Source: an uncultured Ectothiorhodospiraceae bacterium
GTDB lineage: Bacteria > Pseudomonadota > Gammaproteobacteria > S012-40
DNA length: 42,871 nt
Direction: 5' to 3'
Assembly: GCA_945787125.1 (NCBI GenBank)
Contig: CALZHW010000007.1
Location: 4,172 to 47,042 of the forward strand
The notes beneath the pieces are model-generated. The model was not told the origin of the DNA. It worked only from the letters and a program-made list of their open reading frames with translations, and searched no databases. The translations under genes and the position numbers were made by a program. Below, one piece after another: positions 1-42,871 of this stretch. The first letter of the stretch is position 1. Each line of letters opens with the position of its first letter.

Positions 1-172
1 CCATCTTCCATCTTCCATCTTCCATCTTCCACCGTCCACAGTGACAAATCCATAGCGAGAGTCGCCGTAAATACCTCCTTGTAGACTTGATAGCGGCATC
101 CATGTCGCTAACACTCTTGTTAAAGACTTGTCACTATGAACGGTGACTGCTGTGAACTCCGATTGTGAGTTA
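1..172 (+). repeat. Interspersed repeat family R1, copy A
   Basis: The stretch opens with four tandem CCATCTT units (1-28). It continues into a sequence that recurs, diverged, at 7116-7290 (same strand) and 30921-31081 (opposite strand). Shared blocks include a CTTCCA-rich edge, a GTGAATAC/GTAAATAC block, a small palindrome centred on GCATCCATG near 103-113, an ACTCT block, a CACTA block and a distal GAACTCCGATTG block. Around the palindrome the flanking bases change together between copies A and C (TAGCG versus CGGCAG), which suggests a selected hairpin. The element may begin before the window. No ORF of note lies inside it. Positions 173-415 show only AT-rich sequence with no clear promoter. 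Confidence 0.7.
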
Positions 173-415
173 TTAGATTTGATTTGCGCTAAAAACCGCT
201 ATACAGATGTATATTTATCACAATCTATTTAATAGTTTTTCACTATTGAACCAATCATTCTAGTGATCTGAGAAAAAATTGCATATACTTAACTTAAGCG
301 ATACTCTTTTTTCACGTTGTTGTTGCCGGTGTTGTTTTGTTTTCCTTGAATTTCAAGTGCTTGAATAGCTTTAACAACACTTTGATTAGCAATGACAATA
401 ATTTTGGAGGTCTTT

Positions 416-478
416 ATGAGCAGTATATACCTAAAGGTTTTTTTAGTGGTTGATGTCATAATATTTGCGGGTTTTTAA
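416..478 (+). CDS. Possible 20-codon leader peptide upstream of the FlgT/CsgG-like gene
   Basis: A short ORF begins with ATG at 416, five bases after a strong GGAGG ribosome-binding site at 406-410. It encodes MSSIYLKVFLVVDVIIFAGF, a hydrophobic peptide, and stops with TAA at 476-478, one base before the ATG at 480. The following gene has no good ribosome-binding site of its own, so translation of the leader could be coupled to it. It could also be a remnant of an older N-terminus. I do not recognise the peptide. Confidence 0.4.
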   Translation: MSSIYLKVFLVVDVIIFAGF

Positions 479-479
479 C

Positions 480-1751
480 ATGAAAACTATCATGAAGATA
501 ATAATAGCGTTAATACTTGTGACTTTTTCATATTCTTTTGCCCAGGCGGCAACGGTCGATATTCAGCGTGAAACGACTGGAATAGGTAGTAGTTATCAGG
601 AAGCGTTGGCAAATGCTCTGCTTGCGGCGGTGCAGCAAGTTCGAGGCGTTGAAGTTGGCACTGAAAAAGTGTTGCAAACAACTATTGCAAGTATATCGAT
701 GGGTGATGGCAGTTTTGCGATGCAAGGTAAGGAGTCCATTGGGCAAGATGTTTATAGTAAGTCCCAGGGGTGGATTAGGACTTATGAAGTGCTGGAAATA
801 ATAAAGCCAGTCAGTAAAGATGATTTTTGGCAGGTTAAAACGCTTGTCACCGTTCCTCAGTATCAGCAAGAAATTGCGGGGGATACACGCAAAACAATCG
901 CGGTTCTACCTTTCCGCTTTGATGCCCGGCATGCCGACAATAACGTAAACCAGCAGGATGCTCAACGATTGGCGCTTCAAATTGCTGACGGTATTATTAC
1001 TGAATTAACGCTGGCGGGAAATTTTTCTGTGCTGAATCGTGCATTTGAAAAAGAGCTGTCAGGTGAACGAAATCTCTGGAAGTCAAATGCGGTTTCTTCG
1101 GTGGAAGCAAGTCGCCTGGGAGAAAAGCTCGGTGCAGACTTCATATTGGTCGGTGACTTATACAAATTTTCACTTGATCAAGGCAACTCTTTTTACGGTG
1201 CCAACTTTGGTGACAATATTGTTAACATAGAATTGTTTTACTCAGTGATTGAATCGGCGACTGAAAAAGTTATATGGGCAGAAAAGAATACGTTTCAAAA
1301 ACAATTTAGGGAAAACAAAAACCTCCGTATAAAACACCCCAGAAGCATTGTCGATTTAGCCGTTGATGCTTTAGCGACTGATATCTCGATTGCGATACTG
1401 GACGTGATTTATCCGATTAAGGTAATGAAAATAACCAGCAATAATCGTTTGCTGCTGAATCAAGGTGGAAAACGTTTGAATATTGGTGCGACTCTTGAAG
1501 TCTTTACCCAGGGTGAAGATATTGTAGACCCGGATACCGGTATGAATATTCGAATAGATGGAGAGAGCGTTGCGCTAATCGAAGTTGTCGATGTTAAACC
1601 AAAATACAGCGTGGCTAAAATTTTGTCCGGTGACATGAAGAGTGTGAAAGTTGCATCAATAACTCGCAGAGTGATAGCTGAAACCGCTAGTCAGCCCAAA
1701 GACACAAGGCCATTGAGTCCTGGATCTAGTGATAGACCCTTTAAATGGTAA
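480..1751 (+). CDS. Secreted FlgT/CsgG-like protein
   Basis: The predicted protein has 423 residues from the ATG at 480. A signal peptide covers about residues 1-23, with cleavage after AQA. An N-terminal domain (about 25-140) has the repeated-Ala, LPP20/FlgT_N-like look (EALANALLAAVQQVRG). A central domain (about 143-300) begins with TIAVLPF and contains LGADFILVGDLY, typical of the CsgG/TolB-N-like fold used in FlgT and CsgG proteins. A C-terminal part (about 318-400) has NQGGKRLNIGATLEVF and DPDTG, as in the FlgT C-terminal domain. A longer version starting at TTG 465 is possible, but it would place charged residues before the signal peptide. Likely periplasmic or outer-membrane associated. 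No flagellar genes lie nearby, so a flagellar role is not supported by context. The family assignment is by motif memory only. Confidence 0.6.
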   Translation: MKTIMKIIIALILVTFSYSFAQAATVDIQRETTGIGSSYQEALANALLAAVQQVRGVEVGTEKVLQTTIASISMGDGSFAMQGKESIGQDVYSKSQGWIRTYEVLEIIKPVSKDDFWQVKTLVTVPQYQQEIAGDTRKTIAVLPFRFDARHADNNVNQQDAQRLALQIADGIITELTLAGNFSVLNRAFEKELSGERNLWKSNAVSSVEASRLGEKLGADFILVGDLYKFSLDQGNSFYGANFGDNIVNIELFYSVIESATEKVIWAEKNTFQKQFRENKNLRIKHPRSIVDLAVDALATDISIAILDVIYPIKVMKITSNNRLLLNQGGKRLNIGATLEVFTQGEDIVDPDTGMNIRIDGESVALIEVVDVKPKYSVAKILSGDMKSVKVASITRRVIAETASQPKDTRPLSPGSSDRPFKW

Positions 1752-1902
1752 GAATGCGCTTTTTTCTTTCTCTCCCACTTGACCCACGACGAACTCATAT
1801 TCCAGCGCTATCAAAGACCTAACCTAGTAAAAAAAACAATAGTATGGCAAGCTTGTCACATAAGGGTTGCCGTAAAAATTAGTTTACATTTATGGGTTTT
1901 CA

Positions 1903-1974
1903 ATCGCCATTTTAGCAAGGCGTGAGGAAGGGGAATAGTGAGCTATTTAACTGACGAACAACGCAGCTAAAATG
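1903..1974. repeat. Nested palindromic sequence in the 1752-2081 spacer
   Basis: CATTTTAGC at 1908-1916 is inverted as GCTAAAATG at 1966-1974. Between them sits a smaller perfect hairpin, AATAG-TGAG-CTATT (1934-1947). This nested layout resembles short palindromic intergenic elements of gammaproteobacteria. No second copy was found in the window. The remainder of the 330-base spacer shows nothing else I can support. Confidence 0.35.
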
Positions 1975-2081
1975 AGTGAGTGGAAAGTCAAAAATGTGAA
2001 ATAATTTTCGAGGCAGCCCTAAGCCCAAGGATATTTCAGCTTGAGGTGAAGCATTGAATTTCGTATTTTCCGGAGATTATT

Positions 2082-2465
2082 ATGAGTTTTGAAAAGGTGG
2101 CGTTTGCCTTTTTTATCGTTTTAGCATTAACGTTGAATTTTGGTTTTTTTCTTGGTGATATAGATGTTCCTGAGCATCACCATGTATACGAGCTATTCGC
2201 TGCGATTGTTGTTAGCTTAATTGTAACAATCATGAAGTTTGGTGATCGTAGTCAGATCGGGTCTTACCTGTTGGCGACCAGTTTGGTCGCCGATGTGCAA
2301 CTTATCGCAGCTGCATTGACATGGGGTATCGTAGTTTATGGGATGCAGCAGCCAATGACTCCCGAAGTTATGAGCAGCATTGTGTCGCTATCCGGGGGTG
2401 CATTGCTGGCTAATATCACTTCCGTTGTCCTTTTGGTTGTCGAAGCCTCACGCGTACGTCGTTAA
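2082..2465 (+). CDS. DUF6394-like small membrane protein
   Basis: This 127-residue protein has about four hydrophobic segments (roughly 5-25, 35-55, 62-85 and 100-122) and a conserved-looking FGDRSQIGSYLLATSLVADVQL stretch split by a polar turn. The size and sequence fit the family I know as DUF6394, which often lies directly upstream of RCK-domain potassium channels. The downstream gene starts only 12 bases after its stop, so the two are almost certainly co-transcribed. A good ribosome-binding site (CCGGAG) precedes the ATG. It may be a partner or regulator of the channel, which is inference from context. No catalytic motif is visible. Confidence 0.6.
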   Translation: MSFEKVAFAFFIVLALTLNFGFFLGDIDVPEHHHVYELFAAIVVSLIVTIMKFGDRSQIGSYLLATSLVADVQLIAAALTWGIVVYGMQQPMTPEVMSSIVSLSGGALLANITSVVLLVVEASRVRR

Positions 2466-2477
2466 TCGGGTAAATAA

Positions 2478-4187
2478 ATGATTAACAATAGTGTGTTTAT
2501 GTTACTCAGGCGCATGCGCCTGCCGCTGATAGTCCTTATCTGCAGCTATACTGTATCTATCTTAGGCTTTGTTTTTATTCCTGGTCAAGATGATCAGGGT
2601 GCTGTTTGGCGTATGGATTTTTTTCATGCCTTTTATTTTGTCAGCTTCATGGGATCTACCATTGGCTTTGGAGAAATCCCATACCCATTTACCGATGCAC
2701 AACGACTATGGGCAACGTTTGCCATGTATTCCACCGTAGTATCCTGGCTATACGCTATCGGTTCTTTGCTTTCCATTATGCAATCTCACGCTTTCCAGCA
2801 AGTGGTCAGTCAGGCAAGATTTCGCCACGGCGTAAACCGAATTACGGAACCTTTTTACATAATATGTGGGCTTGGTGAAACCAGTTACTTGTTGCTAAAA
2901 GCGTTAATCGCACAAGACATCCGTGTTGTGGTTATAGATCGCAATCAGGATAGAATTGAAAAACTTGAATTGGAAGACCTCCATTTGGATGTGCCTGGGC
3001 TGTATGCTGATGCTGCAAATCTTGATTCTTTAAACGTAGCGGGCTTGCAAAAGGAAAATTGCCGTGGTGTCTTGGCGTTGACAGATCACGATGAAACTAA
3101 CTTAATGGTCGCAATCTCAACTAAACTAACGTCCGAAAATATACGAGTGATCTGTCGTGCGGAAAGCGAGGATAGTGAAGCAAACATGGCCTCTTTTGGT
3201 ACAGACTACATTGTTAATCCCTATAGGTCATTTGCAGACAGAATGAAAACCGCGATCGAATCTCCAAGTCTATTTTTACTCATGGAGTGGCTAACTGATA
3301 CCAAATACCGCGCTTGCGACCAGGCAGTGACTCCACCTAAAGGCCGTTGGATTATTTGCGGTTACGGTCGTTTTGGCAAAGCCTTTGAGAAATATCTTGG
3401 TTTCATTGGTTGTGAGACAACTATCATAGAAGCAAATCCACAATCAACTAACGCGCCGTCTTCCACTGTTGTCGGTCGTGGCACAGAAGCCGTCACTTTG
3501 CGCCAAGCAAAAATTGACGATGCGGTGGGTATTATTGCTGGTACTGATAACGACCCAAACAACTTATCGATTATCATGACGGCTAAGGAACTCAATTCGG
3601 ATATATTTTGTGTTTTAAGACAAAACCGTGAATACAATAAAAATGTCTTTCAGGCGGCAAAAGCACACTGGTTAATGCAGTCAGGCCGAATTGTTGCAAG
3701 AAAAGTCCTATCTCGAATTAATATGCCTTTACTTTATAATTTTCTTCAATTTGCTCGCCGTGAAAATGAAGCGTGGGCTAAAAAATTAGTCGATAAAACT
3801 GCGGCCATGCTCGGCGAAAACCATCCACATTGCTGGACAATCCGGCTGGATCAAACAAGTGCAGCGGCATTTTGCGCCCTTTCGAGCCAACAGACAATCA
3901 CGCTCTCAACAATTATTAAAGATCCTTCACAGCGTACCCGTCAATTACCTTGTATTCCTCTATTGCTTAAGCGAGATGCCGAATTCATATTGACCCCCGA
4001 AGATGACATTGAATTGTTACCAAACGATACCTTGTTTTTAATTGGCCACGAAGCCAGTGAATTAACGCTGTTAGAAATCCTCAATGATATTTATTTGCTC
4101 AATTTTTTACTCACCGGAAAAGATGAGCCTCGCGGAAGTATGCTTCGCAAATTACGTGGACTAGCGCCTATGCCAAAGGTGAGTTAG
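2478..4187 (+). CDS. Potassium channel protein with two RCK (TrkA-N) domains
   Basis: The 569-residue protein starts with two transmembrane helices (about 15-35 and 72-95) around a pore loop whose selectivity filter reads TIGFGE at residues 61-66. This is a variant of the usual TVGYGD. Two cytoplasmic Rossmann/RCK units follow. The first contains IICGLGETSYLLL with downstream VVVIDRN (about 127-155). The second contains WIICGYGRFGKAF (about 290-302) with TIIEANP. TrkA-C-like sequence may fill the C-terminus (about 450-540). The layout is that of 2TM-RCK channels such as MthK, but with tandem RCK domains in one chain. The family controls K+ flux in response to nucleotides or ions. It forms a tight pair with the DUF6394-like gene. 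Confidence 0.85.
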   Translation: MINNSVFMLLRRMRLPLIVLICSYTVSILGFVFIPGQDDQGAVWRMDFFHAFYFVSFMGSTIGFGEIPYPFTDAQRLWATFAMYSTVVSWLYAIGSLLSIMQSHAFQQVVSQARFRHGVNRITEPFYIICGLGETSYLLLKALIAQDIRVVVIDRNQDRIEKLELEDLHLDVPGLYADAANLDSLNVAGLQKENCRGVLALTDHDETNLMVAISTKLTSENIRVICRAESEDSEANMASFGTDYIVNPYRSFADRMKTAIESPSLFLLMEWLTDTKYRACDQAVTPPKGRWIICGYGRFGKAFEKYLGFIGCETTIIEANPQSTNAPSSTVVGRGTEAVTLRQAKIDDAVGIIAGTDNDPNNLSIIMTAKELNSDIFCVLRQNREYNKNVFQAAKAHWLMQSGRIVARKVLSRINMPLLYNFLQFARRENEAWAKKLVDKTAAMLGENHPHCWTIRLDQTSAAAFCALSSQQTITLSTIIKDPSQRTRQLPCIPLLLKRDAEFILTPEDDIELLPNDTLFLIGHEASELTLLEILNDIYLLNFLLTGKDEPRGSMLRKLRGLAPMPKVS

Positions 4188-4274
4188 TCGTAATCGAGTC
4201 ATTAAACTGAAATATATGGATGCTATCTTGCTGCCAACTCATTATTTTAGTAAAGGCAGCTCGAGGAACTTGAT

Positions 4275-6113
4275 ATGAAACACGATGAAGATAGCAGTAA
4301 TCCATCCGATAATCGCCCCTTTACTGATATTCTTGAGGCAAACGTATCACGCAGAAAAGTGCTGGTTGGTGGACTTGCTGTTGCAGCCACTGGCTTTTTT
4401 ACACCAGCAGCTGCTACGCTTGCAAGCACAGACAAATCAGTTGCAGCGAAAGGCAAGCGACCTCTAATCAATTTTACACCGGTTTCTATCGCTGATGGCA
4501 CAGGCCCTTGGCCAAGTATTTCAGCGGATTATCAGTTTGATATCTTGATTCCTTGGGGGCAGCCCTTGGATCCCAAAGGCCCCGAATTTACTTATCCGCC
4601 CAGTGCCGAAAGCCAGGCGAAGCAAATAGGTATTGGACATGACGGCATGACGTATTTTCCCATCTATGAGGGTAAATTTAAGCGTGGTGGCAATGATAAA
4701 GGGTTATTGGTTGTTAATCATGAATTTGGCACCAATGCTCACGTTCTTGGTAAGTCTGCCCCGGAAAGTCTAGAGGACGTTCGTGTCTCTCAGCATGCCC
4801 ATGGTGTGTCGGTGGTTAAAATTAAGAAGTTTGGCAATAAGTGGCAAGCTGTCAGAAGCCTTAAATCTCGCCGGATCCATGTTAATTCGCCCATGGCTTT
4901 TAGTGGCCCTGTTGCTGGGCATGCGCTATTGCAAACCCCGAATGGCAACGTTCCCCTGGGCACGGTAAACAATTGTTCGAATGGTCAAACTCCGTGGGGT
5001 ACCTATTTAACATGCGAAGAAAATTTCAATGGCTATTTTGGTGCCTCCAATCGCAATAACACTTGGGTGGCGACTGAAGCGCAAGCGCGTTATGGCTTTT
5101 CTGAAGAGGGTTTTTCTTATGGTTGGCATCGTTTTGATCGTCGATTTGATTTGTCTGATAGAGATTATATCAATGAGGAAAATCGGTTTGGCTGGGTCGT
5201 CGAGATTGACCCGATGGATCCTGATCATGTGCCAGTTAAGCGCACGGCATTAGGTCGCTTTAAACATGAGGGTATTGCCCTCACTGTAGGTCGTGGTGGC
5301 CGCGTTGTTGGTTACATGGGTGATGATCAACGCTTTGATTACATCTACAAATTTGTCTCTGAAGATAACTGGAAATTAATGCGTGCTCGCGGTTTGAGTC
5401 CACTGGATCATGGGAAGCTATACGTGGCCAAGTTTAATGATGATGGCAGTGGCGAATGGCTAGAGCTAAGCATTAAAAACCCAGCGTTAGCCGCTAAATT
5501 TTCGGATCAGGCAGAGATATTGGTTTATACCCGTATGGCAGCTGATATGCTTGGAGCAACACCGATGGATCGGCCGGAGTGGACAACCGTTGCACCCAAT
5601 GGCGATGTTTATTGTACGCTCACCAATAATAGCCTCCGTAAAGAAACGAATGCGGCTAATCCGATGGCGCCAAATGCTAGCGGACATATCATTAAGTGGC
5701 ATGATTCTGAAGAGCACACCGGCACGAGTTTTAACTGGGATATTTTTATTATTGCTGAGAATACCCATGGCACTGAAGATAGCTTCAGCAGCCCTGATGG
5801 GCTTTGGGCTGACCCCGATGGGCGCCTGTTTATACAGACGGACGGTGGCCAGAAGGATGGTCTTAATAATCAAATGCTCGTTGCTGACACTTCAACAGGA
5901 GAGTTGCGCAGGTTATTCACTGGTGTCACCGGCGATGAAATCACAGGTATTACAGTCACTCCAGACCGGCGCACGATGTTTATCAATACGCAGCACCCCG
6001 GTGGCGGTGATCCCAGTCGCTCCAACTTCCCCGCAAAATTCGATGGCATCACGATTCCACGTGATTCGACTATTATCATTACTCGGAAAGATGGTGGCAT
6101 CATTGGTTCTTAA
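4275..6113 (+). CDS. PhoX-like (DUF839) Tat-exported phosphatase
   Basis: The 612-residue protein has a twin-arginine signal (SRRKVLVGG, Arg26-Arg27, followed by a hydrophobic stretch and AAATLAS). That predicts export of a folded, metal-loaded enzyme. PhoX-type features follow in order: VVNHEFGTN, TPWGTYLTCEENFNGYFG, FKHEGIAL, YMGDDQRFDYIYKF, MDRPEWTTV, FSSPDGLWADPDGRLFIQTDG split over a loop, and TPDRRTMFINTQHPGG. The Cys in LTCEENF and the Glu residues in KHEG and RPEW match positions where PhoX enzymes bind iron and calcium, as I recall them. The reaction is probably hydrolysis of phosphate monoesters in the periplasm. A GAGGA ribosome-binding site precedes the ATG. No Pho box was identified, and neither neighbour is linked to phosphate metabolism. 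Confidence 0.8.
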   Translation: MKHDEDSSNPSDNRPFTDILEANVSRRKVLVGGLAVAATGFFTPAAATLASTDKSVAAKGKRPLINFTPVSIADGTGPWPSISADYQFDILIPWGQPLDPKGPEFTYPPSAESQAKQIGIGHDGMTYFPIYEGKFKRGGNDKGLLVVNHEFGTNAHVLGKSAPESLEDVRVSQHAHGVSVVKIKKFGNKWQAVRSLKSRRIHVNSPMAFSGPVAGHALLQTPNGNVPLGTVNNCSNGQTPWGTYLTCEENFNGYFGASNRNNTWVATEAQARYGFSEEGFSYGWHRFDRRFDLSDRDYINEENRFGWVVEIDPMDPDHVPVKRTALGRFKHEGIALTVGRGGRVVGYMGDDQRFDYIYKFVSEDNWKLMRARGLSPLDHGKLYVAKFNDDGSGEWLELSIKNPALAAKFSDQAEILVYTRMAADMLGATPMDRPEWTTVAPNGDVYCTLTNNSLRKETNAANPMAPNASGHIIKWHDSEEHTGTSFNWDIFIIAENTHGTEDSFSSPDGLWADPDGRLFIQTDGGQKDGLNNQMLVADTSTGELRRLFTGVTGDEITGITVTPDRRTMFINTQHPGGGDPSRSNFPAKFDGITIPRDSTIIITRKDGGIIGS

Positions 6114-6172
6114 GTCCTTGAGTGTTGTAAGTTAGCAGGGAGTTAATCGCAGTTTTCTTGACGCTTATGGTT

Positions 6173-6222
6173 TGGTTGGGCTTAGCAAGGTTCGTTGGGC
6201 ACGCTAAGCTTCGCCCAACCTG
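6173..6222. repeat. GGTTGGGC inverted repeat downstream of the phosphatase gene
   Basis: GGTTGGGCTTAGC is followed after about 18 bases by GCTAAGCTTCGCCCAACC. The two arms can pair over most of their length. Repeats with GTTGGGC arms are widespread between gammaproteobacterial genes. Here it may also act as a transcription terminator, although no T run follows. The rest of the 6114-6389 spacer holds a strong GGGGGGA ribosome-binding site just before the ATG at 6390 and nothing else I can support. Confidence 0.45.
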
Positions 6223-6389
6223 CGAAATCTAAAATAACGTGTGATGTAGGTAGGCGCTAGCAATTAAATTTTCCACATTGATATCATGCTTTGGTTAAAA
6301 CATACGATAACATAAGAATGTAATCAATCTGCTTGCTATATATGAATTATAGATTTATGTGACGCCGTTTCGCCTAGGGGGGAACGATT

Positions 6390-6899
6390 ATGAAGATAAT
6401 CAATAGACAGCGTTTAATTTATTTTACTGCGACATTATTATTACTGGTAGCCGCTTTTCTTTCACCGTTAAATTCATCGGAAGTATCTTTTAATGCACGT
6501 ATGTCTCTCGTAGAGCCGGTACTTGTTGTACAAGGACAAGGACTAAATTTTCCCGAATTACAACCTGGAAAGTCTGCAGTAGTTACAATTTCCTCCGACA
6601 ATAAGCGCAAAGCAGCAATGGTTACTGCTATTGGCCACGAAGAAACCTTGGTTACAGCGGCAGTCGTTGAAAACAGTATTTTCATTAGCACCGGCTCAGA
6701 TCTTACAAATAATGAAAAAATCACTGTTGAGTCATGGACTTATGGAGGTGATTTAGTTGATAGTGGAGGTTATGGAAAATCAACGTTAAATAAAAATGAA
6801 ATTAATAAGTTGCAAATTGGTGCATCAGCCTATGTTTTAGCGGAAAACGTAGGCGGTTTTTATACCGGAAAAGCGACATTAAGAGTTATCTATCAATAA
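6390..6899 (+). CDS. DUF4402-type pilin subunit 1
   Basis: This 169-residue protein has a signal peptide (hydrophobic residues about 10-28). The mature part is beta-rich with LNFPELQPGKSAVVTI, VESWTYGGDLVDSGGYGKS and IGASAYVLAENVGG. These motifs are shared with the proteins at 7554-8054 and 8168-8638. The C-terminus GFYTGKATLRVIYQ has Gly at position 14 from the end and a penultimate Tyr. That is the classical chaperone-usher subunit signature (seen in FimA and PapA), used for chaperone capture. No cysteine is present. It is probably a minor pilin, or the basal or tip member of the locus. It is separated from the next subunit by 654 bases containing repeat elements, so it may be transcribed alone. 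Confidence 0.7.
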   Translation: MKIINRQRLIYFTATLLLLVAAFLSPLNSSEVSFNARMSLVEPVLVVQGQGLNFPELQPGKSAVVTISSDNKRKAAMVTAIGHEETLVTAAVVENSIFISTGSDLTNNEKITVESWTYGGDLVDSGGYGKSTLNKNEINKLQIGASAYVLAENVGGFYTGKATLRVIYQ

Positions 6900-6920
6900 C
6901 TTTCAGCATTCTGCCTTACT

Positions 6921-6988
6921 TAAAATAATCGAAAATACTGCGCTTGTGACTTACCCTCGCTACGCTTCTCAGTCTCGGACAGGCTCCT
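6921..6988 (+). repeat. Repeat family R3, half copy
   Basis: The stretch matches the right half of the long palindromic element at 41415-41575. Shared landmarks are ATCGAAAA, CTTGTGA, CCCTCGC and the end block TCTCGGACAGGCTCCT. Only one arm is present, so unlike the full copy it cannot fold on itself. The 6900-7553 spacer thus holds this element, an R1 copy, and about 260 bases of AT-rich leader before the next pilin gene. No riboswitch consensus was recognised in that leader. Confidence 0.65.
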
Positions 6989-7115
6989 AATCAATTATAT
7001 TAATATCATTCTACATACCGTTTAACTGTTGATTATAGTGTAAACCTCATGCCAGATTAGTTTGTTAGTATTGATTGCTCACTCACAATCGAAGTGAGAT
7101 GCACGCCAGAATGCT

Positions 7116-7290
7116 GTCTTCCACCTTCCTAAGTGCCACCTTCCAGCACCCGTATCGGCAAAACTTTACCGAGAAGCACTGTGAATACGCTCCTATAAGC
7201 TTAACGGTAGCATCCTCGTGGCACACGAGGGAATACTCTCGATAAGGTCTCGCCACTACAAGCACTGACTACGGAAAAATATTTGAACGT
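7116..7290 (+). repeat. Repeat family R1, copy B
   Basis: The sequence aligns with copies at 1-172 and, inverted, 30921-31081. Landmarks are CTTCCACCTTCC, CCTTCCAGCACCCGTA, TTACCGAGA, GTGAATAC, ACTCTCGA, GCCACTAC and GCACTGACTACGG. The central palindrome differs from the other copies: it reads CTCGTG-GCA-CACGAG, a different but again self-complementary sequence. This suggests the hairpin is conserved more than its bases. Confidence 0.7.
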
Positions 7291-7553
7291 CGAAACCTAA
7301 GTGGTAAAAACTAACTTAGACGCTTATTTGTGATAAGCAAAATAGTAGATATGAGTTGTCAATTTCCAAAAAAAATAAAACTGAATTTTATAACTGTGAT
7401 GCAGTTCCTTGTTTACGATAGGCGCATTGATTTTTTGTGAATGGCCTCTCAAAAATAGCCAATGGTGGACGTAAATAATCTCGTCAGTTTGATCTAACAA
7501 CAGTTACTTTAAACGCGTTAAATCATCTTTATCTAAAAAAGGGTTTAAATATT

Positions 7554-8054
7554 ATGAAATTAAAAGCACTCTCAACTAAACTATTTATTACTTCTATTGC
7601 AACATTTGGTCTGGTTAACTCGGTATTAGCTGCCGATGAAGTCTTTGAATCGAGTCTGATATTAACTGTGCCGCTTTCGATAGTTGAGACTAGCCCCTTA
7701 ACATTTCCAGCCACTGTTGCAGGAGCGGATGCCTCCGTTGTGGTTGCTGCTGCTGATGCTGGTGCTGCCGTATTTGAGGTGCATGGTGCGGCTAACGCGC
7801 CATTTACCGCTACCATTACGGAAGCCTCTATTAATATGCTAACAGGCGATGGTGTTGGCACTACTAAGCAAATCCCTGTTGCTAGCTGGGTTTTTGGTGG
7901 TGACTTAACGGATGGCGGGGGCTCAGGTACTGCAACACTTCCTGCCGGTGGATCATTGACTGACGCGCGTGTGGGTGCAACGGCAACGGTAGCAGCGGAA
8001 GATATTGCTGGTACATATGCTGCCGATGCAACGTTCCAAGTGGTTTACCAGTAA
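7554..8054 (+). CDS. DUF4402-type pilin subunit 2, probable major pilin
   Basis: The 166-residue protein has a signal peptide ending LVNSVLA at about residue 26. The mature chain is very rich in Ala, Val, Gly and Thr (for example VVVAAADAGAAVF), as in major pilins. Family motifs are LTFPATVAGADASV, VASWVFGGDLTDGGGSG and VGATATVAAEDIAG. The C-terminus GTYAADATFQVVYQ closely resembles that of FimA-type pilins, with Gly at -14 and a penultimate Tyr. There is no cysteine, unlike most classical pilins. A hairpin downstream (8079-8112) may end part of the transcripts and so favour this gene over those that follow. The composition and own leader make it my candidate for the rod subunit. Confidence 0.7.
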   Translation: MKLKALSTKLFITSIATFGLVNSVLAADEVFESSLILTVPLSIVETSPLTFPATVAGADASVVVAAADAGAAVFEVHGAANAPFTATITEASINMLTGDGVGTTKQIPVASWVFGGDLTDGGGSGTATLPAGGSLTDARVGATATVAAEDIAGTYAADATFQVVYQ

Positions 8055-8078
8055 ACAATCAATATATTACACAAAATC

Positions 8079-8114
8079 AACAGCAATGGGCAGTTTTTCT
8101 GTTCGTTGCTGTTT
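8079..8114 (+). terminator. Possible attenuating hairpin after the major pilin gene
   Basis: AACAGCAA (8079-8086) pairs with TTGCTGTT (8105-8112), followed by TT. The 18-base loop contains a smaller CAG/CTG pair. The stem is eight perfect pairs but the T run is short, so partial termination is more likely than complete. It could set a high pilin to chaperone ratio. Confidence 0.35.
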
Positions 8115-8167
8115 TCATTATAGCAAGTTCTGTCATTTAGAATATTATACTCATTGGATAAGCGAGT

Positions 8168-8638
8168 ATGGATCAACGAAAAACTCTCCTGATCATTTTA
8201 TTGCTGTTTTTACCTGGTTACAGCTTTGCTGGCAAAAAACCACCTAAAAATATTGCACCTATTGACATAACCGAGTTGCACAATCTTTCTTTTCCCGTTC
8301 AAGTTAGCGGTATCAGTATCAATGTCATTATTTCTGCCAGTGACGGCAATGCTGCCGTATTTAATCTCACAGGTGAACCGAATGCTGCGGTGCAGGTATC
8401 ATTCGTGCAAAATAACTTTAAAATTCTCAATACGACGACCGGCGGTAATAGCCCAAACGAAAAAATTCCAGTCAATAGCTGGACATTTGGTGGTTCTGTC
8501 AACAGCAGCGGTGTTGGTGTTCTTGATGCGAATGGTAATCTAAACAATGTCCGCGTCGGGGCAACAGCGGTGGTTGATAGTGTTGATTTGGGAGGTGTTT
8601 ATCTGAATTCGGGCACCTTACGGGTAGTTTATCAATAA
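8168..8638 (+). CDS. DUF4402-type pilin subunit 3
   Basis: The 156-residue protein has a short signal peptide (MDQRKTLLIILLLFLPGYSFAG; cleavage near residue 21). The mature part shares NLSFPVQVSGISINV, VNSWTFGGSVNSSGVG and VGATAVVDSVDLGG with the two preceding subunits. It ends GVYLNSGTLRVVYQ, again with Gly at -14 and penultimate Tyr. It has no cysteine. It lies 113 bases after the major pilin candidate and 117 bases before the chaperone gene, in the same direction. It is less Ala-rich than subunit 2, which fits a minor, adaptor or tip subunit. No two-domain adhesin is present in the locus. Confidence 0.7.
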   Translation: MDQRKTLLIILLLFLPGYSFAGKKPPKNIAPIDITELHNLSFPVQVSGISINVIISASDGNAAVFNLTGEPNAAVQVSFVQNNFKILNTTTGGNSPNEKIPVNSWTFGGSVNSSGVGVLDANGNLNNVRVGATAVVDSVDLGGVYLNSGTLRVVYQ

Positions 8639-8691
8639 TTCCGTTGATGTTTAAATTACAGTGTAGCGTAGCCGGGCATGCAATTTGCTAT

Positions 8692-8731
8692 TTAAATAGT
8701 TAAATAGTTAAATAGTTAAATAGTTAAATAG
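8692..8731 (+). repeat. (TTAAATAG)5 tandem repeat upstream of the pilus chaperone
   Basis: Five exact, uninterrupted copies of the 8-base unit TTAAATAG occupy 8692-8731, ending 24 bases before the GTG start of the chaperone gene. Exact short tandem repeats change copy number by slipped-strand mispairing. Here such changes would alter the leader or promoter spacing rather than the reading frame of the gene. Confidence 0.9.
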
Positions 8732-8755
8732 CTTAATCATATGTGAGGAATCAAT

Positions 8756-9577
8756 GTGAAAAGAATATCTTTAAGGAAAGTGCACTGCAGTGCTATTACA
8801 CTGTTAAATTGTTTGTTGCTACTGGTGTTTTCCACCAGTGTTTTTGCTAAAAACAGTTTTTTAATCGCACCTGGACGAATTGATTTTGATTTGTCCAAGC
8901 CCAATACACAATCATTTATTCTAACGAACAATGGTGATGGCACTATACGACTGAAAATTGAGCCCACTTATTTTGCAATCGATGATAAGGCGCTATCTGC
9001 AGGCATCCCACTAACGCCAGACGCAAAGGTTAATGACGATCTGCGTCCCTATATGCGTATTAGTCCCCGTGTGCTGTCATTAAAGCCCGGGCAACGGCGT
9101 GATATTAGATTGTCAGTGAGGCCGAAACCGGGAATGCCAGACGGTGATTATCGGGCCCATTTACTGGTTAAAATGATGGAGGTCGCGCAAACATTTACGA
9201 CGCAGCAGGAATCAAAAGATAACGATGCCTTGGGAATGAAGGTTGATATCAAACTGCAAACTGCTGCCGCCGTATATGGACACCATGGCAATCGACAAGC
9301 TGAGTTAAGTATGAAGTGTTCGAAAAGCGAAAAGGGTGAGTTAATTATTGATGTCACTAATCCATCTATTTGGCGTTTCGAAGGTGCGTTAAAAGTATTT
9401 TTCGCTACAGCTGATGTCTCATCTGAACCTTTGTATACGAAATTTTTTAATAGCATCAGAGAGAGTCAGCTAACGTTAAAAACTGACTGGAAGGTACCGT
9501 CTGAAAGTGTCAAGCTGCATTGGATAGACAATTTCGATGGCGCTGTCAGCGGACAAGCTAGTTGTCAATTTAATTAA
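8756..9577 (+). CDS. PapD-like periplasmic fimbrial chaperone
   Basis: The 273-residue protein starts at GTG with a TGAGGA ribosome-binding site. The signal peptide ends near VFA (about residue 31). The N-terminal Ig-like domain shows FLIAPGRIDFDL (the Arg corresponds to the conserved subunit-anchoring Arg of the family), a TNNGDGTIRLKIEP strand, RPYMRISPRVLSLKPGQ, and RPKPGMPDGDYRAHLLVKM. The last motif is typical of alternative and archaic pilus chaperones. The second domain is more divergent and ends in VSGQASCQFN, with two Cys in the C-terminal half. It would bind DUF4402 subunits in the periplasm and deliver them to the usher encoded next. The gene ends 15 bases before the following ORF. 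Confidence 0.75.
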   Translation: MKRISLRKVHCSAITLLNCLLLLVFSTSVFAKNSFLIAPGRIDFDLSKPNTQSFILTNNGDGTIRLKIEPTYFAIDDKALSAGIPLTPDAKVNDDLRPYMRISPRVLSLKPGQRRDIRLSVRPKPGMPDGDYRAHLLVKMMEVAQTFTTQQESKDNDALGMKVDIKLQTAAAVYGHHGNRQAELSMKCSKSEKGELIIDVTNPSIWRFEGALKVFFATADVSSEPLYTKFFNSIRESQLTLKTDWKVPSESVKLHWIDNFDGAVSGQASCQFN

Positions 9578-9592
9578 TATTTCGTTGTTTCA

Positions 9593-9922
9593 ATGAAAAA
9601 GGCTAGATGTTATATCACGAGATATCTTTGCCTTTTTTTCTGTCTGTTGAGCTCTATTTCCGCAGAAAGTTCTCTAAAATATGATGGGACATCAGATCAA
9701 GCGCCAGAAATGGCGACGACTGATGTTTCTTCTATAAATGCTGAAAATAAAAATATCGGATACAGCCAGTATCTTCGAAAAACTATAACGGAAAAATTTT
9801 TCTCATTGATGGATGAAACTTATTTTTCGCCTAACCCAAATACGCAATCCGTAAAAAAAAAGAGGATGAAGGCTCACGGGAGAATAATAGGCTCCTTAAC
9901 GTTAGAAATAGCTCTCAAATAA
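9593..9922 (+). CDS. N-terminal part of the usher-like gene (signal peptide), ends by frameshift
   Basis: The 109-codon ORF starts 15 bases after the chaperone stop. It supplies a signal peptide (MKKARCYITRYLCLFFCLL, cleavage near residue 24) and then low-complexity polar sequence. The usher-like ORF downstream lacks both an ATG and a signal peptide and lies in the -1 frame, open from 9835. The two frames overlap over 9835-9922, with an A9 run at 9853-9861 inside the overlap. A -1 shift there joins residue 90 of this ORF to the downstream frame and gives one continuous protein of about 964 residues. I therefore read it as the first part of the usher gene. As it stands, the ORF ends 61 bases beyond the A run, with a tail that has no recognisable features. 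Confidence 0.6.
   Translation: MKKARCYITRYLCLFFCLLSSISAESSLKYDGTSDQAPEMATTDVSSINAENKNIGYSQYLRKTITEKFFSLMDETYFSPNPNTQSVKKKRMKAHGRIIGSLTLEIALK
9853..9862 (+). other. A9-G slippery run, candidate -1 frameshift or phase-variation site
   Basis: Nine A residues (9853-9861) followed by G contain the heptamer A AAA AAG in the zero frame of the upstream ORF. This is the same sequence used in E. coli dnaX. A -1 shift on it restores the frame of the usher gene. No upstream Shine-Dalgarno-like stimulator and only a weak downstream stem (GGAG/CTCC near 9879-9896) are visible. RNA-polymerase slippage, DNA slippage or a sequencing error are therefore equally possible. Confidence 0.6.
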
Positions 9923-9984
9923 ATAATAGAATAACAAGTGCAACTGGTAAAATACCTATTGATATAGCAGCATTTGAAGAATCA

Positions 9985-12486
9985 TTGCCAGAAATCACTT
10001 CGTCAGTTTCGAAATCAAACTCGTTGCCAGATACTCCCGCAGACTTTACCAGTGTCCCCTCCTTAAAAATTGATGACGTTGAGTCAGAGCTTTATGAGGC
10101 TTTTATTAGCTTGCGAATTAGCGGCGCGCGAGGCTCTTCATTTTATCGAATAATGGTGGATGAAGAGGAAACGCCTTATCTGGATGTAAGTGATATTTTA
10201 AATAACTGGCTTGATATCACAACCGAGTGTCAAAATGTGCGACAGTATTGCCAAGGCATTTTACAGCCAGGAAGTAAGCTTGTTTGGATTGATGCTCAAG
10301 CAAGGCAAATGGGGAAAGTGGGTGGGGACGTTATAACCTTGCCTGTAGGCGTAATAAAAATCTATGAGGATAAATTATGGTTGCGCTATGATATTTGGCC
10401 AGCCTGGTTGCCCATTTCAAGTAATTGGACTTTACAAACCTACGCATTAAGTTTGCTCCCGGCCTTTCCGTTGCGGGGTGAATTAAAAGGCATACGAGAC
10501 AAAGCAAGGTCCATGCAAATGGCAATGCAAGAGAAAGGTCAACAATTTACTACGTTAGCCGTCAAAACACCACAAGAGCCGCTACGTTTCGAAGCAAGAT
10601 ATCGAATTAATGCAAACTATTCTGCTGATGCAGGTAAAAATATAGCGTTAAACTATGATGTTAATACTGACATCTTAGAAGGTAGTTTTTTACTTAGCGG
10701 GTTTGCTAAAGATAAATCAGATCCATTAGTGGGTTTTAACTATTGGCAATATCGACAAGTGGCCAGGTCGGCTTATCATTTGCTGGAGGTGGGGCAAAGC
10801 AATTTTACTTCATATGGCTTGCTGCCCTCGTTTAGTAGTGAGCAAGCAGTTTATATTGAAAAAAATGCATTGAGTCCTAGTGCAGGCCCATTTGAGTGGT
10901 TTGGACTGACTCGGCCAGGCAGTGAAGTTGATGTTTATCGAAATGGGTTTTTAGTGAAAACCGTGGCGGTCGATGCTAGTGGTGAGTTCAAAATTGACCA
11001 AATGCAGGTTTCTAGTGGTGATAGAATTGTCATTCGATATTATTTCCCCGATGGCTCTGAGTCACAAGAACTCATACGTATTGCGCCTGACTCAACCTTG
11101 ATGAAACAGGGTGAGTTTGATACCAGCGTGTATATAGGTAACATTAATGATGCCTTATTCGCATACGGTAAATTGCGCTATGGTGTTTCGCCAAAACTAT
11201 CTGTGGGTCTGCACGTTATGTCTTTACCTGTTGAAGAGCAACAAGAAGAGCAACAAGTATTAGGCAATATGCTAGATGTCAGTTGGCGTGTATTCCCAGG
11301 TTTGCATACAAGTCTTGAGCTGCTGACAGGCGCTAACGCGCTGGACTTAAGGTTGCATAGTATTTATACAGGGTTCATGAATCAAACCTGGCAGTTAGAG
11401 TTTGAACGCTACGCAAAAAATAGTATTTTGCGTAGCGTCAAAAATCTTAATCATAATGACTATGAGAGATTTAAAATTCGACATAGCATGCGCTTTAATC
11501 GTTGGAATTGGCAGCTTCTATTTGACTATAAGAATGCAGAGCAGCTGTTAGGATTTGATATTGATTACCGACTAAACCGCAAAGTCTCAATTTTTACAGA
11601 TACAATTTATACACACCTACCTGCAGGAAACAATTCGGTAGAAAGCGCTCTGGGAGCTAATTATAGTATTTCCTCTGAGAGTCGTCTGGAAGTAAAGTAT
11701 GCTTTTTCAAGCGTCAATGATGATAGCCTTTTTTTAAATTATCGTGCTAGCGCGAAACGATTCAAAAACGTTAGCTATGGACTGACTGCAACATTGTGGC
11801 GTGATAAATATAGCGCTTCAACATATTTAAATTGGTATGCGACAAAAAAGCTTATATTGGCTCTTAGATTTAGCCAGACGCAAGCAATGATTGAATTAAC
11901 TTGGAGTGATGTGCTGGCAAGTCATCCTGGACCCCGCAATTACGAAGATTTTGGTGGCGGAACATTATATGGCAATGTCATTCAGCCGCCATCGGCCGGC
12001 GAAACCAAAAGTATTCCCTTGGTCGGTGTGACCGTTAATGCGGGTACTAAAAAAACTGTCACGGATGAGATGGGAAGTTATCAAGTCAGTGGGATTCCTC
12101 CGTATCAACGTACCTACATATCGATTGGTGAAAACTCATTGGATGCGAGTATGGCGACCAGTGATTCCGTTTATCCAGTGCAGTTTCGACCTGGGACAAG
12201 AATGCAATACAACCCATTGCTTATTTGGACTGCCGGTGTTGATGGGGTGATTTATCGCGATAGTCCTATTCCTAGTCACGCAATCCTAACGCTGAAAAAA
12301 CACGGCTCCCAGAAAAGTTTTGAGCCAATCAAGATTGAAGAAGACGGATTTTTCTTGATTGAGGGTTTAACGCCAGGAACGTATGAGCTTAGTTTAACGA
12401 ATGTCGATGATCCGCCATCGAATTTAATTTTTGAATTGCCTAGTCAAATGGACTGGTTAAGTGGTCTTGAATGGAACTGGCGCTAA
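9985..12486 (+). CDS. Usher-like outer-membrane pilus assembly protein (main part)
   Basis: The frame is open from 9835 and encodes the bulk of a large outer-membrane protein. TTG 9985 is the first conventional start codon, giving 833 residues, but no signal peptide follows, so the true N-terminus is probably in the preceding ORF. Seen in order: an N-terminal region with two Cys (TECQNVRQYC); an LYRNG-like segment RPGSEVDVYRNGFLVKTVAV with VSSGDRIVIRYYFPDGS, typical of usher E-set/plug domains; a long stretch of alternating aromatic strands (about 380-640) consistent with a beta-barrel; and two C-terminal carboxypeptidase-regulatory or SpaA-like beta-sandwiches (VGVTVNAGTKKTVTDEMGSY; GLTPGTYELSL). 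The organisation recalls the CS1/TcfC usher type more than FimD. It would secrete and assemble the DUF4402 subunits. Class assignment is tentative. Confidence 0.65.
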   Translation: MPEITSSVSKSNSLPDTPADFTSVPSLKIDDVESELYEAFISLRISGARGSSFYRIMVDEEETPYLDVSDILNNWLDITTECQNVRQYCQGILQPGSKLVWIDAQARQMGKVGGDVITLPVGVIKIYEDKLWLRYDIWPAWLPISSNWTLQTYALSLLPAFPLRGELKGIRDKARSMQMAMQEKGQQFTTLAVKTPQEPLRFEARYRINANYSADAGKNIALNYDVNTDILEGSFLLSGFAKDKSDPLVGFNYWQYRQVARSAYHLLEVGQSNFTSYGLLPSFSSEQAVYIEKNALSPSAGPFEWFGLTRPGSEVDVYRNGFLVKTVAVDASGEFKIDQMQVSSGDRIVIRYYFPDGSESQELIRIAPDSTLMKQGEFDTSVYIGNINDALFAYGKLRYGVSPKLSVGLHVMSLPVEEQQEEQQVLGNMLDVSWRVFPGLHTSLELLTGANALDLRLHSIYTGFMNQTWQLEFERYAKNSILRSVKNLNHNDYERFKIRHSMRFNRWNWQLLFDYKNAEQLLGFDIDYRLNRKVSIFTDTIYTHLPAGNNSVESALGANYSISSESRLEVKYAFSSVNDDSLFLNYRASAKRFKNVSYGLTATLWRDKYSASTYLNWYATKKLILALRFSQTQAMIELTWSDVLASHPGPRNYEDFGGGTLYGNVIQPPSAGETKSIPLVGVTVNAGTKKTVTDEMGSYQVSGIPPYQRTYISIGENSLDASMATSDSVYPVQFRPGTRMQYNPLLIWTAGVDGVIYRDSPIPSHAILTLKKHGSQKSFEPIKIEEDGFFLIEGLTPGTYELSLTNVDDPPSNLIFELPSQMDWLSGLEWNWR

Positions 12487-12536
12487 TTGCTTTTAAAAAC
12501 CACTCGCGCAGAATAATAGTTTCATAAGTTGATTTC

Positions 12537-12557
12537 GGGCTAGCAATACGCTAGCCC
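12537..12557. terminator. Bidirectional hairpin between convergent genes
   Basis: GGGCTAGC (12537-12544) and GCTAGCCC (12550-12557) form a perfect eight-pair stem with an AATAC loop. It lies between the usher stop at 12486 and the end of the convergent lipoprotein gene at 12570, so it could serve both. The flanking T and A runs are short. Confidence 0.6.
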
Positions 12558-12569
12558 TTAACTTCAAGT

Positions 12570-14195
12570 TTATTCAGGGGTGTCAGCAGACCAGCTATTT
12601 ATCGTATTGACTGTTACTCTTCGGTTTTGATCGACAACAAACTCTAAAACATGCCAGGTATTGTTAGCTTCTTCACCTTCAGGTGGTGTGAATATGGAAA
12701 TGTTGCCGTTGAAATTAAGTTCTACCCGCGCGTCAGTACCAGTCATTCGTGGGAATATCACATCCTCATCTTTAAAGAAATTATGTACAGAATATTGATA
12801 TTTACCGACTCCAGGGAAGCTGAATATGGTGATAACTTCCGGGCCAAAACTCACTAAGTCATCAACATCTAGCTTGGCGAAGGGCGGGCTTGTAAGGCTT
12901 CCTTTTTCCTCATAATAGACGTGATAGTTTGCGCCGACCAAGTGGGAGTCCAGGTCATTTGGTGTCAGACCCCAGGTGAGTTTAAGGGAGACGGATACGT
13001 CAATGTTACGGCCTGTGATCGTGCTCAGGGTTAGGCAGCTTGGCAATGCTTTATCTGCTTTTCCTGTAGAAACCTTCAGTGTATTGGTATGGTTGTTTTC
13101 GGTCAAACCAAGGATAAATATAGATGTGTCGGGTTTGACCGGTAAGGAGAAGTTGCCGGCAGAGTCGGAGGTGGTCGTGGCTAAAGCAGAGTAGTCGTCG
13201 CCCTCTGCTCGAATATTTACCCCGCTAACAAGGGCCCCGTTGCTGTCTTCGACACAGCCACTGATTGCAATTGGTGCAAACAAGTCGGCAGCGTTCCATG
13301 TTGTAAAATGACTGACTGTGCCTTCGTAATAACTCTCTGTTCCTGCAGAAACAAGTTGTGCCGAGCCATCTTGTATCCATCGCCCTGTCGCTCTATCATC
13401 ATAATAAAGTGGGATGTTTGCTGGTGTGTTTGCTGCTCTATTTGCTACTGGAATGCGAATAGAGGCGGTGGCGCCGGGAATCAGGTCAAGCTTGTTTTTT
13501 TCGCTATCGTAAAAGGTGACAGCTAACGCGCCGAAACTTTCAATAGGTTTCAATAAGCCAGCTACGTCAGTGAGTGAGTCTCCGGGTAATAGATCTATAT
13601 CCCGTGTTGGGTCGATTGCGGTCATGTTAATTGTTATGTCTCCCACGGGCGCGCTGCCATTTTGTTGAGCCAATGAGTTGGCACTTAATACAACGCGTGC
13701 CGGCGAGTCAGTATCGGTAAAAGTCTGATCAGTACTTTCGTCAATACTTGAGTCAAAGGTTTCTGTAGTATCAATCGGCATCAAGCTAATTGATAAGTTC
13801 CGTTCTTTATTTTCCTCAGTAACTATGACAAGCTTTCGCTGTCCTACAAAATCATCGCCAGTAATTTCTGTTGGCACTGTTGAATTCAGCGGTACATCGC
13901 TAATAGAGTATCTTCCATCTGTGCCAGTAGTTGCAATTTTATCTCCGATACTTACGCTGATACCAGGAACAGGTTCGCCGGTTGTAAAATTTAGAACATT
14001 CCCACTAATGGTGCCGGTAGTAACATTGGGAATAGTTGGTTCAGATGGGATAATTAGGTCGGGTGTGTCATCAATATTTGTTATTGGATCTTTTTTATCG
14101 TCACCGTCGCTACTGCCTCCACCGCAGGCGCCAAGAGCAAGTGTCAATAAAATTATAAAAAAATAGTTGTTTTTAAGGTTAGCAATATTTGCCAT
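12570..14195 (-). CDS. Lipoprotein with carboxypeptidase-regulatory-like and YfaP/DUF2135-like domains
   Basis: The 541-residue protein has a lipoprotein signal peptide (LALGAC, lipidated Cys24) followed by a Gly/Ser/Asp-rich linker. A carboxypeptidase-regulatory-like beta-sandwich follows (about 60-130: GTISGNVLNFTTGEPVPGISV, in two parts, then TGTDGRYSISDVP). A second such repeat occurs near 310-380 (ISGCVEDSNGALVSGVNI; DSAGNFSLPV). The C-terminal part has LTWGLTPNDLDSHLVGANYH with HVYYEEKG, recalling YfaP/DUF2135 proteins. It probably sits on the outer or inner membrane, facing the periplasm or cell surface. A GGGGGA ribosome-binding site precedes the ATG. It converges on the pilus locus, and a link to pilus function is only suggested by position and by its usher-like C-terminal sandwich type. 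Confidence 0.65.
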   Translation of the reverse strand: MANIANLKNNYFFIILLTLALGACGGGSSDGDDKKDPITNIDDTPDLIIPSEPTIPNVTTGTISGNVLNFTTGEPVPGISVSIGDKIATTGTDGRYSISDVPLNSTVPTEITGDDFVGQRKLVIVTEENKERNLSISLMPIDTTETFDSSIDESTDQTFTDTDSPARVVLSANSLAQQNGSAPVGDITINMTAIDPTRDIDLLPGDSLTDVAGLLKPIESFGALAVTFYDSEKNKLDLIPGATASIRIPVANRAANTPANIPLYYDDRATGRWIQDGSAQLVSAGTESYYEGTVSHFTTWNAADLFAPIAISGCVEDSNGALVSGVNIRAEGDDYSALATTTSDSAGNFSLPVKPDTSIFILGLTENNHTNTLKVSTGKADKALPSCLTLSTITGRNIDVSVSLKLTWGLTPNDLDSHLVGANYHVYYEEKGSLTSPPFAKLDVDDLVSFGPEVITIFSFPGVGKYQYSVHNFFKDEDVIFPRMTGTDARVELNFNGNISIFTPPEGEEANNTWHVLEFVVDQNRRVTVNTINSWSADTPE

Positions 14196-14303
14196 GTTAT
14201 CCCCCGTGGATTCTTAGGTATAGTATATTAATGTATCTTAGATATTGTTTATGGTTGTTGTTTTATATGCAATACACCTTCAGTGATCATTAAGCTTTAG
14301 AAG

Positions 14304-14358
14304 AATCAGTTGGCTGCGCTTTATAGAGTGCAATCAATTGATTTTGCAGTGCTTTCAA
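14304..14358 (+). repeat. Repeat family R4, copy 1
   Basis: The sequence from AATCAGTTGGCTGCG through AGAGTGCAATCAATTGATT and TGCAGTG recurs inverted at 27403-27457 with about 80% identity by eye. The block AGAGTGCAATCA is exact in both. The surrounding 14196-14741 spacer (546 bases) holds this repeat, the start region of the lipoprotein gene and otherwise AT-rich sequence in which I see no gene. Confidence 0.6.
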
Positions 14359-14741
14359 TAAATCACAGGCTCACCCGCAGGTTAGCCGGGTAACTTTGGA
14401 AGTGCTGCTGGAACAAGGAATCGTGCTACAAAGCGAGATCTAATTGATATCACTTGGGTAAACTCTTTGTAATGTTATCACTGGTGAATAAGCAATAGCT
14501 AGAAAAAACATAATAAATCGAATGATTTCAGTATTTGTACTTAGTAATTTTTTGATCATTATAATTTATGTAAAAAATTGTAAACTCTTTATCTTTATTG
14601 AACGATTGTTTGCGTTGAATAAGTTGGATTTAAGGAGCAGCACTTTAGGAAATTTCAAGGCGAGTGTAGGCGTCTTGATTATAGAGGTGAAGAATTTATA
14701 TATTGTTTGCAGTGACAGGTTTAACTTTTAAGCAATAATTA

Positions 14742-15914
14742 TTAATTATTTGGCACCAAAGGCTCCAAAATGTTATTTAAAAAATCGAAACCTTTGCGGC
14801 TCGTACAAATTGTATTGTTAGTCTCGTTGAATTGAACCATGCTTTTTTCGATACTCGGCTGTAATTTTATAAGCAGTTTGTTTTTGTTCAGTCCGGTATG
14901 TTTTTCAAAAGTTTCAAGTGTAAAGCCGTTGGATAGTCTCAATGCGTTCAGCAAAAATTCGAAAACCAAATGTTCTTCATCGAGGTTTTTGCTTGATGAA
15001 ATAAAGTTGTTTTGTGCCTGCCCTGCAAGGTAGTCTTTCGGGTTGCGCTTTTTCGTAAAGCGGGTTACTGATTGTTGATTGGCGTCGCTGATTTTAGCAT
15101 GCGCCCCAGCGCCAATTCCTAAATAGTCGCCGAATTGCCAGTAGTTATTATTATGCTTGCACGCTTGCTTGTCTCTGGCGAAAGCAGAGACCTCATAACG
15201 CTCAAAGCCCGCTTGCGTTAAGCTATGAATACCCTGTTGAAAAATATCCCAGGCATGGTCAGGGTTGGGTAAAGCGGGTGGATTCTGGTAAAACGGCGTA
15301 TTGGGTTCCAATGTTAATTCATAGTATGAGAGGTGCGTGGTCTCAAAAGACAATGCTGTTTCTATGTCACTTAGCGCTTGTTGCAGAGTTTGATTTGGCA
15401 AAGCATGCATGAGGTCAATGTTGATATTATCAAAACCTGCTTGTTTCGCTAATTCGATGGCTCTCATTGCTCTGTCAGCGTTATGAATTCGGCCAAGTGT
15501 TTTCAAATGCTGGTCGTTAAAACTTTGTACGCCAAGCGACACGCGATTAATGCCTGCTTCGCGAAATCCAAACAGTTTTTCGTTTTCTAGTGTTCCGGGG
15601 TTGGCTTCCATGGTTATTTCGGCAAAGGGTGATAGTGGTATTCGTGCGCGAATGCCATTTAATAAGTTTTCCATGGCTTGTGGGGAAAATAAACTGGGTG
15701 TTCCCCCGCCCATAAAAATCGTGCTGACCTTGCGTCCCCAGATTAACGGTAAATCATTTTCCAGGTCTTGCAGTAGTGCGTTGATGTACGCATCTTCAGG
15801 TAGTGTTGCTTTTTGCTGGTGAGAGTTGAAATCGCAATAAGGGCACTTTTGTACGCACCAGGGAAAGTGTATGTAGAGTGAAAGTGGCGGTAATTGTTGC
15901 TTAAAGTCAGGCAT
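14742..15914 (-). CDS. hemW: HemW-like radical SAM protein (heme chaperone)
   Basis: The 390-residue protein starts with YIHFPWCVQKCPYCDFNSHQ, carrying the CxxxCxxC cluster motif of radical SAM enzymes plus the CxF extension typical of HemW/HemN. Further motifs are IFMGGGTPSLF (SAM-binding GGGTPS), EITMEANPGTL, INRVSLGVQSFND, and NIDLMHALPNQT. The C-terminal HemN domain contains NNNYWQFGDYLGIGAGAHA. HemW is related to oxygen-independent coproporphyrinogen oxidase but is known as a heme-binding protein that inserts heme into respiratory enzymes. The first Met gives the usual length (380-390). The usual upstream partner rdgB is absent. The gene follows groEL on the same strand with a terminator between. 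Confidence 0.92.
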   Translation of the reverse strand: MPDFKQQLPPLSLYIHFPWCVQKCPYCDFNSHQQKATLPEDAYINALLQDLENDLPLIWGRKVSTIFMGGGTPSLFSPQAMENLLNGIRARIPLSPFAEITMEANPGTLENEKLFGFREAGINRVSLGVQSFNDQHLKTLGRIHNADRAMRAIELAKQAGFDNINIDLMHALPNQTLQQALSDIETALSFETTHLSYYELTLEPNTPFYQNPPALPNPDHAWDIFQQGIHSLTQAGFERYEVSAFARDKQACKHNNNYWQFGDYLGIGAGAHAKISDANQQSVTRFTKKRNPKDYLAGQAQNNFISSSKNLDEEHLVFEFLLNALRLSNGFTLETFEKHTGLNKNKLLIKLQPSIEKSMVQFNETNNTICTSRKGFDFLNNILEPLVPNN

Positions 15915-16013
15915 AGGGTTGTTACATTAAACATGAAATTAGGAGTTAAAAATAGTCACCACTGCGGGCGGTGGAAGGTGGCACCTTTACCGTCATTGAG
16001 CTGGCACTTGACA

Positions 16014-16050
16014 TAAAAAAGCCCCGCTATATGTTAGCAGGGCTTTTTGT
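16014..16050 (-). terminator. Rho-independent terminator of groESL
   Basis: AAAAAGCCC-CGCT pairs with AGC-AGGGCTTTTT across a short loop, with one internal mismatch. Read on the minus strand, the GC stem is followed by a run of T residues. It lies just after the groEL stop at 16072, and the flanking A and T runs would let it work in both directions. Confidence 0.85.
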
Positions 16051-16071
16051 TTGTAGCTAATGGGAGATGGT

Positions 16072-17733
<1,662 letters not shown>

Positions 17734-17778
17734 CTATAATTTGCTTAAATATAAATAGTTATTTCTGGAAGTGCTTGA

Positions 17779-18066
17779 TTAAGCAACTACCGCCAAAATG
17801 TCGTCTTCACGCATTACTAGAACTTCTTCTCCTAGCATTTTCACGGTAGTGCCGGCATATTTGCCGAATAATACTTTGTCGCCAACTTTGACGTCTAAAG
17901 CACGGACATCACCGTTGTCTAGTATTTTGCCGTTACCCACTGCCAGGATTTCGCCTTGCTCGGGTTTTTCTGTCGCTGAGTCAGGAATCACAATACCGCC
18001 AGGTGTAGTGCGCTCTTCTTCCATGCGACGAATGACGACACGATCGTGTAAAGGACGGATATTCAT
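17779..18066 (-). CDS. groES: Co-chaperonin GroES
   Basis: The protein starts [19 protein letters not shown] and has 95 residues, the family's usual size. It contains the mobile loop [19 protein letters not shown] and the downstream [30 protein letters not shown] strands (quoted parts are split by turns). The start at 18066 is chosen because AAGGAGAG lies just upstream and homologues begin MNIRPL. An in-frame ATG at 18102 would add 12 unusual residues. GroES caps the GroEL ring. The promoter and CIRCE operator lie 88-140 bases upstream. Confidence 0.97.
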
Positions 18067-18153
18067 AGGTTTTCTCTCCTTGGTAGTTAACAAATCAGTC
18101 ATACCAGATTGTTTGCAAACTGGAATTAGTACATTAATGAGAGGTTTTGTGGT

Positions 18154-18180
18154 TTAGCACTCTCATCTTGTGAGTGCTAA
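18154..18180. promoter_or_regulatory. CIRCE operator (HrcA-binding inverted repeat) of groESL
   Basis: The perfect inverted repeat TTAGCACTC-N9-GAGTGCTAA occupies 18154-18180. This is the CIRCE consensus, bound by the heat-shock repressor HrcA. It overlaps the predicted transcription start downstream of the groES promoter, the usual site for repression. It implies an hrcA gene elsewhere in the genome, because CIRCE is absent from many gammaproteobacteria such as E. coli. Confidence 0.95.
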
Positions 18181-18207
18181 ATATAGGGCTTAATTGTGAA
18201 TTATCAA
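18180..18207 (-). promoter_or_regulatory. Sigma-70-type promoter of groESL
   Basis: On the minus strand, TTGATA (18202-18207) and TATATT (18180-18185) are separated by 16 bases. Both are close to the vegetative consensus. Transcription would start near 18172, inside CIRCE. No sigma-32 type promoter was recognised, so heat induction may rely on loss of HrcA repression. Confidence 0.7.
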
Positions 18208-18242
18208 GTGCGCAGTGGAAAAATTCTTGAAAAAAGTGGTTT

Positions 18243-18704
18243 TCACTCTTTTTCTTTCTTATATTCGCCCTCGATGACGCTGTTGTCGCGTGGTTTGCGG
18301 GCTTTTCCATCAACCGTGTTGGTCGAATTTTGCTTCATTTGAATAACGTTCACGTGTTTTAAGCCCCAGATGATGAACCTTCGTCGCACCGCCGGGATGA
18401 GCGCGAGAAAGCCGATTGAATCAGTAAAAAAACCGGGAGTGAGCAGTAGCGCACCTGAAATAAGCAGCGTTAGACCTTCCAGTATCTCAATGGCAGGGAC
18501 TTCATGACGTTGCAAACTAGATTGCACTCGATTGAGAGTCGATATGCCCTGCAGACGCAATAAGTACGCACCGATGACAGCCGTGGCGATAATCAACAGA
18601 ATGGTGGTGAATGCACCGATGGCACTACCAACCTGGATCAACAGGTAAATCTCAATCACCGGGATGATGAGGAAAAGCAGAAGAAGTGATCGAAAGATAT
18701 TCAT
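18243..18704 (-). CDS. fxsA: FxsA family membrane protein
   Basis: The 153-residue protein has the FxsA pattern: an N-terminal helix (LLLLFLIIPVIEIYLLIQVG) with the conserved Pro-x-x-Glu, a second helix (TTILLIIATAVIGAYLLRLQG), LEGLTLLISGALLLTPGFFTD, and IPAVRRRF. FxsA is a cytoplasmic-membrane protein known in E. coli for suppressing the exclusion of phage T7 by the F plasmid; its normal role is unclear. Position next to groESL is common in gammaproteobacteria. It is transcribed towards groES from upstream of CIRCE, so it may read into the groE operon unless terminated. The C-terminal tail is charged and variable. Confidence 0.9.
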   Translation of the reverse strand: MNIFRSLLLLFLIIPVIEIYLLIQVGSAIGAFTTILLIIATAVIGAYLLRLQGISTLNRVQSSLQRHEVPAIEILEGLTLLISGALLLTPGFFTDSIGFLALIPAVRRRFIIWGLKHVNVIQMKQNSTNTVDGKARKPRDNSVIEGEYKKEKE

Positions 18705-18762
18705 TGGCTTGCCGTTTTATACTCTTTTGTTGGGGTTTAAGGTTGATATGCGGGTAGTTATT

Positions 18763-18946
18763 ATCCTAGAGTCCGCAGTTGAGCAGCCTGTAGTGTGCGT
18801 CATTTTGCACTGCCTTGCGTGTGCAAAGGGGCGTGCAATACAGTTGCAGTGAGTCACCGAAAGGGTGAACTGCAGTGCAGTTGATATATTTAATAAATTC
18901 ATAATGTTATATTGACCTGTAAACGTTCAACTGCGGACTCTAGGAT
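18763..18946. mobile_element. Candidate MITE with perfect 20-bp terminal inverted repeats
   Basis: ATCCTAGAGTCCGCAGTTGA (18763-18782) is repeated perfectly inverted at 18927-18946, bounding a 184-base element without a coding region. Inside are a TTTGCAC/GTGCAAA stem (18804-18828) and a TCACC-GAAAG-GGTGA hairpin (18854-18868). No clear target duplication was identified. It fills most of the divergent spacer between fxsA and cutA (18705-19015). The structured interior means a small RNA cannot be excluded. No other copy is in the window. Confidence 0.6.
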
Positions 18947-19015
18947 TATAGTATGGCGAATCTTTTGGCGGTCTACAAAAAATTATCGTGGTTTACTTAA
19001 TGTGAGTGCTATGTC

Positions 19016-19345
19016 ATGGAAAATCAAGTGCAGTATTCAATCATCTTAACAACGTTTCCTGGTGCGGATGCTGCCCAGCAGTTTGCCGAACAAATAGTTG
19101 AAAAGCAATTAGCCGCTTGCGTTAACGTCTTGCCGGAAATGCTTTCGATTTATCAGTGGCAAGGCAAGTTAACACGGGGGCGGGAATGTCAGTTGTTGAT
19201 TAAGACCGAAAGCGCTAAATTTTCGGCGTTAAGTTTGTTTATTGCGGAAAATCACCCTTATGAACTTCCTGAAATTATCGAAGTCCCTATTAGCAGTGGT
19301 TTACCGGCCTATTTATCCTGGATTAGTGGTGTAGTTAACTCGTGA
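19016..19345 (+). CDS. cutA: Divalent-cation tolerance protein CutA
   Basis: The 109-residue protein matches CutA: SIILTTFPGADAAQQFAEQI, EKQLAACVNVLPEMLSIYQW, QGKLTRGRECQLLIKTE, and HPYELPEIIEVPI. CutA forms a stable trimer with a ferredoxin-like fold. It was named for copper tolerance in E. coli, although the direct mechanism is unsettled. The stop codon overlaps the GTG start of dsbD (GTGA at 19342-19345). The cutA-dsbD arrangement is shared with enterobacteria and suggests a joint transcript. Confidence 0.95.
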   Translation: MENQVQYSIILTTFPGADAAQQFAEQIVEKQLAACVNVLPEMLSIYQWQGKLTRGRECQLLIKTESAKFSALSLFIAENHPYELPEIIEVPISSGLPAYLSWISGVVNS

Positions 19346-21642
19346 AAATTCGTTACTTATTGATATTTCTGTTATTTTTCTTGTCGACAACGCCTGCTCA
19401 TGCTTTGTTTGGTGATGCGGAACCGTTAAAAGTTGAAGAGGCTTTCAAGCTAAAAGCATACGCCATTGATCCACATATCCTACGCTTTGAATGGGAAATT
19501 GCCGAAGGACACTATTTATATAAAGAAAAATTTCAGTTTAGCACCAACGCCAAAGGTATCACTTTAGGGGATGTTGAATTCCCTAAAGGCAAAATCATGG
19601 AAGATGAGTTTTTCGGTAAAGTTGAGAGTTATCGGCAAAAAATAGTGCTCGATATTCCCATCTCGCGAACGGAAGATGCCGATCAAGACATTGTCATCAA
19701 GACAGTTTCTCAAGGGTGCGCAGATATAGGATTGTGTTATCCGCCGCAAAAAGTCGATGCAGCTGTTTCGTTAATCCCGGTGGAAATGGCTGAACCGGCA
19801 GGTTTTGTCGATTTGCCCGAGAAATCCTCGTCGTCTTTCTTTTCGATAAAAGAGCGTCTGGGCTTTATCGGCAAGAAGGAGTTTTTACCGGTAGATCAAG
19901 CCTTTGCTTTCACTGTAGAAATCATTGACGGCAATACCTTGCTGGCGCATTGGGAAGTGGCTGAAGGTTATTATTTATACCGTGAAAAGTTTGTTTTTTC
20001 ATTGGATGAAGCCGGCGGCGTCACGCTGGAACCGGCAATTTTTCCCAAAGGTAAAATGACCCATGACGAAAACTTTGGGGATATGGAGGTTTATACCCAA
20101 GAGGCTGCAATAAAAATCCCACTCTCGAGAGCTGTTACCTCACCGACTGATATTGTTTTGCGGGCAAAATTTCAAGGCTGTGCTGATGCCGGTTTTTGTT
20201 ATCCACCGGAAGAGCGAATCATGTCCCTGGCTTTACCGGCCGGGCAAAGCGCGCCAAACCAGTTTGCGGTGGCTGCTACTTCTGACCCAAATGCGCCCGG
20301 CATGCTTAGTCTCTCTACTGCGGCGCAACCCATTGTATCGGAACAAGATGGTATCGCGGCTTCAATCGCGGGGGATAACATTTTCTGGGTGATACTCAGC
20401 TTCTTCGGTTTTGGTTTGTTGCTATCATTTACGCCGTGTGTATTCCCGATGATTCCTATTCTTTCCAGCATTATCGTTGGTCAAGGCGAAGCAGTGACGA
20501 CGCGCAGGGCGTTTACGATGTCTTTGGTTTACGTCCTGGCAATGGCATTAACCTATACTGTAGCCGGGGTCTTTGCTGGATTGTTTGGCGCAAATTTGCA
20601 GGCAGTATTCCAAAACCCCTGGATTTTGGGTGGTTTCAGTATTGTCTTTGTCTTATTAGCGCTTTCAATGTTTGGCTTTTACGAATTGCAGCTACCCTCT
20701 TCCTGGCAATCCAAGCTCACTGATATTAGTAACAAGCAACGCGGCGGTACTTTGGTCGGGGTCGCAATCATGGGTTTTCTGTCTGCTTTGATTGTTGGTC
20801 CTTGCGTGGCGGCGCCGTTGGCGGGTGCGCTAATTTATATCGGTCAAACCGGTGATGCGGTGCTGGGCGGTTTAGCGTTATTTGCGTTGAGCATGGGCAT
20901 GGGCGCACCATTATTAGCGATAGGCACCTCAGCGGGTAAGTTATTGCCGCGCGCCGGAGCCTGGATGGATGCCATAAAAGCCGTTTTTGGCGTTATGCTG
21001 CTGGCTGTGGCGATCTGGATGCTGGAGCGCATTATTCCGTCAGCCGTAGCAATGTTGTTATGGGCATTGTTGCTGATAATGTCAGGTGTCTACCTGGGCG
21101 CGTTGAGCTCGTTGGATGCGGCTGCCAGTGGCTGGAAAAAGCTTTGGAAAGGTTTGGGAGTGGTGCTGCTGATCTACGGGGTTCTGCAATTGGTTGGGGT
21201 AGCGTCAAACTCTTCAGACCCATTGCAGCCTTTACGGGCTTTAAGTGCGGGTACTGGCAATGCGGTTGTGACAACAGCGGTGGCATTCGACAAGATCAAG
21301 TCACTGGAGGATCTCGAGCAAAAAATCTCGTTGGCAAACCAGCAGGGTAAGCCAGTTTTTCTGGATTTTTATGCGGACTGGTGTGTGTCTTGTAAAGAAA
21401 TGGAGCGATACACGTTTTCAGATGCTGGCGTACAGACGGCTTTAGCTAATGGCGTTCTTTTGAAGGCAGATGTTACCGCCAATGATGATGTTGACCAGGC
21501 GTTGATGAAAAAACTTGGCGTTATAGGGCCGCCATCCATGTTGTTTTTTAATCGCCAGGGTGAAGAGTTGTCAGCGCTGCGTCTGGTGGGTCACATGGAT
21601 GCGAAACCATTTGAGGCGCATGTTATAAGGGCATTCCAATGA
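19342..21642 (+). CDS. dsbD: Protein-disulfide reductase DsbD with duplicated N-terminal alpha domain
   Basis: The 766-residue protein is about 200 residues longer than E. coli DsbD. After a signal peptide (residues 1-21), two alpha-type domains follow in tandem: the first with GCADIGLCYPP (Cys126, Cys132), the second with GCADAGFCYPP (Cys280, Cys286). The transmembrane domain (about 345-620) carries FTPCVFPMIP (Cys366) and VGPCVAAPLAG (Cys488), the pair that moves electrons across the membrane. The C-terminal thioredoxin-like domain has DWCVSCKEME (Cys681, Cys684). DsbD takes electrons from cytoplasmic thioredoxin to reduce periplasmic proteins. The GTG start overlaps the cutA stop, and the TGA stop overlaps the start of the next thioredoxin gene (ATGA), so the three are translationally coupled. 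Confidence 0.95.
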   Translation: MKIRYLLIFLLFFLSTTPAHALFGDAEPLKVEEAFKLKAYAIDPHILRFEWEIAEGHYLYKEKFQFSTNAKGITLGDVEFPKGKIMEDEFFGKVESYRQKIVLDIPISRTEDADQDIVIKTVSQGCADIGLCYPPQKVDAAVSLIPVEMAEPAGFVDLPEKSSSSFFSIKERLGFIGKKEFLPVDQAFAFTVEIIDGNTLLAHWEVAEGYYLYREKFVFSLDEAGGVTLEPAIFPKGKMTHDENFGDMEVYTQEAAIKIPLSRAVTSPTDIVLRAKFQGCADAGFCYPPEERIMSLALPAGQSAPNQFAVAATSDPNAPGMLSLSTAAQPIVSEQDGIAASIAGDNIFWVILSFFGFGLLLSFTPCVFPMIPILSSIIVGQGEAVTTRRAFTMSLVYVLAMALTYTVAGVFAGLFGANLQAVFQNPWILGGFSIVFVLLALSMFGFYELQLPSSWQSKLTDISNKQRGGTLVGVAIMGFLSALIVGPCVAAPLAGALIYIGQTGDAVLGGLALFALSMGMGAPLLAIGTSAGKLLPRAGAWMDAIKAVFGVMLLAVAIWMLERIIPSAVAMLLWALLLIMSGVYLGALSSLDAAASGWKKLWKGLGVVLLIYGVLQLVGVASNSSDPLQPLRALSAGTGNAVVTTAVAFDKIKSLEDLEQKISLANQQGKPVFLDFYADWCVSCKEMERYTFSDAGVQTALANGVLLKADVTANDDVDQALMKKLGVIGPPSMLFFNRQGEELSALRLVGHMDAKPFEAHVIRAFQ

Positions 21643-22193
21643 GCATTAAAGCATTAAACGCAATTCGATTTGGATTAATGGGAATCGCTGTCGTCGTGGC
21701 TTTTATGGCGGGCAACTATGTAGTTAAATTGTACTTGGATAATACCCCGGCAGCACAAGAAGCCAAAGCGATGGTGTCTCAGTACAGGCCTGGTTTTCTT
21801 CTGCCTGACCTAACTGGCGAAATGCGTAACATGAACGAATGGAACGGCAAAGTGACAGTCGTTAATTTTTGGGCCACCTGGTGTCCGCCGTGCCGTAAAG
21901 AAATGCCGGTTTTTATCGAGTTGCAGAAAAAATATGGCGCGCAAGGTTTACAATTTGTCGGTATTGCACTGGATGATGAAAACAAGGTTCAGGATTATAT
22001 CGCCACACTAGGCCTGGAATATCCGATTTTGCTGGGAGATGATGACGCGATTCGGGTATCTGAGGATTTTGGAAACCGTTTGGGTGCATTGCCATACACC
22101 GCCGTCATTGATCGTGAGGGTTTTATCGTCAGAACTTATCGTGGCGAAGTCTCACAAAACTCTCTCGAACGCCTTATTAACAACACCTTGTAA
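21639..22193 (+). CDS. TlpA/ResA-like membrane-anchored thioredoxin
   Basis: The 184-residue protein has one N-terminal transmembrane segment (about 10-32) anchoring a periplasmic thioredoxin-fold domain. The active site is ATWCPPCRKEMP (CxxC with Pro-Pro). Further family sequences are VNFWATW, GIALDDENKVQDYI and the cis-Pro region LGALPYTAVIDREG. TlpA/ResA-type proteins reduce disulfides, commonly in cytochrome c maturation. Its overlap with dsbD by ATGA suggests that DsbD keeps it reduced. The exact partner cannot be told from sequence. A small TCGCTA-ATTG-TAGCGA hairpin at 22248-22263 lies after the gene and might terminate transcription. Confidence 0.88.
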   Translation: MSIKALNAIRFGLMGIAVVVAFMAGNYVVKLYLDNTPAAQEAKAMVSQYRPGFLLPDLTGEMRNMNEWNGKVTVVNFWATWCPPCRKEMPVFIELQKKYGAQGLQFVGIALDDENKVQDYIATLGLEYPILLGDDDAIRVSEDFGNRLGALPYTAVIDREGFIVRTYRGEVSQNSLERLINNTL

Positions 22194-22247
22194 ATTTTAT
22201 TACTCACAGCGGCACTGCAACTTAGTGCTGAAATATACTGAAACTGG

Positions 22248-22266
22248 TCGCTAATTGTAGCGATTT
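22248..22266 (+). terminator. Weak hairpin after the tlpA-like gene
   Basis: TCGCTA pairs with TAGCGA across a four-base ATTG loop, followed by TTT. The stem is short. It separates the cutA-dsbD-tlpA group from aroQ-accBC. Confidence 0.3.
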
Positions 22267-22356
22267 CCCCTAAAACTCTGGACATCTACCGTTATCTAAT
22301 GCAAAATTCCGTAGAAATCACATTTCCATAGGGAATTTCGCTTTAGCGGTTATTTT

Positions 22357-22803
22357 ATGGCCAAAATACTCATATTACACGGACCAAACCTGAATTTGCT
22401 CGGTCAGCGTGAACCTGATCACTACGGTAAGGCAACACTGAATAGCATCAATGAGCGCTTACAAAATATTGCCGCTGAGCGCGATGTGGCGTTGAGCGTT
22501 TTTCAAAGCAATGCGGAACATGAGTTGGTGCTCAAGGTGCAGCAGGCCTTGCCGGATAAAGTTGACGCCATTGTGATCAATCCGGCCGCATTTACCCACA
22601 CGAGTATTGCACTGCGTGATGCTTTGTCCGCTGTGCATATCCCCTTTATTGAAATACATCTCTCCAACGTGCACGCCAGGGAAGAGTTTCGTCATCACTC
22701 GTTTTTCTCGGATATTGCGGTTGGCGTTATTTGCGGGTTGGGCGCCTATGGCTACGAGGCCGCGCTAAACGCTGCAATTCATTATATTGAAACGAGGAAT
22801 TAG
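22357..22803 (+). CDS. aroQ: 3-dehydroquinate dehydratase, type II
   Basis: The 148-residue protein is the size of type II dehydroquinases, which form dodecamers. Motifs are [18 protein letters not shown] (with catalytic Tyr near residue 24 and the flexible-loop Arg), [43 protein letters not shown] (catalytic His) and [15 protein letters not shown]. It converts 3-dehydroquinate to 3-dehydroshikimate in the shikimate pathway. It starts the aroQ-accB-accC group, an order conserved in many gammaproteobacteria, with accB only 8 bases downstream. Confidence 0.97.
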
Positions 22804-22811
22804 TCATTACG

Positions 22812-23258
22812 ATGGACATACGAAAAATTAAAAAACTCATTGAGCTGTTAGATGAATCAGGGGTCGCTGAGATAGAAATCCATGAGGGGGAAGAGTCGGT
22901 CAGGATAAGTCGTAACAATCCGATGTCGATGGCGCCCATGCAATATATGCCGGCTGCAGCGCCGCCAGTCGCCGCCGCTGCACCAGCCGTCGCGCCAGAA
23001 GTAACCGTTGCTCCCAAAATTGCTGGGCATGCAGTCACATCACCCATGGTTGGAACTTTTTATCGCGCCTCTTCTCCTGGCGCCAAATCATTTGTTGAGC
23101 TGGGTGATCGAGTTGAGGTGGGCGATACTTTGTGCATTATTGAGGCAATGAAGATATTAAATCAAATCGAAGCAGATAAAAGCGGATTAATCGTTGATAT
23201 CCTGGTTGAAAATGGCCAGCCGTGCGAATATGGCGAAACTTTGTTCATCATCGAGTAA
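22812..23258 (+). CDS. accB: Biotin carboxyl carrier protein of acetyl-CoA carboxylase
   Basis: The 148-residue protein has the AccB layout: an N-terminal helical region ([20 protein letters not shown]), an Ala/Pro-rich linker (about 43-72: [20 protein letters not shown]) and the biotinyl domain. The attachment Lys lies in [12 protein letters not shown] (Glu-Ala-Met-Lys), and the thumb is seen in [16 protein letters not shown]. Biotin on this Lys carries CO2 from AccC to the carboxyltransferase. The gene is normally followed closely by accC. Here a 258-base palindromic repeat element separates the two. Confidence 0.97.
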
Positions 23259-23259
23259 G

Positions 23260-23476
23260 TTAACCTGGATAATTCATGAATTACACGATTTCTCGCTTGA
23301 TCTTTGATTCTACAGAAGATTGTCTTCGGCAAGCTGCTCCTGCGTTGCTCTATCTCTTGCATCCATGCAGTCGTCAATCGACTGTACGCAGGGGTACGGC
23401 GCTCAATCAGATAATCTTCTGTAAAATCAAATCTCTTTGCGATAATCTCGTGAATTCATGAAATATCCGGGTTTAA
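23260..23476. repeat. Long palindromic element R2, copy 1 (between accB and accC)
   Basis: Left arm (23260-23322) and right arm (23411-23476) are inverted copies of each other, about 80% identical by eye. Both contain TTCATGAATT and ACAGAAGATT. Between them lies a 54-base core (23326-23379) with GCTGCTCCTGCG and CTTGCATCCATGCAGTCGTC, which recurs with only three changes at 30653-30706. The left arm begins immediately after the accB stop codon. The arms bear no clear resemblance to those of the second copy. Transcripts through it could form a very long hairpin inside the accBC operon. Confidence 0.75.
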
Positions 23477-23516
23477 TCTTTGCTTTGTTAAATCCATTCA
23501 AAAGAAAAAGTGACTC

Positions 23517-24857
23517 ATGCTAAATAAAATTGTCATTGCCAATCGCGGCGAGATCGCACTCAGAATATTGCGTGCATGCCGTGAGTTAGGAATAAAAACA
23601 GTTGCCGTTCACTCCGCAGCGGATCGTGACTTGAAACACGTACGATTTGCCGATGAATCTGTTTGTATTGGTCCTGCGCCCTCGGCAGAAAGTTATCTCA
23701 ACGTGCCAGCGATAATCAGTGCGGCAGAAGTGACCGATGCGGTGGGCATTCATCCCGGTTACGGTTTTTTGTCGGAAAACGCTGATTTTGCCGAACGCTG
23801 TGAGAGCAGTGGTTTTGTTTTTATTGGTCCCAAACCAGAGACGATCAGGCTCATGGGCGATAAAGTTTCTGCGATAGAAGCAATGAAAAAGTCAGGCGTT
23901 CCCTGCGTACCGGGTTCTGGCGGGGCATTAGGTGTAGACCCTGAAGAAAATATCAGGATAGCGCGAGAAATCGGTTACCCCGTGATTATCAAAGCCGCTG
24001 GCGGCGGTGGTGGTCGTGGCATGCGCGTGGTTCGCAGCGAAGCGGCTTTGCCTAATGCTGTTTCCCTGACCAAATCTGAAGCTTTGGCCGCTTTCAGTAA
24101 TGATGCCGTTTATATGGAAAAGTTTTTAGAAAACCCGCGCCACATAGAATTTCAAATGTTGGCCGATTCGCACGGCCATGCGATTCATCTTGGTGAGCGA
24201 GACTGCTCAATGCAGCGTCGCCATCAAAAAGTGATTGAAGAAGCTCCGGCGCCCGGCATTACCGAAGATGTGCGGCGTGAAATGGGGGAACGTTGCGCTG
24301 AAGCCTGTCGAAAAATAGGCTACCGAGGTGTGGGAACCTTTGAGTTTCTGTATGAAAACGGAAATTTCTACTTTATAGAAATGAATACACGTCTGCAGGT
24401 TGAGCACCCGGTGACTGAAATGGTGACGGGAGTTGATTTGGTGGCTGCTCAACTCAAGATTGCCGCCGGCGAGCCATTGTCGTATCAGCAGCATGACATC
24501 ACTCTGCGTGGTCACGCGATTGAGTGCCGCATCAACGCTGAAGATGCCAAGACCTTCATGCCGTCACCCGGTAAAATCACTAACTACCATGCACCCGGGG
24601 GGCCTGGGATCCGGATTGAGTCACACATCTATAATGGTTATGTTGTACCGCCTTATTATGATTCTATGATTGGTAAAATCATTGCGCATGGCAATAGTCG
24701 AGATTCGGCAATTGCGAGAATGCGCACCGCGCTAAGTGAGATGGTGATTGATGGTATTAATACCAATATTGCATTGCATGAGGATATTTTCCGCGATGCG
24801 GGCTTTAAAGCTGGGAGTACGAATATTCACTACCTGGAAAAGAAGCTGGAAAGCTAA
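23517..24857 (+). CDS. accC: Biotin carboxylase subunit of acetyl-CoA carboxylase
   Basis: The 446-residue protein begins [21 protein letters not shown], the family signature. ATP-grasp features are [14 protein letters not shown] (glycine-rich lid), [33 protein letters not shown] (divided by strands) and [14 protein letters not shown] (metal and catalytic residues). The length matches E. coli AccC (449). It carboxylates biotin on AccB using ATP and bicarbonate in the first committed step of fatty-acid synthesis. Start is ATG 23517. The gap to prmA is 8 bases. Confidence 0.98.
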
Positions 24858-24865
24858 CGCGGATT

Positions 24866-25744
24866 ATGGCTTGGAATCAACTTACCTGCTTCACTAAGCA
24901 GGCAGAAGCGGAAAATATATCGGACTATTTACATGAGTTAGGCGCTTTGGCGGTGACGTTTAAAGAAGGCGGGGAAGATAAAATCTATGAACCAATGCCG
25001 GGTGAAACGCCGCTCTGGAACGATACCCAAGTGGTTGGTTTGTTTGATGCGGAGCTGGAGATTCAATTAGTTATTCAATTGATGACGCGTAAATACCCTG
25101 ACACTATGGCGTCTTATCAGCTGGAAGAAATTGCTGATCAGGCTTGGGAAAGAGCCTGGCTGGATGAGTTCAAACCCATGCAGTTTGGCGCTAACTTATG
25201 GATTATTCCCAGCACTTATCAACCTATTGACGACAAAGCCGTCAATATTTATCTGGATCCCGGGCTTGCGTTTGGGACTGGAACCCACGCCACAACCGCC
25301 ATGTGCCTGGCTTGGTTGGATGCCAACTCACCGAGTAATAACACGGTTATCGATTACGGCTGTGGCTCGGGAATATTAGCTATTGCGGCTGCAAAATTGG
25401 GCGCAGTTGCGGTGGACGCGGTAGATATTGACCCGCAAGCGATTGATGCAACTCGCACAAATGCGGCAAATAACGCTGTGGTTCAGGCAATAAATGCCTG
25501 CTTACCAGAGCAGTTTCAGGACAAACTGGTCGATATCTTGCTAGCTAATATTCTAGCCAAGCCGCTGATAGGTTTTGCTAAAACATTTGCTGAGTGGGTC
25601 AAGCCGGAGGGTAAAATCGTGCTTTCTGGTATTTTGGATGCGCAGGCGGACGAGGTTTTATGCGCTTATGAGCCCTACTTTACAATGCTGCGCGCAGATT
25701 CATTGGATGGCTGGGTGCTTTTAAGTGGTAGCAGGAAAGCATAA
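24866..25744 (+). CDS. prmA: Ribosomal protein L11 methyltransferase
   Basis: The 292-residue protein has the N-terminal substrate-recognition domain of PrmA (MAWNQLTCFTKQAEAENISD; ERAWLDEFKPMQFG) followed by a Rossmann methyltransferase domain. The latter shows DPGLAFGTGTHATT, DYGCGSGILAIAAAKLG (SAM-binding), AVDIDPQAID and LLANILAKPL. PrmA trimethylates residues of ribosomal protein L11 and is dispensable in E. coli. It follows accC, as in Pseudomonas and related genera. Confidence 0.97.
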   Translation: MAWNQLTCFTKQAEAENISDYLHELGALAVTFKEGGEDKIYEPMPGETPLWNDTQVVGLFDAELEIQLVIQLMTRKYPDTMASYQLEEIADQAWERAWLDEFKPMQFGANLWIIPSTYQPIDDKAVNIYLDPGLAFGTGTHATTAMCLAWLDANSPSNNTVIDYGCGSGILAIAAAKLGAVAVDAVDIDPQAIDATRTNAANNAVVQAINACLPEQFQDKLVDILLANILAKPLIGFAKTFAEWVKPEGKIVLSGILDAQADEVLCAYEPYFTMLRADSLDGWVLLSGSRKA

Positions 25745-25796
25745 AACCTCGCCAGGCTCCTAACTTGTCGTCACCATCGTTTATTTGGATTAAAAA

Positions 25797-27347
25797 ATGT
25801 ACACAGAGTGCCCTAATTGTCATACTTTCTTTAAAGTAACGTCAGCCCATCTAAAAGTGGCGGAAGGCAGGGTTCGCTGTGGGACTTGCAATAAGGTGTT
25901 TAACGCACTAGCCGCATTGACAGACACCGTTCCTGCTTCCGCCTTAGCGCGCAGGAAAAAAACGCCTGTCCCGGTAGTAGGTGGTGCAGACGTAGAAGCC
26001 ATTGGAGAAGAGGTTTCACTTGAGGGCGGTAAAACCTCAGTAATTGAAAATGAAGTCTCTGAAGTGGCAGAGTCGTCGAACACTGTTACCTCATTCAGTC
26101 AATTGCAGTCCCCCACTAATTCAGCGGAAACTTCGTTTGAAACCGATATGGCTAACAGTGGTGTCGCTGATTTTGCGTTTGAAGCGGCTGTCAATAAGCT
26201 GGATGAGGATACAAACAATTCATCAGTATTCGCGATACCACCGTTTAGTGAAGTGGTTAAGAATAATGGTTCGGGTGAAGCCTCAAGTTTAGGTGAAGCC
26301 TCTGGTTTAGGTGATTTGAGTTTAAGTTCCGCCGTCTTTGAGCGCGATGAGCGATCGGAGAATAATTCGATATTCGCTGGTTCGACTGGCGAAGCTTTTG
26401 ACAACAATTTGAGTGGCATTAATCAAGAAATCGATAACGCGCTGGATGGCTTGTTTGATGAAGATATTAGTGCAGTTGTTGACAAATCAGCTCAAGCGCC
26501 AATGCAACGACAGGATGATTTAAGTTTGTCGCATTCACCCGAAGTGGGTGACTTCAGTTCCTTATCTGGGCTGGATTTGAGTGACGATTTGAATGCATCG
26601 TTTTCCGGCCTTGAAAACTTTACAGACGAATTGGAGCAAGACTACAATCCTGCTTCGGCATCTAAAAATAGAAATAATAATCAGAAAGATCAACTAGATG
26701 AGCTTAACTTGAGTGGTTTTGACGACTTTGATCTGGATTCGGCAGCCTTGGGCATGCAAGACAGTGAGCAGAATGTTAAACCGAATGTTGCTCCGACTTC
26801 ACCAAGGTATTCTGCAGACAATTTTGTCCTGCGAGAGCTGGATGATGATTCGGGCTCAGGTAGTGGACTATCGAAAATGATATGGCTGTCTCTCATCTTT
26901 CTACTGCTGGTAATTTTGATGGGCCAATTTATTTATCTCAAGCGTGAAGCTTTGGTGAAATACCCGCAAATCATACCTATACTAGAATTGGAGTGTAAGA
27001 TGTTAGGGTTAATAATGCCGTGTGACGTCCCATCGCGCAAAGCGCCAGACATGATCAGCATGAGTGAGCGTAATGTTGTGAGTCATCCGAGTGCTGACAA
27101 TGCATTGTTGATTAATTCTGTGATAAAAAATGCCGCTGATTTTACCCAAGAGTTTCCGCTGATGGTGCTGACATTTTCTGACATCAATCATAAAGTTATG
27201 GCTGAAAGAACTTTCACACCTGAAGAATATTTAGCAAAAGATGTCGCCCTTGAAAGCGGTATGGCGCCTGAGATTCCATTTGAAATTAAACTGGAAATAG
27301 AGGATCCTGGCGAATCTGCCGTAAACTTTGAATTTAAGTTTAAATAA
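25797..27347 (+). CDS. Zinc-ribbon (MJ0042) and DUF3426 membrane protein
   Basis: The 516-residue protein starts MYTECPNCHTFFKVTSAHLK with a second CxxC in RCGTCNKVFNAL, a zinc ribbon of the MJ0042 type (residues 4-38). A long acidic, Ser/Asn/Asp/Leu-rich region follows (about 60-355), with repeated short units such as SSLGEASGLGDL and LSGLDLSDDL. One transmembrane helix (about 361-383: MIWLSLIFLLLVILMGQF) precedes a C-terminal DUF3426 domain (about 385-516: HPSADNALLINSVIKNAADF). The protein is probably cytoplasmic at its N-terminus and periplasmic at its C-terminus. Function is unknown, although the gene is regularly found between prmA and dusB. The low-complexity middle is longer than I would expect for the family. 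Confidence 0.85.
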   Translation: MYTECPNCHTFFKVTSAHLKVAEGRVRCGTCNKVFNALAALTDTVPASALARRKKTPVPVVGGADVEAIGEEVSLEGGKTSVIENEVSEVAESSNTVTSFSQLQSPTNSAETSFETDMANSGVADFAFEAAVNKLDEDTNNSSVFAIPPFSEVVKNNGSGEASSLGEASGLGDLSLSSAVFERDERSENNSIFAGSTGEAFDNNLSGINQEIDNALDGLFDEDISAVVDKSAQAPMQRQDDLSLSHSPEVGDFSSLSGLDLSDDLNASFSGLENFTDELEQDYNPASASKNRNNNQKDQLDELNLSGFDDFDLDSAALGMQDSEQNVKPNVAPTSPRYSADNFVLRELDDDSGSGSGLSKMIWLSLIFLLLVILMGQFIYLKREALVKYPQIIPILELECKMLGLIMPCDVPSRKAPDMISMSERNVVSHPSADNALLINSVIKNAADFTQEFPLMVLTFSDINHKVMAERTFTPEEYLAKDVALESGMAPEIPFEIKLEIEDPGESAVNFEFKFK

Positions 27348-27402
27348 TCCTGCCTGAATACACTTTAAAATCTGCTCTTAAATGGATGTCTGAGAAACTC
27401 CC

Positions 27403-27457
27403 GGTAAAAACGCCGCAGAATCAACTGATTGCACTCTAAATTCGCACCCAACTGATT
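27403..27457 (-). repeat. Repeat family R4, copy 2
   Basis: Reverse-complement match to 14304-14358, with TGATTGCACTCT exact on this strand and similar flanks on both sides. It lies in the 233-base spacer before dusB. The spacer is otherwise AT-rich; the dusB promoter must be there, but I cannot place it with confidence. Confidence 0.6.
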
Positions 27458-27580
27458 TCCCAAGGAGTGGCAAGGGAAAAGATCAAGTAAAAAAAGTGTT
27501 AATTTGCTTAATTTTTGGTTTCATAAAGTTTTGTAGTTGGGTATTATTACACCTTCTTTGAGACGCGACGTTCAGCACCC

Positions 27581-28570
27581 TTGTTTTATATTGGTAAACA
27601 CTTAATTGAAAGTAAAGCCTTATTGGCACCAATGGCGGGCATCACTGATCGACCATTCAGAGAAATATGTCGGAGTATGGGGGCAGGACTCACAACAAGC
27701 GAGATGGTATCGAGCGCCCCGCAACTAAGAAATACAGTAAAGACTCAACGACGCATTGAATTTGCAGAAAATGAAACGCCCCGTAGTATGCAAATTGTCG
27801 GGGCTGATCCCATTAAGCTTGTTGAAGCAGCAAAATTTGCGGTGGATATCGGGGCGCAAATTATTGACATCAATATGGGCTGTCCAGCGAAAAAAGTCTG
27901 CAATGTTTATGCTGGATCTGCATTGTTAACAAATGAAAAGTTGGTTGCAAAGATTTTACAAAGTGTTGTAAATTCTGTTCCTGTACCTGTAACATTGAAA
28001 ACCAGAACAGGTTGGGACATTAATCACAAAAATGGCGCTATAATAGCAAAAATTGCCGAAGACGCGGGAATCGCAGCGATTGCGGTTCATGGCAGAACCA
28101 GGGAGTGTGGTTATAAAGGTGACGCTGAATATGATACGGTTGCAGAAATTAAATCATGTCTTAGTATTCCGGTCATTGTCAACGGCGACATTACTTCAAT
28201 CAATAAAGTAGTAGCAACCCTTGAGTACACCAATGCCGATGCGGTAATGATAGGACGAGCCGCTCAAGGTAACCCATGGATTTTTAAGGAACTGAATGCG
28301 TATTTTGATTCCGATGTGATGCTACCGAGGCCTTTACTCGAAGAGCGGCTAGCAGTATTAACAGCACATTTAAAACAATTATATTCATTCTACGGGGAGT
28401 GTAGAGGGGTACGCATAGCACGTAAACATGTGAATTGGTATTGTGATGAAATTGAAGGTTTTGCTTCGTTTCGAAAAACAATAAGCCAATTGGAAAGTAT
28501 CAGTGAACAACTGACGGCTATAAATAAATTTTTTAATCAATCAACAAATGAAGGGGAACGAGCGGCATGA
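27581..28570 (+). CDS. dusB: tRNA-dihydrouridine synthase B
   Basis: The 329-residue protein matches DusB: LLAPMAGITDRPFREICRSM, GAGLTTSEMVSS, DINMGCPAKKVCN (catalytic Cys in MGCP), VTLKTRTGW, VHGRTRECGYKG, IPVIVNGDI and AVMIGRAAQGNPWIFKE. It reduces uridine to dihydrouridine in tRNA with FMN and NADPH. The TTG start at 27581 is chosen because MFYIGKHLIESKALLAPM aligns with the E. coli N-terminus; no strong ribosome-binding site is visible. The stop overlaps the fis start (ATGA), the typical dusB-fis operon. Confidence 0.96.
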   Translation: MFYIGKHLIESKALLAPMAGITDRPFREICRSMGAGLTTSEMVSSAPQLRNTVKTQRRIEFAENETPRSMQIVGADPIKLVEAAKFAVDIGAQIIDINMGCPAKKVCNVYAGSALLTNEKLVAKILQSVVNSVPVPVTLKTRTGWDINHKNGAIIAKIAEDAGIAAIAVHGRTRECGYKGDAEYDTVAEIKSCLSIPVIVNGDITSINKVVATLEYTNADAVMIGRAAQGNPWIFKELNAYFDSDVMLPRPLLEERLAVLTAHLKQLYSFYGECRGVRIARKHVNWYCDEIEGFASFRKTISQLESISEQLTAINKFFNQSTNEGERAA

Positions 28571-28881
28571 CCGGTATTCCAGCTGAAAACACTATTCAAA
28601 ACACTATTGAAAACGATACCGCTTTACCAACTAGCTCCAATACTATCGATGCTTCATCGGGTATTCAGGAGTGCGTTCAAGAAGCCATGGAAACCTACTT
28701 CGGAAATTTGGATGGGCAAAGCACGAATGAATTGTATAAAATGGTTGTAAGCGAAGTTGAACAACCACTCTTGCGTGTTGTTTTAAAGCATACCCGCGGC
28801 AACCAAACTCGTGCCGCTGAAATCTTAGGGATTAACCGTGGAACGTTACGTAAAAAACTTAAAATGTATGACTTAGGTTAA
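28567..28881 (+). CDS. fis: DNA-binding protein Fis
   Basis: The 104-residue protein has a variable N-terminus (about 1-33) and the Fis C-terminal helix-turn-helix: [20 protein letters not shown] and [18 protein letters not shown]. Fis is a nucleoid protein that bends DNA and activates rRNA and other growth-related promoters. The start codon overlaps the dusB stop. A strong terminator follows 27 bases after the stop. Confidence 0.96.
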
Positions 28882-28908
28882 TTAACCAGTCATTTAAGTG
28901 GCTCTCTA

Positions 28909-28950
28909 AACTGGCCGAAAACTTTTTAAGTTTTCGGCCAGTTTTTTTTT
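28909..28950 (+). terminator. Rho-independent terminator of dusB-fis
   Basis: AACTGGCCGAAAACT (28909-28923) and AGTTTTCGGCCAGTT (28929-28943) form a perfect 15-pair stem with a five-base loop, followed by a run of T residues to 28950. It lies between fis and purH, so purH must have its own promoter or rely on read-through. Confidence 0.97.
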
Positions 28951-28979
28951 GCAATAAACAAAGTAATGCGAGTTTCTAC

Positions 28980-30542
28980 ATGGTAAAGATTAAACGCGCT
29001 TTAATTAGCGTATCTGAAAAAACGGGAATCATTGAGTTAGCTAAGTTTTTGTGTGATCACAATATAGAAATTTTATCAACCGGTGGTAGCGCAAAACTAC
29101 TTCAAGCTGAAGGGATTTCAGTGACGGAAGTCTCTGACTACACCGGTTTTCCTGAAATGATGGCGGGTCGTGTGAAAACCTTGCACCCAAAAATACATGG
29201 TGGGATTCTAGCGCGTCGAGGCATCGATGATGAAGTCATGCAGGCACACGCCATACAGCCGATCGATTTGGTGCTGGTTAACCTGTACCCTTTTGAAAAA
29301 ACAGTGGCTAATCCAGCTTGCGATCTTGTAACCGCGATTGAGAATATTGATATTGGCGGACCAACTATGGTGCGTGCTGCCGCGAAAAATCATACATCGG
29401 TTGCCATTGTGGTTGATGCCGCAGATTATCAGTCGGTTATTAAGGAAATGCAGCAAAACGATGGCGCATTGTCTCAGTCCACGCGTTTTTCATTGGCCTT
29501 AAAAGCATTTGAGCATACCGCAGCTTATGATGGTGCGATTGCAAATTATCTAGGAAGCATGCAGGGTGAACAGAAACAGCAGTTTCCTCATACATTCAAT
29601 CAACAGCTGATAAAAGTACAAGATCTACGCTATGGCGAAAATCCGCATCAACAAGCGGCATTTTATCGCGAAAGAAAAATCAATGATGCCAGTGTTTCTT
29701 CAGCCAACCAAATTCAAGGCAAGGCGCTGTCATTCAATAACATCGCTGACACCAATGCTGCACTGGAATGTGTGAAGCAATTTGAGCAAGCGGCTTGTGT
29801 GATTGTTAAACATGCAAATCCTTGCGGTGTAGCCGTTGCAGATAACTTGCTGCAAGCTTACGATTTGGCGTTTCAAACAGATCCGACTTCTGCGTTTGGA
29901 GGTATTATTGCGTTCAATCAGCCATTGGATGCAATAACGGTAAAAGCCATTATCGATCGGCAGTTTGTTGAAGTTATCATTGCGCCAGAAATCGCAGCAG
30001 ATGCCTTGCCGGTGCTTTCTTTAAAACCGAATGTGCGTGTGTTGACGTGTGGTATGTGGCAACAAAATGCTGCACCGAGCTTGGATTACACACGTGTCAA
30101 TGGTGGCTTGCTAGTGCAAGACAGTGATCAAGGTATGGTAACCGCAGCAGACCTGACAGTAGTCACAATAAAACAGCCTTCAGCACAAGAGTTGCAGGAT
30201 TTACTCTTTGCCTGGAAAGTCGCGAAATTTGTTAAATCCAATGCCATTATTTATGTTCGTGACGGCCAGACCATTGGCGTCGGCGCAGGACAAATGAGTC
30301 GTGTATATAGCGCGAAGATAGCAGGTATAAAAGCCGCTGACGAAAGTTTGCAAGTCAAAGGATCAGTGATGGCCTCCGATGCATTTTTTCCTTTTCGTGA
30401 CGGTATTGATGCCGCCGCTGAAGTCGGCATAACGGCAGTCATACAGCCCGGCGGTTCCATGCGGGATCAAGAAGTAATAGACGCCGCCAACGAACATGGC
30501 CTTGCTATGGTATTCACCGGCATGCGGCATTTTAAGCACTAA
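28980..30542 (+). CDS. purH: Bifunctional AICAR formyltransferase/IMP cyclohydrolase
   Basis: The 520-residue protein has the two-domain PurH layout. The N-terminal IMP cyclohydrolase domain shows [48 protein letters not shown] (split) and [16 protein letters not shown]. The C-terminal AICAR transformylase domain has [24 protein letters not shown] (catalytic Lys-His), [15 protein letters not shown] and [12 protein letters not shown]. It catalyses the last two steps of de novo purine synthesis. The start lies only 30 bases after the dusB-fis terminator. A palindromic element begins at its stop codon. Confidence 0.98.
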
Positions 30543-30773
30543 GGGATGAAATTTAATTAACATACAAAACTAGCATCTCTGCTTCAGCTCCTCACTGAAC
30601 GTTCTTCAATCTGAAAATACTCGCTTTAGCCCGGCTAGAGCTGCGTTTTTCCTCGGCATGCTGCTCCTGCGATGCTCTACCTCTTGCATCCATGCAGTCG
30701 TCAATCAGAACGTCCAGCGAGAAACTAAATCAGAGCGCTACTTGTGTATGTTATTTAAATTTCATCCCTAAGG
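30539..30773. repeat. Long palindromic element R2, copy 2 (after purH)
   Basis: Left arm 30539-30604 and right arm 30707-30773 are inverted copies of each other, about 80% identical by eye. Both contain AGGGATGAAATTTAA, AACATACA and ACGTTCT. Between them lies the R2 core (30653-30706) with GCTGCTCCTGCG and CTTGCATCCATGCAGTCGTC. The left arm includes the purH stop codon. The arms do not resemble those of copy 1. Together with an R1 copy and a terminator-like hairpin it accounts for most of the 30543-31117 spacer. Confidence 0.75.
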
Positions 30774-30869
30774 AACAGATCACAGTGGGGATCTTATCAA
30801 AGACAAAGTGAGGACCTTCATTGTCAGCTGCAATTATGATGTGTGAGCATGGAAGGGTATAGAGCATAC

Positions 30870-30905
30870 GCCTGTCCTTGTAGGAGCAAGGGCAGGCATT
30901 TTTTT
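30870..30905 (+). terminator. Terminator-like hairpin in the purH/ABC-F spacer
   Basis: GCCTGTCCTTG (30870-30880) and CAAGGGCAGGC (30887-30897) pair with one G-T wobble across a TAGGAG loop and are followed by A and seven T residues. It would stop plus-strand transcription after purH, or that of a small RNA starting after 30775. No such promoter could be pinned down. Confidence 0.6.
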
Positions 30906-30920
30906 AGAGGCATAAAATAT

Positions 30921-31081
30921 AACTTACAATCGGAGTTCAAACTATTTCCCGTAGTCAGTGCTCGTAGTGGCAAGGCCTTTTCGAGAGTGTCGGCAGCATG
31001 GATGCTGCCGCCAAGCCTACAGGGAAGTATTCACGGCGTCTCTCGGTAAGGTGTTGCCGCTACGGGTGCTGGAAGGTGGTG
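30921..31081 (-). repeat. Repeat family R1, copy C
   Basis: Reverse complement of the family seen at 1-172 and 7116-7290. It contains a perfect palindrome CGGCAGCAT-GG-ATGCTGCCG, plus TATTCAC, CTCGGTAAGG, GCTACGGGTGCTGGAAGG and the distal CAATCGGAGTTC shared with copy A. It lies just downstream of the ABC-F gene stop. Confidence 0.75.
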
Positions 31082-31117
31082 TTTTTTGCAACTTTGAGCT
31101 CCGGTTGCGAGGTAGAA

Positions 31118-33013
31118 TTATTCACTCTCCGCTTTCAGCCGTTCTAGTTCTTCTTCAATTTCCATCCAGCGTGTTTCGGTTGTTTCGATATTGCTGGTAA
31201 GCTCGGCTTTTTCTGCGAGTAGTTTTTTCAGGGTTTCTTTGTTTTGTTCTTGATATATCTCGCTGGACGCTAGGGTGTTTTCTATTTCGGTATTTTTTCG
31301 TTGATATTTTTCCAGGTTAGTTTCCAGTTTTTTTAGCTCGTTGCTTAATGGCTTGAGTTTTTTACGTTGTTCTGCGGCCTCTTGGCGACTCATTTTTTTA
31401 TTTGGTTTTAGATCAGTTGTCTTAGTTTGCTCAGGTTTTTTACGCTGCTTTTCTAGCACAAATCGGCGGTAGTCTTCCAGGTCACCATCAAAGTCTTGCA
31501 ATGTTCCATTATTCATCAAGCAGAATTCATCGCACACACTTTCCAGTAAATGCCGGTCGTGAGAAACCAGTAGCAGAGCGCCTTCGAAGCTTTGCAGGGC
31601 ATAGGTTAGTGATGCTCGGATTTCTAAATCCAGGTGATTGGTCGGTTCGTCGAGTATGAGTAAGTTAGGTTTTTGGTAAACTAAAATGCTAAGTGCCAGT
31701 CTGGCTTTTTCACCGCCGGACATGGTGTCGATAGTCTGCATTGCCATATCATTTGAAAAGCCGAAAATGCCAAGTTGATTGCGAATTTCCTGGATCGATA
31801 AATCAGGAAAGCTTTGTTGATATTGTTCGATCGGTGAAGAAGAGGTATCGAGTTGCTGTAGAAAGTCTTGGGCAAAATAACCGATATTAATATCTTTATG
31901 GCGATTGATATGGCCACTGGTAGGTTGGTTTTGACCCACCAGAAGTTTCACCAGAGTTGATTTTCCAGCGCCGTTGATGCCCAGGATGCCAATTCTATGC
32001 TCTGCAAAAATATTGAAATTAATATTTTTTAATATCTGTTTATCACCGTAGCTAAAGCAAACGTTTTCAAGTTGTGCCAGGCTATGCGGCACTTTTGTGG
32101 GCGTTTCAAAACTAAATTGGATGGCTTTGTCAGCCTGAAAAGGTGCAATGAGTTCTAGTTTATTTAACGCTTTCACTCGGCTTTGTGCTTGTTTGGCTTT
32201 GCTGGCTTTTGCTTTAAAGCGGGTAATAAAACGGCTTAATTCAGCCATTTTTTGTTCGGTTTTTTTGGCGACAGCTTGTTGCTGCAGATTTTTTTCGCCG
32301 AGCTGTTTTTCGTAACTGCTGTAGTTGCCGTTATAAAGTGTTAACTGGCGTTGGGAGACGGCCAATATTTTATTGGTCACTGAGTCAAGAAACTCCCTGT
32401 CGTGCGAGATGATGACAAGTGTGCCGCTATATGCGCTGAGAAAACTCTCTAGCCAGATGATTGTATCCAGATCCAAGTGGTTAGTGGGCTCATCAAGTAG
32501 CAATATATCCGAAGGGCACATTAACGCCCGGGCGAGATTAAGCCGCATTTGCCAGCCACCCGATAAGCTGGCGATGGGCTGATCGAATTGTGTGGGTTTA
32601 AAACCCAATCCGGATAGCAGCGTTTCAGCTTTATGCTTGGCATTGTAGCCATCAAGATTTTCCAGTTGTGCATACAGCTGGGCGAGTTGATCAACGTTAT
32701 GCTCGGCCTCTGCTTGGGCGATTTTCTGTTGTACGGCAAACAGTTTGGTATCACCTTGCAGGGCATAGTTGACGATTTTTTCTTGCTGATTGGAGATTTC
32801 TTGTTCGACATGAGAAACAAGCAGTCTCTCCGGTATTGTCACATCGCCTTGGTCAGCGAGTTCGGTCTTTAATATGAGTGCGAAGAAGCTGGATTTACCG
32901 GTCCCATTCGCGCCGATCATACCGACTTTGTTGCCGGGAAAAATCGTTAAATTTGCATTTTCAAACAACACTTTGCCACCGCGGCTAAAGCTTAGGTTTT
33001 TTACTTCAATCAC
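31118..33013 (-). CDS. yheS: ABC-F family ATPase (YheS-like)
   Basis: The 631-residue protein has two ATP-binding cassettes and no membrane segment. Cassette 1: GANGTGKSS (Walker A, about 34-42), LSGGWQMRLNLARAL (signature) and ILLLDEPTNHLD (Walker B). Cassette 2: GINGAGKST, MSGGEKARLALSIL and LLILDEPTNHLD. The inter-domain linker (about 235-300) is Lys/Gln-rich, as in ABC-F translation factors. A charged coiled-coil C-terminus follows (about 540-631: KLKPLSNELKKLETNLEKYQ). Length and start resemble E. coli YheS (637). ABC-F proteins act on the ribosome; the role of YheS is in resolving translation stalls, as I recall. The gene is divergent from the TPR gene. Confidence 0.9.
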   Translation of the reverse strand: MIEVKNLSFSRGGKVLFENANLTIFPGNKVGMIGANGTGKSSFFALILKTELADQGDVTIPERLLVSHVEQEISNQQEKIVNYALQGDTKLFAVQQKIAQAEAEHNVDQLAQLYAQLENLDGYNAKHKAETLLSGLGFKPTQFDQPIASLSGGWQMRLNLARALMCPSDILLLDEPTNHLDLDTIIWLESFLSAYSGTLVIISHDREFLDSVTNKILAVSQRQLTLYNGNYSSYEKQLGEKNLQQQAVAKKTEQKMAELSRFITRFKAKASKAKQAQSRVKALNKLELIAPFQADKAIQFSFETPTKVPHSLAQLENVCFSYGDKQILKNINFNIFAEHRIGILGINGAGKSTLVKLLVGQNQPTSGHINRHKDINIGYFAQDFLQQLDTSSSPIEQYQQSFPDLSIQEIRNQLGIFGFSNDMAMQTIDTMSGGEKARLALSILVYQKPNLLILDEPTNHLDLEIRASLTYALQSFEGALLLVSHDRHLLESVCDEFCLMNNGTLQDFDGDLEDYRRFVLEKQRKKPEQTKTTDLKPNKKMSRQEAAEQRKKLKPLSNELKKLETNLEKYQRKNTEIENTLASSEIYQEQNKETLKKLLAEKAELTSNIETTETRWMEIEEELERLKAESE

Positions 33014-33040
33014 ATTATTCTCTTTTATTTCGCTAAGCTT

Positions 33041-33097
33041 ATGAAATTATTGACTAAAAAGCTTTTGCCATTGCTGCTGACCGGTTGTTTTGAGTGA
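33041..33097 (+). CDS. Possible 18-residue lipoprotein-like peptide
   Basis: An ATG at 33041 opens MKLLTKKLLPLLLTGCFE followed by TGA. It has a basic start, a Leu-rich core and a lipobox-like LTGC, so it would be processed to a three-residue lipopeptide if real. No strong ribosome-binding site precedes it. It may instead be the decayed start of a lost lipoprotein gene. It lies in the divergent spacer between the ABC-F and TPR genes. Confidence 0.2.
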   Translation: MKLLTKKLLPLLLTGCFE

Positions 33098-33187
33098 TAA
33101 CTCGACAAAACCGGAACGAATTTCGCTAGATATAGCTAATTATATGAATTTACACTGTTTAATTGAATAGCATAGGCGTTAATTGTT

Positions 33188-33796
33188 ATGGCTCAAATAA
33201 ATACGATGGCTAACGTGACCGAAGAATTAAGCCCTCAAGCATTGGTTGATAAAGGCTTGATTGCGCATCAAAAAGGCGATTTAGATATGGCGGCCAGCTT
33301 ATATCAAATCGCCATTGAGCAAGATAACCAACAAGTCGACGCTTTGCATTTGTTGGGGATGATTGCTTTTCAGTTGCAGCAGCTCGATAAAGCAGAAAAA
33401 TTAATTCAACTTGCTATTCAGCATAACTCAGCTGTACCCGTTTTTCATAATAACCTGGGTAATCTTTATTTAAGGGGTGGTAAAGTGGAGCTTGCACTGG
33501 CAGCCTATCAGACGGCGGTAAGACTGAAGGACGACTATACCGAGGCCAAGTTTAACTTAGCCAATGCTTATGTGGAATATGGTGATTATGGTCTAGCGGA
33601 AATATTCTATTTGCGAGCGTTGGAGACTTCACCCAAATTTGATGTGGCTTTGATTAATTTGGGCGAGCTGTATATTGAGCAGAAAAATTGGGTGGAAGCC
33701 ATGCAGTGTTATCAAAAATTGTTAGTGCTTGATCCGGAGAATGAAGTAGTTATTGAGCGCATTGCGGATATAACTGCAGTGCTCAACGAGCAATAA
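33188..33796 (+). CDS. Tetratricopeptide repeat protein
   Basis: The 202-residue protein is made almost wholly of about five TPR units with the expected Gly/Ala and aromatic spacing: GLIAHQKGDLDMAASLYQIA, LGMIAFQLQQLDKAEKLIQL, LGNLYLRGGKVELALAAYQT, LANAYVEYGDYGLAEIFYLR and LGELYIEQKNWVEAMQCYQK. No signal peptide or membrane segment is seen, so it is cytoplasmic. TPR proteins mediate protein binding; no partner is evident. The last 14 bases overlap the end of the convergent tmcA gene. No terminator lies between them. Confidence 0.85.
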   Translation: MAQINTMANVTEELSPQALVDKGLIAHQKGDLDMAASLYQIAIEQDNQQVDALHLLGMIAFQLQQLDKAEKLIQLAIQHNSAVPVFHNNLGNLYLRGGKVELALAAYQTAVRLKDDYTEAKFNLANAYVEYGDYGLAEIFYLRALETSPKFDVALINLGELYIEQKNWVEAMQCYQKLLVLDPENEVVIERIADITAVLNEQ

Positions 33797-35903
33797 TGTA
33801 AAGTGCATTTTTTATTTCATTTGGCATATGACGAATGAGCATTTGAGCAAATTGAGACTTCACTTTTAACGCCGCTTGTTTTTTCCCGCTGAGATTGAAT
33901 GTTTGTGCTAGTTCCTGCCAGGAATGCCGTTGCAACAGTTTATAAATGGCGAGATTTAAAAGCGTGTAATCTTCAATGGTGTTTTTATCTATATCAGATA
34001 AAGCATATCGCAAGCACTTAATCAGACTCGATTGGCAGTCGTCATAATTTCGGTTTAAAAAAACGTAACTGTAGGCATTTTTCCAGTGTCGAGAATCTGG
34101 AATTTCGTTCTCAGTTATATTGAATCGGTAAATCGTGCAGATGATTTCTATTTCGAGTTGCTGTAGAGCTTCAGTAAGTTGCAATTCGAAATTTTCAAAA
34201 AAAATCGCCCTGAGAGGCGCCAGTGATTTGTGACTATCGTCATTCAACGCTTTCAATACCAATGCGGCGTGCATGGCGCTACTGGCTTTGCGGGAGTGGC
34301 CAATACGAAGTAACTGGTAATCTTTCTCTAACCAAAAGTGTAACAGCTGTGGTGTTGCACCAAATGAACTTCCGATAGCGTCATACTTATTATCCTCAGC
34401 GTATTTTTCAATAAACGACAGTAAATGACTGCCAACTCCCTGATGCTGTATGGAGGGATGTACGGCGATGCGCGATACACGTAAGTAGCGGCTGGCGGCC
34501 ATGTCAGGCTGGGCGAGGTGAAATGCGAGTGACTGAGGCAGCAGATTGCCGATGGGTCTGCGTGATCCTCGATAAATTTCTTTAGACAGATTCTCGTCTA
34601 ATTCTCCCTCGCTGATAGCAATGGCAACCGCAGTGACTTGTGTTTTCCAACGGGCTATGAATAGCGTGTAGTCGGTGTTGTTGAGTATTTGTTTAAGATC
34701 ACTAGGACGAGTTTTGTAATGTGCCAATTGCAACAAGTGATAAATTTGTCTAAGCAGTGGTTCATCCTGCAGTAGGCTTGAACGGTCTAGCAAGGAAAAC
34801 TGAGATTCTGTTGTTGCTTGATCGTTGATCGAGTTTGTCTGCTGCGGGCTATCAAACAAAAACAACTGATTCGTGAGTGATTCGAGTGGATCGTTGTTGG
34901 CCCAGCGTATGGGATTCGTTAACGTGAATTCTTTCCATTTAGGTGTGAGAGTGTCCAGGTAGGGTTGAAAGCGAATTGTGAAGCTTTGTCCTGAGCCTTC
35001 GTAACCCTGTGTGGTTGTGGCGAATACGATTCGGCGATAGTGGGCTAACAGTTTACTTAGCATAGGCGTGGGTAGTGAGGCGGCTTCGTCAATAATCAGG
35101 AGATTAGCGGTGGGCAACGTTCTGACAAGCTCGTCTGGCGCGAAAAATGACAGTGATTCTGCAGTGTTTGATTCAACATTGAAATGTTTAAACAGCACCG
35201 TGGTCGCTGCGCGTGTTGGCGCTGTGATAATTGTTTTACAAGCCGCTTGGCTTTTTAGTTTCGCGCAGGCGATGCCGAGTGCGGCTGATTTTCCTCTGCC
35301 TCTGGCGGCTTTGATGACGAGTGGCTGATTAACGGGCCCCGTTGCCACGTGTTGAATCAGATTGATTGCCGTGAGTTGTTCGCTATAGTCTGGTGCAGAG
35401 TTATTCTGCAAGGTTTCAGTGCAAAACTGGGATTCATCAATTTCAAATCCATTCTCTTTCGAAAATATTTTAATGCAGTTGCTATAATTAATAATTTTTA
35501 ACAGGCGCGCTTCGAAGCGATGTGACGGGTTTTGTGCAAGTTTATCCAATATTGTGATAAACAGACCACCACCTAAAAGTGTACCCGCTAACGCAGCAAA
35601 CAAATTTACATCTGAGTGTTGTTTATAGTAAAAAAATGCAGCCTCGAATTCTTTGCCGATGACGAAAGTTGCATTTTTAGCGAAGATATTATTTGTCGCG
35701 GTATTGTGTTCACTGACCCAGGCGGTACGTGTTGGGCTAAATTGCTTGGCGAGCTCGGCGCACAAGTGCTCGGCTTGTGCGTCGTCGGCATAAATAACTA
35801 CGGGTAAACGGATATTGGCTTTTTGTGCCGCCGCGAGATGTCGGGTTACTCTCTCAGTGACCTGGGTTGCAGTGAGATTAGTTTTTTGTGAGTTATCCGC
35901 CAT
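33783..35903 (-). CDS. tmcA: tRNA(Met) cytidine acetyltransferase
   Basis: The 706-residue protein has the TmcA layout. It begins with an N-terminal domain of unknown role. An RNA-helicase-like ATPase follows, with Walker A RGRGKSAALGIACA (about 203-215) and LLIIDEAASLPTPML (Walker B-like). A GNAT acetyltransferase domain has SRIAVHPSIQHQGVGSHLLS (acetyl-CoA pyrophosphate loop), and a C-terminal tRNA-binding region completes the chain. It makes N4-acetylcytidine at the wobble position of elongator tRNA(Met), using acetyl-CoA and ATP, to prevent misreading of isoleucine codons. It is near-standard in length (E. coli 671). It ends in a 14-base tail-to-tail overlap with the TPR gene and lies 32 bases after hslO on the same strand. 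Confidence 0.93.
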   Translation of the reverse strand: MADNSQKTNLTATQVTERVTRHLAAAQKANIRLPVVIYADDAQAEHLCAELAKQFSPTRTAWVSEHNTATNNIFAKNATFVIGKEFEAAFFYYKQHSDVNLFAALAGTLLGGGLFITILDKLAQNPSHRFEARLLKIINYSNCIKIFSKENGFEIDESQFCTETLQNNSAPDYSEQLTAINLIQHVATGPVNQPLVIKAARGRGKSAALGIACAKLKSQAACKTIITAPTRAATTVLFKHFNVESNTAESLSFFAPDELVRTLPTANLLIIDEAASLPTPMLSKLLAHYRRIVFATTTQGYEGSGQSFTIRFQPYLDTLTPKWKEFTLTNPIRWANNDPLESLTNQLFLFDSPQQTNSINDQATTESQFSLLDRSSLLQDEPLLRQIYHLLQLAHYKTRPSDLKQILNNTDYTLFIARWKTQVTAVAIAISEGELDENLSKEIYRGSRRPIGNLLPQSLAFHLAQPDMAASRYLRVSRIAVHPSIQHQGVGSHLLSFIEKYAEDNKYDAIGSSFGATPQLLHFWLEKDYQLLRIGHSRKASSAMHAALVLKALNDDSHKSLAPLRAIFFENFELQLTEALQQLEIEIICTIYRFNITENEIPDSRHWKNAYSYVFLNRNYDDCQSSLIKCLRYALSDIDKNTIEDYTLLNLAIYKLLQRHSWQELAQTFNLSGKKQAALKVKSQFAQMLIRHMPNEIKNALYIIAR

Positions 35904-35935
35904 GGCAGCTAATCGTGCTCCTGCAGGAAAGAGCG

Positions 35936-36817
35936 TTAATGTTTTGTGGTTGATAGAGGATTATTAAGGGGGAATTCTGATATGAATAACGCTTCGGCAT
36001 CTATTTTGTCAAATCGGTAATGTTGATTGCAAAATTCACAGTCGATATCAATGTTACCTTGTTTTGCGATAATGTCATCCACTTCGTGTTTGCCTAGAGA
36101 GATTAGCATTTTTCCGACCCTCTCTGCTGAGCAGCTGCATTTAAACTGGCAGGGCTCGGCACCTAACAAACGGATGTTGTCTTCATTGAATAATCGATGC
36201 AAGATAGTTTGTGCATCCAGTTCAAACAATTCCTGATCTTTTAATGTGTCTGTTAGTTGGGTAATGCGATTCCAGTCATCCGCATTCTCCAGTGTTTCAC
36301 CCGGTAGCTTTTGTAACAGAATACCACAAGCATGGTTGTCGTCTGTTGCTAAAATCAGCTTAGTGGTGAGTTGTTCTGATTGCTGTAAATAGTTTTCCAA
36401 TGCGTGGCTGATTTTTTCACCTTCAAGTTCAACGATGCCTTGGTATCGATTGGCAGATTGTTTGTTGTCAATGGTGATGGCCAGTTGTCCTTTGCCAAAG
36501 AGTGTTGCCAGGTTTCTGGTATTATCGATGTTTTCAGTATGATGTGCCAAACCTCTCAGCTCGTGATGGTGGTTGCATTGCATTATCATGAGGTTTATCG
36601 GGCCGTCGCCTTGAATTTGCATGGTCATTGTGCCTTCCAATTTGAGGTTGGAGGCCAGTAATATATTCGCTGCAGCAAACTCTCCCAAAACGTGTTTAAC
36701 TGTTTGGGGGTAGGTTTTTCGTTTTTGCAGTTCCAGCCAGGTATCGTTGAGCTGGACGATAAGGCCACGAACGGGAAGATTTTCAAAAATAAAACGCGTC
36801 AAACTATCTTTTGGCAT
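35936..36817 (-). CDS. hslO: Redox-regulated chaperone Hsp33
   Basis: The 293-residue protein has the Hsp33 pattern: an N-terminal domain with VRGLIVQLNDTW and GPINLMIMQCN, and a C-terminal zinc switch with Cys pairs in FKCSCSAERV and DCEFCNQHYRF (CxC and CxxC). When oxidants form disulfides in this switch, the protein becomes an active holdase. The middle contains GEGMTMQIQG-like substrate sequence (EGTMTMQIQGDGP). The order hslO-tmcA on one strand suggests a joint transcript, perhaps with gatB upstream (39 bases away). Confidence 0.93.
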   Translation of the reverse strand: MPKDSLTRFIFENLPVRGLIVQLNDTWLELQKRKTYPQTVKHVLGEFAAANILLASNLKLEGTMTMQIQGDGPINLMIMQCNHHHELRGLAHHTENIDNTRNLATLFGKGQLAITIDNKQSANRYQGIVELEGEKISHALENYLQQSEQLTTKLILATDDNHACGILLQKLPGETLENADDWNRITQLTDTLKDQELFELDAQTILHRLFNEDNIRLLGAEPCQFKCSCSAERVGKMLISLGKHEVDDIIAKQGNIDIDCEFCNQHYRFDKIDAEALFISEFPLNNPLSTTKH

Positions 36818-36856
36818 TACTGTCTCTGCTTGGGCTCTGTATATTGGGTCTAACGA

Positions 36857-38293
36857 TCAGCTCTTGAGCTTATCTTTTAGCAATTGATTAACTTGTGCGG
36901 GGTTAGCCTTGCCTTGAGATGCTTGCATTACTTTTCCTACAAAAAAGCCGAAGACTTTTTCTTTGCCGCTACGGTATTGCTCAACTTGCTCTGGATTGTT
37001 TGTCATGACTTCAGCAATAATTTTTTCAATAAAACCACTGTCGGTGACTTGCTTTAAACCTTTGCGTTCGATGATTTCATCCGCTGTACCTTCTTCGTTC
37101 CACAAAAATTCAAAGACCGATTTAGCAATTTTTCCTGAGATGGTATTGTCTTTAATGCGTTGGATCAGACCGCCGAGACGTTCTGGACTGATATTGCTTT
37201 GGCTAATATCTTTGCCAGATTTATTGAGTGTGGCGACAAGTTCGCCCATAATCCAGTTGGCACAAAGTTTGGCTTCACCATTAGCGGCTTCTACCGTGCT
37301 TTCAAAAAAATCCGCCAATTCTTTTTGTGCGGTTAACATTTCCGCGTCCTGAGAGCTTAAAGCAAGCTCTGCAATAAAGCGGGCTTTTTTCTCGGCCGGT
37401 AGTTCCGGTAATTGTGTTCTGACTTGTTCAATATAGGCGTCATCGACTTCTACTGGCAGCAAGTCAGGATCCGGGAAGTAGCGATAGTCATTGGCTTCTT
37501 CTTTGCTGCGCATAGGGCGGGTTTCATCGCGGTCAGCGTCGTAAAGTCGCGTTTCCTGGGTGATTGTGCCACCATCTTCTATCAGTTCAATTTGTCGTTC
37601 AACTTCCAGGTTTATGGCTTTTTCTACAAAGCGAAAGGAATTAATGTTTTTCAATTCGGTGCGCGTGCCGAGTTTTTCCTGTCCTTTGGGTCGCACCGAC
37701 ACATTAGCGTCACAGCGGAATGAGCCTTCTTGCATATTGCCATCACAAATGCCGAGATATTGCACCAATGAGTGAATTTTTTTCATAAAGGCCACAGCTT
37801 CTTTTGCTGAGCGCATATCCGGTTCAGAAACGATTTCTAGCAATGGCGTGCCTGCGCGGTTTAAGTCGATACCTGTCATGCCAGCAAAGTCTTCGTGTAG
37901 TGATTTCCCGGCATCTTCTTCTAAATGTGCGCGAGTCAGTGCAATGACTTTAGTTTGACCGTCTTCAAGTTCAATTTCTAAGGAGCCGTTTTTTACAATC
38001 GGCAAGTCCATTTGGCTGATTTGATAACCCTTGGGTAAATCAGGATAGAAATAATTTTTTCTGGCAAATACTGATTGTCGGCTAATGTCCGCGTTTATTG
38101 CCAGGCCAAACAATACGGCCATGCGAAGCACTTCTTTATTTAATACTGGCAAGACACCTGGCAAACCTAAGTCGATGGCGCAGGCCTGGGTATTGGGCTC
38201 GGCGCCATACGCTGTTGAGGCGCCAGAGAATATTTTACTTTTTGTTGCCAGTTGGGCATGAATTTCTAATCCAATTACAACTTCCCATTGCAT
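36857..38293 (-). CDS. gatB: Asp/Glu-tRNA amidotransferase subunit B
   Basis: The 478-residue protein begins [20 protein letters not shown]. Family motifs are [29 protein letters not shown] (metal- and tRNA-binding region), [27 protein letters not shown] (split) and [14 protein letters not shown]. The C-terminal YqeY-like tail domain ends at LLKDKLKS. GatB binds mischarged tRNA and phosphorylates its Glu or Asp before amide transfer from GatA. It is 100 bases downstream of gatA. Confidence 0.97.
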
Positions 38294-38393
38294 AATGTTT
38301 TTACCTCAGATTTTTCCCCTGGGGTATCTTTAGTCATTCCCAGAGTTTTTCAATTAGTGGTGCCGGGTGCTGAGCATTTTCATCAAGCGGCTC

Positions 38394-39848
38394 CTAACAA
38401 ATCCCCGCTGGCGTTTGTTGATGCCAATCGGTTATTTGCTGATATTGATGGGCGACATTGAGCAAACGACTTTCATCGAAATAGTTACCAATGATTTGTA
38501 AACCCACCGGCATGTCATTCACAAAACCTGCTGGTATTGACATAGCGGGTAGTCCTGCCAGGTTTACTGCGATAGTATAAATGTCCGAAAGATACATCGT
38601 TACCGGGTCTTGAGATTTTTCACCTAGCTCAAACGCAGTGTCGGGTGTTGTTGGACCCATGATGACATCGCATTTTTCAAAAGCGGCTTTAAAGTCATTA
38701 CTGATGAGCTGGCGGACTTTTTGTGCTTTTAAATAATAAGCATCGTAATAACCTGCAGATAGCGCGTAGGTACCGATCATGATACGTCGTTTTACTTCGG
38801 CGCCAAAGGCTTCGCCGCGTGAGCGTTTGTAAAGGTCTTCCAGGTCGATGGGATTTTCACAGCGATAGCCAAATCGAACGCCGTCATAACGGGATAAATT
38901 TGATGAGCATTCAGCCGGGGCGATGACATAATAGGCCGGCACTGACAATGCAGAATGAGGTAATTCGATATCGACAATTTCTGCGCCGGCTTGTTGATAA
39001 ACTTTGATCGCGTCTTGAATTTTGCTGGCCATTTGATTGTCCAGCTTTTCATCGAAAAATTCTTTGGGTAAACCAATACGTAAACCGGTTAGGTCGTTAT
39101 TAAGATTGGCACGGTAATCATCAACGGGTTGGTTTATGCTGGTCGAGTCTTTGCTGTCAAAACCTGCCATCACATTTAACAGAATAGCGGCGTCTTCTGC
39201 GGTGCGGGTCATGACGCCGCCTTGATCCAGGCTCGAAGCAAAAGCAATCATGCCCCAGCGAGATACGCGGCCATAGGTTGGTTTGATGCCGGTTAGATTG
39301 CACAATGCGGCTGGCTGGCGAATCGAGCCGCCAGTATCGGTGCCTGTTGCGCCAGGTGCCAGTAGGGCTGCAACGGCGGCGGCGGAACCCCCTGATGAGC
39401 CACCTGGTACATGATTCTTCCCCCAGGGATTTTTTACTGGGCCATAAAAGCTGGTTTCATTGGATGAGCCCATGGCAAATTCATCCATATTGGTTTTGCC
39501 AAGGGTAACTGCGCCAGCCTGGTTAAATTTTTCTATCACCGTTGCATCATAGGGTGCGATAAAATTATCGAGCATTTTTGAAGCGCATGTGGTTTTAATG
39601 CCTTTGGTGCAAAAAATATCTTTGTGGGCCAGTGGAATGCCGGTTAAGCTTTCGCCATCTCCGCGGGCTAATCGTTGATCAGCTTGCCGGGCTTGTTGCA
39701 TAGCTTGTTCAGTCGTCACCGTGATGAAGCTGTTATACTCCGCATCGCTGTGATTAATACGGTGCAGGAAGGCTTCAGTGAGCTCTACACTGGAGACGGT
39801 TTTATGGGTCAAATCGTTTATTAATTCTGCAATTGTCTTTTCAAACAT
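38394..39848 (-). CDS. gatA: Asp/Glu-tRNA amidotransferase subunit A
   Basis: The 484-residue protein is an amidase-signature enzyme. The catalytic Lys lies in [12 protein letters not shown], the cis-Ser and nucleophile Ser in the [13 protein letters not shown] and [13 protein letters not shown] motifs. Other family blocks are [16 protein letters not shown] and GPVKNPWG. It releases ammonia from glutamine and passes it to GatB. It ends with GIC at a TAG stop. Gaps of 100 bases on both sides separate it from gatC and gatB, wider than in many genomes; no extra gene was found in them. Confidence 0.97.
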
Positions 39849-39948
39849 AACTAATCCGGTGAAAAAATATAGAAAATTATCGGAATGAAATCTGCATTAG
39901 CTGCTTCAAATAATTTATAATTGTTGAAATTTGTTGGATTTTCTAAGA

Positions 39949-40236
39949 TTATTCGAGCACTTTGGGAACGAGAAACAATCCTTTTTCAACGGTTGGAGAA
40001 TTTTCTTGCAATAATTCCCGCTGATCTGTTTCGCTAGTCACGTCATCTCGTAAACGTTGTGGCTCATTTAGAGGGTGAGCTAATGGGACGATATCTGCCG
40101 TATTGACAGCATTCATTTGTTCTACGAGATCTAATATACTTGATAAATTTTCAGCATACACAGATTTATCTGTTTCGCTGATGGCTAAGCGTGCTAAATG
40201 AGCAATTTTTTCAATCTCATTTGGTTGCAAGGACAT
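39949..40236 (-). CDS. gatC: Asp/Glu-tRNA amidotransferase subunit C
   Basis: The protein has 95 residues from the ATG at 40236, the usual length. It begins MSLQPNEIEKIAHLARLAIS and contains LSSILDLVEQMNAVNT and PLAHPLNEPQRLRDDV, which are GatC hallmarks. CGGAG upstream of 40236 supports this start over an in-frame ATG at 40305 that would add 23 residues and reach into the mreB control region. GatC wraps around GatA and joins it to GatB. It heads the gatC-gatA-gatB order on the minus strand, divergent from mreB. Confidence 0.94.
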   Translation of the reverse strand: MSLQPNEIEKIAHLARLAISETDKSVYAENLSSILDLVEQMNAVNTADIVPLAHPLNEPQRLRDDVTSETDQRELLQENSPTVEKGLFLVPKVLE

Positions 40237-40274
40237 GTTTAACTCCGAGCGTATAATCAGGTTTGTTTGGGATG

Positions 40275-40308
40275 TGAACAATAGCATAAATGTTAGCTTG
40301 CCCAAAGT
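40275..40308 (-). promoter_or_regulatory. Candidate gatC promoter
   Basis: On the minus strand, TTGGGC is followed after 16 bases by TATTGT, giving a start about 30 bases upstream of the gatC ATG. The fit to sigma-70 consensus is modest. Confidence 0.35.
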
Positions 40309-40324
40309 TTTTACAAAACTTTGG
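40302..40324. promoter_or_regulatory. Perfect palindrome in the gatC-mreB divergent region
   Basis: CCAAAGTTTT (40302-40311) and AAAACTTTGG (40315-40324) form a perfect inverted repeat with a TAC spacer. Its lower half overlaps the -35 side of the candidate gatC promoter and it ends 32 bases before mreB. It could be an operator or a hairpin in the mreB leader. I do not recognise the binding protein. Confidence 0.5.
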
Positions 40325-40329
40325 ATTAA

Positions 40330-41403
<1,074 letters not shown>

Positions 41404-41414
41404 GTAGGCTACCC

Positions 41415-41575
41415 AGGAGCCTGTCCGAAAATGGAGAGCCTGCTGCGAAAAGCTCATTTTGCACATTTTTTCCGATCCTTTTCGGCGAATAGCTACGGCT
41501 ATTAACCTCAAACGATCGAAAAAACTGCACTTGTGAACTTCCCTCGCGACGACTTCCATTCTCGGACAGGCTCCT
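41415..41575. repeat. Repeat family R3, full palindromic copy in the mreB-mreC spacer
   Basis: The element is bounded by AGGAGCCTGTCCGA (41415-41428) and its perfect inverse (41562-41575). The inner sequence is also self-complementary, though with mismatches, to near the centre around 41490, so the whole 161 bases can fold as one long hairpin. The right half matches 6921-6988. No ORF is present. It splits what is usually a tight mreBCD operon. Confidence 0.75.
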
Positions 41576-41674
41576 AGTTGATCGGCTTCGTTCAGATTAT
41601 GGTTCGCTAATATACATGCTTCGCAATTAATCCAGGAAAGAATTAAGACATTGAATATTCTCAGGAGCTGACTT

Positions 41675-42643
41675 ATTAAACCCTTGTTTGCCTATGGGCA
41701 AAGCGCGGGTTTGCGTTTTGCTTTGTTAGTATTTTTTTCTGTTGGTTTAATGCTTGTGGATCATCGGATGCACTATCTGGGCAGCGTCAGGGCGTTGTTG
41801 TCTGTGGTTGTCTATCCGATTCAATACATTGTAAATTTTCCTGTTTCAGCATCCGACTGGATGGAAGACAGCCTTGCCACCGAACACGATGTTCAAGCTG
41901 AAAACGAAAAACTCAAATCGCAAAATGCTTTTTTACAAGCACAAATGCAGAAATATGTTTCCTTGGAAATTGAAAATATGCGCTTGCGCCGTTTGCTGGA
42001 TGCGTCAGAGCGGTTGACTGATCGAGTGCTGACGGCCGAGTTGCTAGCGGTCGATCTGGACCCGTTCAGTCATCAGGTTATGATTAATAAAGGTGGGCGG
42101 CATGAGGTGTATGAGGGGCAACCTATTCTCGATGCGAATGGGGTTTACGGTCAGGTTGTGTATGTCAGTCTATTGAGTAGTACGGTGGTATTAATCACTG
42201 ATCCGGGTCATGCTTTGCCAGTGCAAGTGAATCGTAGTGGGCTGCGCACTATCGCGCAGGGTACTGGCCTGGTTGATCGATTGGATTTATTACACATTCC
42301 TAATAATGGTGATATTAGAGAAGGTGATATGTTGGTGACGTCTGGTTTAGGTGGCGTCTTTCCACCGGGTTATCCAGTAGCGGTTGTGGTTGAAGTTAAG
42401 CCAGATAGCAGCAAGCCTTTTGCGGTGGTAGCAGCAAGGCCACTGGCCGAGCTGGATAAGAGCCGTGAAGTTCTGTTGGTCTGGAAAGAAAAGTTGGCGC
42501 CGACGCTCGCCGAACCTGCTCATCAACCTGAGCCTGAGTCTAGAGTTCAGCCAGAGGTTGAGACTGACCCTACGCTAGAGTTGGATATTGAAACGAATGT
42601 TGAGCCAGAACCCGTACAGACAGTGGGTGGGGACAATGGCTAA
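41675..42643 (+). CDS. mreC: Rod shape-determining protein MreC, probable ATT start
   Basis: From ATT at 41675 the protein has 322 residues and begins (M)KPLFAYGQSAGLRFALL, matching the MKP-F start common to gammaproteobacterial MreC. AGGAG at 41663-41667 is seven bases before ATT, ideal spacing. The first conventional codon, TTG 41684, would be 16 bases away and lose KPL. An in-frame TGA at 41669 excludes an upstream start. Features are a transmembrane helix (about 12-33), a coiled coil (about 65-105: EHDVQAENEKLKSQNAFLQA) and two beta-domains (LDPFSHQVMINKGGRHEVYE; DMLVTSGLGGVFPPGYPVAV). The C-terminal tail is Glu/Pro-rich. MreC is a periplasmic scaffold linking MreB to PBP2. Confidence 0.93.
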   Translation: MKPLFAYGQSAGLRFALLVFFSVGLMLVDHRMHYLGSVRALLSVVVYPIQYIVNFPVSASDWMEDSLATEHDVQAENEKLKSQNAFLQAQMQKYVSLEIENMRLRRLLDASERLTDRVLTAELLAVDLDPFSHQVMINKGGRHEVYEGQPILDANGVYGQVVYVSLLSSTVVLITDPGHALPVQVNRSGLRTIAQGTGLVDRLDLLHIPNNGDIREGDMLVTSGLGGVFPPGYPVAVVVEVKPDSSKPFAVVAARPLAELDKSREVLLVWKEKLAPTLAEPAHQPEPESRVQPEVETDPTLELDIETNVEPEPVQTVGGDNG

Positions 42644-42871
42644 AACTAAAAAACAAAACGGTATAATTATTGCATTCAGCTTTATTCTTGCACTGCTTTT
42701 GGTGGTTATGCCATTGCCGGACGTGCTGCGCCCATATCGCCCTGAGTGGGCGACCTTGGTGATGATTTATTGGTGCATGGCATTGCCGCTGCGGGTTAAT
42801 ATCGGTATTGCATGGATCGTTGGTTTGTTGATTGATGTGTTGACCGGTACGTTGCTGGGACAGCATGCGCT
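42636..42871 (+). CDS. mreD: Rod shape-determining protein MreD (partial, runs off the window)
   Basis: ATG at 42636 lies after a GGTGGGGA ribosome-binding site and overlaps the end of mreC by 8 bases. About 78 residues are visible: MAKTKKQNGIIIAFSFILAL, then a run with MPLPDVLRPYRPEWATLVMI, YWCMALPLRVNIGIAW and GLLIDVLTGTLLGQHA. The RPEW and LLxDVLTGTLLGQHA motifs are characteristic of MreD, a multi-pass inner-membrane member of the elongasome. The 3' end is outside the window. Confidence 0.95.
   Translation, partial: MAKTKKQNGIIIAFSFILALLLVVMPLPDVLRPYRPEWATLVMIYWCMALPLRVNIGIAWIVGLLIDVLTGTLLGQHA

Follow-up and report, generated by a model that had tools for sequence, protein, structure and literature searches.

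The question raised by this locus is whether three secreted DUF4402-like proteins, encoded within a stretch of 42,871 nucleotides from an uncultured Ectothiorhodospiraceae bacterium (the whole of which we call the window), are the pilins of a chaperone-usher pilus, as a sequence-only reading of this DNA had proposed from their C-terminal ends and their gene neighbourhood. We consider it very probable that the product of the cluster is a small chaperone-usher pilus with the DUF4402 proteins as its pilins. This view is built on what could be computed, that is, homology, gene linkage, a C-terminal motif, an incomplete fold, the pattern of donor segments and the kinship of the usher; strand exchange, the order of the subunits, surface location and adhesion are what we infer beyond it.

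Three DUF4402 proteins and their C-terminal signature

The pilin part of the cluster comprises the following features:

6390..6899, + strand: pilin1, a DUF4402-like secreted subunit (C-terminal motif codons 6855-6896)
codons 6480-6518, + strand: hydrophobic donor-like N-terminal segment of pilin1, EVSFNARMSLVEP
7554..8054, + strand: pilin2, the probable major DUF4402 subunit (C-terminal motif codons 8010-8051)
codons about 7632-7673, + strand: donor segment of pilin2, ADEVFESSLILTVP
8079..8113, + strand: 15-pair terminator-like hairpin directly 3' of pilin2, from a consensus scan
8168..8638, + strand: pilin3, a DUF4402 subunit and the probable tip (C-terminal motif codons 8594-8635)

As had been read from the sequence, the open reading frames of all three proteins end with Gly at position -14 and Tyr at position -2 (pilin1, GFYTGKATLRVIYQ; pilin2, GTYAADATFQVVYQ; pilin3, GVYLNSGTLRVVYQ), a form that is common to FimA, F, G, H and I of E. 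coli and missing from EcpA and EcpD; pilin2 and FimA (GAANADATFKVQYQ) are identical at 10 of the 14 positions. Against Pfam DUF4402 (PF14352), pilin2 and pilin3 score 26.0 and 26.7 bits, respectively, and thus above the cut-off of 25.2 bits, while pilin1 stays under it with 19.0 bits; by BLAST, however, pilin1 is a clear homologue of both (E 1e-16 to 1e-22).

For the motif test, the family profile was rebuilt minus the last 20 residues, members were collected, and the C-termini were read afterwards; the test set consisted of 120 family clusters at 50% identity, with 2577 other ORFs of the same loci as controls. Tyr is found at -1 or -2 in 95 of the 120 clusters (79%) vs 121 of the other ORFs (4.7%), and Gly lies exactly 12 residues before this Tyr in 66 clusters (55%) vs 10 control ORFs (0.4%), so that DUF4402 homologues at large do bear the signature, at a frequency far in excess of chance. 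Among the chaperones of the same loci (n=79), 3.8% exhibit Tyr at -1/-2 and none (0/79) the Gly-12-Tyr spacing. The strict form with both G-14 and Y-2 accounts for 51 of the 120 clusters, and for 66 if a second common form is included in which the protein terminates on Tyr (G-13, Y-1); an aromatic residue occupies -1/-2 in 83% of the 120 clusters. The missing cysteine pair to which the sequence-only reading had pointed is confirmed for the three pilins at hand, which contain no cysteine at all, but does not hold as a rule for the family, in which only 32/120 clusters are Cys-free.

The AF2 model of pilin2, calculated with a 99-row alignment (pLDDT 89.5), has its last strand at residues 161-165 of 166, with no strand beyond, and leaves the mature N-terminus unpaired. 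When compared with the PDB, its best matches are CfaB (the CFA/I major pilin), FimF from the FimD tip complex, and the pilin domain of PapG; further matches are CsuA/B, FimA, Caf1 and, weakly, DraD. Chaperone-usher pilins lead the list, although the matches are of marginal significance, with a best E of 1.5e-3 and TM of about 0.4-0.5. A complete Ig fold would have spoken against pilin function, and the model instead leaves the fold incomplete, in line with pilin2 being an Ig fold from which the G strand is absent. At the level of sequence, the DUF4402 profile has no significant match among PDB sequences (PapK, E 1.2), and neither has hhalign of the pilins against EcpA alone or FimA alone.

The consensus scan that yielded the hairpin at 8079..8113 found 7 terminator-like hairpins vs 5.8 expected; high output of pilin2 is possibly set at this hairpin. 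A promoter scan gave a result within chance level. In a close relative (L102:8236-8676), a short ORF located before the chaperone and outside the pilin profile matches ends with GRYLGKSKVMLVHY, and is possibly a remnant pilin that has retained the C-terminal signature.

Chaperone, usher and their linkage to DUF4402 genes

Downstream of the pilins lie the following features:

8692..8736, + strand: tandem repeat TTAAATAG x 5.5 with an 8-base unit, between pilin3 and the chaperone and 20 bases before the chaperone start
8756..9577, + strand: two-domain PapD-like periplasmic chaperone of non-classical type, with Pro104, and Arg133 aligned to EcpB Arg89
9985..12486, + strand: usher body, 833 aa from TTG, in a frame open from about 9835, with a C-terminal carboxypeptidase-regulatory-like domain

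The neighbouring PapD-like chaperone and usher, which had been recognized from the letters alone, are borne out by homology, and the kinship of the latter marks it as an outer-membrane usher; the two proteins returned no pilus family in Pfam and NCBIfam. The repeat at 8692..8736 is a candidate site of slippage or phase variation. Among the members of the chaperone family, 37/59 are matched by PapD_N, all 59 possess the superfamily proline (P104 in the window), and the domain-1 Arg (Arg133 in the window) is Arg in 49/59 relatives; in archaic and alternative chaperones, it is to this residue that the carboxylate of the subunit is anchored (PMC4654587). At the domain-2 columns 176, 202 and 231, which are possible counterparts of the carboxylate-anchoring Arg148/Tyr169 of EcpB, the family has mostly Arg/Tyr and the window His176, Asn202 and Phe231, a difference that speaks against the pilus reading. 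The alignment employed comprised pilin-chaperone read-throughs and lone chaperones; one mixing lone pilins with read-throughs was rejected because pilins were placed on the chaperone. In a fused pilin3-chaperone model with an overall pTM of 0.55, the chaperone part (pLDDT mostly about 90) matches CfaA first, followed by Caf1M, CsuC and FimC (E 4e-10 to 3e-9). The chaperone profile (alignment A2) also matches a WxL-interacting protein of Enterococcus faecium (PDB 9i25/9i1y; E 1e-6), which by sequence outscores every solved chaperone of chaperone-usher systems; deep kinship or similar work are possible reasons.

For the usher family, hhalign yields E 1.2e-17 over 570 columns with TcfC/EcpC ushers, E 1.5e-5 with EcpC alone (usher alignment A3), and E 0.04 with the single sequence of FimD. 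The window usher is matched neither by PF00577 nor by the Pfam TcfC domain, with which 1/35 and 2/35 relatives, respectively, are weakly matched. A quick likelihood tree places the DUF4402-linked ushers together (SH-aLRT 97) in a clade that is sister to that of the TcfC/EcpC ushers (99), with the ushers of the window and of loci L100, L102, L103 and L104 constituting a deep sub-clade (SH-aLRT 100). As judged from these sequence comparisons, the usher is akin to EcpC/TcfC ushers and appears to belong to a clade of its own with DUF4402-linked ushers of several phyla, a placement that is provisional owing to long branches. The label 'classical', which the sequence-only reading had given to the C-terminal signature, fits that signature and not the machinery: since chaperone and usher are both non-classical, the classical motif does not imply a classical system.

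Linkage was surveyed in 369 evenly drawn genomes of the class, which were searched separately with Pfam DUF4402 and the usher-family profile. Both DUF4402 (over cut-off) and an usher of this type (E < 1e-50) are found in 12 of these genomes, DUF4402 without such an usher in none, the usher alone in 2, and neither at these levels in 355. Chaperone and/or usher of one type are linked to at least one DUF4402 gene in all 12 class genomes and in all 10 further genomes of the phylum sample over cut-off; in each of the latter 10, a DUF4402 gene exists with both chaperone and usher in the 20 kb surrounding it. At the genome level, DUF4402 over cut-off is thus never apart from chaperone-usher genes in these samples (22/22 linked), and this linkage supports, together with the motif and the matches of the pilin2 model, the earlier proposal that DUF4402 is a chaperone-usher pilin family. 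One class genome (G139) has chaperone and pilins on one contig and the usher on another. When single loci are counted under wide sampling, chaperone and usher are not nearby in 19 of 40 DUF4402 loci; 17 of the 19, including those of Piscirickettsia, are in genomes with a linked cluster elsewhere, and 2 are below cut-off, the contig of one being 4 kb long. Orphan DUF4402 copies are many in some genomes, usually with a chaperone-usher locus elsewhere.

A scan of the genome contigs with the single usher sequence found no match, and a search of the named genomes with the usher alignment found 66 loci. The typical order, pilin(s)-chaperone-usher, is encountered in Gamma- and Alphaproteobacteria, Nitrospirota, Balneolota, Elusimicrobiota and others. 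Nearest to the cluster of the window are those of a Nitrospirota MAG (L100) and a Moraxellaceae MAG (L102), whose chaperones are 41-43% identical to the window's; L100 has three pilins, chaperone and usher, and then a fourth pilin. In Piscirickettsia (L103, L104), a related usher adjoins a tandem DUF4402 protein, which at L104:7647-8552 comprises two domains. Elsewhere in this genus (L039, L040, L042, L043, L045-L048), there are many orphan DUF4402 genes, with the chaperone unlinked and elsewhere in the genome; it is possible that scattered pilin genes supply one usher.

The genome of the window itself has two more such clusters, L168 (G000:C63) and L169 (G000:C72), with long usher ORFs and with pilins that the Pfam search missed; in L169, a second and more distant chaperone adjoins another ORF. 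In the window, a lipoprotein-like ORF of 541 aa (12570-14195, - strand) with two CarboxypepD_reg-like stretches is convergent with the usher, the end domain of which is similar. As a member of the system it was dropped owing to its opposite strand and convergent orientation.

Proposed assembly, the usher frame break and rival readings

We propose that the DUF4402 pilins would be Ig-like domains from which the final strand is missing. The chaperone (8756-9577) would hold, in the periplasm, the C-terminal strand of a subunit with its GxYx...VxY(x) signature and lend its own G1 strand into the subunit groove. The usher (9985-12486), which would be secreted via the signal peptide encoded at 9593, would then replace the chaperone strand, at the outer membrane, by the donor segment at the N-terminus of the following subunit. 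The major subunit would likely be pilin2, with pilin1 as another subunit that bears a donor segment, while pilin3, as the first subunit exported, would reside at the distal tip as a possible adhesin.

Donor length was defined as the residues from the predicted signal-peptide cleavage, for which a simple home-made rule was used, to the conserved LxFG motif. Its distribution is bimodal (about 22 residues vs about 7-9 residues), and the ~22-residue segments, which show alternating hydrophobics (e.g., DEVFESSLILTVP in pilin2), precede LxFG in at least one subunit of most family clusters. Exactly one short, donor-less pilin is present in 35 of the 50 clusters having at least two scored pilins, where 35 mixed clusters compare with a mean of 24 under label shuffling and a maximum of 34 in 5000 shuffles, the loci being phylogenetically non-independent. 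The upstream order long, short, chaperone occurs in 19 clusters, and the long/short pattern is also seen in L168, a second cluster of the window's own genome.

In pilin3, GKKPPKNIAP replaces the donor and the N-terminal segment is degenerate. With a donor length of 18 residues it is 'long' by the script's strict 17-residue rule, so that calling it donor-less rests on the character of this segment and on the counterpart in L100 (KNHWALAVTLIQGMSF, 13 residues). By these marks pilin3 is probably a single-domain, donor-less tip subunit, for which, devoid of a usable donor segment, only the distal tip position is possible. DraD/AfaD is likewise a single-domain tip subunit from which the donor strand is absent, and it has been argued that such a subunit must come first at the tip (PMC3112383); SafD is a capping minor pilin (PMC5700814). 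Donor-less DUF4402 pilins would work like these subunits, which belong to other (FGL) chaperone-usher systems, the likeness being one of function. The remark that no two-domain adhesin is present is accurate as far as it goes, but the adhesin is probably substituted by a single-domain donor-less subunit (35/50 clusters).

The usher gene is apparently interrupted at its 5' end, where two further features are relevant:

9593..9922, + strand: 109-aa ORF with signal peptide, in another frame; probable 5' end of the usher gene
9853..9861, + strand: A9 run, read gtA AAA AAA AAG, at which a one-base slip unites the signal-peptide ORF with the usher frame

No signal peptide is encoded in the usher frame when it is read from TTG 9985, its first start. 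The signal-peptide ORF and the usher body connect solely across A9, the only A run of at least 9 on the + strand of the window, where a -1 slip yields ...SVKKK-EDEGSR.... In the intact ushers of L100 and L102, the usher's own signal peptide leads almost directly into the same domain, and the ORF at 9593..9922 probably encodes the N-terminal part of the usher. The break may reflect an assembly error, phase variation, slippage or decay. The heptamer A AAA AAG, which is in frame within A9, belongs to a known class of slippery sites. Stimulated frameshifting as in dnaX gains no structural support, the fold downstream of A9 being no better than shuffles (z 0.32). With usher body and signal peptide in different frames, the cluster may be off or broken here.

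Hence, the cluster could be a genuine chaperone-usher system by descent and nevertheless a decaying or silent copy, in which the usher frameshift abolishes export. This reading, which is compatible with our explanation of the family and was scored separately, seems to us rather unlikely: the signal peptide (9593-9922) and the body of the usher (from 9985) indeed lie in separate frames with A9 as their sole join, and in the two other clusters of the genome the usher is a long ORF that includes a signal peptide, but the usher body is otherwise intact across its 833 residues, pilins and chaperone are intact as well, and A9 provides both a site of the slippery kind and a spot at which a one-base assembly error is possible.

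Two further readings concern the family as a whole. The DUF4402 proteins might be folded by the chaperone and exported by the usher merely as single subunits or as very short capped stacks, with no pilus being formed. While the minimal gene set and the many clusters with short donor-less subunits would accord with this, the ~22-residue donor-like segment that most clusters also encode, the occurrence of tandem DUF4402 proteins, and the alignment of the barrel, plug-side and C-terminal regions of the usher to polymerising ushers make it quite improbable. Alternatively, the C-terminal signature might be an ordinary terminal β-strand pattern and uninformative on chaperone binding, as the ends of β-sandwiches are generally known to have alternating hydrophobics and terminal aromatics. 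We regard this as hardly plausible in view of the frequency of the terminal aromatic across the family, of a Gly fixed 12 residues before Tyr as in the type 1 pilins of E. coli, and of a linkage to chaperone and usher that is complete at the genome level. A small pilus built from DUF4402 subunits is thus the reading that we retain.

Relation to known systems and significance

When compared with the E. coli common pilus (EcpA-E), the cluster shares (i) a homologous usher, (ii) the chaperone Pro and Arg of non-classical chaperones (PMC4654587), and (iii) the carboxypeptidase-regulatory-like end of the usher. It differs in that its usher is outside the TcfC clade and unmatched by Pfam TcfC, that its pilins lack detectable kinship with EcpA and, unlike EcpA, have G-14/Y-2, and that a large EcpD-like adhesin is absent. 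CFA/I class 5 fimbriae provide the top structural matches for both chaperone (CfaA) and pilin2 (CfaB); however, a two-domain CfaE-like adhesin is absent here, and sequence kinship is below any Pfam fimbrial family. With type 1 and P pili, the cluster has in common the form of the C-terminal signature and the incomplete Ig fold, but it possesses neither the cysteine pair nor a lectin-pilin adhesin, and its usher escapes PF00577 and aligns with FimD only at hhalign E 0.04. The archaic Csu pili, finally, are represented among the structural matches by CsuC and CsuA/B and have the chaperone Arg in common (PMC4654587), whereas their pilins are of another family and their CsuE-like two-domain tip has no equivalent here. 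In operation, the cluster would resemble the alternative and class 5 systems, its subunits having a C-terminus of classical appearance, and as now defined neither group includes it.

It is therefore tempting to speculate, although we hold this for a possibility rather than an expectation, that DUF4402 pili represent a separate chaperone-usher lineage beside the classical, archaic and alternative ones and across several phyla, in which the classical signature is combined with non-classical assembly proteins, a single-domain donor-less tip replaces the two-domain adhesin, and, in this bacterium, expression of the usher requires a one-base slip at A9 by frameshifting, transcriptional slippage or phase variation. 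A literature search, with most subscription journals outside its reach, found no paper naming DUF4402, PF14352 or IPR025514, and this branch of the chaperone-usher machinery, which is distinct and widespread, is apparently undescribed.

A function would thereby be assigned to a domain of unknown function that occurs across many Gram-negative bacteria. Because the Pfam usher models miss this lineage, surveys of pili now undercount it. The pairing of donor-bearing and donor-less subunits would, moreover, predict straight from sequence which gene encodes the fibre and which the tip. Finally, the classical Gly-14/Tyr-2 signature appears not to be bound to classical chaperones, which bears on the origin and the role of this signature.
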